From: an uncultured Spirochaetales bacterium | Lineage (GTDB): Bacteria > Spirochaetota > Spirochaetia > Sphaerochaetales > Sphaerochaetaceae | Direction of reading: 5' to 3' | Assembly (NCBI GenBank): GCA_944388965.1 | Contig: CALXKL010000005.1 | Coordinates: forward strand, 62,001-126,000 | Length of the DNA stretch: 64,000 nt | Shown: piece after piece, positions 1 through 64,000 of the stretch | How positions within the stretch are numbered: the first letter of the stretch is position 1 | Layout of the letters: every line of letters begins with the position of its first letter | Made by a program: the position numbers and the translations under genes | Notes under the pieces: model-generated | Database searches by the model: none | What the model was told of the DNA's origin: nothing | What the model saw: the letters and a program-made list of their open reading frames with translations, nothing else

Positions 1-1
1 C

Positions 2-1447
2 AGGTTCTGCAACGGAGACGGGTCCAATGATGTCCATGACGGCGACTACACATACTTCGGCGACCGTGTGACGGCGCATACGTTCGATGAGATACCGGGA
101 CCGTATGAAGAGGCCAGATGCCTCGACTTCTTCAATGGCGACCTCAAGGGTATAGAGGACAAGCTTGATTATCTTTCCGAACTCGGTGTGACATGTCTGT
201 ACATAAATCCGATATGTGCAAGCCATACCGTACATCGCTTCGATGCACTCGACTATTTCCACGTCGATTCCAAGCTCGGTGGCGACGAAGCCCTCGTCTC
301 ACTCATCGCCAGATGCCACGAAAAGGGCATCCGCGTTGTCGTCGACATCTCCATCAACCATACCTCGCCCGAGAACGGCTGGTTCAGGAAGGCCATGGCC
401 GATCCGCAAAGCGTCGAGGCCGGCTTCTACTACATCGAGAAGGACGGCTCCTATGCCAAGTGGGCGGGTGTCGACACGATGCCGCAGCTGAACTTCAACA
501 GCCAGGAGCTGAGGAACAGACTTTACCGCAGTCCGGATTCGGCGATGCAGAAGTTCCTGCGTCCCCCGTTCGACCAGGACGGCTGGAGACTGGACGTCGC
601 ACCCGAACTCGGGCGCCATGGCAGCGACCAGCTGTGCAAGGAGGTGTGGAGGGAGGTACGCACTTCCCTAAAGGGCGTGAAGAAGGACATCTATCTCGTG
701 GGCGAGGACTGGAACGATGCCAGCGAGTACCTTGAAGGGGACATGTGGGATGCGACCATGGACTATTACGGTTCCGGTCGTCCGCTCAGGAGCTGGCTTG
801 GCGAGCGTGACCGCTTCCTCACAGGTGGCTGGGGCCACAGTCCCCAGACCGATAACGAATACGATGCATATGTCCTAGCGGATGCCCTGCAGTCGGCAAT
901 GGACGCCTCCACGGACCTGGCGCGCTTCTTCCGCATGAACCTGTTCGACTCCCACGACACGCCACGGCTCCACAACCACCTCGAGATCTACGAGCAGGGC
1001 AGGTATGAAGGCGTGGTCATGGCTCTCTGTCTGCTTCCCGGCATGCCGAACATCTACTATGGTGACGAGATCGGTCTGGACGGCCGGATGGGCTCTGTCG
1101 AGGCCTCGCGATACCCGATGCAGTGGGACGAGTCGAAGTGGAACCGTGGGACTCTGGCCGTTCATAGGCTGATGGGCAGGGTGAGACGGGATGAGGACCT
1201 GGCCTTCGCCAGCACATATTTCCTTCCTCTTGACGAGAATGCGCTTCTCATCGTCAGGAAGACCAGGGACAAGGCCTGGCTTGTGGTCCTGAACAAGGGG
1301 GGAAGGAGGGATATGGACATCTCATGTGCAGTTCTCGAGGACTTCACCATCACAGAATGCCTGTACGGAGAATGTCCCACAGGCCGGAAGCTGTCCCGCG
1401 TCGCTCTCGAGTGCAATCGCAGCCTTCTGCTCACACTTTCGCGCTGA
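2..1447 (+). CDS. GH13 alpha-amylase-family maltodextrin hydrolase (5' end outside window)
   Basis: The reading frame is open from the left edge, so the true start lies upstream; the internal GTG at 68 is not the start. The first codons read RFCNGDGSND, the loop that begins the catalytic barrel in neopullulanase, cyclomaltodextrinase and MalZ-type enzymes. The three GH13 carboxylates are visible: nucleophile Asp in GWRLDV (codon 593-595), acid/base Glu in LVGEDW (704-706) and Asp in DSHDTPR (956-958). A short C-terminal beta domain follows. It probably cleaves cyclic or linear maltodextrins in the cytoplasm. The N-terminal domain that would separate the subfamilies, and any signal peptide, is not in the window. 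Confidence 0.9.
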   Translation, partial: RFCNGDGSNDVHDGDYTYFGDRVTAHTFDEIPGPYEEARCLDFFNGDLKGIEDKLDYLSELGVTCLYINPICASHTVHRFDALDYFHVDSKLGGDEALVSLIARCHEKGIRVVVDISINHTSPENGWFRKAMADPQSVEAGFYYIEKDGSYAKWAGVDTMPQLNFNSQELRNRLYRSPDSAMQKFLRPPFDQDGWRLDVAPELGRHGSDQLCKEVWREVRTSLKGVKKDIYLVGEDWNDASEYLEGDMWDATMDYYGSGRPLRSWLGERDRFLTGGWGHSPQTDNEYDAYVLADALQSAMDASTDLARFFRMNLFDSHDTPRLHNHLEIYEQGRYEGVVMALCLLPGMPNIYYGDEIGLDGRMGSVEASRYPMQWDESKWNRGTLAVHRLMGRVRRDEDLAFASTYFLPLDENALLIVRKTRDKAWLVVLNKGGRRDMDISCAVLEDFTITECLYGECPTGRKLSRVALECNRSLLLTLSR

Positions 1448-1495
1448 ACGTTCTACAACGGTGTTGCGCATCCTCATACCCGATGCGCGCACTTG

Positions 1496-1525
1496 TTGCA
1501 AAGAAAGGTGCCATTGGGGAATAAT
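1496..1525 (+). promoter_or_regulatory. predicted promoter of guaB
   Basis: TTGCAA (1496-1501) is followed after 18 nt by AATAAT (1520-1525), a good sigma70-type pair. Transcription would start near 1532, just at the AAGGAG (1531-1536) that is the only Shine-Dalgarno candidate for guaB. Upstream, GCGCATC (1466-1472) and GATGCGC (1482-1488) form a small hairpin that may end the GH13 transcript but has no U-tract. Confidence 0.5.
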
Positions 1526-1551
1526 AGCGCAAGGAGTTTCGATCAGCAGAT

Positions 1552-3063
1552 ATGGCATATTATTATGATGAACTCAGCAGGACGTTTTCCGAGTACCTGC
1601 TCATTCCCGGCTATTCCTCGAGTGAATGCATTCCCTCGAATGTTTCGTTGAAGACACCGTTGGTGAAGTTCCGAAAAGGACAGGAGAAGTGTCCTCTGAT
1701 GCTCAACATCCCCATGGTCAGCGCGATCATGCAGTCCGTCTCTGGCGAGAAGATGGGACAGGCTCTGGCACGGGAGGGCGGTGTCGCCTTCATCTACGGT
1801 TCGCAGAGCATAGAGGACGAGGCGAGGATGGTCGCCCGTGTCAAGAGCTACAAGGCCGGCTTCGTCGTATCCGATTCCAACATTAGACCGGATGCCACGC
1901 TGAACGATGTGCTTGAACTTACCCACAGGACGGGACACTCCACGATCGCCGTCACCGATACCGGGGAATCGGATGGAAGGCTTCTTGGCGTCGTCACCAG
2001 CCGCGACTACAGGATCAGCCGCATGGATGGCAGCGAGAAGGTCGACACGTTCATGACCCCGTTCGACAAGCTCGTCGTGGGACGGGATGGCATAACGCTG
2101 TCCGAGGCCAACGACATGATCTGGGAGCACAAGATCAACCAGCTTCCCGTGATCGACAAGAATGGGCACCTGGTATCATTCGTCTTCCGCAAGGACTACT
2201 CCACGCATAAGGAGAATCCGGACGAGCTGCTGGACAAGGACAAGCGGTACATCGTCGGAGCCGGAATCAACACGCGCGACTACGAGGAGAGGGTTCCTTC
2301 TCTCGTCGCCGCTGGCGCCGATGTGCTGTGCATCGACTCCTCGGAAGGCTTCAGCGAATGGCAGAAGCGCACTCTGGCCTGGATCAGGGAGAAGTATGGC
2401 GACACTGTCAAGGTCGGTGCCGGCAACGTCGTCGACGCCGAAGGCTTCCGCTTCCTTGCCGAGTGCGGAGCCGACTTCGTCAAGGTCGGCATAGGCGGCG
2501 GCTCGATCTGCATCACCCGCGAGACCAAGGGGATCGGACGCGGTCAGGCCAGCGCCCTGATCGACGTGGTCAGGGAGCGCGACAGGTATTTTGAGGAGAC
2601 CGGAGTCTACGTGCCGGTATGCTCGGATGGCGGAATCGTCTACGACTACCACATGACGCTCGCCCTGGCCATGGGAGCCGACTTCCTGATGCTGGGCCGC
2701 TATTTCGCCCGCTTCGACGAGTCCCCATCGAACCTGGTGTCCATCAACGGAAACTACATGAAGGAGTACTGGGGGGAGGGAAGCGCCAGGGCACGCAACT
2801 GGCAGCGCTACGATCTGGGAGGCGACAAGAAGCTGAGCTTCGTGGAAGGCGTCGACTCGTATGTGCCGTATGCCGGAAGCCTCAAGGACAACGTGGCGGT
2901 GACGCTTCTCAAGATCCGCTCGACGATGTGCAACTGCGGAGCCCTGGACCTGGACGAGTTCAAGGCCAAGGCGAAGCTGACGATCGTCTCGCCGACCTCG
3001 ATAGTCGAAGGCGGTGCCCATGACGTCATACTCAAGGACCATCAGAAGTTGGAGGTGAAGTGA
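1552..3063 (+). CDS. guaB: IMP dehydrogenase
   Basis: It converts IMP to XMP with NAD+, the committed step to guanine nucleotides, in the cytosol. The 503-aa protein has the (beta/alpha)8 barrel interrupted by a CBS-domain pair at roughly residues 100-220. The catalytic loop reads [12 protein letters not shown] with the nucleophilic Cys at residue 320, and the mobile flap carries ARNWQRY. The C-terminal [11 protein letters not shown] is the usual potassium/flap region. The start at 1552 leaves AAGGAG about 15 nt away, which is long, but no closer in-frame start fits the family. It stands alone between the GH13 gene and the convergent acetyltransferase gene. Confidence 0.95.
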
Positions 3064-3070
3064 ATCCCCG

Positions 3071-3619
3071 TCAGGCCTGCTCCTCGGCCAGCACGTCGCG
3101 TATGCTTCTGAGCTCGGCAGGCCTGTCCTTTCTCGGGTTGAGCACCTTCACCAGCCAGATGACGCTTATCCAGCGGCCCAGCTTGTAGCCGGTGTCCTGG
3201 AACGTCGCGAAGTCGCGGAAGCCCATCCTCTGGTGGAAATAGACCGACTGCCTGTTGGGCTCGGTCACGAGTGCGTATGCGTTGACGACGTTCATGCGCT
3301 TGAGATAGTCCAGAAGCTTTTCATAAAGCAGCGGCCCGGTGCCCGAATGCTGGGCCTCACGTGACAGATATATCGTGGTCTCGGCATCGAAGCGGTATGC
3401 ATCGCGGGTGAAGGCCTTGTGCGCATAGGCATAGCCCGTGATCCTTCCGTCCTGGACGCTGACAAGATAGGGATAGTCCCTGGAGAACTCCCTGATGCGC
3501 CACCTGAAGTCCTCGAGCGAGGGCAGCTCGGTCTCGAATGTGATCGGGGTGTCGATGTACTGGCCATATATCTCAAGAAGGGCTGGTGCGTCCTCTTCGG
3601 TTGCGAATCTAATGTCCAT
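3071..3619 (-). CDS. GNAT-family N-acetyltransferase, phosphinothricin-acetyltransferase type
   Basis: The 182-aa protein starts MDIRFATEEDAPALLEIYGQ and has the acetyl-CoA-binding GNAT core: TTIYLSREAQHSGTGPLLYEKLL, then NVVNAYALVTEPNRQSVYFHQRMGF. This is the Pat/YwnH-like group that acetylates amino-acid analogues, but the substrate cannot be read from sequence. The start at 3619 was chosen because AGGGAGG lies about 7 nt upstream; a longer frame runs back to 4009 but would overlap azlD entirely. It is the last of three minus-strand genes after azlC and azlD, 44 nt from azlD. It ends 8 nt from the convergent guaB stop. Confidence 0.87.
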   Translation of the reverse strand: MDIRFATEEDAPALLEIYGQYIDTPITFETELPSLEDFRWRIREFSRDYPYLVSVQDGRITGYAYAHKAFTRDAYRFDAETTIYLSREAQHSGTGPLLYEKLLDYLKRMNVVNAYALVTEPNRQSVYFHQRMGFRDFATFQDTGYKLGRWISVIWLVKVLNPRKDRPAELRSIRDVLAEEQA

Positions 3620-3663
3620 GAGTGAATGATAACCTCCCTCGGGCTTCTTCTGGAAGAGGCCTG

Positions 3664-3969
3664 TCAGATGAGGTAGAGCAGCATGTCGACCACAATGGCC
3701 GAGACTACGCACATGATCAGTGGGGCTCTCAGGTATGCAAGCACTGCGGCGGCAGCCCCTCCCAGAAGACCGATGAGCACATTCGAGCCGTCCACGGTGA
3801 GTATGCCCGGGAAGATGAGCGAAGCCATGGCCGTGTAGGGGATGAGGTTGAGGAACTTCTCCACCTTCTTCGGGAACCTCATCCTCTCTATCAGCGCGGC
3901 GGGGATCGCACGCGGTATGAACGTCACGACGACCATCGCCGCTATGAGAATCATCCTTTCCATTTTCAT
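3664..3969 (-). CDS. azlD: AzlD-family branched-chain amino-acid exporter small subunit
   Basis: The protein has 101 aa and is almost entirely hydrophobic with three to four predicted membrane helices. It carries the AzlD pattern TFIPRAIPAALIERMRFP near residues 16-33, then NLIPYTAMASLIFPGIL. AzlD pairs with AzlC to export branched-chain amino acids and analogues across the inner membrane. Its start codon overlaps the azlC stop by 4 nt, so the two are translationally coupled. The size is normal for the family. Confidence 0.88.
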   Translation of the reverse strand: MKMERMILIAAMVVVTFIPRAIPAALIERMRFPKKVEKFLNLIPYTAMASLIFPGILTVDGSNVLIGLLGGAAAAVLAYLRAPLIMCVVSAIVVDMLLYLI

Positions 3970-4667
3970 TCATCCCCCGTGTCGACGAAGAATACGCCCA
4001 GGAACGCACAGGCCAGTGTGGAGGCGATCAATGCCCAGCTGGAATCCATGAAGGAGGATAGTGCAGTGTTCATGCATGCCGTCATGACCACAAGGAGCGC
4101 AAGTCTGGCGTTACCCCTTAGATTTGGCATGAGAAGCGAGATGAACATGGCGTACAGCGCGATGCCGAAGCTGGCGGTGACGATTGCGGGGAGTATTCCG
4201 GAGGCGATGATGCCGATCAGACCGCCGAGCTGCCAGCTGGACCAGGTGAGAGTCACCATGCCCAGATAGAACCATATCGTGCACCTCTTCTCCTCGAGGG
4301 TTGTGAAGATGGCGAAGGACTCGTCGGTCACGAAGAAGGAGGCGAGGATCCTAAGCGGTGCAGGCGTTCCCTTCATGCGGTTCATGACGCATGTGCTCAT
4401 TATCAGATGTCTGAGATTCAGTATGAACGTCGTTATGGCTATCGCGGCGATTCCGGCCCCCTGGGCGTACATCCCAACGGCCATTATCTGGCTGGCTCCA
4501 GCGAAGACGGTCATGGACATGAGCATGGTCTCGAGAGGGGAGAAGCCCGCCTGGGATGCAAGCACGGCATAGGCGATGCCGACCGGCACGAAGCCGAAGA
4601 GGACGGGCAGACCGGCCTTGAGACCGGATACATACTGCATGAGTCTCCTGGATTCCTCGCCGTCCAT
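3966..4667 (-). CDS. azlC: AzlC-family branched-chain amino-acid exporter large subunit
   Basis: The 233-aa polytopic membrane protein has the AzlC signature GLPVLFGFVPVGIAYAVLA near the N-terminus, then GASQIMAVGMYAQGAG, and TDESFAIFT in the middle. With AzlD it forms an amino-acid exporter. The start at 4667 (MDGEESRRL) is preceded by a purine-rich AAAGGGGG; an in-frame ATG at 4700 would add 11 residues that do not look like the family. A structured inverted repeat lies upstream at 4739-4785 and may belong to the leader. Confidence 0.9.
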   Translation of the reverse strand: MDGEESRRLMQYVSGLKAGLPVLFGFVPVGIAYAVLASQAGFSPLETMLMSMTVFAGASQIMAVGMYAQGAGIAAIAITTFILNLRHLIMSTCVMNRMKGTPAPLRILASFFVTDESFAIFTTLEEKRCTIWFYLGMVTLTWSSWQLGGLIGIIASGILPAIVTASFGIALYAMFISLLMPNLRGNARLALLVVMTACMNTALSSFMDSSWALIASTLACAFLGVFFVDTGDE

Positions 4668-5021
4668 GGAACGCGCCCCCTTTGCGCGACAGAGTGGCAT
4701 GTTAGCAGATTGTCATGATTTGTGGTAGACGAAATACGGCCCGGATCATCCTCTGACCATCGTCGATGGTTCCGGAAGTCCGGGCTCTCATCTGTACAAG
4801 AGGCAGTTCATATATGTTCTTTCTTCTTTTTTCTGTTCCAGAGGATCCGGTCCGTCATGGTAGCCTTTCATCTGTCTTTCCGCACCTGGCATTCCAGTGT
4901 GGACACGCTCCACAAAGGGCCGATGGATGCCGTCTTTCAGCGGGCTGCTGGGGCCTTGTTCCTCCCTGCCTCTCTACACCCTCATGCTAAGGGCGTTTTC
5001 TGGAAACTGTCAAGCTTTTTG
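4668..5021 (-). other. 354-nt intergenic stretch with a nested inverted repeat
   Basis: No convincing gene is present on either strand. At 4739-4785 GCCCGGA and TCCGGGC form a 7-bp closing stem, enclosing the perfect ACCATCG-T-CGATGGT (4756-4770). The element is 47 nt, too short for a tRNA, and has no U-tract. It lies about 70 nt upstream of the chosen azlC start, so on the minus strand it could be an azlCD leader element or the 3' structure of the upstream membrane-protein gene. The rest shows only a pyrimidine-rich patch near 4815-4835. Confidence 0.4.
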
Positions 5022-5339
5022 TCAGATCAGACGCATGCTGTGGTGCGTCTGGCGCAGCAGGTCGAACAGCGAGTCGATGAACGGCCTGAGTCCGATCAGT
5101 ATCATCAGGGCCTCCAGAAGCATCAGCAGTCCAAGACATGTGCCGACGATTCCGCATACGAAGCCGGCCACGGAGCCGCCTTGGGTGCGACATCTGTTGC
5201 CCAGGACGATTGCGACGATGCCCAGAATCATCGAAACGAAGCCCAGCGAGAGAAAGTAGAATACGATTGAAAGAACTCCACAGATGAGACTTGCCGTCTC
5301 CATCTGGTGAAGGGTGGTGCCGTTTCTGTCGTCTTCCAT
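5022..5339 (-). CDS. small DUF4190-like membrane protein
   Basis: The 105-aa protein has a short polar N-terminus (MEDDRNGTTLHQ) followed by ASLICGVLSIVFYFLSLGF, a Gly-rich ILGIVAIVLGNRCR turn and a second hydrophobic block. This is the pattern of DUF4190 proteins with two membrane helices of unknown function. The start at 5339 is supported by GGGAGG 7-8 nt upstream. It is divergent from pdxA. The function is unknown; only the membrane location can be asserted. Confidence 0.7.
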   Translation of the reverse strand: MEDDRNGTTLHQMETASLICGVLSIVFYFLSLGFVSMILGIVAIVLGNRCRTQGGSVAGFVCGIVGTCLGLLMLLEALMILIGLRPFIDSLFDLLRQTHHSMRLI

Positions 5340-5422
5340 TTCAGTGTCCTCCCTTTTCCATTCTAACCCGGATCCGTACATCACGGGAGACCCGACATGT
5401 CGTCCTCCGGCCTTTTTCCTGC

Positions 5423-5428
5423 TACAAT
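5423..5428 (+). promoter_or_regulatory. predicted -10 box of pdxA
   Basis: TACAAT (5423-5428) matches the -10 consensus at five of six positions and lies 22 nt before the pdxA start, leaving room for the GTGGAGG ribosome site. No good -35 is seen. Confidence 0.35.
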
Positions 5429-5450
5429 CGTCTTTCGTGGAGGATGCTGG

Positions 5451-6434
5451 ATGATCGCAATCACGATAGGAGATGCGGCCGGAATCGGACCGGAGATCGT
5501 CCTCAAGGCCCTGGACAGGTTCGACACTTCCCGCTTCGTTGTTTACGGCGGGGCCCGGATCCTGAGGCATGCGATGGACATCCCGGGCGTGCCGTACCGG
5601 GATATGAACCTGGTCGGCGATGATCTGGAGACGGTCGGAGGGAGGATCAACGTCGTCGATTTGGAAACGCCTGACCTGTCATCGTTCCGATACGGCGTCG
5701 AGAGCGCAGCGTGCGGCAGGGCGGCCTATGAATGCATCGCCAAGGCTGTGGCCGACGCAATGGATGGTCGTCTTTCCTGCGTGTGCACGGCCCCTTTGAA
5801 CAAGGTCTCCCTGCGCCTTGCCGGCATCCCGTATATAGGGCACACGGAGATCTTCGCATCCCTGACCGGCTGTGACGATCCGCTGACGATGTTCCAGGTG
5901 GATGGCCTTCGCGTCTTCTTCCTGTCCCGCCACGTATCACTCGTCGAGGCATGCCGCATGGTGACATATGAGCGGCTGATGGATTATATCCCCAGATGCA
6001 TCGACGAGCTGAGGAAGCTGAAGGTGGAGGGGACGCTGGCGGTCGCAGGCCTCAATCCCCACTGCGGGGAGCACGGACTGTTCGGCGACGAGGAGAGATG
6101 CATAGAGGCCGCGGTGTCAAAGTGCAGAAGCATGGGACTGGACGTATCCGGGCCGGTCGGTGCAGACAGCGTCTTCCACCAGTGTCTGAAGGGACGCTAC
6201 GGCGGCGTGTTGTCGCTCTATCACGACCAGGGCCATATCGCCGCGAAGACATATGACTTCGACAGGACGATAAGCGTCACGCTCGGCATGAAGGTGCTTC
6301 GCTTCTCGGTGGACCATGGGACCGCATTCGACATAGCCGGCAAAGGGGTGGCCGACGAGACGGGGATGGTGGAGACACTGGCCCACGCGCTTTCCTATGA
6401 GGATAGGGTCTCAGGAATTGCGGGCGGGCGATGA
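5451..6434 (+). CDS. pdxA: 4-phosphohydroxythreonine dehydrogenase family (PdxA/PdxA2)
   Basis: The 327-aa NAD-dependent dehydrogenase begins MIAITIGDAAGIGPEI, the family start. It has the metal/substrate-binding GHTE, NPHCGEHG and YHDQGH segments and the conserved SVDHGTAFDIAGKG near the C-terminus. The wording YHDQGHIAAK and TAFDIAGKG resembles PdxA2 (D-threonate/D-erythronate 4-phosphate dehydrogenase) more than vitamin-B6 PdxA, but this is judged by eye and a B6 role is not excluded. No other B6 or erythronate gene is adjacent. The start at 5451 has GTGGAGG 7 nt upstream. The 3' end overlaps the convergent MATE gene by 24 nt. Confidence 0.88.
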   Translation: MIAITIGDAAGIGPEIVLKALDRFDTSRFVVYGGARILRHAMDIPGVPYRDMNLVGDDLETVGGRINVVDLETPDLSSFRYGVESAACGRAAYECIAKAVADAMDGRLSCVCTAPLNKVSLRLAGIPYIGHTEIFASLTGCDDPLTMFQVDGLRVFFLSRHVSLVEACRMVTYERLMDYIPRCIDELRKLKVEGTLAVAGLNPHCGEHGLFGDEERCIEAAVSKCRSMGLDVSGPVGADSVFHQCLKGRYGGVLSLYHDQGHIAAKTYDFDRTISVTLGMKVLRFSVDHGTAFDIAGKGVADETGMVETLAHALSYEDRVSGIAGGR

Positions 6435-7796
6435 GGACTCCTGCCTCTTCAGCAGTCCTCCCACCAGTCTGGTCAGCGTGAAAACCGCGATCACGGACAT
6501 AAACATCTCGGCGGTGAACTGGGAGTAGGCCAGACCGTACAGCGGGAAGAGCATGTTCAGCACGACTATCGCCGGAATCTCCAGGACGATCTTCCTCGTT
6601 ATGGCGAACAGGAAGGAGTACATCCCCTTGCCGACGGCCTGGAACACTGCGACGGCAAGAAAGTCGATGCCCAGCAGTGGGATGCCCAGCGCGAAGCCGT
6701 GCAGGAAGCGTGTGCCGTATGCGACGACCTCGGCGTCGCTCATGAATATGGATATGAAGAAGTCGCTGAACAGGAAGTAGGAGAGGGCGATGGCCAGAAG
6801 GATCGCGACGACCACCTTTGCGGAGAACACTATGCCGTCCTTCATCCTCCTGTAGTTCCCTCCCGCGTAGTTGTAGCTCACCAGAGGCATCAGGCCCTGC
6901 GTGAAGCCGCTTGCAATGCTGAATGGAACGTTGTTCAGACGTTGTGCGATGCCCATTGCGGCGACGGCATCAGCGCCATGCAGCGAAGTCAGGTTGTTCA
7001 GCAGCGTCATGCCGGTGACGTTCAGCAGGTTCTGTATCGATGCAGGCACGCCGACGGCGCATACGCCAAGCACGATGAACTTCTGCAGCGAGACACGCCT
7101 GGGATCGATGCACACGTACGTGTCCTTCCTCCTGAGCACGATAAGGACCAGGAAGTAGCATACCGCGACGCAGTTTGAGATGAACGTCGCAAGGCCAGCC
7201 CCCTCGGCACCCATGCCGATGAACCGGGGAAGGACGAACAGCGGATCCAGCACTATGTTCAGCAGACAGCCTGTCATCGTCCCGATGCTTGCGTGCATCG
7301 CGCTTCCCTCGGCCCTCACGAGGTAGGCCATGACGACGTTCAGGATGGACGGCGTCGCTCCATACACGACGGTCCACTTCAGATATGATCTGGTCGCCTC
7401 GAGTGTCATTGCGTCGGAGCCGACGATCGCAAGCAGCTGGTCGTTGAAGAAGAATGCAAGCGACGAGAACAGGATGCCTGCAAGGATCGAGCTGTAGAAG
7501 CTGAACGCCGAGCTCTTGTACGCGCTCTGGTAGTCCTTCCTCCCCAGGGCGCGGCTCATCATGGAGGAGCCGCCTACGCCGAACAGGTTGTTGACTGCGT
7601 TGAAGGCCAGGAGCACCGGGGCCGAGAGTGTGACGGCGGCGTTCTGGACGCTGTCGTTCAGCATGCCGACGAAGAAGGTGTCGGCAAGGGAATACAGTGT
7701 CATCACGAGCGATGAGAGCACCGTCGGTATGGCGAGCTTCAGAATCGCCGATGATATCCTCTCGGTCTCGAAGAGAGCTAGGCGTTCACTGGTCAT
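6411..7796 (-). CDS. MATE-family multidrug/metabolite exporter
   Basis: The 461-aa protein with about 12 membrane helices starts ISSAILKLAIPTVLSSLVMTLYSLADTFFVG, the typical MATE N-lobe. It contains NNLFGVGGSSMMSRALG and an internal repeat, FSIASGFTQGLMPLVSYNYAGG, in the C-lobe. It is likely a Na+- or H+-driven exporter of cationic compounds in the inner membrane; the substrate is unknown. There is no Shine-Dalgarno before ATG 7796, and a -10-like TATCAC sits only 7 nt before it, so the mRNA may be leaderless. Confidence 0.93.
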   Translation of the reverse strand: MTSERLALFETERISSAILKLAIPTVLSSLVMTLYSLADTFFVGMLNDSVQNAAVTLSAPVLLAFNAVNNLFGVGGSSMMSRALGRKDYQSAYKSSAFSFYSSILAGILFSSLAFFFNDQLLAIVGSDAMTLEATRSYLKWTVVYGATPSILNVVMAYLVRAEGSAMHASIGTMTGCLLNIVLDPLFVLPRFIGMGAEGAGLATFISNCVAVCYFLVLIVLRRKDTYVCIDPRRVSLQKFIVLGVCAVGVPASIQNLLNVTGMTLLNNLTSLHGADAVAAMGIAQRLNNVPFSIASGFTQGLMPLVSYNYAGGNYRRMKDGIVFSAKVVVAILLAIALSYFLFSDFFISIFMSDAEVVAYGTRFLHGFALGIPLLGIDFLAVAVFQAVGKGMYSFLFAITRKIVLEIPAIVVLNMLFPLYGLAYSQFTAEMFMSVIAVFTLTRLVGGLLKRQESSSPARNS

Positions 7797-7803
7797 GGTG
7801 AAA

Positions 7804-7833
7804 GTGATAGCACACCATCGAGACGAATGTCAT
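7804..7833 (-). promoter_or_regulatory. predicted promoter of the MATE gene, abutting its start codon
   Basis: On the minus strand ATGACA (7833-7828), an 18-nt spacer and TATCAC (7809-7804) form a sigma70-like pair. Only 7 nt separate the -10 from ATG 7796, so transcription would begin at or next to the start codon. No ribosome-binding site is present. Confidence 0.45.
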
Positions 7834-7839
7834 CACGTC

Positions 7840-8115
7840 TCATGGACGTCCGAGCTGTATCAGCTTGATGTCGCCACGGCTGCTGTGCATCGTCACGCAT
7901 CGCGTGTAGCGTGGAAAGACCAGCCTGAGCGCATCGTCGTCGAGGATCTTCTCCTCGACCAGCGTCAGCTCGTCGCCCGTCACCTTCTTCCTGCCCTTGT
8001 AGCAGATGTTGTTCACGAGGGAGGCGAAGTTCCTCCTGTTGAAGAGGAACGCCTCTTCCTGTCCTGGTATTCTGTCCATGCCCTCATATACCAGGAAACC
8101 GGTGCAAATGGCCAA
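7840..8115 (-). CDS. small hypothetical protein
   Basis: This is a 91-codon frame of unrecognised family with codon usage like its neighbours and a mixed alpha/beta, non-membrane composition (for example NRRNFASLVNNICYKG and EEKILDDDALRLVFP). The 5' end is uncertain. TTG 8115 gives 91 aa, while ATG 8079 gives 79 aa with only a very close GAGG. A strong AAGGAG at about 8142-8147 serves an ATG in another frame that stops after 16 codons, so a frameshift or a short leader peptide is possible. It lies 43 nt upstream of the MATE gene on the same strand. Confidence 0.5.
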   Translation of the reverse strand: MAICTGFLVYEGMDRIPGQEEAFLFNRRNFASLVNNICYKGRKKVTGDELTLVEEKILDDDALRLVFPRYTRCVTMHSSRGDIKLIQLGRP

Positions 8116-8153
8116 TGTGCATCGGCCCTGTCATGCCGTGAATGCTCCTTCTA

Positions 8154-8182
8154 TTGACCAAAGAGGGCATGTCTGCTAGCTT
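8154..8182 (+). promoter_or_regulatory. predicted promoter of tRNA-Val
   Basis: TTGACC (8154-8159), a 17-nt spacer and TAGCTT (8177-8182) form a good pair. The expected start near 8189 leaves an 18-nt 5' leader before the mature tRNA at 8207. Confidence 0.6.
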
Positions 8183-8206
8183 TCATCACGTCATCATCGA
8201 CGTGCC

Positions 8207-8278
8207 GGAGGATTAGCTCAGCGGGAGAGCGCCTGCCTTACAAGCAGGATGTCACAAGTTCAATCCTTGTATCCTCCA
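8207..8278 (+). tRNA. tRNA-Val (anticodon UAC)
   Basis: A 72-nt cloverleaf. The acceptor stem is GGAGGAT (8207-8213) with ATCCTCC (8271-8277) and discriminator A8278. The D arm carries TAGCTCAGCGGGAGAGC. The anticodon stem CCTGC/GCAGG encloses CTTACAA with TAC at 8239-8241, and the T-loop reads GTTCAATCC. The 3' CCA is not encoded and must be added after transcription. The gene has its own promoter. Confidence 0.97.
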
Positions 8279-8355
8279 GAGTGTGGTATCATTGAAAGGG
8301 GATGAGAGCCAGGGGGGACGCCTTGGCTCTCTTCCGTCTTGAAAGGAGGTCCGGT

Positions 8356-9180
8356 GTGTACAGCGTCGACACCATTGTACTGACATTCTTCATCTACTCA
8401 CTGCTCGGATGGGTATGCGAGGTCGTCTACTGTTCGGTTCCCAAGAGGAGGTTCGTCAACAGGGGTTTCCTGTTCGGTCCGTACCTGCCGATCTACGGAT
8501 TCGGCGCCACGTTCGTGATCGTCCTGCTGGAACCCTACCGCTCCAGCTGGCCGCTCGTGTTCATACTCGGCGTCCTGATCACCAGCGCGCTCGAATATGT
8601 CACCTCGTTCGCCCTGGAGAAGATCTTCAAGGTCAAGCTGTGGGACTATTCGACCTATCCTCTGAACATCAACGGCAGGGTGTGCGCCCTCAACTCGACG
8701 CTCTTCGGCCTGCTGTGTCTGGTTCTCGTCTACGTCATCAACGATCCCATATATGAATTCATAAGCTCATTCAGCTCCACGGCCATCGAGGTGCTCTCCC
8801 TGGTCGTGGTTGCGATCATGTCCGCCGACAGCGCCGTATCCGTGAGCAGGATGAGCCAGTTCAAGGCCGCGATGCTCGAAATCGAGAAGACCAAGAAGGA
8901 CCTGGACGAGCGCATGGCCCTCATCAGGCGGAGCCTGTCCGCCGACAGCCTTGCCGAGGCCAGCGCACGCTGGAAGGCGGAGGCGGAGGAGAAGAGACGG
9001 GCCTTCTACGCGAAGACCAGACACTACTTCGTCTCCAACCCGTCGCTCACTGTCAAGACCGATGACTATAGACGTTCCTTCGAGCTGATGAAGGAGAACT
9101 TCGAGAAGGTCGCCAAGGCCCGCCGCGAGGAGCGTGCCGCCGCAAAGGCCGCGAAGAAGAGCGCGAAGAAGGGGGCCTGA
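8356..9180 (+). CDS. PF06541-type membrane protein (putative ABC-transporter type IV / CmpB family)
   Basis: The 274-aa protein has about five membrane helices. It contains the family landmarks FIYSLLGWVCEVVYCS, RGFLFGPYLPIYGFGA, EYVTSFALEKIF and the LWDYSTYPLNINGRVCALNS segment. The last 90 residues form a charged, coiled-coil-prone, Lys/Ala-rich cytoplasmic tail. The start is GTG 8356, preceded by AAAGGAGG at 8342-8349; the upstream ATG at 8302 lacks such a site and would add a non-conserved extension. The family has no proven function. It is the first gene of a tight operon with yggS, a small exported protein and rluD. Confidence 0.83.
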   Translation: MYSVDTIVLTFFIYSLLGWVCEVVYCSVPKRRFVNRGFLFGPYLPIYGFGATFVIVLLEPYRSSWPLVFILGVLITSALEYVTSFALEKIFKVKLWDYSTYPLNINGRVCALNSTLFGLLCLVLVYVINDPIYEFISSFSSTAIEVLSLVVVAIMSADSAVSVSRMSQFKAAMLEIEKTKKDLDERMALIRRSLSADSLAEASARWKAEAEEKRRAFYAKTRHYFVSNPSLTVKTDDYRRSFELMKENFEKVAKARREERAAAKAAKKSAKKGA

Positions 9181-9183
9181 GGA

Positions 9184-9870
9184 ATGGTCGACGTCACAGG
9201 AGTGCGCGAAGCCGTGATGGAGGAGGCCGCGGCATGCGGCAGACCGGACGGGGTCGTCCTCATGGCCGTCAGCAAGACGCATCCGTACGAGGCGGTCATG
9301 GAGGCCTACGCCCAGGGACAGCGCCTGTTCGGAGAGAACAGGGTCCAGGAGATCGCCTCCAAGTTCCCTCCGCGCGCCCAGCGGCCTGAGGACATGGTCC
9401 TGTGCCTCATCGGCCACCTTCAGCGCAACAAGATCAGGAAGGTGATCCCCCTGGTCGACCGCATAGACAGCGTCGACTCGATACCGCTGATGGATTCGAT
9501 CGAGCGCGAGCTGGCATCCATCGACCGCACGATGGACGTCCTCTTCGAGGTCAACTCCTCCGGCGAGGAGCAGAAGTCCGGCTTTGCGGACGAGGCCTCG
9601 TTGATGGAGGCCGTAGCCCATCTGTCCGCCTGTCCTCATATCCATCTTGCCGGTCTCATGACGGTGGGCCCGCTCGGCGGAGACGAGCAGAGGATCAGGA
9701 GCGCGTTCAGATACACCAGGAGCCTGTTCGAAAGGCTCGACTCCATGGGCCTCGCTCTCGAGGTCCTGAGCATGGGCATGAGTGCGGACTACGCTCTGGC
9801 TATACGGGAAGGCAGCAGCGAGGTGCGCATCGGCACCGCGATCTTCGGCGCAAGGACATACGATGTATAG
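9184..9870 (+). CDS. yggS: YggS-family PLP-homeostasis protein
   Basis: The 228-aa single-domain alanine-racemase-fold protein binds pyridoxal phosphate and takes part in vitamin B6 and amino-acid homeostasis without known catalysis. The PLP lysine is K31 in LMAVSKTHP. Further landmarks are LFGENRVQEIASKF, CLIGHLQRNKIRK, VNSSGEEQKSGF, GLMTVGPL and the C-terminal SMGMSADYALAIREGSSEVRIGTAIFG. It begins 3 nt after the preceding stop and overlaps the next gene by 8 nt, so the operon is translationally coupled. The size is normal. Confidence 0.95.
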   Translation: MVDVTGVREAVMEEAAACGRPDGVVLMAVSKTHPYEAVMEAYAQGQRLFGENRVQEIASKFPPRAQRPEDMVLCLIGHLQRNKIRKVIPLVDRIDSVDSIPLMDSIERELASIDRTMDVLFEVNSSGEEQKSGFADEASLMEAVAHLSACPHIHLAGLMTVGPLGGDEQRIRSAFRYTRSLFERLDSMGLALEVLSMGMSADYALAIREGSSEVRIGTAIFGARTYDV

Positions 9871-10192
9871 GAGAGTACTTGCCGTCATTCTGATCCTGGC
9901 CATGGTCATCAGTCCGCTCATGGCCGAGGCGGAGCTGACGTACAAGCCTTATGGTGAGGACGAGTTCCCCATATGGACGATGAAGCTGCGCCGTGCAGAG
10001 AGCATCTTCTTCGGTTCCATGGTCCTGACGTTCCCCGTGGCGATGCTTGCATGGAGCATCATGGAGAGCAACGGCATCGTCGGCGCCGACACTCCTCTCG
10101 AGGCGTTCGGCTGGCAGCTTCTCATGGCAGGAGGACTCTCGTTCACCATATCCGCAGCAGACTGGATAATAGGGGAGGTCCGAGGGGAATGA
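9863..10192 (+). CDS. small exported or membrane protein of unknown function
   Basis: The 109-aa protein has an N-terminal signal-like helix (MYRRVLAVILILAMVISPLMAEA, with AEA a plausible cleavage site), a charged stretch, then two more hydrophobic segments (SIFFGSMVLTFPVAMLAWSIM and QLLMAGGLSFTISAADWI). I do not recognise a family. It overlaps the yggS stop by 8 nt and the rluD start by 4 nt, so it is co-translated with both. A conserved spirochaetal linker protein at this place would be worth searching for. Confidence 0.72.
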   Translation: MYRRVLAVILILAMVISPLMAEAELTYKPYGEDEFPIWTMKLRRAESIFFGSMVLTFPVAMLAWSIMESNGIVGADTPLEAFGWQLLMAGGLSFTISAADWIIGEVRGE

Positions 10193-11124
10193 CCAGGGAT
10201 CGCATCCAGTCCTTCACATGCCAGGACGAGGGAAGGGTCGACAGGGCATCGGGAGATCTCGTGCCCCGTTCCGTCTTCTCCCTTCCCGACACCGTCATAG
10301 AGGTCGAGGGCAGGGGACTCGTCAAGAAGAGCTTCCGCGTCAGGCCCGGCGACCGGGTGACCGTATCCTGGAAGGAGGAGGTCATGGAAGGTCTCGTCGC
10401 CGAGGACATTCCTCTTGACGTCATCTGGGAGGACGAGAGCATCCTCGTTATAGACAAGCCTGCCGGAATGGTCGTCCATCCCGGAGCGGGCAACTGGTCC
10501 GGCACTCTGGTAAACGCCCTTCTCTTCCGATACGGCATCGACTTCGACACCAGCGATGACGAAGACGATGACGAGACAGCGGACATCGTCCCGAGACCCG
10601 GCATAGTCCATCGCCTGGACAAGGACACCAGCGGCGTGATGGTGATCGCCAAGACGGCGCAGGCCCACCGGTGCCTGTGTACCCAGTTCGCCTCCCACAC
10701 CAACGAGAAGGTGTACATCGCACTCGTCAAGGGGCTGTTCCACAAGAGGAGGGGCACCATCGACGCCCCCATCGTCAGGAAGGCCCAGGACAGGAAGCTC
10801 TTCACCACGAGTCCGGACCCGCTGAAGGGTAAGAGGGCCGTCACGCACTACACCGTCCTCAACCAGGGCAGGGGGGTGTCGTTCGTCAGGCTCCGCATCG
10901 AGACCGGACGCACCCATCAGATACGTGTCCATATGCAGAGCATAGGGCATCCCGTACTTGGCGACCCGCTGTACTCGAGGCCCGATCTCGTCTTCAAGGA
11001 CACCGGGCTGTGCCTGCATGCCCTGAGCCTCACGATCGACCATCCGGTCACAGGCGAGAGGATGACCTTCCGCTCACGCATGCCTGAACGTATCCATAGG
11101 GTCCTGGAAGAGATCCTCGCTTAG
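10189..11124 (+). CDS. rluD: RluD-family 23S rRNA pseudouridine synthase
   Basis: The 311-aa protein has an N-terminal S4 RNA-binding domain (residues about 12-65, KSFRVRPGDRVTVSW) and the RsuA/RluA catalytic domain. The catalytic Asp is D144 in HRLDKDTSG. Further motifs are LVIDKPAGMVVHPG, RIETGRTHQIRVHMQSIGHPVLGDPLY and CLHALSLTIDHPVTGE. Before HRLDKDTSG sits an unusually acidic loop (TSDDEDDDET). The start at 10189 overlaps the previous stop by 4 nt behind GAGGGG. The last 51 nt overlap the convergent metallo-beta-lactamase-fold gene. Confidence 0.93.
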   Translation: MTRDRIQSFTCQDEGRVDRASGDLVPRSVFSLPDTVIEVEGRGLVKKSFRVRPGDRVTVSWKEEVMEGLVAEDIPLDVIWEDESILVIDKPAGMVVHPGAGNWSGTLVNALLFRYGIDFDTSDDEDDDETADIVPRPGIVHRLDKDTSGVMVIAKTAQAHRCLCTQFASHTNEKVYIALVKGLFHKRRGTIDAPIVRKAQDRKLFTTSPDPLKGKRAVTHYTVLNQGRGVSFVRLRIETGRTHQIRVHMQSIGHPVLGDPLYSRPDLVFKDTGLCLHALSLTIDHPVTGERMTFRSRMPERIHRVLEEILA

Positions 11125-11700
11125 GCTCACCTCGCTTTCGAGCAGGTCGTGGTTCAGCATCCTCTCGATCCGGATCTTGGTGGGGCAGCCATGGCCGGGG
11201 AAGACCAGGTAGTTGTCGTCGTATGTCATGATCTTGGCGTTAATGCTGCGTATGAGCCTTGCCTTGCCGCTCATCGACGAAGTGGACGAGACCCGTCCTG
11301 CGGCGAGCGTGTCCCCGGTGAACATCGCGTTGCCTATGACGTAGACGAGGGAGTCGTCGCTGTGGCCAGGCACGTGGAGCACGTCGACCTGGAAGCCCTC
11401 GATGTCGAGTCTCATGGTCTCCCTTAGAACCCTTGTCCCGTATCCCATCACCTTGGACCTGTATGCGTATACGGGGCAGGGATAGACCTTCATGTATTTG
11501 CCGATTCCGGCCACATGCTGCTCATGATCGTGCGTCACCAGAAGCGCCGCCACCTCCAGTCCATATGACTCGATGATGTCTATCAGGCCGCCGTCGAGGT
11601 CGCCGGGATCTATGACGATGGCCCGGCAGTCCCGCTCTCCCGCCGTCACGACGTAGGTGTTGACCTGACCGATGTCGCAAAAATGGCAGAAGACCTTCAT
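11074..11700 (-). CDS. metallo-beta-lactamase-fold hydrolase, glyoxalase-II-like
   Basis: The 208-aa protein has the MBL order: NTYVV, IDPGD, the metal motif at 57-62, the later HVPGHSDDSLVYVI, then GNAMFTGDTLAAG and FPGHGCPT. The metal motif reads T-H-D-H-E-Q-H (H57, H59, H62), with Gln61 where the family has Asp, so the second metal site may be weakened. It looks like a small thioester or glyoxalase-II-like hydrolase of the cytoplasm, substrate unknown. The start at 11700 overlaps the upstream pentapeptide gene by 4 nt. The 3' end overlaps rluD by 51 nt. Confidence 0.85.
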   Translation of the reverse strand: MKVFCHFCDIGQVNTYVVTAGERDCRAIVIDPGDLDGGLIDIIESYGLEVAALLVTHDHEQHVAGIGKYMKVYPCPVYAYRSKVMGYGTRVLRETMRLDIEGFQVDVLHVPGHSDDSLVYVIGNAMFTGDTLAAGRVSSTSSMSGKARLIRSINAKIMTYDDNYLVFPGHGCPTKIRIERMLNHDLLESEVSLSEDLFQDPMDTFRHA

Positions 11701-12302
11701 GAGAGCGCCTCCTCGTTCTGGAAGAAGGCCTCCTCCGGGTTCGAATAGAGGAACGAGGTGTCCCTTATGGCGCTGGCACGGAAGTTCACTCTTCTCAGGT
11801 TGCAGTCCTCGAAGCTGGTGTCGATGATCCTGGACATGCTGAAGTTCGAGAAGTACAGGTCGCTTCCGCTGAAGTCGTTGTGCGTGCTGTCCAGCCCCAT
11901 GAAGTTGCAGCTTACCATGGTGCTTCCGCAGAAGGTGCAGTGGCGCATGTTCGAACCGGAGAAGACCGAATAGCGTGCATGTATGTCGTCGAATCTGCAT
12001 CGTATGAAGACGCACATGTCGAAGAAGCATGTGGAGACCCTGCTGGACGAGAAGTCGCATTCGCGGAACGTCGAGAACGAGAAGTTGGAGCCGCGTATGC
12101 TGGTGTCCCTCACGTCCAGACCCTCGAAGTCTCCTCCGATGATCGAGACGTCCTTGACCAGGCCCTTGCGCTCGAGCGTCCGGCGCAGGGAGTCCAGGAT
12201 GATGGTCCTCTCCTCAATGCTGGAGTGGTGGAAGCAGGTGTCGTATGGTGCGCTCACGTAGCTTCTGCAGTCCCTGTATGAGCAGATCTTCGAGTCGAAC
12301 AT
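11697..12302 (-). CDS. pentapeptide-repeat protein
   Basis: The 201-aa protein has an N-terminal Cys-containing segment (CSYRDCRSYV... CFHH) that might bind a metal. From about residue 55 to the end it carries pentapeptide A(D/N)LXX-type repeats with Phe at the centre, for example GSNFSFSTFRECDFSSSRV and SGSDLYFSNFSMSRI. Such proteins form a right-handed beta-helix; some protect gyrase, but nothing here proves that role. ATG 12302 has no Shine-Dalgarno, and the -10 box ends 8 nt upstream, so a leaderless mRNA is likely. It is co-transcribed with the MBL-fold gene. Confidence 0.87.
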   Translation of the reverse strand: MFDSKICSYRDCRSYVSAPYDTCFHHSSIEERTIILDSLRRTLERKGLVKDVSIIGGDFEGLDVRDTSIRGSNFSFSTFRECDFSSSRVSTCFFDMCVFIRCRFDDIHARYSVFSGSNMRHCTFCGSTMVSCNFMGLDSTHNDFSGSDLYFSNFSMSRIIDTSFEDCNLRRVNFRASAIRDTSFLYSNPEEAFFQNEEALS

Positions 12303-12310
12303 GATGAAAG

Positions 12311-12341
12311 CTTATCATGCTTTGCGGGGGAGAGTGTCAAC
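12311..12341 (-). promoter_or_regulatory. predicted promoter of the pentapeptide gene
   Basis: On the minus strand a perfect TTGACA (12341-12336), an 18-nt spacer and GATAAG (12316-12311) are followed 8 nt later by ATG 12302. The expected start at about 12304 leaves essentially no 5' leader. Confidence 0.55.
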
Positions 12342-12358
12342 AATGGCGGGATTTGTGA

Positions 12359-12364
12359 TAGACT
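12359..12364 (+). promoter_or_regulatory. predicted -10 box of rsgA, 7 nt before its GTG
   Basis: TAGACT (12359-12364) is the best -10 candidate. No convincing -35 is visible, so this call is weak. GTG 12372 lacks a ribosome-binding site, consistent with a leaderless transcript. Confidence 0.3.
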
Positions 12365-12371
12365 GGCCCTC

Positions 12372-13316
12372 GTGATCGCTCAGATAAGGAAGTCAATCAA
12401 CAATCTGTACGACGGCTATGTCGACGACGAGGGACGCCACTACAGCCTCAGGATAAAGGGCAAGGTGCTCCACCTCGAGCAGTTCGAGTACAATCCTCTG
12501 GCCGTCGGCGACCTTGTGGAGTTCACTCCATACAGCGAAGACGAAGGCCTCATAACCCGCCGTCTCGAGCGTACCAGCTCATTCGTGCGCTGGAACGTCA
12601 AGCTGGAGAAGAACCAGACGATCGCGGCGAACATGGACCAGGTCGCCATAATAACGTCGGCCTATGAACCTCCGTTCCGTCCGCGCTTTCTGGACAGGGC
12701 GATCACATGCGTCCACGGCTGCGACGTGCTCATCGTCATGAACAAGTGCGATTTCGACCTCACCCAGGAGGAGTTCGACCGCTGGGCGCTCTACCATCGT
12801 CTCGGATACAGGATAATCGCCGTCAGCGCGGCCAGCGGGGAGAACATCGAGGATCTCAAGGCGCTGCTAAGGGGCCGGACCACTGCGTTCGTCGGGCAGA
12901 GCGGGGTGGGCAAGAGCACACTGGTCAACCTGATCGTCGACCCCGAGAAGAAGCAGGCCACCGGCGCCATCAGCGAGAAGTATCAGCGCGGCCGGCACAC
13001 GACCAACCATTCGCTGTACCTTGAGAGGGACGACATCAGAATCATAGACACGCCCGGCGTCAGGGAGCTTCTGGTGCCCTACGAGGAGCGCAGCGTACTT
13101 GCATCCAGCTTCGTCGAGTTCGCCGCCTTCTCTCCGATGTGCGCATATGGAAGCGGCTGCACCCATCGCGACGAGCCTGATTGCGCCGTCGTGAGGGCCG
13201 TCGAGGAAGGCCTTGTCGACAGCGACAGGTATGTCAGCTACCTGGGAATGCTTGAGAGTCTGGAAAGCCGCAGACCGTCCTATTTGAGGACGCGATTCAG
13301 GAAGAACAAGCAGTGA
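12372..13316 (+). CDS. rsgA: ribosome small-subunit-dependent GTPase RsgA
   Basis: The 314-aa circularly permuted GTPase acts late in 30S maturation. An N-terminal OB-fold is followed by the G4 motif (NKCD) placed before G1 (GQSGVGKS, residues 175-182) and G3 (DTPGV), the permuted order that defines the family. The C-terminal zinc-binding CAYGSGCTHRDEPDC supplies the Cys/His ligands. GTG 12372 is the start that matches the family length, though no Shine-Dalgarno precedes it. Its stop overlaps the mutS2 start by 4 nt. Confidence 0.95.
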   Translation: MIAQIRKSINNLYDGYVDDEGRHYSLRIKGKVLHLEQFEYNPLAVGDLVEFTPYSEDEGLITRRLERTSSFVRWNVKLEKNQTIAANMDQVAIITSAYEPPFRPRFLDRAITCVHGCDVLIVMNKCDFDLTQEEFDRWALYHRLGYRIIAVSAASGENIEDLKALLRGRTTAFVGQSGVGKSTLVNLIVDPEKKQATGAISEKYQRGRHTTNHSLYLERDDIRIIDTPGVRELLVPYEERSVLASSFVEFAAFSPMCAYGSGCTHRDEPDCAVVRAVEEGLVDSDRYVSYLGMLESLESRRPSYLRTRFRKNKQ

Positions 13317-15607
13317 TAGGCGAGCGTGCAATTGCGGATCTCGAGTTCGAGAAGGTCCTGGATCTCGTCAGGCAGGGCTGCCTGAGCGAGGAGGGGCGCA
13401 GATACATCAGCCCCGTGCGTTTCAGCACGGATGAGGAAGTCATCGCATCCAGAGCCGGGCGTATAGCGACGATCCTCTCGCGTCTTGCCAGTGGCGATGT
13501 CGTACCGGATCCGTTCGTTTCGCTCGATCCGCTCTTCGAGGCGGAGGCGGCCCATGAGGTCGACTATGACGGGCGACTGCTGTACGACGTGAGCCGGTAC
13601 ATCTCCTCTCTGGACACCCTTGCCAGGTTCGAAGAGGATCCGGCCTTGTGCGATTCACGACTCAAGGAGCTCGGCCGGCGCATATCCGACTCCCTTGAAG
13701 GCGATGGTAGCGTAAAGGAGACCCATCCGCTGCTCAGACCGCTCTACAAGGCGTTGGAGGGGGAGAGGAGCAGGCGTTCGCTCTTCACCCAGGAGTTTAT
13801 GAACACCAACGCCGATCTCTTCCAGTCCAGGGAGGCGGTGTACCGCAACGAGCGTGTCGTGCTTCCCGTCAGACGGGATAGGAAGAGCATGGTGCAGGGA
13901 TATGTGCAGGGAGCATCCGCCACAGGTTCGACGCTCTTCGTCGAGCCCTTTGAACTTGTCGACCTGAACAACCGCGTCTCCCTTGCACAGGACGAGATAG
14001 TGCGCATGAAGCACAGGATCCTCCATGACCTGTCATCGTCGCTCAGGGATGTCATCCCGATGCTGCGGGAGATGGTGGAATACGTCGCCCTGTTCGACTT
14101 CCACTACGCCTTCGCGCTCTTCGTGAAGAGGACGCGTTCACAGAGGACGGTGTTCGCCGATTCGATCAGGATAGTCGATGCGCGTCATCCGCTGCTGTTC
14201 GACAAGGCCGTCCCGATAAGCCTGCATGTCGAAAGTCCTGTGAGGGTAGTGGTTCTCTCCGGTGCCAACGCGGGTGGAAAGACCGTCACGATGAAGACCG
14301 TCGCCCTGTTCGTTCTGCTTTCGCAGACCTGCGGCTGGGCCCCTTTCGCCGAAGGCAGCTGTCTGCCTCTGTTCGACGACGTGTATACGGACATAGGCGA
14401 CGGGCAGTCGATACTGGAGAACTTCTCCACATTCTCATCCCACATGGCCAACGTCGCCTCTATCTGCCGCAGTGCCGATGCCAGGTCGCTGGTGCTTCTC
14501 GACGAGATAGGAAGCGGCACAGACCCGGCCGAAGGCGCCGCCCTCACGGACAGCCTTCTGGACTATTTCAAGCAGAAGGGGGCGATGCTGTTCATCACCA
14601 GCCACTACTCGCAGGTGAAGATGCATGCTTATTCCGACCCCATGATGCTAAACGCCTCGATGGAGTTCGACGAAGGCACGGACAGACCCACCTTCCGCGT
14701 CATAGAGGGCCTTCCCGGCGACAGCCATGCAATAGCGATCGCCAAGCGCATGGGCCTTCCATCCAGTGTGATCAGGAGCGCGCGGGAGAACATGACATCC
14801 TCATCGTCCGTCTCCCAGCTGATCGCATCGCTCAACGGCAAGTCCCGTGCACTTGACAGGAAGGTCACCGAGCTTGCGCTGGAGAAGAAGCGCTACGAGA
14901 AGCTCGAAGGCGAGCTGGAGGAGAAGAGCCGGGCGCTTGAACAGCTGCAGCTCCGCCTCCAGGAGACGGGTGCCGACGAGCTAAGGGTCTGGATGAAGGA
15001 GACCAGGAAGAGGCTGGAGAAGCTCGTCAAGGATGTAAGTACAGGGGCCATCACCAGCGAGAAGACCCATGCGGTGAAGGACTTCATCGCATCGATGGAG
15101 GACAGAAGCCGCGAAGCGGACCGCGCAGTCGCTGAGGCGAAGGAGAAGAGACGAGCTGAAAGCGGAATCGTCTACAAGACCGGAGACGAGGTCTACTGCG
15201 GAGCCTTCGGCAGACGAGGTGTCATCCTGCGCGACATGGGCAAGGGCAGGTACCAGGTGTCCATCGACTCGATGAAGATCACGCTGTCACATGACGACCT
15301 GAGGCCTGCTCCCGTAGAGAAGAAGGCCAGCGTGTCCCCGTTCAAGGTCACGAGCGGGAGGCCCAGTCTCGTGCTCGACCTCAGGGGAAGACGTCTGGAG
15401 GAGGCGCTGCAGGCGATAGACGATGAGATCGAGTCCTGCCTCGTCCATTCCCTTTCATCGTTCTCCGTCATCCACGGCTACGGCAACGGGATTCTCTCTC
15501 AGGGCATCCATGGATATCTCAAGCACCACAAGGCTGTCAAGGACTACTACTTCGCCAATCCTGAGGACGGCGGGATGGGCAAGACCTATGTCATGCTGAA
15601 GGAGTGA
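13313..15607 (+). CDS. mutS2: MutS2 family ATPase/endonuclease
   Basis: The 764-aa protein has the MutS core and clamp, Walker A GANAGGKT (residues 317-324), Walker B LLDEIGSGTDPAEG and the ITSHYSQVK switch. A long coiled coil (about 500-620) leads to a C-terminal Smr nuclease domain with DLRGRR (D689) and HGYGNG (H721). There is no mismatch-recognition domain. MutS2 suppresses homologous recombination and, in some Firmicutes, rescues collided ribosomes. Pairing with the ribosome GTPase RsgA through a 4-nt GTGA overlap fits a ribosome-related role, but this is inference. Confidence 0.94.
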   Translation: MIGERAIADLEFEKVLDLVRQGCLSEEGRRYISPVRFSTDEEVIASRAGRIATILSRLASGDVVPDPFVSLDPLFEAEAAHEVDYDGRLLYDVSRYISSLDTLARFEEDPALCDSRLKELGRRISDSLEGDGSVKETHPLLRPLYKALEGERSRRSLFTQEFMNTNADLFQSREAVYRNERVVLPVRRDRKSMVQGYVQGASATGSTLFVEPFELVDLNNRVSLAQDEIVRMKHRILHDLSSSLRDVIPMLREMVEYVALFDFHYAFALFVKRTRSQRTVFADSIRIVDARHPLLFDKAVPISLHVESPVRVVVLSGANAGGKTVTMKTVALFVLLSQTCGWAPFAEGSCLPLFDDVYTDIGDGQSILENFSTFSSHMANVASICRSADARSLVLLDEIGSGTDPAEGAALTDSLLDYFKQKGAMLFITSHYSQVKMHAYSDPMMLNASMEFDEGTDRPTFRVIEGLPGDSHAIAIAKRMGLPSSVIRSARENMTSSSSVSQLIASLNGKSRALDRKVTELALEKKRYEKLEGELEEKSRALEQLQLRLQETGADELRVWMKETRKRLEKLVKDVSTGAITSEKTHAVKDFIASMEDRSREADRAVAEAKEKRRAESGIVYKTGDEVYCGAFGRRGVILRDMGKGRYQVSIDSMKITLSHDDLRPAPVEKKASVSPFKVTSGRPSLVLDLRGRRLEEALQAIDDEIESCLVHSLSSFSVIHGYGNGILSQGIHGYLKHHKAVKDYYFANPEDGGMGKTYVMLKE

Positions 15608-15883
15608 ACGGAATCAGGCCATTTGGATTCTCTTCCCGGGAATTGATTGATGCTTTTTTCCGGTTTCATGATGATTCTGCTTGACCAGATGACATCTTAT
15701 TGCGTTGATTTTACTGAAATTGGTTTCATTGAAGTCCAATTCATTGAAACTGATTTCAATGCCTCGTTCGAGGCGTGGAAGCATTCTGCGAAACGCCCAG
15801 AGCTGGGAAAGAGCCCGGAAGCTCCATCTTCATGCGCCAGCTAAGATGGAGTAGTTCACGAATGCAAGTATCTAAAAGGAAGA
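15608..15883 (+). other. AT-richer intergenic region with palindromes and a stem-loop
   Basis: Three structures stand out in this 276-nt gap. Two perfect TTCATTGAA palindromes lie 15 nt apart (15725-15733 and 15740-15748), flanked by related half-sites. GCCTCG-TT-CGAGGC occupies 15761-15774. A 9-bp stem, CTCCATCTT (15822-15830) with AAGATGGAG (15843-15851), has a 12-nt loop. None carries a U-tract, so they are not ordinary terminators. The palindromes could be operator sites for the short ORF that follows. Confidence 0.45.
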
Positions 15884-16036
15884 ATGAGCAGGTCCATGGC
15901 CGATGAAGAGGCTGGGAAGATCCGCGCGATTACGGCCTTCCATCCAAGACGTATCGGCCTGGTATCTGTCGAGGGCTTCGACTTCGAAGTGGCCGATTAC
16001 GATCTTGTCGACGGTGCGATGCTCTATGGGCGATGA
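15884..16036 (+). CDS. possible 50-aa protein or gene remnant
   Basis: ATG 15884 sits right after AAAGGAAGA, a usable ribosome site. The frame runs 50 codons with the strong third-position GC typical of the window (start MSRSMADEEAGKIRAITAF, end VADYDLVDGAMLYGR). It stops 2 nt from the end of the convergent lysO gene. I recognise no family. It may be a genuine small protein or the surviving end of a decayed gene. Confidence 0.4.
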   Translation: MSRSMADEEAGKIRAITAFHPRRIGLVSVEGFDFEVADYDLVDGAMLYGR

Positions 16037-16038
16037 GA

Positions 16039-16638
16039 TCAGAACACCGCCAGGCACAGCGGGATGAGGAATGGCACCGCTGCGGAGATGATCGTCCCGT
16101 TGAGAAGACTGACGACCACGTGCTCCGCATCCGTGTACTTTATCATCATGCCCAGCGTCGTGTCCTCGCTTGTCGCCGCTGCCGGTGCGATTGCACTCGA
16201 GTAGTTCATATACCGGCTTATGAATGGAATCGTCATGAAGCTGAAGATCTCCCTCATCAGCGAGCTCATGAACGTTATCGTGCCGATCTGTGCTCCTACC
16301 AGGTTTGTCATCGTGACGCCCGAAAGGCTGTACCATCCCAGACCGGCCGCGATCGCCGTGGAGATGTTCATGGGATAGCCCGAGATGAAGGAACAGACCA
16401 CGCCGCCGAGTATGGTCGCGACTATGATGCAGGTCGGAACCACTATGATGTGCAGCGTATGCCTCTTCAGCTTATCGACGATCCCTTCGTTGAAGCCGAT
16501 CGTGATTCCGACGAGGGCCATGAGGACGACGAGATATATGTCGGTCGCATTGGTCAGGACGGCCAGCATGCCGCTGTGTGGTGCAAGCATGCCGGCAAGA
16601 GTGCCGATCAGGAGGGCGATTAGAGCGAGTATCACCAT
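16039..16638 (-). CDS. lysO: lysine exporter LysO, C-terminal part as a separate gene
   Basis: The 199-aa polytopic membrane protein corresponds to the C-terminal two thirds of the single-chain LysO (YbjE, about 299 aa). It has the family features GWYSLSGVTMTNLVGAQIGTI, SLMREIFSF and APAAATSEDTTLG in the second half. LysO exports lysine and toxic analogues. Its start overlaps the end of the upstream N-terminal gene by 7 nt in another frame, so the two are translationally coupled and together (97 + 199 aa) match one LysO. Confidence 0.85.
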   Translation of the reverse strand: MVILALIALLIGTLAGMLAPHSGMLAVLTNATDIYLVVLMALVGITIGFNEGIVDKLKRHTLHIIVVPTCIIVATILGGVVCSFISGYPMNISTAIAAGLGWYSLSGVTMTNLVGAQIGTITFMSSLMREIFSFMTIPFISRYMNYSSAIAPAAATSEDTTLGMMIKYTDAEHVVVSLLNGTIISAAVPFLIPLCLAVF

Positions 16639-16925
16639 GAGTCGCGGTTCCTCCCGTTCTTCTTCTCCTTGAGAAGGAATCTCGTGACGACATACACCAG
16701 CGCTATCGAGAAGACCGAAGGGACGATGCAGTACAGCAGACTCATCAGTCCCATCGAGGACAGCTCGTGGATGAAGTCCGGCCTGCTACCAAGCCTGTAG
16801 CCCATGCAGGCTATGAGTATGAGCGTCACCGCAGTCTGGGCCCAGCCTATTGGGCGCGCGATGCGCTCGAGCCGGAGGGCGCGCGAGAGCAGCAGTCCGG
16901 CGACCATGCAGATTATGTAGAGCAT
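16632..16925 (-). CDS. lysine exporter LysO, N-terminal part as a separate gene
   Basis: The 97-aa membrane protein has three helices and the DUF340/LysO N-terminal pattern (AGLLLSRALRLERIARPI, LILIACMGYRLGS). It ends in the Lys/Arg-rich KEKKNGRNRDSW just where the second gene begins. The start at 16925 has AAGGA 8 nt upstream; longer frames reach 17015 but cross the promoter. The intact stop and coupled start suggest a naturally two-part exporter rather than a recent frameshift. Confidence 0.78.
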   Translation of the reverse strand: MLYIICMVAGLLLSRALRLERIARPIGWAQTAVTLILIACMGYRLGSRPDFIHELSSMGLMSLLYCIVPSVFSIALVYVVTRFLLKEKKNGRNRDSW

Positions 16926-16950
16926 ATTCAGAATCCTTGAACGAAGTGGG

Positions 16951-16979
16951 ATTATACGGATTTCGACGAATGTTTTCCA
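16951..16979 (-). promoter_or_regulatory. predicted promoter of the lysO pair
   Basis: The minus strand has a perfect TATAAT (16956-16951), 17 nt after a weak TGGAAA. Its 12-nt surrounding, GGATTATACGGA on the plus strand, recurs exactly at the Ca2+-ATPase promoter near 45035-45046. Confidence 0.5.
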
Positions 16980-17028
16980 CAAGTCGATCCGATGTGTTAT
17001 CCTATGGCTTTCCATGAGGAGATGACAT

Positions 17029-17814
17029 ATGTCTGATTACATGAACGGTACGGGGATCCAGTACCATCTGCACACGAAGAAGGGGGATGTCGGGCGCTAT
17101 GTGATCCTGCCTGGCGATCCCAAGCGTGTGCCATTGATCGCGCAGTACCTCGATGACGCACATCTTGTGGCCGACTCCAGGGAGTTCGTCACATACACAG
17201 GCCATCTGGATGGCGAGATGGTCAGCGTCACCAGCACCGGCATCGGCGGACCGAGCGCCTCCATCGCCATGGAGGAGCTGTTCAAATGCGGAAGCGACAC
17301 CTTCATCAGGATGGGAACCTGCGGCGGCATCGCCCTGCCTGTCATCGGCGGGGACGTGGTGATCGCGACGGGCGCCGTGAGGATGGAGGGGACCAGCCGC
17401 GAGTATGCTCCGATCGAGTTCCCCGCAGTCGCCTCGTTCGATGTGGCCATGGCATTGAAGCAGGGCGCCATGAAGCTCGGCATGCGCTACCACATGGGCG
17501 TCGTCCAGTGCAAGGACAGCTTCTATGGGCAGCACGATCCAGACGAGATGCCTGTCAGCTATGAGCTTTTGAACAAGTGGGAGGCCTGGAAGAGACTTGG
17601 CGTGCTGGCAAGCGAGATGGAGAGCGCCGCGCTGTTCACCGTGGCCGCGCGTCTGGGGGCAAGGGCTGGAAGCGCCTTCTTCGTCGTAGGCAACCAGGAG
17701 AGGGAGAAGCTGGGCATGGACAACCCGAAGCTCCATGACACGACCCCTGCGATAAAGGTCGCCATAGAAGGCCTGAGGGAGCTGATCAGAGAGGATAGAA
17801 GCGGCAACCGGTAG
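17029..17814 (+). CDS. udp: uridine phosphorylase
   Basis: The 261-aa NP-I family enzyme splits uridine (and perhaps deoxyuridine) with phosphate into uracil and ribose 1-phosphate. The motifs are [48 protein letters not shown] and [16 protein letters not shown] with the ribose-binding Glu and Met. GAGGAG lies 6 nt before ATG 17029. It is monocistronic and divergent from lysO. The 3' end overlaps the convergent GIY-YIG-like gene by 29 nt. Confidence 0.92.
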
Positions 17815-18061
17815 ACTCGAGCCGCCTGCGGACCTCGTCACGGCATGTCTCCAGTCCATCCTGGGGGCATGTCGCCATGACCTCGATGACGAAAAGCTCC
17901 AATCCGGTCTTCGTGTAGTCTTCCTGCAGACTTGAACAGGGATGCATGCCCAGGTCCAGGCTGAAGCGCTCCTTGGCTGCGACGTTCTCCACGTCGTCGC
18001 TCACTCCGAGATAGGTCATATCCGTCTTGAGATTGTAGATTCTGTATACTCCGCAGCTCAT
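17786..18061 (-). CDS. degenerate GIY-YIG-domain protein
   Basis: The 91-aa protein has GVY (residues 4-6) and YLG (17-19) in place of GIY and YIG. The downstream pattern [16 protein letters not shown]...LFVIEVMA resembles the GKHHNKxLQxxYxKYG...FxFxVLE of single-domain GIY-YIG proteins. The catalytic Arg expected after YIG is missing ([11 protein letters not shown]), so nuclease activity is doubtful. GAGG lies about 11 nt before ATG 18061. It sits between udp and lacL, with no functional hint from context. Confidence 0.6.
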
Positions 18062-18135
18062 CCGTCCATCCGCCTCATGCAGAGGATATCCGCAAACGGG
18101 ACGAATGTGAACATGCCTTCCAGTGTCTCCCGTTC

Positions 18136-18165
18136 TTGAATTCGTCTGGTTTCAGCCTGTATCAT
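18136..18165 (+). promoter_or_regulatory. predicted promoter of lacLM
   Basis: TTGAAT (18136-18141), an 18-nt spacer and TATCAT (18160-18165) form a clear pair, with AAGGAG 7 nt before the lacL start. The same -35 and spacer length occur at the LacI-type regulator gene (30064). No LacI-type palindrome is seen here. Confidence 0.55.
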
Positions 18166-18187
18166 CGAATCCGTAAGGAGTCTTTCG

Positions 18188-20035
18188 ATGAATCCGGATC
18201 TTGGCTGGCTATCGGACCCTGCTGTATTCAGGGTGAACAGACGTGATGCTCACAGCGACCATGTGCACTATCGCGACGAGAAGGAGGCGGAACGCGGCCG
18301 CTCATCCTTCTTCCACAGTCTCGACGGGCAGTGGGACTTCATCTGGTCGGCGACGCCGGAGGAGAGGGAGAAGGACTTCCACCGTCCAGGCTTCAGAAGC
18401 AGGAGGATCGGGAAGATCCAGGTTCCGGGGCATGTCGAGATCCAGGGCCATGGACAGGTGCAGTACATAAACACGATGTATCCCTGGGAGGGGAGGGAGA
18501 TGCTCCGCCCGCCCATGGTTCCGCACGACAACCCGGTCAGCCAGTACATCAGGCGCTTCGACCTGCCTGCAAGGATGGCGGGTCAGCGCATCATCCTGCG
18601 CTTCGACGGCGTCGAGTGCGCGATGTACGTCTACCTCAACGGACAGTTCGTCGGCTATGCCGAGGACAGTTTCACCCCCAGCGAGTTCGAGATCACAGAC
18701 CTGGTTCGTGAGCGGGGCAACAGGCTCTGCGTCGAGGTCTACAAGAGGAGCAAGGCCAGCTGGATCGAGGACCAGGACTTCTTCCGCTTCTCCGGCATCT
18801 TCCGCCCCGTCTACCTGTACAGCATCCCTTCCTGCCATGTGGACGACATGTGGGCGAAGACCGACCTTATGAGGGACGAGTCGGGTACGTTCTCTCTGAG
18901 GCTCAGGCTCTCCTATGGCGACCCTTCATTCAGGGGAAGACTGGAATACCGTCTTGGCGACCTTGTGTCGGGGTCGTTGGATCTCGATGCGTCCGTCACC
19001 TCCTGGCAGAGCGAGGTCTTCGCGATTCCGTTCGTTGGACAGTACCATTACAGGGCCCCGAAGCTGTACGACTTCTCGATCACCGTATACGACGATGCCG
19101 GCGATGTGGTCGAATACATCCCATACAGGATAGGCTTCAACCATATAGAGGTCGAGAACGGCATGGTGATGTACAACTACCACCGGATTGTCATCTGCGG
19201 GGTGAACAGACATGAATGGTCACCCTCGGGCGGACGCTCGATAACCCTCGACGACATGATGAGGGACATCGACCTCATACGGCAGGCAAGATGCAACAGC
19301 GTTCGCACCTGCCACTATCCCGACAGGGTGGAGTGGTACTCCATGTGCGACGAGGCAGGCATCTACGTCATGGCGGAGACGAACATGGAGAGCCATGGCT
19401 CGTGGCAGAAGAACAGTGCTGTGGAGCCGAGCTGGAACGTGCCTGGCGACAGACCCGAGTGGAAGGACCTCGTCCTGGACCGCTGCGTCTCGAACTTCGA
19501 GCTGTTGAAGAACCACACGTCCATCATCTTCTGGTCGCTGGGCAACGAGAGCTGGTGCGGAGAGTGCATCCAGGCGATGAACGACTATTACAAGAGCGTC
19601 GACGACGGCCGTCTCGTGCATTACGAGGGCGTGTTCCACAGACCGGAGATGAAAAGCTCGGTCAGCGATGTGGAGAGTCAGATGTATGCACCTCCACAGC
19701 GTGTACGCAGGTACCTGGAGAAGGACGGGAGCAAGCCGTTCCTCCTTTGCGAATACATGCACTCGATGGGCAACAGCCTGGGCGGTCTCAAGGAGTACGA
19801 CGACCTGTTCGACGAGTACCTGGGCTACGTCGGTGGATATATCTGGGACTTCATCGACCAGGCCCTCTACAGGACCGACGAGGCCACGGGTGAGCGGTAT
19901 CTTGCCTATGGCGGCGATTTCGAAGAGAAGCGCAGCGACTACGAGTTCAGCTGCAACGGCATCGTCGATGCCGAGCGCAATGTGAAGCCTGGATTCCAGG
20001 AAGTGGAGGCCGTTTATGGAAATCGTCTTTGGTGA
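18188..20035 (+). CDS. lacL: beta-galactosidase large subunit (LacL type, GH2)
   Basis: The 615-aa protein holds the first four GH2 domains: sugar-binding jelly roll, immunoglobulin-like domain, (beta/alpha)8 barrel. The acid/base Glu is E454 in LGNESW and the nucleophile is E522 in LLCEYMHSMGNS; NRHEWSPSGG is also conserved. It ends where the barrel ends, and the usual fifth domain is supplied by the next gene, as in LacL/LacM enzymes of lactobacilli. There is no signal peptide, so it acts on beta-galactosides in the cytoplasm. No lactose permease is adjacent. Confidence 0.93.
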   Translation: MNPDLGWLSDPAVFRVNRRDAHSDHVHYRDEKEAERGRSSFFHSLDGQWDFIWSATPEEREKDFHRPGFRSRRIGKIQVPGHVEIQGHGQVQYINTMYPWEGREMLRPPMVPHDNPVSQYIRRFDLPARMAGQRIILRFDGVECAMYVYLNGQFVGYAEDSFTPSEFEITDLVRERGNRLCVEVYKRSKASWIEDQDFFRFSGIFRPVYLYSIPSCHVDDMWAKTDLMRDESGTFSLRLRLSYGDPSFRGRLEYRLGDLVSGSLDLDASVTSWQSEVFAIPFVGQYHYRAPKLYDFSITVYDDAGDVVEYIPYRIGFNHIEVENGMVMYNYHRIVICGVNRHEWSPSGGRSITLDDMMRDIDLIRQARCNSVRTCHYPDRVEWYSMCDEAGIYVMAETNMESHGSWQKNSAVEPSWNVPGDRPEWKDLVLDRCVSNFELLKNHTSIIFWSLGNESWCGECIQAMNDYYKSVDDGRLVHYEGVFHRPEMKSSVSDVESQMYAPPQRVRRYLEKDGSKPFLLCEYMHSMGNSLGGLKEYDDLFDEYLGYVGGYIWDFIDQALYRTDEATGERYLAYGGDFEEKRSDYEFSCNGIVDAERNVKPGFQEVEAVYGNRLW

Positions 20036-20933
20036 TGTATCTCTAGGTGTGGCCCACGACGGCACGCATTACATCTTCGCCTATGACAAGGGCGGACTGG
20101 ACAGTCTGGAGAAGGATGGCAGGGAATACCTGTACCGCGTCCCGTATCTCTCCTTCTGGCGCGCCACGACCGACAACGACCGAGGAAACGGCTTCTCGAA
20201 GCGTTCTGCCATGTGGATGGGGGCGGACCTTTTCAGCGATGTCGTATCGTTCGAGGCGACAATCGACGGCACGCAGCTGACAGGCCATGACCTGGTGGCT
20301 CCTTCGAACAACGCACTGCTGGATTCCCCGCTTCGCCATGCTGGCGCCATGTCCATTACGTTCAGGTATTCCACATGCACCGAGCCGAAGGCCGGCGTCG
20401 AGGTGACGTATTCCATTGCCGAAGGCCAGGACGGGGTGAGGGTGGACTACTCCTATGAAGGAGTTCCGGGTCTTCCTGAGCTGCCGGTATGCGGGATGCG
20501 CTTCGTGCTTCCTTTCAGAATCGACTCCTACGAGTGGGATGGACTGTCGGGAGAGACCTATCCCGACAGGATGTACGGGGGCCGGAGTGGCCACTTCGTC
20601 CAGGAGGGCTGCCCGACCTGTCCATATGCCATGGCGCAGGACTACGGTATGCACATGGAGACCCGTTGCCTGGACATGATGGCAGGCGACAGACATCTCA
20701 AAGTCTCGGCGGTGGACGGAGGGACCTTCAACTTCTCCGTCCTTCCCTCCTCTCCACATGAGCTGGAGAGCGCCTGGCATCCGGTCGATCTGCCCGTGTA
20801 CAGACGGACCTATCTGACGATCGCGGCAGCGGTGCGCGGAGTTGGCGGAATAGACAGCTGGCTCAGCGATGTCGGCTGGCAGTACCATGTCGATTCGTCC
20901 ATGAATCACAGGACCTGCTTCACGATCTCATAG
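20016..20933 (+). CDS. lacM: beta-galactosidase small subunit (LacM type)
   Basis: The 305-aa Bgal_small_N-type domain begins MEIVFGDVSLGVAHDGTHYIFAYDKGGL. It contains LSFWRATTDNDRGNGFSKRS, which lines the active site in GH2 enzymes, and GMRFVLPFRIDSYEWDGLSGETYPDR. It pairs with LacL to make the active heterodimer. ATG 20016 has GGAGG 7 nt upstream and overlaps lacL by 20 nt in a different frame, so this is a true two-gene arrangement, not a readthrough. No terminator with a U-tract is seen after it. Confidence 0.92.
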   Translation: MEIVFGDVSLGVAHDGTHYIFAYDKGGLDSLEKDGREYLYRVPYLSFWRATTDNDRGNGFSKRSAMWMGADLFSDVVSFEATIDGTQLTGHDLVAPSNNALLDSPLRHAGAMSITFRYSTCTEPKAGVEVTYSIAEGQDGVRVDYSYEGVPGLPELPVCGMRFVLPFRIDSYEWDGLSGETYPDRMYGGRSGHFVQEGCPTCPYAMAQDYGMHMETRCLDMMAGDRHLKVSAVDGGTFNFSVLPSSPHELESAWHPVDLPVYRRTYLTIAAAVRGVGGIDSWLSDVGWQYHVDSSMNHRTCFTIS

Positions 20934-21193
20934 CCTTTCGTTTGCGGCTTGGCCTGTCTCCGGTCAAGTCGCACGAGTGTGTCCTTTCCCCATGACATTT
21001 CGGTCGATGTGATGTGTATGCGCAGTTTTTCCTGTACACTGTGCCCATCCTGTCGTAAATACGTACACAAAGGATGTGGAAACATCAATTTCTTTGCAAT
21101 CAAGGTTTCATTTTTGTCTTTTTCGATTATACTTTGCCGTATGATGTCTCTGGAAAAGGGGAGTCATGTGAATTTCACTGGAAGGTAGATCTT
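20934..21193 (+). promoter_or_regulatory. V-ATPase operon promoter region
   Basis: This 260-nt gap has no gene. TATACT (21128-21133) is the likely -10, embedded in a T-rich tract with a poor -35 (TTTCAT). It gives a leader of about 55 nt that contains the perfect 11-nt palindrome GTGAATTTCAC (21168-21178). Upstream, GTACAC occurs twice and a weak CATCCT/AGGATG pairing is possible. A GGAAGG ribosome site precedes atpE. Confidence 0.45.
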
Positions 21194-21778
21194 ATGGAAC
21201 AGCAGATTCAGGACCTGGTCGATTCCATCCGCAAGGAAGGTCTGGATGAGGCCAATCGGGAAAGGGACAGGATAATCGCCCAGGCGAAGGCCGAGGCCGA
21301 CAGAATCGTCAAGGAGGCCCGTGAGAACGCGGCGAAGATGATAGAGGACGCCACGAAGGAGTGCGAGCTCAGACAGCAGAGCACCAAGGCCTCCCTTGTG
21401 CAGGCGTCCAGGGACGTCGCCCTCTCCCTGAAGGGCGAGATCAACGACCAGCTGGCGAAGATACTCTCGCAGCAGATCGCCGCATCCTTCGACAAGGAGC
21501 TTGTGGCGAAGATTGTCGCGGCGGCAGTCGAAGCCGGTCTTAAGGATACCATCATCGAGATCTCCGGACAGGATGCCCAGTCCATCGTCGCCTCGCTTTC
21601 GGCCTCGCTTGCCTCGAAGCTGAAGGGCGGGCTTTCGCTCAAGGTCGGAACCGGCTATGACGGTGCACGCCTCGTTTCCAACGATGGAAGCGGCTACATC
21701 GACCTCTCTGCAGAGGAGATGGCCGGTCTGCTCAAGCCGTATCTGAGCGACGCCGTCAAGGCGCTGGTCTTCGACTGA
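21194..21778 (+). CDS. atpE: V-type ATPase subunit E
   Basis: The 194-aa protein forms the peripheral stalk of the V/A-type ATPase. The N-terminal 100 residues are a charged, Ala-rich helix typical of subunit E (AQAKAEADRIVKEARENAAKMIEDA), followed by a small globular C-terminal domain. ATG 21194 follows GGAAGG; a longer frame starting at 21074 crosses the promoter. It is the first gene of the operon E - DUF2764 - A - B - D - I - K, an order known from spirochaetes. No separate C, F or G gene is present in the operon. Confidence 0.88.
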   Translation: MEQQIQDLVDSIRKEGLDEANRERDRIIAQAKAEADRIVKEARENAAKMIEDATKECELRQQSTKASLVQASRDVALSLKGEINDQLAKILSQQIAASFDKELVAKIVAAAVEAGLKDTIIEISGQDAQSIVASLSASLASKLKGGLSLKVGTGYDGARLVSNDGSGYIDLSAEEMAGLLKPYLSDAVKALVFD

Positions 21779-21790
21779 GGTCGTTTCGCG

Positions 21791-22330
21791 ATGGCGAACT
21801 ACTACTATTTCGTTCCATCCCTTCCGGCCATCAGAAGCGATAGCGAGAGTTTCATGTCCGTCGAGGACTTCCTCGCTCTCTGCCGGCCACGCATCTCCAG
21901 GAAGGACTATGGGATACTCTCGCGTGTCGCCCTGACGGACGATGTCGTCAAGGGCAACGACTTCGTCGAGGGATATACGCGTTTCAGAAGCATTGTGAAC
22001 AGGGAGCTGGCCTGGCAGCGCAGCCAGGCGCTCGGCATGAGCGGTGATGAATACGTCAACGACGGCGAGAAGGACGCCTTGGTCACATCCGCTGTCAAGA
22101 AGGCGGTGATGGAAGTCGATCCGCTCGAAGGCGAGAGGATCCTCCTTTCACTGTACTTCGACTATCTGGACAGGAACATAGGCTTCGGCCACGAATGGGA
22201 CCTGACCTTCCTGATAAGCTATGCGCTCAAGCTCCAGCTGCTTGCCCGACGCAACGCTTTCACCAGGGACAGGGGAAGGGCGGAGTTCGACTCGCTCTTC
22301 GGTCAGCTGAGAAGGGAAATATTCGAATAA
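21791..22330 (+). CDS. DUF2764 protein of the V-ATPase operon
   Basis: The 179-aa protein starts MANYYYFVPSLPAI, the DUF2764 opening. The family is found between atpE and atpA in spirochaetes and some other bacteria with V-type ATPases. It is helical with no membrane span. It is thought to replace a missing stalk or central subunit such as C, but that role is inferred from position only. It sits 12 nt after atpE and 10 nt before atpA. Confidence 0.85.
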   Translation: MANYYYFVPSLPAIRSDSESFMSVEDFLALCRPRISRKDYGILSRVALTDDVVKGNDFVEGYTRFRSIVNRELAWQRSQALGMSGDEYVNDGEKDALVTSAVKKAVMEVDPLEGERILLSLYFDYLDRNIGFGHEWDLTFLISYALKLQLLARRNAFTRDRGRAEFDSLFGQLRREIFE

Positions 22331-22340
22331 GGGGACATAT

Positions 22341-24065
22341 ATGGCACAGAAGAAGGGACATGTGGTCAGCGTCAACGGCAACATGGTCAACGTCCGATTC
22401 GAAGGCGACATAGTCAAGAACGAGGTCGCCTACATAAAGGTCGGGGACACCCGGCTCAAGAGCGAGGTCATCAGGATAAGCGACGGAGTCGCATCCATGC
22501 AGGTGTACGAGATGACGACGGGTGTCGGCGTTGGAGACGAGGTCGAGTTCTCCGGCGAACTGCTTTCCGTAGAGCTGGGACCCGGGCTTCTCAGCCAGGT
22601 CTACGACGGTCTTCAGAACCCGCTTCCGGAGCTTGCCGACAAGTGCGGCAACTTCCTGCAGCGCGGTGTCTATCTTGATGCGATTCCGGACCGCGACTGG
22701 CCTTTCACTGCACTCGCGAAAGCCGGTGACATCGTCGTCGCAGGCGATACCCTGGGAACGGTTCCCGAAGGCTCATTCACGCATCACATCATGGTGCCAT
22801 TCGGTCTGCAGGGACAGTGGAAGGTCGAGTCGATCGTTCCCGATGGCACATACAATGTCAGAAGCGAGATCGCCGTCATCAGCGACGGCAGGCAGAAGAA
22901 GAGCCTTTCCATGGTCTTCGACTGGCCGGTCAAGAAGGCGATCGGATGCTATGAGGAGAGACTCATGCCTGACGAGCCGATGGTGACGAAGATCCGCATC
23001 ATCGACACCTTCCTGCCCGTCGCCAAGGGTGGAACATACTGCACGCCCGGTCCCTTCGGAGCCGGAAAGACGGTGCTCCAGCACCTGACCAGCCGCAACG
23101 CCGATGTCGACATCGTCATCATCGCGGCCTGCGGCGAGCGTGCCGGCGAGGTCGTCGAGGTCCTCAAGGAGTTCCCGGAGCTTGTCGATCCCAGGACAGG
23201 TCGTTCGCTCATGGAGCGCACGATCATAATCTGCAACACCTCCTCGATGCCGGTTGCGGCCAGAGAGGCCTCGGTCTACACTGCGGCGACACTTGCGGAA
23301 TACTACAGGAACATGGGGCTTGACGTCCTCCTGCTTGCCGATTCCACCTCCCGATGGGCCCAGGCCATGAGGGAGATGAGCGGACGACTCGAGGAGATCC
23401 CCGGTGAGGAGGCCTTCCCGGCCTACCTCGAATCCAGGATCGCCGAGTTCTACGAGAGGGCTGGAAAGGTGCGTCTAAAGGACGGCACCATCGCCTCCGT
23501 GACGATTGGCGGCACGGTCTCCCCTGCAGGTGGAAACTTCGAGGAGCCCGTCACCCAGGCGACGCTGAAGGTCGTCGGCGCATTCCATGGACTGTCCAGG
23601 GAGCGCTCCGATGCAAGAAAGTACCCTGCAATCGATCCGCTCGATTCGTGGTCGAAGTACACGGGCATCATCGACCAGGACAAGGTGGCGAAGGCGTATG
23701 GGATTCTTGCACGCGGCAACGAGGTCAACCAGATGATGAAGGTCGTGGGAGAGGAGGGCACCAGCCTCGAGGACTACATCGTCTATCAGAAGGGCGAACT
23801 GCTGGATGCCGTATACCTCCAGCAGAACTCGTTCGATCCGGTCGACTTCGCCGTCGTCCCGGAACGCCAGAAGGAGAGTTTCGACATCCTGTACGACATT
23901 CTCATGAGCGACTACGACATCGCCTCCAAGAGCGATGCCAGAGTCTTCTTCAACCAGCTGCGCCAGGCGTTCCTCGACTGGAACGGCATCGCGCTGGACG
24001 ACGAGAGGTTCGCACAGTACAGGGAGGCCCTGGTGAAAACGTACACGCAGAAGGTGAGGGCATAG
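22341..24065 (+). CDS. atpA: V-type ATPase catalytic subunit A
   Basis: The 574-aa catalytic subunit of V1 hydrolyses or synthesises ATP. Walker A is GPFGAGKTVL (from residue 237) and the catalytic Glu lies in ACGERAGEVVEV. The V/A-specific bulge region (about 90-190, DWPFTALAKAGDIVVAGD) distinguishes it from F-type beta. The arginine-rich C-terminal helical domain is complete and the length is typical. It lies 3 nt upstream of atpB in the same operon. Confidence 0.97.
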   Translation: MAQKKGHVVSVNGNMVNVRFEGDIVKNEVAYIKVGDTRLKSEVIRISDGVASMQVYEMTTGVGVGDEVEFSGELLSVELGPGLLSQVYDGLQNPLPELADKCGNFLQRGVYLDAIPDRDWPFTALAKAGDIVVAGDTLGTVPEGSFTHHIMVPFGLQGQWKVESIVPDGTYNVRSEIAVISDGRQKKSLSMVFDWPVKKAIGCYEERLMPDEPMVTKIRIIDTFLPVAKGGTYCTPGPFGAGKTVLQHLTSRNADVDIVIIAACGERAGEVVEVLKEFPELVDPRTGRSLMERTIIICNTSSMPVAAREASVYTAATLAEYYRNMGLDVLLLADSTSRWAQAMREMSGRLEEIPGEEAFPAYLESRIAEFYERAGKVRLKDGTIASVTIGGTVSPAGGNFEEPVTQATLKVVGAFHGLSRERSDARKYPAIDPLDSWSKYTGIIDQDKVAKAYGILARGNEVNQMMKVVGEEGTSLEDYIVYQKGELLDAVYLQQNSFDPVDFAVVPERQKESFDILYDILMSDYDIASKSDARVFFNQLRQAFLDWNGIALDDERFAQYREALVKTYTQKVRA

Positions 24066-24068
24066 GCC

Positions 24069-25364
24069 ATGCAGAAGGTATATACGAAGATTGACAGCAT
24101 CGTCGGAAACGTCATCACGGTACGTGCGACGGGAGTGAGGAACAGCGACCTGGCCGAAGTGACGACGAGCACAGGAAAGAGCTATGCGAACGTCATAAAG
24201 CTGGACGGGGACAGGGTCTCCCTCCAGGTCTTCTCCGGAACACAGGGTGTCAGCACAGGAGACAGCGTCCGCTTTCTCGGGCATCCTCTCCAGGTCAGCT
24301 ACTCCGACGCCCTGCTGGGACGCGTGTTCGACGGGTCGGGAAAGCCGCGTGACAACGGGCCCGAGCTGGACGAGAACATGATCGAGATCGCCGGACCTTC
24401 GGTCAATCCGTCAAAGAGAATCATCCCAAGGAAGATGGTCAGGACCGGCATCCCGATGATCGACATGTTCAACACGCTTGTCGAGAGCCAGAAGCTGCCC
24501 ATCTTCTCCGTCTCCGGAGAGCCGTACAACCAGCTTCTTGCCCGCATTGCGATGCAGGCCGAGGTCGACCTGATCGTTCTTGGCGGCATGGGACTCAAGT
24601 ACGACGACTACCTCTTCTTCAAGAACACTCTCGAGAAGAGCGGTGCCATGTCCAGGACGATCATGTTCATCCATACCGCAAGCGACCCCACGGTCGAGTG
24701 CACGCTCGTCCCCGACCTTGCTCTTGCCGTCGCCGAACGCTTCGCGGTCGATGGAAAGCGGGTGCTTTGTCTGCTGACCGACATGACCAACTACTGCGAT
24801 GCCCAGAAGGAAATGGCCATAACCATGGACCAGGTGCCTTCCAACAGAGGCTACCCCGGCGACCTGTATTCGACATTGGCTTCGCGCTACGAGAAGGCCG
24901 TCGACTTCGCCGATGCCGGATCATTGACGATTCTCGCCGTCACGACGATGCCGGGAGATGACGTCACCCATCCTGTACCGGACAACACCGGATACATCAC
25001 CGAGGGCCAGTTCTATCTGCGCAACGGGCATATCGAACCGTTCGGTTCGCTGTCCCGTCTCAAGCAGCAGGTCAACTCCAGCACCCGCGACGACCACAGG
25101 TCGCTCATGGATGCCATGATCAAGCTGTATGCGGCATACAAGGACACCCTGGAGAAGAAGTCCATGGGATTCATGATGAGCGACTGGGACGAGAAGCTGC
25201 TCAGATACGGTTCCCTGTTCGAGACGAAGCTGATGGACCTTTCCGTCAACATCCCTCTCGAGGAGGCCCTCGATCTCGGCTGGAGGATTCTGGCCGAATG
25301 CTTCGAGAAGAACGAGACCGGCCTGAAGACCGAGCTCATCGAGCGCTACTGGCCCAAGGAGTGA
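24069..25364 (+). CDS. atpB: V-type ATPase non-catalytic subunit B
   Basis: The 431-aa nucleotide-binding-like subunit alternates with A in the V1 hexamer. It has the B-subunit wording [34 protein letters not shown] and [13 protein letters not shown], and lacks a P-loop: the equivalent of GxGKT reads [11 protein letters not shown]. The C-terminal region is normal. It starts 3 nt after atpA and is followed 6 nt later by atpD. Confidence 0.97.
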
Positions 25365-25370
25365 TGGCGT

Positions 25371-25979
25371 ATGGCCGTTAAGCTGACGAAGAACGAGCAG
25401 AAGAAGCAGAAGGATGCCCTGAAGCAGTTCAACCGCTATCTGCCGACGCTGCAGCTCAAGAAGCAGCAGCTCCAGATATGCATTCGTCAGATCGAGGCCC
25501 AGGTAGAGGAGTACAGGAGACAGCAGCGGAAGCTGATCGACTCCCTCGATTCCTGGATCGCGGTCTATGGCGAGAATCCGCTTCTTGGCGATCGCTCCAT
25601 CCTCTCGCTCGTCTCGATCGACACCATAGTCAAGGGAAGGGGCAACATAGCCGGCGTGGAGATACCGGTTTTCGAGGATCTCACGTTCAAGGATGTTCCC
25701 TACAGTCTGTACGACTATCCGCTGTGGGTCGACAAGGGCATCGTGGCGCTCAAGGACTGCTGCCGCTATGATGCCATGATAAAGACGCTGCAGGAGCAGA
25801 TGGACCTGCTTGGAAAGGAGCTGCGGACCACCAGCCAGAGGGTGAACCTGTTCGAGAAGGTGAAGATCCCCGAGGCGAAGGAGAACATCCGCAGGATCTC
25901 GATATATCTTGGTGACCAGGACACGAGCGCAGTCGTCCGTGGCAAGATCGCCAAGAGGAAGCTTGTGAAGGAGATGTGA
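25371..25979 (+). CDS. atpD: V-type ATPase subunit D (central shaft)
   Basis: The 202-aa protein is a long antiparallel helical hairpin with a short loop, starting MAVKLTKNEQKKQKDALKQFNRYLPTLQLKKQQLQ. It ends VNLFEKVKIPEAKENIRRISIYLGDQDT, a conserved C-terminal signature of subunit D. It forms the rotating shaft in V1. The stop lies just before the atpI start. Confidence 0.93.
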   Translation: MAVKLTKNEQKKQKDALKQFNRYLPTLQLKKQQLQICIRQIEAQVEEYRRQQRKLIDSLDSWIAVYGENPLLGDRSILSLVSIDTIVKGRGNIAGVEIPVFEDLTFKDVPYSLYDYPLWVDKGIVALKDCCRYDAMIKTLQEQMDLLGKELRTTSQRVNLFEKVKIPEAKENIRRISIYLGDQDTSAVVRGKIAKRKLVKEM

Positions 25980-25981
25980 CG

Positions 25982-27847
25982 ATGATAGAGACTATGAAGA
26001 GCGTCACGATCGTGGCACAGGCCAGCAGAAGGCAGGAGATGCTCCTGTCGCTCAGGCATGCCGGACTCCTGCACATAAGGCATCTGACACGGACATGCCC
26101 CGCAAGCGAAGAGATCGCAGCGAAGATGCATTCGCTTTTGGGCGTGATGAACGCCGTCGTCGACGAAGCAGGCAAAAGTGCAAAGGGCATCAGGCAGGAG
26201 AAGCTTGATGGCGATGCGCTCGACTCCATGGTCTGCGACCTTGAGAAGACGATTTCACAGCGTAAGGCGGCCGAGGACGAGCATCTGAGACTGTCGAGTG
26301 AGATTACGCGCATCGAACCCTGGGGTGATTTCGACCCCGATGCCTTGAAGGCGCTTGCAGAAGAGGGGTATGCATTCTTCTTCTACACACTCGACGACAA
26401 CGTCCTGGATGCCGTCCGCCAAGACGAGGATGTGGTCTTCGTCCCTCTCAGGGACGTCAACAGGATGAAGGCCATAGCAGTGCTTGGAGCACGTCTTCCC
26501 TCACGCTACAGCGCAAGGGAGTTCACTCTGCCCCAGGCATCGCTGACGGATCTGAGGGAGCGTCTTGCACAGCTTGAGAAGACGATTGCACAGGCGCATG
26601 GGACAATCGCCGATGCTGCGAAGTACATGGATGCATTCAAGCTGGAGGTGAAGAGGCTGGAGGAGGCCTCGATGTTCGAACGCGTCAAGGCGACCAGCCA
26701 GGAGGAGCAGAACAGGATCGTGTTCATCTCCGGCTACCTCCCAGAGGACAGATGCGACGATTTCAGGAGTCTTGCCGGTGAAAACGGCTGGGCCTACCTG
26801 ATAGACGACGTGGCGGATGACGAGGATCCGCCGACACAGCTCAAGTACAAGGGCCTGATAAGGATCATCCAGCCGATCTACGACATCCTGGGCACGGTTC
26901 CGGGCTACAGGGAGTACGACATATCGTCATGGTTCCTGCTCTTCTTCTCGGTCTTCTTCGCGATGATCATCGGAGATGCCGGATACGGCCTGATCTTCCT
27001 GCTGATCGCACTCGTGATGAACGTCAGGGCGAAGAAGTGCTCGGATGCCAACATCCTCCTGTATGTGCTCAGCGCCACGACGATCATATACGGTGCGGTG
27101 ACAGGTACATGGTTCGGCTCCCTCGCCGTGCTCGAGAAGCTTACGTTCCTGCAACTGTTCATCATTCCTTCGATCTGCAACTATTCGATGGAGCTTTATG
27201 GAATAGAGTCGGTCTATGCCCAGAACGCGGTCATGCAGCTGTGCTTCATGCTTGGAGCTGCCCAGCTCGGTCTGGCCTGCGTGCTGAACGTCATCAGCAA
27301 GATCCGCGTAAGGGACCTGTCCCTTCTGGGGGATATCGGCTGGCTCATAGATGTATGTGTGCTTTACATGATGGCGCTGTATCTGGTCATCGGAGCCAGT
27401 GTCGACTTCACCGTCGTCATCGTCGGTGTCGCGGTCGGCTTCTTCCTGGTTGTCGTGTTTGGCAGCCAGGAGCCGGGCAAGAGCTTCGCTGCCGGTCTGA
27501 AGTCCGGACTGGGTGGTTTCTTCACGAGCTTCCTGGATACGGTCAGCTGCTTCAGCAACATCATGAGCTACATCAGACTGTTCGCAGTCGGCATGGCATC
27601 CCTTGCGATAGCGCAGTCCTTCAACAGCATGGCCGACATGGCCGGTCCCGTCTTCGGTGCCGTCATAGTCGTCCTGGGTACTGTGCTCAACATAGTCATG
27701 GGCCTGCTCAGCGTCATCGTGCATGGCGTCAGGCTCAATCTACTGGAGTTCTCCGGTCAGCTCGGTATGGAGTGGACAGGATACAAATACGATCCGTTCA
27801 GGGAAACGGTCGACAAAACTGAATCAGAACAAGGAGTTGTAAAATGA
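25982..27847 (+). CDS. atpI: V-type ATPase subunit I (a-type stator)
   Basis: The 621-aa protein has a cytosolic, coiled-coil N-terminal half (about 1-300). The C-terminal half has seven to eight membrane helices, with YDISSWFLLFFSVFFAMIIGDAGYGL and the ion-path helix ending SNIMSYIRLFAVGMASLAIA, whose Arg is essential for ion release. ATG 25982 was preferred over GTG 25976 because GGAG lies 9 nt before it. The stop overlaps the atpK start by 4 nt. Confidence 0.94.
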   Translation: MIETMKSVTIVAQASRRQEMLLSLRHAGLLHIRHLTRTCPASEEIAAKMHSLLGVMNAVVDEAGKSAKGIRQEKLDGDALDSMVCDLEKTISQRKAAEDEHLRLSSEITRIEPWGDFDPDALKALAEEGYAFFFYTLDDNVLDAVRQDEDVVFVPLRDVNRMKAIAVLGARLPSRYSAREFTLPQASLTDLRERLAQLEKTIAQAHGTIADAAKYMDAFKLEVKRLEEASMFERVKATSQEEQNRIVFISGYLPEDRCDDFRSLAGENGWAYLIDDVADDEDPPTQLKYKGLIRIIQPIYDILGTVPGYREYDISSWFLLFFSVFFAMIIGDAGYGLIFLLIALVMNVRAKKCSDANILLYVLSATTIIYGAVTGTWFGSLAVLEKLTFLQLFIIPSICNYSMELYGIESVYAQNAVMQLCFMLGAAQLGLACVLNVISKIRVRDLSLLGDIGWLIDVCVLYMMALYLVIGASVDFTVVIVGVAVGFFLVVVFGSQEPGKSFAAGLKSGLGGFFTSFLDTVSCFSNIMSYIRLFAVGMASLAIAQSFNSMADMAGPVFGAVIVVLGTVLNIVMGLLSVIVHGVRLNLLEFSGQLGMEWTGYKYDPFRETVDKTESEQGVVK

Positions 27848-28281
27848 CAAATCTGGCTTATCTTGGAATGGCCTGCGCGCTCTGCCTTTCCGCGCTCGGC
27901 TCTGGAATCGGAAGTGGAATCGCCTCGCAGGCGGCTGTCGGGGGATGGAAGAAGTGCTTCGCCGAAGGGCGTCCCGCATCCTTCATCATGGTCGCCTTCG
28001 CCGGTGCGCCTCTCACGCAGACGATCTACGGATTCCTGCTGATGAACTTCATCCGCTCGGCCTTCCAGGAGACCGGCAACTGGCTCATGGCACTGTGCGT
28101 CGGCATCTTCGGAGGTGCGGCGATCGGCTTCTCCGCATTCATGCAGGGCAAGGTCGCCGTCGCAAGCTGTGATGCTCTTGCAACTACGGGAAAGGGAACC
28201 GCGAACTACTTCATCGTCATCGGTATCGTCGAGACGGTCGCTCTGTTCTCCCTGGTCTTCTGCATGCTGCTTCTCAACTAG
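27844..28281 (+). CDS. atpK: V-type ATPase membrane rotor subunit K
   Basis: The 145-aa protein has four membrane helices in two hairpins with Gly-rich repeats (GSGIGSGIASQAAVGG). The ion-binding residues T58, Q59, Q101 and E130 align by eye with Thr64, Gln65, Gln110 and Glu139 of the Na+-binding NtpK ring of Enterococcus hirae. This favours Na+ over H+ as the coupling ion, an inference still to be tested. It is the last gene of the operon, followed by two hairpins. Confidence 0.93.
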   Translation: MTNLAYLGMACALCLSALGSGIGSGIASQAAVGGWKKCFAEGRPASFIMVAFAGAPLTQTIYGFLLMNFIRSAFQETGNWLMALCVGIFGGAAIGFSAFMQGKVAVASCDALATTGKGTANYFIVIGIVETVALFSLVFCMLLLN

Positions 28282-28291
28282 TCTTCAAGGC

Positions 28292-28311
28292 GGGCAGGGC
28301 TCTTCCTGCCC
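28292..28311 (+). terminator. hairpin after atpK, no U-tract
   Basis: GGGCAGG (28292-28298) and CCTGCCC (28305-28311) form a 7-bp stem with a 6-nt loop, 10 nt after the atpK stop. Without a U-tract it may end or protect the V-ATPase mRNA rather than act as a standard intrinsic terminator. Confidence 0.45.
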
Positions 28312-28320
28312 ACAATCCGA

Positions 28321-28361
28321 TCACGAGGCCTGTTTCCAACTGTGGAATGCAGGCCTTGTGA
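28321..28361 (+). other. 41-nt near-perfect nested hairpin upstream of putP
   Basis: TCACGAGGCCTG (28321-28332) pairs with CAGGCCTTGTGA (28350-28361) at 11 of 12 positions. The loop itself contains TTCCA-actg-TGGAA, so nearly the whole 41 nt folds into one long stem. It ends 57 nt before the putP start. It could be an RNA-processing or leader structure of putP, or the 3' end of the V-ATPase mRNA; no U-tract follows. Confidence 0.5.
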
Positions 28362-28418
28362 ACGTTGACGGTCCTGTCATATGTACATGGACTGGATTTT
28401 TTCATACAGGGGGATGAA

Positions 28419-29981
28419 ATGAGCAGTTCTTCTGCACAGATGCTCATATCGATGTCGTTGTATATCTGCATCGTCATCGGAATCGGAGTGTACTTTGCCA
28501 AACGCGCAAACCAGAACTCCGAGAACTATTATCTTGGAGGCCGTTCGCTCGGTCCTTGGGTCGCCGCCTTCAGCGCCGAGGCATCGGACATGTCTGGCTG
28601 GCTGCTGATGGGCCTGCCTGGCGTCGCCTACTGGTGCGGCATCGCCGATGCGTTCTGGACCGCGGCGGGGCTGGCACTGGGTACCTACATCAACTGGCTG
28701 ATCGTTGCGAAAAGGCTTCGTCGCTATTCGCATGTTGCAGGAAACTCGATCACGATTCCGGATTTCTTCAGCAACCGCTTCCATGAGAAGGGCAAGGTCA
28801 TCCTGACGATCGCCTCCGCCTTCATTCTCGTTTTCTTCTGCGTGTATGCCGCAAGCTGCTTCGTCACATGTGGCAAGCTGTTTTCGTCGATCTTCGGTGC
28901 CGACTATCGTCTGATGATGCTGTGCGGTGTGGTCCTGGTCGTCATATACACATTCCTCGGTGGATTCCTTGCCGAGAGTGCCAGCGATTTCATGCAGGCG
29001 ATCGTCATGGTCTTCGCCCTTGTCGTGGTTCTTGTCATGGGTACGGTCAATGCAGGCGGCCTTGGCGCTGTCATCGAGAACCTGAAGGCCATACCAGGTT
29101 TCCTCGAGTTCTTCCAGATCGCCGATCCCGTGCTCGATGAAGCAGGGCGGCAGGTGATTGCACAAGGATCTCCGCTCTTCGGTCCTGCACTGGGCTATCC
29201 GCTGCTTTCCGTCGTCTCGATGATGGCCTGGGGGCTTGGCTACTTCGGCATGCCACAGGTCCTGCTCCGCTTCATGGCGATCAGGAAGGCTGACGAACTC
29301 GTATCTTCCAGAAGAATCGCGACGGTCTGGGTTCTCGTATCTCTTCTTGCCGCCGTGACCATCGGTCTTGTCGGCAGAGCGCTTGAACCGACCGCGTTCG
29401 CCACCAAGGCCGATGCCGAGAACATATTCTCTCTTCTCGCCTCCACGCTGATGCATCCTCTTGTTGCCGGGCTCGTGATGGCTGGAATCCTGGCTGCGAC
29501 GATAAGCTCTTCAGACTCCTATCTGCTGATCGCCGCCTCCGCATTCTCGAAGAACCTCTTCCAGGGCGTGCTTCATAGAAAGGCGAACGACTCCCAGGTC
29601 ATGGTCGTCTCCAGGATCACCCTTGTCGTCATCGCACTAATCGGAGCTCTGATCGCCCTTGACGAGGACAGCGTCATCTTCACGATCGTGAGCTTCGCCT
29701 GGGCGGGATTCGGAGCGACGTTCGGCCCTCTGATGCTCTTCTCTCTTTTCTGGAGGAGGACCACTAGGGCAGGTGCAATCGCAGGAATGCTCTCGGGTGG
29801 GGCGATGGTCTTCATCTGGAACTACCTCGTCAAGCCCCTTGGTGGCGTGTTCGGGATATATGAGCTTCTTCCTGCCTTCCTGGTCTCCAGCCTGATGATC
29901 GTCGTCGTATCGCTTCTCACGCCTGAACCGGAAAAGGCGATCCTCGACGAGTTCGAGGCGGCAAAGACGTTCGAGTGCTGA
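28419..29981 (+). CDS. putP: sodium/proline symporter
   Basis: The 520-aa SSS-family transporter has about 13 membrane helices. The PutP wording includes FAKRANQNSENYYLGGRSLGPWVAAFSAEASDMSGWLLMGLPG and AATISSSDSYLLIAASAFSKNLFQ, the Na+-binding region. It imports proline with Na+, in keeping with a Na+ economy if the V-ATPase moves Na+. ATG 28419 follows AGGGGG; an in-frame ATG at 28365 lacks such a site and would run through the leader close to the hairpin. It is monocistronic. Confidence 0.93.
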   Translation: MSSSSAQMLISMSLYICIVIGIGVYFAKRANQNSENYYLGGRSLGPWVAAFSAEASDMSGWLLMGLPGVAYWCGIADAFWTAAGLALGTYINWLIVAKRLRRYSHVAGNSITIPDFFSNRFHEKGKVILTIASAFILVFFCVYAASCFVTCGKLFSSIFGADYRLMMLCGVVLVVIYTFLGGFLAESASDFMQAIVMVFALVVVLVMGTVNAGGLGAVIENLKAIPGFLEFFQIADPVLDEAGRQVIAQGSPLFGPALGYPLLSVVSMMAWGLGYFGMPQVLLRFMAIRKADELVSSRRIATVWVLVSLLAAVTIGLVGRALEPTAFATKADAENIFSLLASTLMHPLVAGLVMAGILAATISSSDSYLLIAASAFSKNLFQGVLHRKANDSQVMVVSRITLVVIALIGALIALDEDSVIFTIVSFAWAGFGATFGPLMLFSLFWRRTTRAGAIAGMLSGGAMVFIWNYLVKPLGGVFGIYELLPAFLVSSLMIVVVSLLTPEPEKAILDEFEAAKTFEC

Positions 29982-30037
29982 TTCCCGCAATGGGGATCAG
30001 GCTACGCGGGGATGGGACATTGTGAGTTCCATCCCCG
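29980..30037 (+). terminator. tandem hairpins after putP
   Basis: The first stem, GATTCCC/GGGGATC (29980-29998), overlaps the putP stop. The second, CGGGGATGG (30007-30015) with CCATCCCCG (30029-30037), is a perfect 9-bp stem with a 13-nt loop followed by TTCTGCTTTC. The second is the likely terminator of putP. Confidence 0.55.
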
Positions 30038-30063
30038 TTCTGCTTTCATGTATCACTTCCTTC

Positions 30064-30114
30064 TTGAATTTCCGGAGGACAGTATGCTAGTCTAATCTTG
30101 AAAACGTTTTCAAG
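30064..30114 (+). promoter_or_regulatory. promoter and LacI-type operator of the lacI-sulfatase-GH3 operon
   Basis: TTGAAT (30064-30069), 18 nt and TAGTCT (30088-30093) form the promoter. Immediately downstream, at 30097-30114, lies the perfect 18-bp palindrome CTTGAAAACGTTTTCAAG with the central CG typical of LacI/GalR-family operators. It covers the expected transcription start, so a bound repressor would block the whole operon, including its own gene. Confidence 0.75.
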
Positions 30115-30122
30115 AGGTTGTG

Positions 30123-31136
30123 ATGGCTTCCATAAGGGAAATTGCAGACAGGGCAGGCGTCTCGATATCGACGGTCTCGAGAGTCATGAACGGTTCGGCA
30201 AGAGTGGATGATGACAAGAAGGCGAGGGTGGCCGAGGCCATGGCATTCTACGATTATGCGCCAAGCCAGTTCGGACGTGCTCTGAGAAGACGCAAGTCAG
30301 CAATGGTCGCTCTTGTCGTGCCGTCGGCATCGCTAGGTGTGTTCGAGCTGGGATTTCTTAGAGGCGCAGCATCGGTTGTCATGGAAAACGGATGTTCACT
30401 TGTCCTGATCTGTGATGAAGTGGTTGGCGATGAAAGACCTGCCTTCATTTCAGCTGCTCTCGAGAGGAGAGTCGATGCACTTCTGTTCGCTCTTCCGCCT
30501 ACGACGGAGAGATTGATTGACTCGTTGAAAGTCCTCGAGCGGAACGGCATACCATTCTGCCATGTAGGGAGGCATGCGGCTGAAGGCGGAGCAAGCGTTT
30601 ATGCGAAATACGAAGACTACACTCTCGACAACCTCGTATACCTCTATGAACGTGGACATGACCATATCGTTCTGTTTCACAGTGCGGCACATGGGGAATA
30701 TGTGAGGAGAGTGCTGGATCAGGCGCAACGTACATGCCCGGGCATTGATGTGCTTGCACTCGAGATGAAGGGAAGAAATATTGCAGACCAGCTTGGGCAG
30801 GTGCTTTCGAAACACGTGGTCGACGGACCGTATAGGGCAATGACGAATCTGGACAGTGAGGACCTGCCTGTCCTGCTTTCACTTCTTCCTGGACGCGGAA
30901 TCAGGGTGCCTGACGACCTTTCGATCATCGTCACGGAGAACAGCGAGGACGCACATCGGGACATCTACCCGGGATACACGGCCAGAGTGGTCCCTTCGAC
31001 TGCAATGGGTGGCCATGCCGCGTCCATGCTCTTCGATATGCTCAATGGCAAGTTGGAAGGTGATGGCTATAGAAGGGAATTCGAGACAGCGTTCGTTCCA
31101 CGCTGCTCGGTGAAGATGATGAAGGAGGAGCTATGA
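30123..31136 (+). CDS. LacI-family transcriptional regulator
   Basis: The 337-aa protein has an N-terminal helix-turn-helix, IREIADRAGVSISTVSRVMNGSARV, with the LacI hinge helix after it. The periplasmic-binding-protein-like effector domain covers residues about 60-330. The effector is unknown; the neighbours suggest a sugar from a sulfated or beta-linked glycan. ATG 30123 follows AGAGG (GTG 30120 is an alternative). The palindromic operator 9 nt upstream points to autoregulation. The stop overlaps the sulfatase start by 4 nt, so regulator and enzymes form one operon. Confidence 0.92.
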   Translation: MASIREIADRAGVSISTVSRVMNGSARVDDDKKARVAEAMAFYDYAPSQFGRALRRRKSAMVALVVPSASLGVFELGFLRGAASVVMENGCSLVLICDEVVGDERPAFISAALERRVDALLFALPPTTERLIDSLKVLERNGIPFCHVGRHAAEGGASVYAKYEDYTLDNLVYLYERGHDHIVLFHSAAHGEYVRRVLDQAQRTCPGIDVLALEMKGRNIADQLGQVLSKHVVDGPYRAMTNLDSEDLPVLLSLLPGRGIRVPDDLSIIVTENSEDAHRDIYPGYTARVVPSTAMGGHAASMLFDMLNGKLEGDGYRREFETAFVPRCSVKMMKEEL

Positions 31137-32620
31137 AGTGCGTTCTTGTCATGTATGACACGCTCAGACGGGACATGCTCGGCCCATATGGCTGTAGCTG
31201 GACGATCACGCCGAACTTCGACAGGCTTGCAGGACGCTCTGTGGTTTTCGATCAGAGCTGGGTAGGCTCGATGCCGTGCATGCCGGCTCGGCGCGAGCTT
31301 CAAAGCGGAAGACCAAACTTCTATCACAGAAGCTGGGGACCCATGGAGCCGTTCGACGATTCGTTTCCCGAGATCCTCAGGGACAACGGGATATACACTC
31401 ATCTGGTCAGCGACCATCAGCATTACTGGGAGGATGGAGGCTGCACCTACCACAACAGGTATTCGTCATGGCAGGCGGTACGAGGCCAGGAAGGAGACAG
31501 GTGGCATGCCGACCTTGGCGTGGCGTATGACAGGAAGACCGTCTTCGAGGCCAGAAGGGACATGAAGGAGCCAAGCGCGCACATGTTCCATGATGCGGTC
31601 AACAGAACGGTCATGGACAGTGAGGAGCGCACATGCCAGAGCATCACATTCCGGGAAGGCCTTGCATTCATCGAGCGCAATCATGGAAAGGACGACTGGT
31701 TCCTTCAGATAGAGACGTTCGACCCCCATGAACCCTTCTATACGCTGGCCGACGACAAGGCGATGTATCCGTATTCGTTCGTCGGAGATGCCGAGTACGA
31801 CTTCGACTGGCCGCCATACGCCAGAGTCGGCGAGGATGAAGAGACCGTACGGCACGTGAGGTATGAATACGCGGCCCTGGTGACGAAGTGCGACAGATAT
31901 CTAGGCAAGGTCCTCGATGCATTCGACAGGTTCGACCTGTGGAAGGACACGATGCTCATCGTCGCGACGGATCATGGCTTCCTCCTGGGAGAGCATGGGT
32001 GGTGGGGCAAGACGGACATGCCGATGTTCACCGAGATAAGCCGCACACCGCTGTTCATCTACGACCCGAGGCATCCCGAGATCTGCGGCCTCAGACGTCA
32101 GGCCCTGGTACAGCTCATGGACCTGGCTCCGACGATTCTCTCGTATTTCTCCATGGATGCCACAGCGGACATGCTGGGCCATGACCTTGAGCAGACGATC
32201 ATGGATGACCATCATGTGAGACAAGCCGCCGTCTTCGGCTATCATGGTAGCCAGGTGTGTGCGACGGATGGCCGTCATCTTTACATGCATTCGGCCCTCA
32301 ATCCGCAGATGCCGGTCTATGAATACACTCTCATGCCGACCCATATGAGGAGAATGTTCTCTCCAGATGAGCTTGGGAATGTGGAGCTTGCAGGACCGTT
32401 CGGCTTCACGAAGGGATGCAGGGTCATGAAGATCGAGGCTGTAGACCGCATGGGTGACACCACTGCATTCGGCAGTGCCCTCTATGATCTTGAAGCGGAT
32501 CCCGGTCAGGAGAGGAAACTCGACGATGAACGCATCGTCAGGCGCATGCGCAACGCGATAAGACAGGACATGGATGTCAACGATGCGCCAGGCGAGCTGT
32601 ACGAAAGACTTGGTCTTTGA
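31133..32620 (+). CDS. Cys-type sulfatase
   Basis: The 495-aa alkaline-phosphatase-superfamily sulfatase has the formylglycine motif C49-M-P-A-R53, so it needs a maturase (anSME or FGE) encoded elsewhere. Metal and substrate residues appear in VMYDTLRRDMLG, TFDPHEPF and ATDHGFLLGEHGWWGKTDMPMF. There is no signal peptide, so it should act inside the cell on an imported sulfated sugar or other sulfate ester. It is coupled to the lacI gene by an ATGA overlap and followed 16 nt later by the GH3 gene. Confidence 0.88.
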   Translation: MKCVLVMYDTLRRDMLGPYGCSWTITPNFDRLAGRSVVFDQSWVGSMPCMPARRELQSGRPNFYHRSWGPMEPFDDSFPEILRDNGIYTHLVSDHQHYWEDGGCTYHNRYSSWQAVRGQEGDRWHADLGVAYDRKTVFEARRDMKEPSAHMFHDAVNRTVMDSEERTCQSITFREGLAFIERNHGKDDWFLQIETFDPHEPFYTLADDKAMYPYSFVGDAEYDFDWPPYARVGEDEETVRHVRYEYAALVTKCDRYLGKVLDAFDRFDLWKDTMLIVATDHGFLLGEHGWWGKTDMPMFTEISRTPLFIYDPRHPEICGLRRQALVQLMDLAPTILSYFSMDATADMLGHDLEQTIMDDHHVRQAAVFGYHGSQVCATDGRHLYMHSALNPQMPVYEYTLMPTHMRRMFSPDELGNVELAGPFGFTKGCRVMKIEAVDRMGDTTAFGSALYDLEADPGQERKLDDERIVRRMRNAIRQDMDVNDAPGELYERLGL

Positions 32621-32636
32621 AAAGAGGAGGTTGGAG

Positions 32637-34910
32637 ATGAAAGACGTAGACGAAATCGTAAGGCGGATGAGCCTTGATGAGAAGATTGCCCTGATGACAG
32701 GCGGCGATGCCTGGCATATATCCGGAGTACCATCTGCAGGCCTTTCCCCGATCATGATCACCGACGGTCCCCATGGGCTTAGAAAGCAGCTCGAAGGAGC
32801 CGACAACCTCGGCCAGCAGGAATCGGTTCCTGCGACATGCTATCCTCCTGCATGTCTTATGGCATCCAGCTGGGACGAGGATGTGCCGTACATGGTGGGT
32901 CAGGCACTTGGTGAGGAGTGCATCGCCGAAGACGTTGCAGTCGTCCTCGGACCGGGAGTCAACACAAAGCGCTCCCCGCTTTGCGGCAGATGCTTCGAAT
33001 ACTACAGCGAGGATCCGTACCTGTCCGGCAAGATGGGGGCGTCTTTCATCAGAGGAGTGGAGAGGACCGGTATAGGAACAAGTCTGAAGCATTTCGCCGC
33101 GAACAGCCAGGAGCGTATGCGCATGTCAGGCAATTCCGTCGTCGACGAAAGGGCTCTGAGAGAGATCTATCTGAAGGAGTTCGAGATCGCGGTGAAGGAG
33201 GGGCATCCTTCGACCGTGATGTGCTCATACAACAGAGTCGACGGCATGTTCTCTTCCGTGAACAGATGGCTGCTTACGGATGTCCTGCGTGACGAATGGG
33301 GCTTCGATGGCCTTGTGATGTCGGACTGGGGTGCCATGAGCGAGAGGGTCGATGCAATCAAGGCCGGACTTGACCTCGAGATGCCGGGACCAGCTGAGGA
33401 GAACGCGGCCAAGGTGAGAGCCGCCATGGAAGATGGAACCCTGTCGATGGAGGATCTCGACATGTGCGTGAAGCGGATCGTTTCCCTGCTTCTCAAGGCC
33501 TCAGACGTCGTAAAGAGGCCGTATGACAAGGATGCACATCATGATGTGGCAAGAAGAGCCGCCTCTTCATCGTTCGTCCTGCTGGAGAACAATGGTATCC
33601 TGCCACTGAAAAAGGATGCAAACTATGCTCTCATAGGCTCTCTGGCCGACAGGATACGCTACCAGGGGGCCGGTTCCAGCAGAATCAATCCGACCAGGCT
33701 GGACACGATAAGGGATTCATTCCCGACGTTCGACTACGCCATTGGATACGATCCCGAAACCGGAAGCACCACGGACGAGCTGATCGACGAGGCCATCAGT
33801 ACAAGCAGAGGCAAGGATGCGTCCATCGTCGTAATAGGGCTTCCCGACTCATACGAGGCGGAAGGCTTCGACAGAAGGGACATGGACCTGCCTCAGGGGC
33901 AGGTGAGACTGGTTGAAGCTCTGCTTGATGCCGGCTGCCATGTGGCCGTGCTCGTCCTTGCAGGAGCGCCTGTCGTCCTTCCATTCAGCAAGCGTGTCGA
34001 TGCCCTTCTCATGTGCTACCTCGGCGGCCAGGCTCTCGGGTCTGCCGTCTCGGATGTGCTCACGGGCAGGGTGAATCCTTCCGGCAAGCTTGCCGAGACG
34101 TTCCCCCTGAGGCTTGAGGACACTCCGTCCTATGGGAACTTCTCCACCGATGATCTGGACGTGCTGTACAGGGAGAGCATATTCGTCGGCTACAGGTACT
34201 ACGACAGGAAGGCCATGCCGGTTGCATACGAGTTCGGCTATGGCAGAAGCTACACGACATTCGCATATTCGGATCTTGAGATCCATGCAGATCATGTGGC
34301 CTTCACGCTGGAGAACACCGGCTCCTTCGACGGAAGCGAGATCGCCCAGCTGTATGTCGGCCTGCCGGATTCGCGCATACCAAGGGCCCTCAGAGAGCTG
34401 AGAGGCTTCAGAAAGGTCTTTCTCCGCGCTGGAGAGAAGAGGCGTGTATCAATCCCGCTCACGCGTGATTCCTTCACATACTACGATGTCGTCGACAAGG
34501 CGTTCCTGGTGGAGGAGGGCGAGTACGAGATAGGAATCGGTGCCTCCTCCAGGGATATCAGGCTGAAGGGGAGCCTTCATGTAGATGGCACGACGATGCC
34601 TCATGTCCGCGGTGACATCGATGACTTCGAGAGCCTGTTCGATGGTCCTCTGCCGCTCGTCAAGAATACAGGCAAGATGGATATGGACACGATGCTGAAG
34701 GATGCCCTGAAGACGCCTGGAGGAAGGGCGGTGCTCGGTCCTGTGGCCGATGCGATCGACAGGGATTTCCCCAGTGACAGCGAGCATGACAGGGCTTTCA
34801 GACAGATGTGCTACGAACTTCCCATCCGTGGACTGTGGATGGCGGTCCCTGGTGGGGTGAAGGTCGGGGAGACAGTTGGAAGGATAAACGAGATCAACGG
34901 GACCATGTAA
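32637..34910 (+). CDS. GH3 beta-glycosidase (beta-glucosidase-like)
   Basis: The 757-aa cytoplasmic enzyme has the GH3 N-terminal barrel with KHFAANSQE and the nucleophile D230 in VMSDWGAM. The alpha/beta sandwich domain carries the acid/base region, and a fibronectin-III-like C-terminal domain follows (ALRELRGFRKVFLRAGEKRRVSIPL). ATG 32637 follows AAGAGGAGG. Sharing an operon with the sulfatase suggests sequential removal of sulfate and a terminal beta-linked sugar from an imported oligosaccharide; the substrate is unknown. About 100 residues after the last domain are less conserved. Confidence 0.9.
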   Translation: MKDVDEIVRRMSLDEKIALMTGGDAWHISGVPSAGLSPIMITDGPHGLRKQLEGADNLGQQESVPATCYPPACLMASSWDEDVPYMVGQALGEECIAEDVAVVLGPGVNTKRSPLCGRCFEYYSEDPYLSGKMGASFIRGVERTGIGTSLKHFAANSQERMRMSGNSVVDERALREIYLKEFEIAVKEGHPSTVMCSYNRVDGMFSSVNRWLLTDVLRDEWGFDGLVMSDWGAMSERVDAIKAGLDLEMPGPAEENAAKVRAAMEDGTLSMEDLDMCVKRIVSLLLKASDVVKRPYDKDAHHDVARRAASSSFVLLENNGILPLKKDANYALIGSLADRIRYQGAGSSRINPTRLDTIRDSFPTFDYAIGYDPETGSTTDELIDEAISTSRGKDASIVVIGLPDSYEAEGFDRRDMDLPQGQVRLVEALLDAGCHVAVLVLAGAPVVLPFSKRVDALLMCYLGGQALGSAVSDVLTGRVNPSGKLAETFPLRLEDTPSYGNFSTDDLDVLYRESIFVGYRYYDRKAMPVAYEFGYGRSYTTFAYSDLEIHADHVAFTLENTGSFDGSEIAQLYVGLPDSRIPRALRELRGFRKVFLRAGEKRRVSIPLTRDSFTYYDVVDKAFLVEEGEYEIGIGASSRDIRLKGSLHVDGTTMPHVRGDIDDFESLFDGPLPLVKNTGKMDMDTMLKDALKTPGGRAVLGPVADAIDRDFPSDSEHDRAFRQMCYELPIRGLWMAVPGGVKVGETVGRINEINGTM

Positions 34911-34942
34911 CAAAAAGCGACAGCCCTGAGACAGGGCTGTCG
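34911..34942 (-). terminator. intrinsic terminator of the lipoprotein gene (possibly bidirectional)
   Basis: CGACAGCCCTG (34918-34928) and CAGGGCTGTCG (34932-34942) form a perfect 11-bp stem with a 3-nt loop. On the minus strand the stem is followed by CTTTTTG, a standard U-tract. On the plus strand it lies 7 nt after the GH3 stop and may also end that operon. Confidence 0.85.
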
Positions 34943-34968
34943 ATGCAAGTTGATCGTGACTTGGAATA

Positions 34969-35553
34969 TCAGACATTGCTGCTGGGAATGGTCGAGGTCA
35001 CAGGATCTCCGTTCAGGTAGATTGTAATTGTCTTGTCAGCTGGGGAGAAACTGCCTTTCATGTGGTATGTGCCTGTGATGACATTTGTTCCACCGAGTTC
35101 CATGACGAGGTTGAAAGAGGCGGAATTCTTTGACATGTCTTCAGCTTCTATATTACCTGTGGTGTTGTAGCCACCCCAGAGTGTTACAGCCATACCCTTT
35201 TGTACTGCAAGCTTGGTCAGCTTGAAGCCGTTGAATGTGAAATTGACGGTCATCTGGTCCCCTGACTGTTTGGATACTGCGGAAACGGTACCTGTCTCGT
35301 TTGAACCACCAGTGTCACTGCTCATGATCTTCATCACATCCTCTTCCTGGAATACAGCCGGGAATAATCCAAGCGCAGTCGAGACGAATGCATCCCTCTG
35401 ATCTTCAGGCACTTCAGTGAAGGTGTCAGGTGCGGAATCCGGAATCTCAGGCACTGATGTTGACGGCGTGTCTCCCGGTGCAGGATTGTCTCCATCGCAT
35501 GATATTGCGAATACGAGCAGAAGCATTGCGATGACAATGAATGTCTTTTTCAT
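34969..35553 (-). CDS. putative lipoprotein, possibly phase-variable
   Basis: The 194-aa protein begins MKKTFIVIAMLLLVFAISC, a signal peptide with a relaxed lipobox (AIS-C, Cys19). A Pro/Thr/Asp-rich linker (about 20-50) and a beta-rich C-terminal domain of no recognised family follow. It should be anchored to a membrane by lipidated Cys19. GAGGG lies a few nt before ATG 35553; an upstream in-frame ATG at 35598 would spoil the signal peptide. The promoter contains a G8 tract. Composition is somewhat lower in GC than its neighbours. Confidence 0.78.
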   Translation of the reverse strand: MKKTFIVIAMLLLVFAISCDGDNPAPGDTPSTSVPEIPDSAPDTFTEVPEDQRDAFVSTALGLFPAVFQEEDVMKIMSSDTGGSNETGTVSAVSKQSGDQMTVNFTFNGFKLTKLAVQKGMAVTLWGGYNTTGNIEAEDMSKNSASFNLVMELGGTNVITGTYHMKGSFSPADKTITIYLNGDPVTSTIPSSNV

Positions 35554-35610
35554 CTTTTCCCTCTCTTTTCTGGTATCTCTGGATGGCTTTGGTGTCATCC
35601 AGGCTCTTCT

Positions 35611-35651
35611 AGGCTAGGGGATTTGCCCCCCCCGTCAAGGGAAAAAGTCAA
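35611..35651 (-). promoter_or_regulatory. lipoprotein promoter with a G8 tract in the spacer
   Basis: Read on the minus strand, TTGACG (35638-35633) is the -35. It runs straight into a run of eight G (35633-35626 as C on the plus strand), and 16 nt after the -35 comes TAGCCT (35616-35611) as a modest -10. A second TTGACT lies 8 nt further upstream (35651-35646). Changes in tract length would change the -35/-10 distance. The leader would be about 50 nt. Confidence 0.5.
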
Positions 35652-35780
35652 GGTGAAATCGAAATCTCGAAAGATCTGCACTGATTCATCTTCCTTCTGA
35701 TCCATCGGTAGGCGAATGACCGTGCATTCATGAATGACGGTTTGAGACATTTGTCCCAATTTGAACTTCTCTCATGTTTC

Positions 35781-35811
35781 TTGTCCTCTTTCCCTCCCGA
35801 TGGTGTAGAAT
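35781..35811 (+). promoter_or_regulatory. possible promoter of the glycerate kinase gene
   Basis: TTGTCC (35781-35786) and TAGAAT (35806-35811) are separated by 19 nt, a little long. A ribosome site GAGGAGG follows at 35822-35828. Confidence 0.35.
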
Positions 35812-35834
35812 CGTCATGAGCGAGGAGGCTGGAG

Positions 35835-36965
35835 TTGAGGAAAGTCGTGCTCGTCCCCGATTCCTTCAAGGGGACCATGTCAAGCAGGCGGATCATCGAA
35901 ATCATGAGGGATGCGGTTCTCCGTCACTATCCTGGATGCACAGTGGTCTCCATCCCCGTGGCTGATGGAGGAGAAGGTACTGTCGATGCATTCCTGACAG
36001 CCGTCGGAGGAGAGCGGATTCCTCTCGAAGTCCAAGGCCCATGGGGTGATTTGATCGAGAGCTTCTATGGCATGCTTCCTGATGGAACGGCAGTCATCGA
36101 GATGTCAGCTGCCGCAGGGCTTCCTCTTGCCGTGAATCGTCTCGACCCGTCGAGGACTTCGACTTTTGGTGTAGGCGAGCTCATTGTCCATGCCGCACGA
36201 CGCGGGGCAAAGAGAATAGTCTTGGGTCTTGGTGGAAGTGCGACCAACGATGCCGGATGCGGAGCCGCGGCAGCATGCGGAGTCAGATTCCTTGACTGTG
36301 ACGGCAGGTCGTTCATTCCAGTCGGGGATACTCTGGAGAAAGTCGCTCATATCGACATCGGTGGACTTGATTCATGTGTCAAGAATGCCGAGATCATTGC
36401 AATGTGCGATGTCGACAATCCATTCCATGGTGCATCCGGCGCTGCATACGTCTACGGACCGCAGAAGGGCGCCGACGATGCGATGGTCGAGCGGCTTGAT
36501 TGCGCTCTTGTCCATCTGGCCTCGCTTGTCAGGACGGAGCTGGGAGTCGATCTGCAGAGCATTCCCGGAAGCGGTGCGGCCGGTGGAATGGGCGGCGGCA
36601 TGTGTGCATTCCTTCACTCCCGTCTCCAGATGGGCATCGAGACCGTCCTGGATGTGACCGGATTCGATTCACTTGCCAAGGATGCGGATTTCATCTTCAC
36701 CGGCGAAGGTAGGCTTGATTCCCAGTCGCTTCGTGGAAAGGTGGTCGTCGGCGTCGCGCACAGGGCCAAACGTCTTGGTGTCCCAGTGATTGCAGTTGTG
36801 GGCGACATCGGGGACGATATCGCCTGTATCTACGATGAAGGGGTGAGCGGTGTCTTCTCGATCAACCGTGTTGCCGTGCCGTATGAAGCGGCGAAGGCGA
36901 GGGCGGAGAAGGATCTCGCCCTCACGATGGACAACCTGATGCGCTTCATCGGCACCTTTGCTTGA
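35835..36965 (+). CDS. glxK: glycerate 2-kinase (GarK/GlxK family)
   Basis: The 376-aa enzyme phosphorylates D-glycerate with ATP and links glycerate to glycolysis. It has the family features VLVPDSFKGTMSS at the N-terminus, PVADGGEGTVDAFL, VLGLGGSATNDAG, GSGAAGGMGGGM and DFIFTGEGRLDSQSLRGK. The start is TTG 35835, placed 6 nt after GAGGAGG, and the protein then begins at the family's usual position. It is a single gene, convergent with the nitroreductase gene (14-nt gap). The hexuronate or erythronate source of glycerate is not evident nearby. Confidence 0.93.
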   Translation: MRKVVLVPDSFKGTMSSRRIIEIMRDAVLRHYPGCTVVSIPVADGGEGTVDAFLTAVGGERIPLEVQGPWGDLIESFYGMLPDGTAVIEMSAAAGLPLAVNRLDPSRTSTFGVGELIVHAARRGAKRIVLGLGGSATNDAGCGAAAACGVRFLDCDGRSFIPVGDTLEKVAHIDIGGLDSCVKNAEIIAMCDVDNPFHGASGAAYVYGPQKGADDAMVERLDCALVHLASLVRTELGVDLQSIPGSGAAGGMGGGMCAFLHSRLQMGIETVLDVTGFDSLAKDADFIFTGEGRLDSQSLRGKVVVGVAHRAKRLGVPVIAVVGDIGDDIACIYDEGVSGVFSINRVAVPYEAAKARAEKDLALTMDNLMRFIGTFA

Positions 36966-36979
36966 TTGCGTCTGCCCGG

Positions 36980-37504
36980 CTATTCGACCTTGACGATATA
37001 GTCGCTCTTTCTGGGCTTGCCTTCAGCTTGAGGTACTGCCGGGTAGCCGAGCGCAAGCGCTCCGACTCCGGTGAGGTCATCCTCGATTCCCCACTTCTTC
37101 AGCAGGGCCTTTCCTTCGTCTGTGGCGAACATCTCGCGTTCTCTGTTGATCCAGCAGGACCCCAGTCCGAGAGAATGCGCGGCGAGCATCATGTTGCCAA
37201 GGACAAGGGAACCGTCCTCACGTCCGGTTGCACTTGCGCTGTCGACAAGAACGATGATGATGCAGGGTGCTCCGTAATATGGATCCTTGTCGCTGCCCAT
37301 AACGGCTGCGTTCATCCTTGAAAGCTGTCTGCGGTCCTCCTCTCTTGTGACGCATACGATCTTCGCAGGCTGCCTGTTCATGGCGCTTGCAGCCCATGTG
37401 CCGGCTTCCAGAATCTGGTCAAGCAGACTGTCCTCGACATGCCTGGTGGAAAAGCTTCTGACACTTCTGCGTTCTCTGATTGCATTGAGCACTTCGTTTG
37501 ACAT
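36980..37504 (-). CDS. nitroreductase-family flavoprotein
   Basis: The 174-aa FMN-dependent oxidoreductase begins MSNEVLNAIRERRSVRSFS, the FMN-phosphate-binding start of the family. It has AASAMNRQPAKIVCV, GNMMLAAHSLGLGSCWIN and GALALGYP near the C-terminus. The substrate is unknown; members reduce nitro compounds, quinones or flavins with NAD(P)H. AGGAGG lies 7 nt before ATG 37504. It is divergent from nrdA, with 143 nt between them. Confidence 0.9.
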   Translation of the reverse strand: MSNEVLNAIRERRSVRSFSTRHVEDSLLDQILEAGTWAASAMNRQPAKIVCVTREEDRRQLSRMNAAVMGSDKDPYYGAPCIIIVLVDSASATGREDGSLVLGNMMLAAHSLGLGSCWINREREMFATDEGKALLKKWGIEDDLTGVGALALGYPAVPQAEGKPRKSDYIVKVE

Positions 37505-37582
37505 ATAGTGGCCTCCTGCCGATTATTATAAGCCGGTACGCTACAAGTGTGGTCATCTTTTTCAGTTTTTTGTCAGCAAGTA

Positions 37583-37629
37583 TTGCATCACAGCATGAAT
37601 TCCTTTAATCTTATTGAGAATGATTATCG
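37583..37629 (+). promoter_or_regulatory. nrdAB promoter with a Fur-like box
   Basis: TTGCAT (37583-37588), a 17-nt spacer and TAATCT (37606-37611) form the promoter. At 37615-37629, over the expected start site, TGAGAATGATTATCG matches the 7-1-7 Fur-family box TGATAATnATTATCA at 12 of 14 defined positions. I see no NrdR-type box in the 143-nt gap. The arrangement suggests repression by Fur or another metal-sensing relative. Confidence 0.55.
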
Positions 37630-37647
37630 ATTGAGGATATGCTGAAT

Positions 37648-40167
37648 ATGGAAATCACCAAGAGAGACGGCAGGGTCGAGACCTTCGACTCCTACAAGAT
37701 CCGTGGCGCAATCGCGAAGGCCTTCCAGGGGAGCTCCGTATTCCCCAGCGACGACAAGATGGACTCCATTGTCGCATCCGTCGTGCAGGAGTGCTCATCC
37801 AGAGGGGACATCAGCGTGGAGGAGGTCCAGGACATCGTCGAGGAGACTCTAATGGGCTATGGCTACTACAAGACCGCCAAGGCCTATATCCTCTACCGTG
37901 AGCAGAGGGCCAATGTCCGTCAGGAGAGAGGCCAGCTGGTCTCCCTTGTCGGGGATGAGGGCCTTGATGATGTGCTTGCGGGTGTTCAGAAGGACTATCC
38001 CCAGATCGAGTACTCGCTGGCGAAGCTCACGAACAAGGTCGGGATGTTCATCACCCGTGAAATGGGTCTGGACGAGAGGCTTTCGGCCCTCACCAAGGCC
38101 TGTGTCGAGCTTGCCAGTGCAGAGGAGCCCAAATGGGAGTTCATCTCGGCCAGGCTGCTGAATCATTCGTTCAGAAGGCAGGTCTCGGAAGAGATGTCCA
38201 AGCTTCATATCGGCGACTTCTACACCAAGCTCGAGTACCTGACACGCGAAGGGCTGTACTACAAGAGGATACTCGAGTCCTACGACAGAAGCGAGATCGA
38301 AGAGGCCTGTTCCTTCATCGACGATGATCGCGACTCGCTTTTCACATATTCCGGACTGGACCTGCTCATCAAGAGGTATGTCATCAGAAGCCACTCCAAC
38401 GTGCCTCTGGAACTTGTTCAGGAGATGTATCTGTCGATTGCACTGCACCTGTGCATCGATGAGAGGCGGGATGCCCGGATGGGTCTGGTCAGAGAGCTCT
38501 ACGATGCGCTCTCGAAGCTCGAGCTCTCGCTCGCGACTCCGACTCTGTCCAATGCCCGAAAGCCTTTCCATCAGCTCTCAAGCTGCTTCATCGACACTGT
38601 CCCCGACAGTCTGGATGGAATCTACCGCTCCGTCAGCAACTTCGCCATGGTCTCGAAGTTCGGTGGCGGCATGGGGCTTTATTTCGGCAAGGTCCGTGCG
38701 GCCGGCTCTGCAATAAGAGGCTTCGAAGGAGCCGCAGGCGGCATCATACGCTGGATTCGTCTGGTCAACGACACCGCGGTTGCAGTCGACCAGCTTGGAG
38801 TCAGAAGCGGCGCCGTCGCGGTCTATCTGGATGTGTGGCACAAGGACCTTCCCGAATTCCTCAATCTCAGGACCAACAACGGCGATGACAGGATGAAGGC
38901 ACATGACGTGTTTCCTGCGATCTGCTATCCGGACTACTTCTGGAAGAAGGTCGACACCGACATCGACGGCATGTGGTACATGATGTGTCCCTATGAGATC
39001 AGCAAGGTCAAGGGATACAACCTCGAGGACTTCTACGGACAGGAGTGGGAGCGCCGCTATCTGGAATGCGTCGCCGACAACCGCATCAGCAAGCGCAGCA
39101 TGGTGGTCAAGGACCTGGTCAGGCTCATCATCAAGAGCGCCGTCGAGACCGGAACCCCCTTCGTCTTCAACCGTGACCATGTCAACAGGGCGAATCCAAA
39201 CAGGCATTGCGGCATGATCTATTCGTCAAATCTGTGCACCGAGATCGCCCAGAACATGAAGCCGATCGAGACCGGCACTGTCAGCGTTCAGGACGTCGAT
39301 GGCACAGAGGCGGTCGTCAGCGTCACCTATCCAGGCGATTTCGTCGTGTGCAACCTCGCATCCCTGGTGCTGGGAAACATCGACACGGACGATGACGAGA
39401 AGGTGCGCACCCTCACCCGTCTCGCCATCAGGACGCTTGACAACGTGATCGATCTGAACATGTATCCTCTGCCTTATGCAAAGAGGACCAACAGGCAGTA
39501 CAGGGCGGTCGGACTCGGCGTCTCCGGCTACCACCACATGCTTGCCAGGAAGGGGATCAGATGGGAGAGCGAGGAGCATCTCGAGTACGTCGATGCGCTT
39601 TTCGAGAAGATCAACCGTGCGGCAGTCGAGGCCTCCAGCGATCTTGCAGCAGAGCGTGGCTCCTATGCCTTCTATGAATGCAGCGACTGGCAGACGGGCG
39701 AGTACTTCGACATCAGGGGCTACACTGGGAAGGAATGGAACCGGGTAAGGGAGAAGGTCTCCCGCCAGGGCATGCGCAATGCCTACCTCATGGCGATCGC
39801 CCCGACAAGCAGTACAAGCATCATCACCGGCACATCCAGCGGAGTGGACCCTGTCATGAAGCGCTTCTTCTATGAGGAGAAGAAGGGTGCGATGCTTCCC
39901 CGCATCGCTCCAGATCTCGGACCCGATACCTGGTGGTATTACAAGAACGCACATGAGATCGACCAGAGCTGGTCGCTCAGGGCGACGGGTGTCAGGACAA
40001 GGCACATAGACCAGGCCCAGTCCGTGAACCTCTACATAACCAACGAATACACGATGAGACAGGTGCTCGACCTTCTGCTGCTTGCCTGGAAGGAGGGTGT
40101 GAAGTCCCTCTACTACACCAGGAGCAAGGCGCTTGAAGTGGAGGAGTGCGAGTCCTGTTCGTCCTAA
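37648..40167 (+). CDS. nrdA: ribonucleoside-diphosphate reductase, class I large subunit
   Basis: The 839-aa catalytic R1 subunit reduces NDPs to dNDPs. An N-terminal ATP-cone (MEITKRDGRVETFDSYKIRG) provides allosteric activity control. Active-site cysteines are C313 (SSCF), C530 in NLCTE and C568 in VVCNLAS; the C-terminal CESC shuttles electrons. ATG 37648 is preferred to ATG 37639 because GAGG then lies 11 nt away instead of 2 and the ATP-cone starts normally. nrdB follows after 9 nt. No nrdI or nrdH is present, which argues for class Ia over Ib. Confidence 0.95.
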   Translation: MEITKRDGRVETFDSYKIRGAIAKAFQGSSVFPSDDKMDSIVASVVQECSSRGDISVEEVQDIVEETLMGYGYYKTAKAYILYREQRANVRQERGQLVSLVGDEGLDDVLAGVQKDYPQIEYSLAKLTNKVGMFITREMGLDERLSALTKACVELASAEEPKWEFISARLLNHSFRRQVSEEMSKLHIGDFYTKLEYLTREGLYYKRILESYDRSEIEEACSFIDDDRDSLFTYSGLDLLIKRYVIRSHSNVPLELVQEMYLSIALHLCIDERRDARMGLVRELYDALSKLELSLATPTLSNARKPFHQLSSCFIDTVPDSLDGIYRSVSNFAMVSKFGGGMGLYFGKVRAAGSAIRGFEGAAGGIIRWIRLVNDTAVAVDQLGVRSGAVAVYLDVWHKDLPEFLNLRTNNGDDRMKAHDVFPAICYPDYFWKKVDTDIDGMWYMMCPYEISKVKGYNLEDFYGQEWERRYLECVADNRISKRSMVVKDLVRLIIKSAVETGTPFVFNRDHVNRANPNRHCGMIYSSNLCTEIAQNMKPIETGTVSVQDVDGTEAVVSVTYPGDFVVCNLASLVLGNIDTDDDEKVRTLTRLAIRTLDNVIDLNMYPLPYAKRTNRQYRAVGLGVSGYHHMLARKGIRWESEEHLEYVDALFEKINRAAVEASSDLAAERGSYAFYECSDWQTGEYFDIRGYTGKEWNRVREKVSRQGMRNAYLMAIAPTSSTSIITGTSSGVDPVMKRFFYEEKKGAMLPRIAPDLGPDTWWYYKNAHEIDQSWSLRATGVRTRHIDQAQSVNLYITNEYTMRQVLDLLLLAWKEGVKSLYYTRSKALEVEECESCSS

Positions 40168-40176
40168 GGAGATGAT

Positions 40177-41223
40177 ATGAGCGAGATACTCAAGGAGAAG
40201 ATGCTGTTCAATCCGGACGGCGACACCGATGTCCGCATGAGGCGGATGATTGGAGGCAACACGACCAATCTGAACGACTTCAACAACCTGAAGTACCAGT
40301 GGACCAACGACTGGTACCGGCAGGCCATGAACAACTTCTGGATCCCCGAGGAGATCAACCTGGCACAGGATCTGAAGGACTACCCGCGTCTGCTGGATTC
40401 GGAGAGGAGGGCGTATGACAAGATACTCTCCTTCCTGGTGTTCCTGGATTCGCTGCAGTCGGCGAACCTGCCCAACATCAGCTCCTACGTCACAGCCAAC
40501 GAGGTGAACCTCTGCCTTCATATCCAGACCTTCCAGGAGTGCATCCATTCCCAGGCGTATTCATACATGCTGGACACGATCTGCTCGCCTGAGAAGAGGG
40601 ACGAGATTCTGTATGCATGGAAGACGGACGAGCATCTGCTGCGGAGGAACACCTTCATCGGGGACTGCTACAACGACTTCCTCTTCAACCGCGACAAGGA
40701 GCACCTGGTCAAGGTCCTGATCGCCAACTACATCCTTGAGGGCATCTACTTCTATTCTGGCTTCATGTTCTTCTACAACCTTGCGCGCAACGGCAAGATG
40801 CCTGGATCGAGCCAGGAAATCAGGTACATCAACCGCGACGAGAACACCCATCTGTGGCTTTTCAGGAACATGATCCTCGAGCTGAAGCAGGAGAACCCCG
40901 AGCTGTTCACGCCGGACAGGGTGGAAGTCTACCGCCAGATGATCATGACCGGAGTCCAGATGGAGATCGACTGGGGGCACTATGTCATCGGCGATGACGT
41001 GCCCGGACTCGGCAGGGACCTCATCACCACGTATATCAGGTATCTTGGCAACCAGAGATGGACGAGCCTGGGCTACGAGGTGCTCTATCCCGGCTATGAG
41101 AAGGAGAGCGAGGATCTTGCCTGGGTGTCTCTGTATTCCAATGCCAATATGGTCAAGACCGACTTCTTCGAGGCAAGGAGCACCGCATACGCCAAGAGCA
41201 CCGCTCTGGTAGACGATTTATGA
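40177..41223 (+). CDS. nrdB: ribonucleoside-diphosphate reductase, class I small subunit
   Basis: The 348-aa R2 subunit generates the radical at a dimetal site. All ligands are visible: D91, E121, H124, E188, E222 and H225, with the radical tyrosine Y128 at the canonical +4 from H124. It is therefore a conventional tyrosyl-radical R2, not the Phe variant. The protein needs oxygen to form the radical, so the cell meets at least traces of O2. AAGGAG lies 6 nt before the start. The gene is followed by a hairpin terminator. Confidence 0.95.
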   Translation: MSEILKEKMLFNPDGDTDVRMRRMIGGNTTNLNDFNNLKYQWTNDWYRQAMNNFWIPEEINLAQDLKDYPRLLDSERRAYDKILSFLVFLDSLQSANLPNISSYVTANEVNLCLHIQTFQECIHSQAYSYMLDTICSPEKRDEILYAWKTDEHLLRRNTFIGDCYNDFLFNRDKEHLVKVLIANYILEGIYFYSGFMFFYNLARNGKMPGSSQEIRYINRDENTHLWLFRNMILELKQENPELFTPDRVEVYRQMIMTGVQMEIDWGHYVIGDDVPGLGRDLITTYIRYLGNQRWTSLGYEVLYPGYEKESEDLAWVSLYSNANMVKTDFFEARSTAYAKSTALVDDL

Positions 41224-41259
41224 GACCTGTCGGCGGACGGCCGAGGGATGTCACGAGGA

Positions 41260-41293
41260 CCCATGGTCGCCAGCCATGGGCCTTCTTGTCTCT
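41260..41293 (+). terminator. hairpin at the end of nrdAB
   Basis: CCCATGG (41260-41266) and CCATGGG (41274-41280) form a 7-bp stem with a 7-nt loop, followed by the pyrimidine-rich CCTTCTTGTCTCT. It lies between the convergent nrdB and pfkB-type genes and may serve both. Confidence 0.55.
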
Positions 41294-42161
41294 ATAAGGC
41301 TCCTATGGATTCCAGCCTGCCGATCAGACCTTCATCGTATCCTGGAGTCGCCCCGCGCCGTGTGATTACGTAGTCGGCGATCATCGTTCCGACTTCAAGG
41401 GCCCTGACCGGGTCTCCTGTCCTGAGCATGGTCGCGATGAATCCTGCACAAAGGCTGTCGCCCGCGCCGACACTGTCGACGACATTGCAGGGCGAGGGAC
41501 TCTGGTGATGTCTGGTGCCATTCGGAAGATACAGCGTGGAACCCTGCGCCCCTTGTGTGACGATCATCATCCCCAGTCCGTATTCCTTCATCAGGAATTC
41601 TTCATCAGTCTCCAATGTCGAACATATGAGAGGAAGTTCGTCCCCGTTGACCTTTAGCACATCCGCCATTGAAAGCGACCAGGCGAGGATGTCCCTGCTG
41701 TAGAAGTCCTTGCGGATGTTCACATCATAGAAGACCATGTCGGCATCGACTGTCTCAAGAAGCCTCATGAGAGAACTTCTGCTGACGGCGCTTCTCTGTG
41801 CCAGAGTGCCGAAATACATGCACCCGACATGAGAGGGAAGGGCCTGTGGAAGCGGGATGTCGTCCCAGGCCGCAGGGCTGTTGAACGTGTAGTCTGCATC
41901 TCCGTCGCACAGTGTGATGTCGGCCCGTCCGGTTGGTCTGTCATCAAGAACAGCTACACGTGATGTGTCTACGTCCAGACTCTTCATCTCCTCAAGCGCC
42001 CTGAGTCCGAGTACATCCCTTCCCAGTGCCGAGATTATCGACGAGTCCATTCCGAGACGCGACATGTGGTATGTCACGTTCAGCGGTGCTCCTCCCAGGA
42101 CGGACCTTCCGTCCTCGAAACAGTCGAACAGGATCTCTCCGAATGCCATGAAGTCATTCAT
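41292..42161 (-). CDS. PfkB-family sugar kinase (fructokinase-like)
   Basis: The 289-aa kinase has the N-terminal LGGAPLNVTYHMSRLG, the first PfkB signature region. The C-terminal DSVGAGDSLCAGF is the second and contains the catalytic Asp. Sequence wording (GEILFDCFEDG, FYDVNIRKDFYS) resembles fructokinases, but ribokinase-like substrates are possible. GGAGG lies 8 nt before ATG 42161. It lies downstream of the Ca2+-ATPase gene on the same strand but is separated from it by a strong terminator, so it is probably transcribed alone. Confidence 0.88.
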   Translation of the reverse strand: MNDFMAFGEILFDCFEDGRSVLGGAPLNVTYHMSRLGMDSSIISALGRDVLGLRALEEMKSLDVDTSRVAVLDDRPTGRADITLCDGDADYTFNSPAAWDDIPLPQALPSHVGCMYFGTLAQRSAVSRSSLMRLLETVDADMVFYDVNIRKDFYSRDILAWSLSMADVLKVNGDELPLICSTLETDEEFLMKEYGLGMMIVTQGAQGSTLYLPNGTRHHQSPSPCNVVDSVGAGDSLCAGFIATMLRTGDPVRALEVGTMIADYVITRRGATPGYDEGLIGRLESIGAL

Positions 42162-42227
42162 GTATCAAGCCTCCAGCAATGTCACATGCAATGATAGCAG
42201 AAACCGTGATGTTCTTCCCGCCATTTG

Positions 42228-42261
42228 AAAAACGCCGACGATGGAGATTCCACCGCCGGCG
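42228..42261 (-). terminator. intrinsic terminator of the Ca2+-ATPase gene
   Basis: On the minus strand CGCCG and CGGCG close a hairpin whose upper part CGGTGG/CCATCG encloses a 5-nt loop (42261-42233). It is followed directly by TTTTT (42232-42228). This is a classical rho-independent terminator 35 nt after the stop. Confidence 0.85.
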
Positions 42262-42295
42262 CTTTGACCAGATATCCGATCGGATGCAGCCGCTG

Positions 42296-44959
42296 TCAGC
42301 TGCGCTTCTTTGCAATCGTCCTCTGGATGAGCTTCTGGATCTCGACTATCGGGATGATCAGGAAGGCCATGAGCAGGGCGATCGCGAACTCCATGAGCGA
42401 GATGTGCTCGAAGCTGAATGCATCCCTGAGGAAGGGGATGTAGAGCACGCAGCATGTCAGGACGAAGCTTCCAAGCATGGAGTAGAGAAGGTACTTGTTG
42501 TGTCCCTTGATGCGGAACAGCGACTTGTCCAGACTCCTCATGTTGAACGAATGGAACAGCTCGGCCATGGACAGTGTAAGGAAGGCCATGGTCATGCCGT
42601 CCGTGCTGTCTGCGATGTGGAAGGCTCCGTTCTCGATGTACTCTCCGATGAAGTAGCTGATGAGCGTTATGATGCTGACTGCGATACCCTGGACGAAGCA
42701 GTTGACTCCAAGTCCGCCGGCGAAGATTCCTTCGTCCTTCGGCCTTGGCTGCCTGTTCATGATGTCCTCTTCACCTTTCTCCATACCCAGTCCGATCGCG
42801 GGGAAGCAGTCGGTGATCAGGTTGATCCACAACAGATGCGACGGACGTAGAATCGTGAATCCCATCACGGAGGACACGAAGATCGAGATGACCTCCGCCA
42901 TGTTGGAGCCGAGCAGGAACTGGATGGCCTTGCGGATATTGTCGTAGATCTTCCTTCCCTCTGCGACCGCGGTTACGATCGTGGCGAAGTTGTCGTCGGC
43001 AAGGACCATGTCCGCGACGTTCTTCGTGACGTCCGTACCCGTGATGCCCATTCCGACGCCGATGTCCGCGTTCTTGATGGAGGGTGCGTCGTTGACACCG
43101 TCACCGGTCATTGCGGTGACGCGGCCCTTGCGCTTCCATGCCTGGACGATGCGCACCTTGTGCTCAGGCTGGACGCGGGCGTAGACGGAGTAATGCTCGA
43201 TCATCCTGTCGAGCTCCTCGTCGCTCATGCCGTCCAGCGTGCTTCCGGTAGTTGCCTCGTCCGCGCTGTGGATGATGCCGAGGTCCTTCGCGATCGCGAC
43301 GGCGGTGTCCTTGTGGTCGCCCGTGATCATGACGACGTGGATTCCCGCGCTCTTGCATTCCTCGACGGCGACCTTGACCTCGGGACGGATCGGGTCGATC
43401 ATGCCGACCAGACCGATGAAGGTGAGGTTGTCCTCGATGTACTTGGCATCATAGTTGACGGGTTCGACCTCCCAGTCACGATAGGATGCGGCGAGGACGC
43501 GCAGGGCCCTGTCCGCGAATTCCTTGTTCTTCGCGAGGATCTCCTCCCTGTCCTTGTCGGTGATCGGCTGGACCTTTCCGTCACGGAGGATGGATGTGCA
43601 CTTCTTCAGGATTTCGTCCGGAGCACCCTTTGTGTACTGGACGAAGTCCTCGCCACCGTCGTCGACGTGGACCGTGGACATCATCTTCCTGGAGGAGTCG
43701 AACGGCGCTTCGCCGACTCTCCTGTAGGTGGAGGCCTCCAGGTCGTTCTTGTTGATGCCAAGCTTGTAGGCGTAGTTGACGAGAGCGCATTCGGTCGGCT
43801 CGCCGATGGCGTTGCCGTTCTCGTCCAGCCTGCTGTCGCAGCACAGGCTCATGGCACGGGCAAGCAGCGTCTCGTCGTCCGACCAGCTGTCGACGACCGT
43901 CATCCTGTTCTGGGTGAGTGTTCCGGTCTTGTCCGAGCAGATGACCTGCGTGCATCCGAGAGTCTCGACCGCCGTGAGCTTCCTGATGATGGCGTTGTTT
44001 CTGCTCATCTTGGTCACGCCGATCGACAGCACTATCGTGACGACGGCGGCAAGTCCTTCGGGTATGGCCGCGACGGCGAGGCTGATGGCGACCATGAACG
44101 TGTCAAGCGTGCCGGCGAAGGTGACCGCACCCTCGGTGACGTACATTCTTATCAGGTCGATTGCGAAAATGACGACACAGATGCCGAGGACGAGGTAGGT
44201 GAGGATCTTGGAAAGCTGGTTGAGCTTGATCTGCAGCGGAGTGAGCTCCTCCTGGGCCTCGCTGATTGCGGTGGCGATCTTGCCCATCTCGGTGTCCATG
44301 CCGGTTGCCGTGATGACGGCCCTGCCTCTGCCGTAGACGACCGTTGAGCCCATGTAGACCATGTTCTTCCTGTCGCCCAGAGGCACGTCCTGGTCATCGG
44401 CCGCATAGAGTTTCTCGATCTGCTTGTCGACAGGAACGGACTCTCCTGTGAGCGCCGCCTCCTCGATCTTCATCGAAGCGCATTCGATGATCCTTCCGTC
44501 CGCGGGGACCGCATCTCCGGCCTCGAGGACGACGATGTCGCCGACGACGAGCTCCTCGGAGTGCACAGTGACCTGTCTGCCGTCCCTGATGACCTTGCTT
44601 GTCGCCGCGCTCATCTGCTGCAGGGCTTCGATGGCCTTTTCCGCCTTGCTCTCCTGCAGGACTCCGAGAATCGCGTTGAGAAGCACGACGACGAGGATGA
44701 TGATTGCATCGGTGAACTCGACTTCGCCCGCCGCAAGACTGGTGACGACGGAGAGCACCGCCGCGATCATGAGGATGATCAGCATCGGCTCCTTGAGTTC
44801 GTCGAAGAACTTCTTGATCAGCGAGTCCTTCTTCGCCTCGGCAAGCTTGTTCCTGCCGTCACGTTCGAGCCGTGATGCAGCCTCGGTGGATGCAAGTCCC
44901 TCTTCGCCGGTCTTCCGGCTTCTGAGGACCTCCTCCACCGTCATGAGGTAGTCTTTCAT
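42296..44959 (-). CDS. calcium-transporting P-type ATPase (P2 type)
   Basis: The 887-aa ion pump exports Ca2+ (or Mn2+) at the expense of ATP. It has the cation-ATPase N-domain, TGES in EEAALTGESVPVDK, the helix-4 motif AAIPEGLAAVVTIVLSIG and the phosphorylated D343 in CSDKTGTLT. The hinge reads MTGDGVNDAPSIKNADIGVGMG. PEGL in helix 4 and the ten membrane helices place it with SERCA/PMR1-like pumps. ATG 44959 is preceded by GGAGG 12 nt upstream. It is a single gene with its own promoter and terminator. Confidence 0.95.
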   Translation of the reverse strand: MKDYLMTVEEVLRSRKTGEEGLASTEAASRLERDGRNKLAEAKKDSLIKKFFDELKEPMLIILMIAAVLSVVTSLAAGEVEFTDAIIILVVVLLNAILGVLQESKAEKAIEALQQMSAATSKVIRDGRQVTVHSEELVVGDIVVLEAGDAVPADGRIIECASMKIEEAALTGESVPVDKQIEKLYAADDQDVPLGDRKNMVYMGSTVVYGRGRAVITATGMDTEMGKIATAISEAQEELTPLQIKLNQLSKILTYLVLGICVVIFAIDLIRMYVTEGAVTFAGTLDTFMVAISLAVAAIPEGLAAVVTIVLSIGVTKMSRNNAIIRKLTAVETLGCTQVICSDKTGTLTQNRMTVVDSWSDDETLLARAMSLCCDSRLDENGNAIGEPTECALVNYAYKLGINKNDLEASTYRRVGEAPFDSSRKMMSTVHVDDGGEDFVQYTKGAPDEILKKCTSILRDGKVQPITDKDREEILAKNKEFADRALRVLAASYRDWEVEPVNYDAKYIEDNLTFIGLVGMIDPIRPEVKVAVEECKSAGIHVVMITGDHKDTAVAIAKDLGIIHSADEATTGSTLDGMSDEELDRMIEHYSVYARVQPEHKVRIVQAWKRKGRVTAMTGDGVNDAPSIKNADIGVGMGITGTDVTKNVADMVLADDNFATIVTAVAEGRKIYDNIRKAIQFLLGSNMAEVISIFVSSVMGFTILRPSHLLWINLITDCFPAIGLGMEKGEEDIMNRQPRPKDEGIFAGGLGVNCFVQGIAVSIITLISYFIGEYIENGAFHIADSTDGMTMAFLTLSMAELFHSFNMRSLDKSLFRIKGHNKYLLYSMLGSFVLTCCVLYIPFLRDAFSFEHISLMEFAIALLMAFLIIPIVEIQKLIQRTIAKKRS

Positions 44960-45203
44960 GATATGTATGAACCTCCAGTTGTCAAAAAAGAGCTTTCAGG
45001 TGACAGATTAGTACAAATGCGCATCGATGGAAAAGGATTATACGGACATAATGATAAAATCGTTCACGATATCTCAAAATCCGCAGACGCGATATGCGTC
45101 ACATGGATGTTCCTAGCCGTTGTACGGAAGTTCCGGATACGCACGGTCCAGGACGTCCTTACCATTTGCACAGTCCGTCCCGTTTCTTTAGAATTGAGCC
45201 GGA
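44960..45203. promoter_or_regulatory. divergent promoter region, Ca2+-ATPase and yhcH-like/ispG
   Basis: On the minus strand a perfect TATAAT (45042-45037) lies about 80 nt before the ATPase start; its -35 is poor. On the plus strand TTGCAC (45166-45171), 17 nt and TAGAAT (45189-45194) form a good promoter only 9 nt before ATG 45204. No gene is seen in the 244 nt. A T6/A6 tract lies near 44985. Confidence 0.55.
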
Positions 45204-45512
45204 ATGATAGTCGATAGGATTGAAAGGCTTTCCCTGTATGTGGATCTGGTCCCCTCGATAGCCCGTCTGGAGGAGCTTGTGTATTCGTATGCACCCCGGA
45301 TGGACGGCTTCGACGTGAATGCCACACTGTGCACTCTGTTCATCCCGCAGGGATGCAGGGCGCGCGTGGCCACGGGATGGAGGGAGGCTGCGGCCTCCAG
45401 GGATGTAACAGGTGCAGTCGAGATAGGAGATGGGGACTTCGCCCTGTTCCTTCCCGGCGAACGCTACATAGTCAAGTGCGACGGCAGATGCCGGAAATAC
45501 ACTCTGGAGTAA
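45204..45512 (+). CDS. short YhcH/YjgK-like protein
   Basis: The 102-aa protein begins MIVDRIERLSLYVDLVPSI, very like the start of the YhcH/TabA/YiaL cupin family. It ends GDGDFALFLPGERYIVKCDG, like that family's last strands. The family usually has about 150 aa, and the central part with the metal-binding Glu/His residues is missing here, so it is either a minimal member or inactive. There is no ribosome site before ATG 45204 and the -10 ends 9 nt upstream, so it may be leaderless. ispG follows after 5 nt. Confidence 0.55.
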   Translation: MIVDRIERLSLYVDLVPSIARLEELVYSYAPRMDGFDVNATLCTLFIPQGCRARVATGWREAAASRDVTGAVEIGDGDFALFLPGERYIVKCDGRCRKYTLE

Positions 45513-45517
45513 CTGGG

Positions 45518-46558
45518 ATGTTCAGCAGAAGGACGGCAAGAATAGGCGGACTCGTGATCGGAGGGGACAACCCGGTCGCGGTCCAGACGATGTACGACAG
45601 CCAGATCGCCGATTGCGACGTGGAGCAGGTCCTCCATCGCATGAGGCTTCTCAAGGCGATGGGATGCGACCTGATCCGCTTCTCATATGTCTCGTCACGG
45701 GACAGGGACAGTTTCGAGCGGATATGCCGCGCCAGGATCATGCCTGTGGTGGCCGACATACACTTCGACCACCGCATGGCCCTCGAGGCCATCGAGGCGG
45801 GTGCTGACAAGGTGCGCATCAATCCCGGAAACATAGGGGCCAGATGGAAGACCGAGGAGGTCGTCAGGTGCGCATCGGACCATGGGATCGCAATCCGCAT
45901 CGGACTCAATTCGGGCTCTCTTCCGAGAGGATATGAAGGGGAGAGGAAGGAGGACATCATGGTCTCCTCGGCCCTTGAGTACCTCTCCTGGTTCGAGGGA
46001 TGGGGATTCGACAACACCGTCGTGTCCCTGAAGAGCTCCGACATCGAGACGACAATCCTGGCCAACGAGAAGCTCGCCAGCCAGTGCGATGTTCCGATAC
46101 ATCTTGGTGTCACCGAGGCCGGAGGCGTCGTCTCGTCCAGCATCCGCAGCACATATGCCTTCTCGCGCCTCTTCGACAGGCACATCGGCGACACGATGCG
46201 CGTGTCCATCACCGGAAGCATCGAGGACGAGGTCCATGCCGGAGTCGAGATCCTGCGTGCAATGGGCATGAGGAAGGGCGGAGTGCGCATCGTCTCATGT
46301 CCCCGCTGCGGACGCCACAGCTTCGACTCCCAGGGCTTCCTTTCCAGGGTCGAGAACCGTCTGCTTGCCGTGGACAAGGACATCACCGTCGCAATCATGG
46401 GCTGCCAGGTCAACGGACCGGGCGAGGCGAAGAACGCCGATGTCGCCATAACCGGAATCGGCAACAAGGTCTTCCTGTACTACCAGGGAGAGCTCTACAA
46501 GGACGTCGACGAGGCGGATGGCGAGGAGGAGCTCTTCGCCCTGATAGACAGGCTCTGA
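45518..46558 (+). CDS. ispG: 4-hydroxy-3-methylbut-2-enyl-diphosphate synthase
   Basis: The 346-aa [4Fe-4S] enzyme of the MEP isoprenoid pathway makes HMBPP from MEcPP. The N-terminal barrel includes [23 protein letters not shown] and VRINPGNIG. The C-terminal domain has the cluster cysteines in SCPRCGR and [10 protein letters not shown]. The two-domain bacterial form has no insertion. ATG 45518 is used with GGAG 9-10 nt upstream; longer frames in phase lie inside the preceding gene. uvrA follows after 5 nt. Confidence 0.95.
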
Positions 46559-46563
46559 CGGCG

Positions 46564-49385
<2,822 letters not shown>

Positions 49386-49389
<4 letters not shown>

Positions 49390-52300
49390 GGAGATTGGCC
49401 GCTGTGACGATCATTGTCTTCACCTGCCTTTGTGCATCCTTTGCGCAGGGCGAGGCGGCCTATTTCATCAGGAACGCGGATGACGAGACGATACTCTCCA
49501 TGGCCGAGGTCCGTGGACTCGATACGGGACTGTCCATCCAGCGTCTTCGCAGCATGCTTCTCGAGAGCGTGGAGGAGGGCGGGATCGACTCGCAGATCGT
49601 CCAGGAAGAGTCGTCGTATTCCCTCGAGATAGTCCACGCCGACGGCATGGACGTGACGGACGGCGGACTTGTCATGCTCTCCGGCGACGTCGAGGTCGCC
49701 TTCACGAGCCAGGAGGACGGGACCCGGCGCCGGCTCATGGCAGAGAGGATGCTGCTCGACCCACAGGCCGGAAGACTCAGCGCATACGGCGGCGTGACGT
49801 ACGAGGACGGCGAGGAGGAGGGTGGCATGGGCACCATCAGCGCCGACATCGTGACGTATCTGTATGAATCCGGCGATCTCATGGTATCCGGTGGCACGAC
49901 CACGACCGAGAGGAAGAACAACGAGGACGAGGAGGTCACCTTCTACACCACCGGGAATCTGCTGAATTACCGCAGTCAGGACCAGGGAATGTTCTTCTCC
50001 CACGGTTACCTGACCTCGAACCCCGATACGGCGTATTCTTCGATAACGGCTGAAAACCTCGCACTGCTAGAGGGAGGCGACATGTTCATGACCAATGCCT
50101 ACCTCTCCATAGGAAGGGTTCCGCTGCTCTATCTGCCGGCCTTCTTCTATCCCGGCAGCAGACTCGTCATGAACCCCGCCTTCGGCTTCCGCTCGGACAG
50201 GGGCATGTTCGTGTCGACCACGACCGAGGTGTTCGGAACCTATCCTGGATTCTCCGAAGCGGAGGAGAGCTCCTTCGCCTCCATATTGAGAAGCGGCTCG
50301 GACAGCCCGATGGTGTCCAACGGCCTCTACTATGAAGAAGGGGAGAGCGAGAGCGCGTTCGCCCGCTGGGCGATGGAGAGCGAGAGCTACCTGGCCCTGC
50401 TGGCGGACGTATACCAGTATTCGGGGATGCTCGTCGGATTCGACACGCTGGTAAAGCCCGTCGACATGCTCTCAATCGGATCGAACACCGCCTTCATCCT
50501 GTCTCCCGACGTTCCATATTACGACAGGAACCTGCGCTACTATTCCATCAACGAGGCAAGTCTTTCCTCATCCTTCGGGACAATCGACTTCTCCCTTCCA
50601 CTGTACTCCGACCCGTATGTACTCAGATCCTATGGAAACAGGCTCACCAGCTTCTCCATAGATTCGGTCTTCGGAGCCCATCAGACATTCCCGAGCACGT
50701 ATTCCACGACGATGACGAGCTATGATGCGCTTCTTTCCGGATCCCTGCGCCTTCCTTCGAAGTACACAGGAGACCTCATCGGTTCGCTGCGTCTTTCGTC
50801 GATCAGGGCGAACGCGTCCTTCGACTGGGATGCGGACGAGATGGAGTACATCATAAGCGACATAACGCTTCCATCGTTCACCTTCACGATGTCAGGTCAT
50901 CTGTTCCGATTCGAGCATGAGAAGGACGAGAGGACGGAAAATGAGGCCGGACGACCCGATGTCGGCGACATGTTCATCCTCTCCGATCCTCTGCTCTACG
51001 ACATGTATGTCCTCGAGCCGAGGCGTAGCGCGCTCTCGTCGAGCGACGAGTGGGGGATATCCCTTTCATACAGCATCACCGAACGCTTCAGGAACGACTT
51101 CGAGATCGACCAGAGCGGCGAGGAATGGAGGAGCGAGGACCAGGAACTCAGTTCCGACTCATCGCTTAGACTGGATCTGGAAGGGCTCATGGGCAGGTGG
51201 TTCTCGTTCACGCAGTCCCTGACGCCGTCTTACAGATACGACTACGACCAGAGCGCCGACGAGGAGAGGGAGAGCCGATTCTCGCTGCTTTCCACCACGA
51301 AGGCCTCGATCCCCGTCGCGGGAATCGAATACGAGTTCAGCACCTATCTGTACAGATGGCAGGAGGAGAAGACTCTGGATTCCCATGAGAAGGACGAGAT
51401 CCATTACAGGTTCGACCGCGACAACGTGCGCACCCACAGCCTCTCGTTCTCAAAAAGCTTCGGCGACATCGACGGCTACGGCCGCCTGACCCCGTCCCTG
51501 AAGTACACGCTTCCTCCACTTGCCGGATCGCTGGAGCCCCGTCTGGGCTACAGGGTCGGACCTCTGACCACGTCGTTCAGCTGGAGATTCCTGGAAGACG
51601 AAAAAGACGGAGGCTATGAGAGCGAGGACGTGAGATTCTCCCTCGCCCTGGCATTCGACAATCTGACCTTCAGCTTCAGCGGGCTCTACGAGAGCGCCGA
51701 CAGGGAAGGCGGGAGGTTCATCGATCCGTTCAGCTTCGATGCGTCGCTGTCTCTGAGGACAGCCGACAGGAGGTTCTCATATACACAGTATCTTGAATGG
51801 GATGCGTTGGACGGCGGCAGGCGTGACGTGGTCGAAAGCCTCAGGAGCGTGCTCTCGATCCCGTATGTCGACTTCACGCTGAACTTCACGACTCTGGAGG
51901 ACAGGCTGGAGGCCGACTATTTCGAGCTGAGGGTGGACGTAGATGACGTCGACCTCTATGCCTGGCACAACCGAATCCATGTGGGGCTGCTTCTCGACGG
52001 AAGGCTGCGCTACGACTTTCTCAATCCATATTCCTCTTCCCTCAGCCTGAAGGCCGGCCTTACGTTCTCGATCGCCGAGTTCCTGGACCTCTCGCTTGCA
52101 TTGACAACGACCAACAATGGTTTCTATCGTTATCTGGACGACGAGGGGACGTTCTCCTTCCCGCTGATGTGGGAGGACCTGCTCAGGTCCTTCGACTTCT
52201 TCGGCGAGGGCAGGTCCTCGACCCAGTTCAACATGGAGGCCTTCGACATAGAACTTGTCCACTACATGGGCGACTGGGATCTCCATCTGAGGTACACGGC

Positions 52301-52451
52301 TTCTCTGGAGAGCATCGGAAGGGACTACCGCTGGGTGCCGACCTTCGCGGTCTATCTGAGATGGAACACGATCCCCGATCTCAAGGTCGACCGTACGTGG
52401 TCGAGTTCCGACGGTACATGGAGACAGTCGGACAGCCTCTATTCGGATTAG
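49386..52451 (+). CDS. lptD: LptD/OstA-like outer-membrane protein
   Basis: The 1021-aa protein has a signal peptide (MRRLAAVTIIVFTCLCASFA). An N-terminal OstA-like domain (about 75-200, GLVMLSGDVEVAFTSQEDG and GRLSAYGGVTYEDGEEE) is followed by a long beta-barrel rich in alternating hydrophobic/polar strands ending in an aromatic-polar stretch. LptD inserts lipopolysaccharide in diderm bacteria; spirochaetes carry divergent copies that may handle other glycolipids. It is co-translated with uvrA (ATGA), and phoH starts 15 nt after it. Confidence 0.82.
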
Positions 52452-52466
52452 AGGCGAAGGAGCAGC

Positions 52467-53402
52467 ATGACGGTATTCTTCAACGACGGAGACGAAATGG
52501 CGAAGGTCCTCGGGATAAACGATGCAAACGTGCCGTATCTCGAGTTCCTGCTCTCCAGCACACTGACCACCCGCGGCAACCAGCTGACAATCGAGGGCGG
52601 GGATGAGCGTATCAAGGATTTCTTCTCACATCTTGCTCGGCTCGCATCGACGCGGCAGGAGCCTTTCGCCGAGAACGAGCTCTACATGGAGTGGTGCTCG
52701 CTGAAGGACGGACAGGGGGACCCCGTCCACCAGTACGATCTGGTCGTGGCATCCCGTTCCGTCTGGCCCAAGAGCCGCAGACAGAAGGAGTATGTGGCCG
52801 CCCTTTTCGAAAAGCAGGTCGTATTCGCCACAGGGCCTGCCGGTACGGGGAAGACCTTCCTCGCGATCGCCTATGCCCTGTCGCAGGTGCTTTCCGGAAG
52901 GAGCCAGAAGCTCGTGCTCACAAGACCTGTCGTCGAGGCCGGAGAGAGCCTGGGCTTCCTGCCCGGCGACCTGTCGCAGAAGCTCAATCCATACCTCAGA
53001 CCTCTGTATGATGCCATGGAGTACTTCATTCCACCGGCCCAGATACGGAGAATGGAGGAGGCCGGACAGATAGAGATCAGTCCGCTGGCCTATATGAGGG
53101 GGCGCTCGCTGAACAGGAGCATAGTCCTCCTGGACGAGGCTCAGAACACGACCAGGGGCCAGATGAAGATGTTCCTCACAAGACTCGGAGAGGACAGCAA
53201 GGCGGTCATAACGGGTGACCTGACGCAGATAGATCTTCCCAAGCGGACCCAGAGCGGTCTCGTGCATGCCCTCGGCATCCTCCATGACATCGAGGGGCTT
53301 GCTGTGGTACAATTCAGGTCGGCCGACATCATAAGGTCACGTCTTGTGAAAGCGATAATCGACTGCTACCAGGACGAGGAGGAGAGGGACTGGAATGATT
53401 AG
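52467..53402 (+). CDS. phoH: PhoH-family ATPase
   Basis: The 311-aa P-loop ATPase has Walker A GPAGTGKT (from residue 123), LTRPVVEAGESLGFLPGDL, Walker B VLLDEAQNTT and TGDLTQIDLP, the full PhoH/YbeZ pattern. YbeZ works with the YbeY RNase in rRNA maturation and RNA quality control, and ybeY lies two genes downstream. The start is preceded by AAGGAG. The stop overlaps pgpH by 8 nt. Confidence 0.95.
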   Translation: MTVFFNDGDEMAKVLGINDANVPYLEFLLSSTLTTRGNQLTIEGGDERIKDFFSHLARLASTRQEPFAENELYMEWCSLKDGQGDPVHQYDLVVASRSVWPKSRRQKEYVAALFEKQVVFATGPAGTGKTFLAIAYALSQVLSGRSQKLVLTRPVVEAGESLGFLPGDLSQKLNPYLRPLYDAMEYFIPPAQIRRMEEAGQIEISPLAYMRGRSLNRSIVLLDEAQNTTRGQMKMFLTRLGEDSKAVITGDLTQIDLPKRTQSGLVHALGILHDIEGLAVVQFRSADIIRSRLVKAIIDCYQDEEERDWND

Positions 53403-55596
53403 CACGAGCCCGTTGATCACCAGCGGAAGCGGGAAGTACCCGGTGAGGACCGTGTTGCTCCTCGTCGTCCTCTTCCTCATCAACGTCGGCCTGGGGCTTG
53501 TCATACCCATCCTGAGCATGTCGAACTCCCTGATCACCGTCGAGCTGCTGTACGACTATCAGCCGGGGATGCTGTCCAACGAGGATGTGATCGCCCCGTA
53601 CGACATCTCCTTCGAGGACGAGATCGCGACGCGCCAGCTGAAGGAACGCAATGCACACGACGTCCTTCCCCGTTTCGTCTATTCGATGGCCGAATCGATG
53701 AGGATCAGCTCCCGTCTTGATTCCCTCGTTTCGGCGCTCGGGTCAGGAGACGACATGCTTGCCGACTTCGGATTCGACACGGAGCTTTCCTCACGGTGGA
53801 ACGCTCTTGATGACGAGGAGCAGGTGAAGGTCCGTCTCCTGCTCTCCGATGCCGTGCGCCATTTCCTCTACGTCGGCGTGTTCGACTCGGACGAGCTGGC
53901 ACAGGTCGCCCAGGAGGGCTACGAGACGGTATCGGCCTCTCTTCCCGCGACATACGACTACAGGATGAAGGACACTGTGCTCGACATCGATGATGCTGTC
54001 TCGAAGGCGTTCCTCTCCGACAGGCTGATCGGGTTCCTGCAGGGCTATGACGTCGCCCTCACCGCAGATGCCTTCTCCGTCCTGTATGCGCTTGTCGACA
54101 TGATCGTGGAGGCCAATGTCCACTACGACGCACTTGCGACGCAGGAGCTCAGACAGGAGGCCATGGATTCGACTCCCGTCGTGATGGCACAGATACATGA
54201 AGGCGACTATATCCTGCGCTACGACACGATAGTCACGGAGCAGGCGCTTCAGACGATTGCGAAGATCAACGGCATCACCGTAGACGTCTCGTTCATGCAG
54301 ATGGTCGGCCGCTTCATGTTCCTGTCCGTGATCCTCTACGTCGCGCTGTATTTCATCCGCTCGTTCATCGAGCGCAAGTACAGGGTCCTGGTCTATACGT
54401 TCATCTTCATGATCACGATGGCCCTGATGCTGGTCCTCAGCTATCTGTCAACATTCTTCTTCAGACATATGGAGGGAGCCGTCGACCAGGTTCTGCCTTT
54501 CCTCTTCCTTCCTCTGCTGATGTGCCAGCTGACGAACCGCAAGAGGGTTGGATTCCTGTGCGGAGCGGTCTATGCCTGCTTCATACTCTTCTTCCCGACC
54601 ACCGATCTGATCACGTTCTTCTATCTGATCTTCAGCATAGAGATATCGCTGCTGATGATGCGCTTCTCTGTCGCCAGACTGGACATGATCTACCAGGGCT
54701 TCTACACGGCGCTTGCCAACATCTTCATCGCGCTTGCCTTCCACTTCATCGCGGACAAGCCCCTGATATACCTGATCCAGGAGGTCTTCGCCATAGCGGT
54801 GAACGTCGCCATAACCTATATGGCCATATCCCTTCTGCTTCCGCTTCTTGAGCACTTCCTCAACATCCCGACCGTCTTCCGCCTCCATGAGCTCAGCAGC
54901 ACCGACAGCCCTGTGCTCGTCAGGCTCCGCAGCCAGGCCATCGGCACATACAACCACTCGATGAACGTCTCCGACATGGCATACAACGCCGCCAAGGAGA
55001 TCGGTGCCAACGCCGAGCTTGCGAAGGTCGGCGGTCTTTATCACGACATCGGCAAGGCCGACCATCCCGAATACTTCATCGAGAACCAGGCCGGAGGGCC
55101 GAATGTCCATGACGACATGAAGTACACGCTCTCTGCGGCGGTCATCAAGAGCCATGTCAAGCTGGGTGTGGAGAAGGGCAAGGAGGTCGGGCTTCCCCAG
55201 GAGGTCCTCGACATCATCGACCAGCATCATGGAAACGACATAATATCGTACTTCTACAACAAGGCCATGGAGGAGGCCAAGGCCTCACGCACCCCTGTCC
55301 AGGTCAATGAGGAGGACTTCCGCTACACCTCCGACATCCCACAGACCAAGGAGGCCGGTATCGTCATGCTCGCCGACTGCTTCGAGGCCGCATCCAGGAC
55401 GCTCAAGAAGCCGACAACTCTGCGCTATGAGAAGCTCTTCACTTCCATACTCGTGGGCAAGATGAACGGAAACCAGCTCGACGAGTGCATGCTCTCCATG
55501 GCCGAGATAGAGAAGATCAAGCGCGTGTTCGTACATCAGGCCTTCGGGCGTGACCATATGAGAATCCAGTATACGAAGGATGAGGACAATGCTTGA
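53395..55596 (+). CDS. pgpH: 7TM-HD cyclic di-AMP phosphodiesterase PgpH
   Basis: The 733-aa protein has an N-terminal membrane anchor, an extracytoplasmic 7TMR-HDED domain (about 50-300), seven membrane helices (about 300-490) and a cytoplasmic HD domain. The HD domain has H550-D551 in GGLYHDIGKADHPEYF and DQHHGNDIISYFY. It hydrolyses c-di-AMP. The order phoH - pgpH - ybeY is conserved in many Firmicutes and spirochaetes. GAGGAGAGGG precedes ATG 53395. Confidence 0.95.
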   Translation: MISTSPLITSGSGKYPVRTVLLLVVLFLINVGLGLVIPILSMSNSLITVELLYDYQPGMLSNEDVIAPYDISFEDEIATRQLKERNAHDVLPRFVYSMAESMRISSRLDSLVSALGSGDDMLADFGFDTELSSRWNALDDEEQVKVRLLLSDAVRHFLYVGVFDSDELAQVAQEGYETVSASLPATYDYRMKDTVLDIDDAVSKAFLSDRLIGFLQGYDVALTADAFSVLYALVDMIVEANVHYDALATQELRQEAMDSTPVVMAQIHEGDYILRYDTIVTEQALQTIAKINGITVDVSFMQMVGRFMFLSVILYVALYFIRSFIERKYRVLVYTFIFMITMALMLVLSYLSTFFFRHMEGAVDQVLPFLFLPLLMCQLTNRKRVGFLCGAVYACFILFFPTTDLITFFYLIFSIEISLLMMRFSVARLDMIYQGFYTALANIFIALAFHFIADKPLIYLIQEVFAIAVNVAITYMAISLLLPLLEHFLNIPTVFRLHELSSTDSPVLVRLRSQAIGTYNHSMNVSDMAYNAAKEIGANAELAKVGGLYHDIGKADHPEYFIENQAGGPNVHDDMKYTLSAAVIKSHVKLGVEKGKEVGLPQEVLDIIDQHHGNDIISYFYNKAMEEAKASRTPVQVNEEDFRYTSDIPQTKEAGIVMLADCFEAASRTLKKPTTLRYEKLFTSILVGKMNGNQLDECMLSMAEIEKIKRVFVHQAFGRDHMRIQYTKDEDNA

Positions 55597-56050
55597 ATAC
55601 GACGTCATCTATGAAGAGGACGGTTTTGAGGATAGGGCTCCCGAAAAGCTCGTAAGACGCGTCCTTGACACCATCTGCCCTGAAATACTGTGCGAAGGTA
55701 CGTTCTCGGTGAGCTTCGTATGTGAAGAGACCATCCACAGGGAGAACCTGGCCTACAGGGGGATAGACTCGGCGACCGACATCCTGACATTCGCGCTCGA
55801 CGACTGTCAGGAGGAGTTCGTGACGTGTGGCGACGATCCCAGGGAATGGGGCGACATCCTAATCTGTCTGGACAGGATGGAGGACAACGCCCGCGAATTC
55901 GGCGTCCCGGCGCGCGAAGAGCTCATGAGGCTCCTCATTCATGGAGTCCTGCACCTGAGTGGAATGGACCACCAGACCAACGACTTTGCATCGGAGCCCA
56001 TGCTGATCCGTCAGGAGACGCTTTTGCAAAGCATGGGAAATATGGTATAA
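55589..56050 (+). CDS. ybeY: endoribonuclease YbeY
   Basis: The 153-aa single-strand RNase takes part in 16S rRNA 3'-end maturation and ribosome quality control. Zinc ligands form H118-x3-H122-x5-H128 in HGVLHLSGMDH. NLAYRGIDSATDILTFAL and GDILIC are also typical. ATG 55589 was preferred to ATG 55580 because AAGGA/GAGG then lie at proper spacing; it overlaps pgpH by 8 nt. The promoter of the next gene is embedded in its last codons. Confidence 0.93.
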   Translation: MLEYDVIYEEDGFEDRAPEKLVRRVLDTICPEILCEGTFSVSFVCEETIHRENLAYRGIDSATDILTFALDDCQEEFVTCGDDPREWGDILICLDRMEDNAREFGVPAREELMRLLIHGVLHLSGMDHQTNDFASEPMLIRQETLLQSMGNMV

Positions 56051-56051
56051 G
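56024..56051 (+). promoter_or_regulatory. predicted promoter of the SAM hydrolase - ECF operon
   Basis: TTGCAA (56024-56029), a 16-nt spacer and TATAAG (56046-56051) overlap the ybeY stop. Only 10 nt separate the -10 from ATG 56062, and no ribosome-binding site exists, so the transcript would have a leader of a few nt at most. Confidence 0.5.
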
Positions 56052-56061
56052 TGCGTTCGTT

Positions 56062-56937
56062 ATGACAATCGAGGAACTCAAGAAGGACAAGCCCTGGGTC
56101 AAGAGGGGCACTGTCGTGTTCATGTCGGATTTCGGCACCGTCGATGGTGCCGTCAGCGCTATGCACGGAGTCGCCGACGAGGTCGACCATGGTCTCAGAC
56201 TCGAGGACCTTACTCACGAGATTCCGCAGTTCAACATCTGGGAGGCGAGCTACAGGCTCATCCAGGCGATGACCTACTGGGCCCCCGGAACCGTCTTCGT
56301 CTGTGTCGTCGACCCCGGTGTCGGCTCGGATAGGGAGTCCGTCGCGGTGCTCACGAAGTCCGGGCATGTGGTCGTCACCCCTGACAACGGCACACTGACC
56401 CATGTCGAGCGCGAGGTTGGCATTCTCGAAAGAAGAAGGATCTCCGAAGCCGTCAACAGGCTCAAGAACAGCCAGCGCAGCTACACCTTCCATGGTCGCG
56501 ACGTCTATGCATACACCGGTGCAAGGCTTGCGGCCGGAATCATCTCGTTCGACGAGGTGGGGCCTCTGCTCGAGCGGCGTCCCGTCATGCTCCATGTTCA
56601 GGACAGCGTGATAAAGGACGGCTACATATACGGATCTATCGACATTCTCGACACGAGATACGGCTCTCTGTGGACCAACATCAAGGACACCATGCTCGAG
56701 GAGTACGGCATAGGGTACGGAGACGATGTCGAGGTCACGATAAGCTACCGCGGCCGCATTGTCTACGGCTATGTGCTCAAGCTGTGCAGGAACTTCACTG
56801 AAGTCGAGAAGGGAGAGGCCCTCGTGTACGTCAACAGCCTTCTGAATGTCGGCATCGCTGTCAACCAGGGGTCTTTCGCACAGGAATACGGAATCGGTAC
56901 AGGCGAAGGCTGGCTGATCCGTCTTGGAAGAGGATAA
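56062..56937 (+). CDS. SAM hydrolase (SAM hydroxide adenosyltransferase, DUF62)
   Basis: The 291-aa PF01887 enzyme hydrolyses S-adenosylmethionine to adenosine and methionine. It has the conserved FMSDFGTVDG at the N-terminus, VDPGVGS, TPDNGTLTHV and FHGRDVYAYTGARLA. It belongs to the fold of fluorinases and chlorinases but lacks features specific to halogenation that I could recognise. It stands directly before an ECF transporter (22 nt), so the pair may recover or exchange methionine, adenosine or a related compound. Confidence 0.9.
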   Translation: MTIEELKKDKPWVKRGTVVFMSDFGTVDGAVSAMHGVADEVDHGLRLEDLTHEIPQFNIWEASYRLIQAMTYWAPGTVFVCVVDPGVGSDRESVAVLTKSGHVVVTPDNGTLTHVEREVGILERRRISEAVNRLKNSQRSYTFHGRDVYAYTGARLAAGIISFDEVGPLLERRPVMLHVQDSVIKDGYIYGSIDILDTRYGSLWTNIKDTMLEEYGIGYGDDVEVTISYRGRIVYGYVLKLCRNFTEVEKGEALVYVNSLLNVGIAVNQGSFAQEYGIGTGEGWLIRLGRG

Positions 56938-56959
56938 TTCACTCTATTAGGAGGATAGA

Positions 56960-57520
56960 ATGGCAAATCGTAACATCAACTATGTCAAGAGCGTCGTCAT
57001 CATCGCTATCGGTGCCGCGCTCTACGGATTCGGAGGACTTCTCTCCGTGCCCGTGTTCACCAACACCTACCTCAAGCCTGCAATGGCGATCCTTTCGCTC
57101 TTCGCAGCCCTCTGGGGACCGGTCGTCGGAATTCTCGTGGGCTTCATCGGCCACTGCATCACCGACCTCGTCTATGGCCAGATCTGGTTCAGCTGGGCCA
57201 TCGGAAGCGCGATCGTAGGCGGTCTCATGGGCCTCTATCCGAAGGTGACGAAGCACAGCCTCGAGCAGGGTGTCTTCGGCTGGAAGGAAGTCGCCATCAA
57301 CACCGTCATGGCCCTTGTCGCCAACTTCGTCGGATACGGCGTCTCCGTCGTCCTCGATGTCATCGCATACGCCGAGCCGTTTGCAAAGACCCTCGTCCAG
57401 CAGCAGGTCACGACGGTCTCCAACACTGTCGTCATCGCTGTCATCGGAAGCGCTCTTCTCCTGCTTGTCGCGAAGAAGTTCTCCTCCAGCATCAGCCTGA
57501 GCGAAGACAGGAACGCCTGA
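56960..57520 (+). CDS. ECF transporter S component, UPF0397 family
   Basis: The 186-aa membrane protein has five to six helices and the UPF0397 wording AALYGFGGLLSVPV, AMAILSLFAALWGPVVGILVGFIGH and WFSWAIGSAIVGGLMGLYP. S components bind the substrate for an energy-coupling-factor importer. The substrate of this subfamily is not established; the SAM hydrolase next door suggests a methionine- or adenosine-related solute. A GGAGG ribosome site lies 7 nt upstream. The ATPase/T fusion follows 8 nt later. Confidence 0.85.
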   Translation: MANRNINYVKSVVIIAIGAALYGFGGLLSVPVFTNTYLKPAMAILSLFAALWGPVVGILVGFIGHCITDLVYGQIWFSWAIGSAIVGGLMGLYPKVTKHSLEQGVFGWKEVAINTVMALVANFVGYGVSVVLDVIAYAEPFAKTLVQQQVTTVSNTVVIAVIGSALLLLVAKKFSSSISLSEDRNA

Positions 57521-57528
57521 GGCGTACG

Positions 57529-60144
57529 ATGATCGAGTTCTCCGACTTCTCCTTCCAGTACAAGAGCCAGAAGGAGCCTACCATCCATGATGTGAACCTC
57601 ACGATCAGGAACGGTGAGAAGATCCTCATCGCCGGTGCAAGCGGCAGTGGAAAGTCGACCATCGGCAACTGCATCAACGGGCTCATACCCCATGCGCTTG
57701 GCGGTATTGTGAAGGGGAGTCTGAGAATAGACGGAAAAGAGACCAGCGAAAGCGACATCTACGAGATCAGCAAGGTGGTCGGTACTGTCCTCCAGGACAC
57801 CGATGCACAGTTCGTGGGTCTGACGGTCGGAGAGGACATAGCGTTCTCGCTTGAGAACCAGTGTGTGCCGACCGCGCAGATGCACGAAAGCGTCCGGGAT
57901 GTCGCCTCGATGGTCTCGATGCAGGACTTCCTCGATTCGAAACCCGACCAGGTCTCGGGAGGACAGAAACAGAGAGTGGCCCTCTCGGGCGTCCTCGTGG
58001 ACGATGTTTCCGTGCTCCTGTTCGACGAGCCGCTTGCCGCTCTGGATCCCGCCACCGGCGAGCTTGCAATCGAACTGATCGACGAACTACATGAGAAGAC
58101 CGGAAAGACGGTCGTGATAATAGAGCACAGGGTCGAGGACGTGCTTCATCGTCCTGTCGACCGCATCGTGCTCGTCGACGAAGGGCGCATCGTCATGGAT
58201 GATACGCCCGCACATGTGCTCCAGAGCGGCATTCTGATAGAGAAGGGCACAAGGGAGCCTCTCTATGTCTCCGCTCTGCGCAATGCCGGGTGCGACATAT
58301 CCCATGACGAGAACATAGCATCCTTCGACTCCCTCGATATCGCCCCCTACAGGGACGACCTGATGAGATGGTTCAGCTCGAGGCGGCGCAATCTCTTGCA
58401 AAGCGAGAACGATGTCGCCCTGTCGTTCAGGGATGTCACATACTCCTATGACGGAAGACGCAATGCGCTTGACTCCATCTCGTTCGACATAAGAAAAGGG
58501 GAGATGGTCTCCATACTCGGCAAGAACGGTGCGGGCAAGAGCACCCTTGCCGGCCTGCTGACGGGTATCCTCACCCCTGACAGCGGCAGCATATTCATCG
58601 ATGGACGCGACGCCGGGGGTGACAGCATCGCAGAGCGCAGCCGGAAGATCGGCTATGTCATGCAGAACCCGAACCACATGATAAGCCATGCGATGATCTA
58701 TGACGAGGTCGCCTTCGGACTGAGACAGCGCGGGCTTGCAGAGGACGAGATACGCGAGCGTGTCATGAAGGTCCTCAGGCTCTGCTCTCTTGCACCATAT
58801 CACAAGTGGCCTGTCAGCGCGCTCAGCTACGGACAGAAGAAGAGGGTCACGATAGCATCCATACTCGTCATGGAACCCGAGATCCTCATCCTGGACGAAC
58901 CGACCGCAGGACAGGACTTCCGCCGCTACACGATGATGATGGGCTTCCTCGAGGAGATAAACAGGAAGACCGGTGTCACGATACTCTTTGTCACCCATGA
59001 CCTCCATCTCGCGCTGGAGTACACTCCGCGTTCCATCGTCCTTGCAGACGGGCATCTTCTTGCGGATGCACCCATCAGCCAGGTCTTCGCCGACGAGGAC
59101 CTGCTTTCGAGGGCGAACCTGAAGACGACGAGCCTCTATCTGCTTTCGAAGAAGCTCGGCCTGAGCCATGGCGAATCCATAGCATTCATCGAGACGTTCA
59201 TCGTCGAGGAGAGGCATAGGCGCGGCCTCGAGGAGTCGACGAGCGAACTCGTCGAGGATGAGGTTCCAGTACTCAGGACCGACAGTGGCGGACAGGGTGC
59301 CGCAAGGCGCAAGGAGCTGAAGTTCAACGTCGAGTATTTCCCTGCGGACAGCTGGGTCCACAGGCTCAACGGTGTGACCAAGTTCCTGGCTCTTGTCTGC
59401 TGGCTTGCAGTATGTCTGCTGACCTTTGACGTGAGGATACTCGCGATCACGCTTGCAGCAGGCCTTCTGACGCTGTCCACCAGCAAGGTGCCCGTCAGAG
59501 TGTACAGGCCGATTCTGATCCTTGTGCTCCTGTCGGTGTTCCTCAACGCCTTCTTCATCTACCTGTTCTCGCCGCTGCAGGGACCGGACCTGATCGGGAC
59601 CAGGACGATACTATTCGGACTTCCTGATGTCAGATACGCCATAACCCTCGAGACGCTGTGGTATCTTCTGATCGTCGTGCTGAAGTACTTCTCGATATCC
59701 CCGATAGCCATCAGCTTCATATACTGCACCCAGCCCAGCGAGTTCGCCTCGTCTCTGAACAGGCTGCACATCAGCTACAAGATCAGCTATGCGATATCTC
59801 TGGCCTTCAGATACATCCCGGTGATCATGTCGGATTACAAGAACATCCGTGACGGTCAGGAGTGCAGGGGTGTCGAGATGTCCGACAAGGCGAAGCTCAA
59901 GGACCGCATAAACGCCGTGACCAGGACGCTTTCGCCGCTTGTGCTCTCGTCTCTTGACAAGATAGACATCATCACCAATGCCATGGTTCTTCGCGGTTTC
60001 GGAAGGATGAAGAAGCGGACATGGTTCCGCTCAAGGCCGCTCAAGGCAGTCGACTGGATCCTGATCCTCTTCATGCTTGCAATCCTTGCCCTTGCCATGG
60101 TCCTCCGCTTCGCCTTCGGGGTGAAGTACTGGTATCCGTTCTGA
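57529..60144 (+). CDS. ECF transporter energy-coupling module, A-A'-T fusion
   Basis: The 871-aa polypeptide joins three normally separate subunits. ATPase 1 (about 1-235) has Walker A GASGSGKST (36-44), SGGQKQRVALSG and LLFDEPLAALD. ATPase 2 (about 295-530) has GKNGAGKST (331-339), LSYGQKKRVTIAS (from 432) and LILDEPTAGQD. From about 600 to the end an EcfT domain has five to six helices and the coupling segments QECRGVE and LRGFG. No frameshift or stop is visible over the whole length. Tandem fused ATPases are known; fusion with EcfT as well is rarer. Confidence 0.92.
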   Translation: MIEFSDFSFQYKSQKEPTIHDVNLTIRNGEKILIAGASGSGKSTIGNCINGLIPHALGGIVKGSLRIDGKETSESDIYEISKVVGTVLQDTDAQFVGLTVGEDIAFSLENQCVPTAQMHESVRDVASMVSMQDFLDSKPDQVSGGQKQRVALSGVLVDDVSVLLFDEPLAALDPATGELAIELIDELHEKTGKTVVIIEHRVEDVLHRPVDRIVLVDEGRIVMDDTPAHVLQSGILIEKGTREPLYVSALRNAGCDISHDENIASFDSLDIAPYRDDLMRWFSSRRRNLLQSENDVALSFRDVTYSYDGRRNALDSISFDIRKGEMVSILGKNGAGKSTLAGLLTGILTPDSGSIFIDGRDAGGDSIAERSRKIGYVMQNPNHMISHAMIYDEVAFGLRQRGLAEDEIRERVMKVLRLCSLAPYHKWPVSALSYGQKKRVTIASILVMEPEILILDEPTAGQDFRRYTMMMGFLEEINRKTGVTILFVTHDLHLALEYTPRSIVLADGHLLADAPISQVFADEDLLSRANLKTTSLYLLSKKLGLSHGESIAFIETFIVEERHRRGLEESTSELVEDEVPVLRTDSGGQGAARRKELKFNVEYFPADSWVHRLNGVTKFLALVCWLAVCLLTFDVRILAITLAAGLLTLSTSKVPVRVYRPILILVLLSVFLNAFFIYLFSPLQGPDLIGTRTILFGLPDVRYAITLETLWYLLIVVLKYFSISPIAISFIYCTQPSEFASSLNRLHISYKISYAISLAFRYIPVIMSDYKNIRDGQECRGVEMSDKAKLKDRINAVTRTLSPLVLSSLDKIDIITNAMVLRGFGRMKKRTWFRSRPLKAVDWILILFMLAILALAMVLRFAFGVKYWYPF

Positions 60145-60183
60145 TTCCTCCCTGCATTCCCGACGTCCTTGACGGATTGCAGA

Positions 60184-60212
60184 TTGCATTGCATCACGGG
60201 TGGTGATAGCAT
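60184..60212 (+). promoter_or_regulatory. promoter with inverted repeat before the exported protein
   Basis: TTGCAT (60184-60189), a 17-nt spacer and TAGCAT (60207-60212) form a good pair. Between and over them lies ATCAC (60193-60197) - gggtg - GTGAT (60203-60207), extended by TGC/GCA, an operator-like inverted repeat. Confidence 0.45.
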
Positions 60213-60240
60213 TCCAATCGGGTGTGGAGGGGAATCGTCC

Positions 60241-60795
60241 GTGAAGACTTCAAGAATCATCATCGCCATCGTCGTTCTTGCACTGATGGCCTCGCAGTTC
60301 ATCCTTGCATCTGACCAGGAGTTCGACATCGGAGACGGCAGACGCCTCGTCCTTCACGACGACGGGACTTACGAGGTTGTGCATGCCCAGGTCGACACCT
60401 CGCTGGTCGTCGGAAGCCAGTACGTCATCGACATGGACAGTACAATGGAGCTTGCACTCGAGTATGCCATCCTTGAGGATCCGTCCGTCGCACTACTTGG
60501 AAAGGATCTTCTGCTTTCCATGATGCAGGAGACAGGTCTCGTCGAGCTCATAGAGGAGCAGATGCCGGACTTCTCCATGATATTCCTCGACAGGGAACGG
60601 GTGCTTTTCACGATGGAAGGGGAGGATCCGGTCGAGTATCCTTATCGCATCGCTTCTGATCTCTCGCTCGGCATTCTCATTCCGGATGAGGGATGGTATG
60701 AGCTGGGTTCGTTCGACAGCTCATTCGACATGCTGAACATACCCGTCGATGACGGGGTTGGAGCGTTGAGAATGAAGAGGACCGTACAGCGGTGA
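60241..60795 (+). CDS. exported protein of unknown function
   Basis: The 184-aa protein begins with GTG 60241, 10 nt after GGAGGGG, giving MKTSRIIIAIVVLALMASQFILASDQEF, a signal peptide with cleavage near ILA-S. The mature start reads IGDGRRLVLHDDGTYEVV, a short beta motif found in many unrelated secreted proteins. The rest is acidic with no recognised domain. It may be periplasmic. It lies between the ECF operon and the gap promoter and has its own promoter. Confidence 0.68.
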   Translation: MKTSRIIIAIVVLALMASQFILASDQEFDIGDGRRLVLHDDGTYEVVHAQVDTSLVVGSQYVIDMDSTMELALEYAILEDPSVALLGKDLLLSMMQETGLVELIEEQMPDFSMIFLDRERVLFTMEGEDPVEYPYRIASDLSLGILIPDEGWYELGSFDSSFDMLNIPVDDGVGALRMKRTVQR

Positions 60796-60822
60796 AGAGG
60801 ATTTGCTTTGTGCAGTGGAACA

Positions 60823-60851
60823 TTGACGCGGAAAATCCTTAGGACTATACT
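60823..60851 (+). promoter_or_regulatory. strong promoter of gap-pgk-tpiA
   Basis: TTGACG (60823-60828), exactly 17 nt, TATACT (60846-60851): the best sigma70 match in the window. The leader of about 38 nt ends in AAGGAG, 8 nt before the gap start. Confidence 0.75.
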
Positions 60852-60877
60852 TCATTACGATTGAAAACGAATTCTAA

Positions 60878-61903
<1,026 letters not shown>

Positions 61904-61951
61904 CACCGGTCGTCGATGGAATCTGCCGGCGTAAGCCCGGAATAATCCAGC

Positions 61952-61979
61952 AGGGCCTGCCGATCAAAAGGCGGGCCCT
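61952..61979 (+). other. hairpin between gap and pgk
   Basis: AGGGCCTGCC (61952-61961) and GGCGGGCCCT (61970-61979) form a 10-bp stem with one G-U pair and an 8-nt loop; only TTCAG follows. It could be a partial terminator or an mRNA-stabilising element setting gap above pgk. Confidence 0.55.
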
Positions 61980-62000
61980 TTCAGTAAAGAGGTTAGATTT

Positions 62001-63179
62001 ATGAAACTCAATACAATCAACGAAGCCGATCTGAAAGGCAAGAGAGTCCTCATCCGCGTCGATTTCAACGTTCCCCTGAAGAACGGCGTCGTCACGGACA
62101 ACACCAGAATCAAGGCTGCGCTTCCCACAGTGAAGTACATCCTCGAGCAGGGTGCATCCCTCGTGGTCATGAGCCATTTCGGCCGCCCCAAGGGACAGAA
62201 GAACCCCGACTTCTCCATGGCTCCCATCGCCAAGGAGTTCGAGAAGCTGCTTGGACAGCCTGTCAAGCTTGCAAGCGATGTCATCGGACCCGAGGTCGAG
62301 GCCGAGGTCAAGGCTCTCAAGCCGGGTGAGGTCCTCCTCCTCGAGAACGTCAGGTTCTACAAGGAAGAGGAGGGCAACGACCCCGAGTTCGCGAAGACAC
62401 TCGCCTCCTATGGCGACGTCTACTGCAACGATGCATTCGGAACCGCCCACAGGGCGCATGCCTCCACGGAGGGCGTGTCCCACTATCTTCCCAGCTATGC
62501 AGGATTCCTCATCGAGAAGGAGGTCAGGTTCATGGCTCCTCTTCTCGAGAACCCCGAGAAGCCCTTCGTCGCCATCATCGGCGGAAGCAAGGTCTCCAGC
62601 AAGATCACCGTCCTCGAGTCCCTTGTCAGGACATGTGACACGATCGTCATCGGCGGTGGAATGGCCTACACGTTCCTCAACGTCCTTGGCAACAGCATCG
62701 GAAAGTCCCTGTTCGAGCCTGATTATGTCGATACCGCAAAGGCGTTCCTCGAGAAGGCCAAGGAGAAGGGGGTCAAGGTCATCCTTCCCGTCGACAATGT
62801 CTGTGCAAAGGAGTTCAGCGAGACCGCCGAGCCGATTCTCGTCAACAGCGACAACATCTCCGACGACCTTATGGGCATGGACATCGGTCCCAAGACGGTC
62901 CAGCTGATCGTTGACGCCCTCAAGGACGCCAAGTCCGTCGTGTGGAACGGTCCGATGGGCGTCTTCGAGTTCAGCGCCTTCGCCAAGGGCACCGAGGAGG
63001 TCGCCAAGGCTCTTGCAGCCAGCAATGCGACCACTGTCGTCGGTGGTGGAGACTCGGTCGCCGCCATCAACAAGTTCGGTCTTGCAGACAAGATCAGCCA
63101 TGTCTCGACAGGTGGTGGTGCATCCCTCGAGTTCCTCGAAGGAAAGACCCTTCCTGGCATCAAGGCACTGGAGAAGTAG
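62001..63179 (+). CDS. pgk: phosphoglycerate kinase
   Basis: The 392-aa enzyme makes ATP from 1,3-bisphosphoglycerate. It has [53 protein letters not shown] and the [14 protein letters not shown]-binding region near the C-terminus. Length and domain order are normal. AGAGG lies 8 nt before ATG 62001. Confidence 0.98.
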
Positions 63180-63200
63180 GATTCCATATCCGACGTATCA

Positions 63201-63229
63201 CATTGGCAGGGAGTCGATCCCTGCCAATG
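63201..63229 (+). other. perfect hairpin between pgk and tpiA
   Basis: CATTGGCAGGGA (63201-63212) pairs perfectly with TCCCTGCCAATG (63218-63229) around a 5-nt loop. There is no U-tract, and the tpiA ribosome site AAAGGAG follows after 5 nt, so it is probably an intercistronic processing or stability element. Confidence 0.6.
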
Positions 63230-63248
63230 CCATGAAAGGAGAAGAAAA

Positions 63249-64000
63249 ATGAGAAAGGCATATATCGCAGGCAACTGGAAGATGAACATGACTCCGAGCA
63301 AGGGCGCGGCTTTCGCCAGCGAGCTTGCAAAGGCTGCGAAGGCGGCTGGAGCGGATGTCAAGATGATGGTCGCTCCACCCTTTGTCACGATTCCCGCTGT
63401 GCTCGAGGCCCTCAAGGACAGCGACATAATCGTCGCGGCCCAGAACATGAACGACCATGTAAGCGGAGCATATACCGGAGAAGTCTCGCCTGAAATGCTC
63501 AAGGACCTCGGTGTCAACACCGTCATCCTCGGCCATAGCGAGAGGAGAAGCTACTACAAGGAGAGCGACGAGTTCATCAACAGGAAGGTCCTTCTTGCGA
63601 TCGAACAGGGCATGGATGTCGTCCTTTGTGTCGGCGAGACCCTTGAGGAGAGGGAAGGTGGAAGACTCGAGGAGGTCCTCACGACCCAGCTCACAGGCGA
63701 TCTCAAGGACGTCAAGGCCGAGGACATGAAGCATATCACCATCGCGTATGAACCGGTATGGGCGATCGGAACCGGAAAGACCGCAACGCCGGAGGACGCC
63801 GACAGTGCACATGCCTTCATCCGTGGCCAGGTGGCGAAAATGTACTCTTCCGATATTGCAGAAAACCTGATTATACAGTATGGTGGTTCTGTCAATGCGT
63901 CCAACGTGAAGGCATTGATGGCGAAGGAAAACATCGATGGAGCCCTTGTTGGCGGTGCCTCATTGTCCGTCGAGAAGTTCCTGCCGATCATTACATACGA
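63249..64000 (+). CDS. tpiA: triose-phosphate isomerase (stop codon beyond window)
   Basis: 250 codons are visible and the protein is complete but for its last residue or so. The motifs are AYIAGNWKMNMTPS, catalytic His96 in LGHSERR, E168 in AYEPVWAIGTGK and the phosphate loop YGGSVNASNV...GGASL. It interconverts DHAP and GAP. AAAGGAG lies 7-8 nt before ATG 63249. The coding frame runs off the right edge. Confidence 0.97.
   Translation, partial: MRKAYIAGNWKMNMTPSKGAAFASELAKAAKAAGADVKMMVAPPFVTIPAVLEALKDSDIIVAAQNMNDHVSGAYTGEVSPEMLKDLGVNTVILGHSERRSYYKESDEFINRKVLLAIEQGMDVVLCVGETLEEREGGRLEEVLTTQLTGDLKDVKAEDMKHITIAYEPVWAIGTGKTATPEDADSAHAFIRGQVAKMYSSDIAENLIIQYGGSVNASNVKALMAKENIDGALVGGASLSVEKFLPIITY

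Follow-up and report, generated by a model that had tools for sequence, protein, structure and literature searches.

An uncultured spirochaete carries a candidate phase-variable promoter, with a poly-G spacer, upstream of a lipoprotein gene

The window (i.e., the whole 64,000-nucleotide stretch of DNA analyzed in this work) harbors, on its minus strand, a gene coding for a lipoprotein of 194 aa (34969..35553, with the ATG at 35553). The N-terminus of the protein, MKKTFIVIAMLLLVFAISC|DGDNPAP, carries a signal peptide with the lipobox FAISC, whose Cys19 is followed by DGDNPAP. A purine-rich ribosome-binding region, GAGAGGGAAAAG (35565-35554, minus strand), is located directly 5' of the ATG, and a GAGAGG-type sequence is also found upstream of the paralogues. 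On the same strand, an intrinsic-terminator-like stem-loop of 11 pairs, followed by CTTTTTGTTA, is present at 34942-34918; about one terminator-like match of such kind is also expected per shuffle, and it is the placement of the stem-loop just after the stop codon that supports it. Judging from this arrangement, the lipoprotein transcript is probably a single-gene one, ended by the stem-loop. The first-pass annotation described the product as a secreted lipoprotein without any known domain; this description holds, given the lipobox signal peptide and the absence of a Pfam family matching the 194-aa protein. Moreover, a PDB sequence search retrieved no relative of it, and its AlphaFold model (mean pLDDT 78) had no fold match in the PDB at E<0.001.

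Upstream of the gene, and still on the minus strand, a -35-like hexamer TTGACG (35638-35633) and a -10-like hexamer TAGCCT (35616-35611; family form roughly TA[CGT]NCT) can be read from the sequence, the latter being located 58 nt upstream of the ATG. The last G of TTGACG is also the first G of a G8 homopolymer (35633-35626), i.e., the proposed slippage tract, and the 16-nt spacer (35632-35617) is made up of the remaining seven Gs plus CAAATCCCC. The core promoter layout is thus CCC-TTGAC-GGGGGGGG-CAAATCCCC-TAGCCT, where the tract adjoins the -35 hexamer and 9 nt separate its end from the -10 box. The spacing and the position of the G8 run proposed earlier (between TTGACG and TAGCCT, 16 nt after the -35) were confirmed, and the tract is indeed the only G or C run of eight in the window. 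A homopolymer of about eight or more nucleotides lying between -35 and -10, as in the porA/tp0126 type, is therefore present, and the two boxes are backed by their recurrence (see below). A second TTGAC, contained in TTGACT and located 14 nt further upstream, was discarded as the conserved -35, the orthologue having TTGCCT. A sigma-70 scan, whose yardstick is the E. coli consensus, called no promoter at this site because TAGCCT matches TATAAT at just three of six positions. In addition, dinucleotide shuffles of the window yielded 2.46 expected G8/C8 runs vs the single one seen, so that the tract alone is unremarkable, and the surprise lies in its placement. Since the run is unremarkable and TAGCCT is weak by E. 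coli standards, the case for this promoter rests on recurrence.

The sequence TTGACGGGGGGGG is present in four copies in the 2.1-Mb source genome, where the reversed pattern does not occur. The four TTGAC+G8 sites correspond exactly to the four CxGDNPAP lipoproteins of the genome (there are no other such genes), with 63-101 nt between the end of the tract and the ATG. A fifth site, TTGAC-G6 (C15:7525), lies upstream of a gene for a CDSDNPSPS lipoprotein. Genome-wide, a lipoprotein gene follows all the five sites with TTGAC and six or more Gs vs none of the 12 testable sites with TTGAC and four or five Gs. A TANNNT is found 14-16 nt after the hexamer at each of these five sites, the background in the window being 7/121 TTGAC at 14-17 nt. 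The lipobox-bearing signal peptide and the lipoproteins downstream of all the TTGAC+G6+ sites indicate that these promoters precede genes for envelope or surface proteins, and the lipoproteins may be surface exposed. The lipoprotein gene at C3:194365 is preceded by the promoter TTGACA-AGAGGGCA-G8-TAGCCT, and this promoter recurs, with its run interrupted, upstream of a paralogue on C7.

A leader-peptide profile built from six lipoproteins, which does not take the tract as its starting point, retrieved 15 lipoproteins at E<1e-3, nine of which were outside the query set. A G7, C7, or C8 run was found upstream of four of these nine, as in TTGTC-G7-CGAAACGGATAGACT (L183) and TTGAT-C8-GTTTTGCAGTTAAGGT (L184). 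Runs of eight or more are only about two dozen in the whole genome; according to our own arithmetic, about 0.02 genes with such a run would be expected in nine 200-nt upstream regions, and two were seen.

Long G runs were also observed in other contexts. At L012 (G000:C1:205883-205892, minus strand), the lipobox of a further lipoprotein is immediately followed by an in-frame G10, a candidate translational on/off tract (LLFSCDGTTSTPDV-GGG-EITV). At L020 (G000:C3:19094-19102, minus strand), a G9 is embedded in an ORF resembling, by eye, a DNA methyltransferase (RFAPRGGGRILDTHLGSGSSRIA); since the frame closes about 158 nt past the G9, a phase-variable methyltransferase is possible. Lastly, G10 runs occur close upstream of other ORFs at L017 (G000:C2:154678) and L036 (G000:C17:5135), one of which precedes an ATG by 9 nt, the other a nucleotidyltransferase-like (by eye, RmlA-like) gene.

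The distribution of this architecture was analyzed using the general pattern TTGA-N-G8-N-TANNNT, with the reversed pattern as a control. In the family, 34 distinct sites were found in 24 of the 139 genomes vs four for the control. In the class, there were 137 matches (a few of them overlapping readings of one site) in 72 of the 395 genomes, belonging to 35 genera, vs 11 for the control, i.e., an excess of about 12-fold. Some of the matches in relatives fall inside coding sequences (e.g., L065 and L066). By a simple lipobox rule, a lipoprotein gene lies downstream of 37 of the 72 sites with enough downstream sequence. The genome G350 harbors 20 sites, with small lipoproteins following all the ten that were read, and two further genomes of the class carry nine sites and one site. 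The tract reaches G18 in some other genomes, and the commonest spacing among the TTGAC-G8+ promoters is 15-16 nt. The spacer measured 15-19 nt in 101 of 120 sites, a figure biased by the choice of the -10 nearest to 17 nt; for the same reason, no weight was given to an apparent compensation between the length of the tract and that of the remaining spacer. The strand-swapped control, with C8 in the spacer, gave 26 matches vs about 25 for its reversed pattern and thus no enrichment; a lipoprotein follows 8 of the 12 C8 sites read, so that C8 is not a clean negative control.

Two further gene types were observed behind such runs. A gene for a secreted 'AYQLSPL...TY.P.GAGSA+VYTI' protein has an upstream G9 in three genomes (L031, G000:C10:53034; L063, G069; L142, G042), and TTGAC directly precedes the run in two of the three. 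At L238 (G394:C12:126324 and 127993), two neighboring small peptides with the double-glycine leader MNGFTEVSSLELEQIEGG each have the same TTGAC..G10..TAGGCT promoter and represent putative bacteriocin-like genes behind poly-G promoters.

The variability of the tract was evaluated at four syntenic loci of G014, which belongs to the same genus and is the nearest comparable genome; the assemblies are metagenome consensus sequences. The tract lengths in the source genome and in G014 were G8/G7, G8/G6, and G6/G8 at three loci, and G8/G8 at the window locus; no other indel separates the boxes in any of the four orthologous promoters. The aligned syntenic blocks (32.2 kb) contain 94 gap openings, i.e., about 0.02 per 8-nt stretch, and, by our own arithmetic, the probability of at least three changes in four tracts would be near 5e-5 if the tracts were ordinary sequence, a value that speaks to mutability and not to function. 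The same kind of difference was found between paralogues: near-identical promoters of tandem lipoproteins in G350 differ only in the run (G8/G9), as do near-identical paralogous promoters in G039 (G8/G11), and a G8/G9 pair in G159 has flanks matching up to the -10 region. Hence, in the consensus sequences compared, the length differs between species at three of the four loci and between paralogues elsewhere, and the window tract is eight in both. The comparison of related genomes that the first-pass annotation had proposed is in this way favorable for the three sister loci, but not for the window tract, whose single close orthologue likewise has G8. Any homopolymer would be expected to differ in length from one species to another, which is no proof of switching within a population. 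L005 was discarded as an independent second genome, its promoter sequence being identical to that of G014:C28.

Differences in the genes downstream were observed as well. At the syntenic pair G000:C2:146.7k and G014:C39:136.5k (L119 and L125), the promoter and the leader are kept and the lipoprotein body differs (191 vs 284 aa), which suggests that bodies have been exchanged behind a constant promoter-leader cassette; the same is suggested for L140/L153 in G039. In sister species, related lipoproteins (L116, G015:C43; L118, G012:C14; L117, G009:C27) have A9 replacing G8 in the region of the promoter, in the form CTTGCGTGG-A9-TA; the promoter and leader of L116 and L118 are nearly identical, and their proteins are unlike in length and body.

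Based on these data, we suggest that the G8 run is probably part of a slipped-strand phase-variable promoter of the porA/tp0126 type, belonging to a contingency repertoire of lipoprotein genes. The run would represent the spacer of a sigma-70-type promoter, presumably in use at TTGACG/TAGCCT, driving the monocistronic lipoprotein gene. Slipped-strand mispairing during replication would add or remove Gs within a population, each G shifting the -35/-10 distance by 1 nt (15 nt with G7, 16 with G8, and 17 with G9), and this change in box spacing would set expression by turning transcription of the lipoprotein gene up or down. Since each paralogue would have its own tract, independent slippage might provide each cell with a different combination of lipoproteins. 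By the yardstick of tp0126, G8 (16 nt) would be one nucleotide short of the optimum, with G9 as the high state and G7 as the low one; however, TTGAC-G8+ promoters most often have a spacing of 15-16 nt, so that the 'on' allele of this lineage may be a different one. A run of six, as in the G6 orthologues, may be too short for fast slippage. Loss of mismatch repair was rejected as the source of instability: MutS-type genes are present, and therefore no general hypermutability is implied. The earlier proposal of a candidate phase-variable promoter is partly supported: the architecture and the lipoprotein cargo hold, and the recurrence, the tract differences between orthologues and between near-identical paralogues, and the enrichment in the class extend well past what was proposed. 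The window tract itself, at 8/8, does not advance it, and the switching is inferred.

A different role of the G tract can be imagined, that is, a fixed promoter element (acting through the DNA shape of the spacer, or as a G-rich site for a regulator or an alternative sigma factor) that coregulates a lipoprotein regulon, the length changes being incidental. We consider this idea unlikely, even though the same TTGAC-Gn box precedes the paralogues, several of the 20 boxes of a single genome share the stereotyped form TTGAC-G8/9-TATCATGATAAACT, and the modal length is G8, as kept in the window tract. Indeed, a fixed element should hold its length and its distance from the -10, and these differ in three of the four orthologues and in several near-identical paralogues; the tract adjoins the -35 in some genomes and the -10 in others, and C runs, too, are found in the spacer before lipoproteins. 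The idea is weakened because neither the length nor the position of the run is constant.

It is less probable still, and in our opinion rather improbable, that these promoters are frozen remnants, duplicated from a phase-variable ancestor in a lineage whose G6-G8 tracts no longer switch at a useful rate. The leader and the promoter common to the paralogues would fit such a duplication, as would the paralogous promoter L177 with its interrupted tract, AGAGGGCGGGGGAGG, and the tracts of this lineage are shorter than those in some other genomes. Nevertheless, the tracts have changed since the split from the close relative, whereas the rest of the core promoter has not, and the tprL tract of Treponema pallidum, with 7 to 11 Gs, varies within isolates (PMC7864442). 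Finally, the chance occurrence of a G8 run near TTGAC and TANNNT, to which the lack of G8/C8 enrichment in the window and the matches inside coding sequences would lend some credit, is rejected as highly improbable on the grounds of the four exact copies, each of them followed by one of the related lipoprotein genes, the family and class counts with their excess over the reversed pattern, and the 5/5 vs 0/12 linkage to lipoprotein genes.

The phase-variable promoter that we favor has its closest precedent in tp0126 of T. pallidum, coding for an OmpW homologue, where a variable poly-G lies between -35 and -10 and expression is best at 17 nt (PMC7864442). In both cases, a poly-G separates the -35 from the -10 box of a spirochaete gene whose product is a secreted envelope protein. 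However, tp0126 is a single outer-membrane protein gene for which length variation was measured and reporter data were obtained, whereas a set of paralogous lipoproteins is concerned here, with comparative evidence alone. In Neisseria meningitidis porA, too, a poly-G lies in the -35/-10 spacer, and its length sets transcription (summarized in PMC7864442), but porA codes for a porin, at a single locus, in an unrelated phylum, whereas several lipoprotein paralogues are involved here. The tprE/G/J/L genes of T. pallidum resemble the present case in having poly-G promoters across a paralogous surface-protein family; however, the tpr tract is located just upstream of the transcription start, which in tprL is the fourth nucleotide after the tract (PMC7864442), whereas the window tract lies, on the basis of sequence, inside the -35/-10 spacer and not directly before a start. 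Therefore, of the analogies put forward in the first-pass annotation, the porA-type spacer tract stands, and the tpr genes are not the nearest relatives of this system.

The mechanism type is already known, and what appears to be new is its breadth, together with its deployment throughout a set of related lipoprotein genes of uncultured relatives. Poly-G promoter phase variation in spirochaetes has been documented mainly for a few outer-membrane proteins of T. pallidum. For treponemes, a survey of homopolymers counts G/C tracts and ties them mainly to pseudogenes, and the passages considered describe no spacer tracts before lipoproteins (PMC8049484); no description of such tracts was found in the literature searched. 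We give even chances to the broader idea that spirochaetes at large, including uncultured commensals, shuffle paralogous lipoprotein families by means of spacer poly-G (and sometimes poly-C) tracts, with as many as about 20 genes switching independently of one another in a single genome; this would be a class-wide contingency system and not a peculiarity of the syphilis agent. If this idea is correct, then poly-G promoter switching would be ancient and widespread within the class and linked to lipoprotein paralogues, including those of uncultured relatives; a ready list of loci would be available for tract-length counts in existing reads, and a consensus assembly would record just one of the several expression states of these cells.
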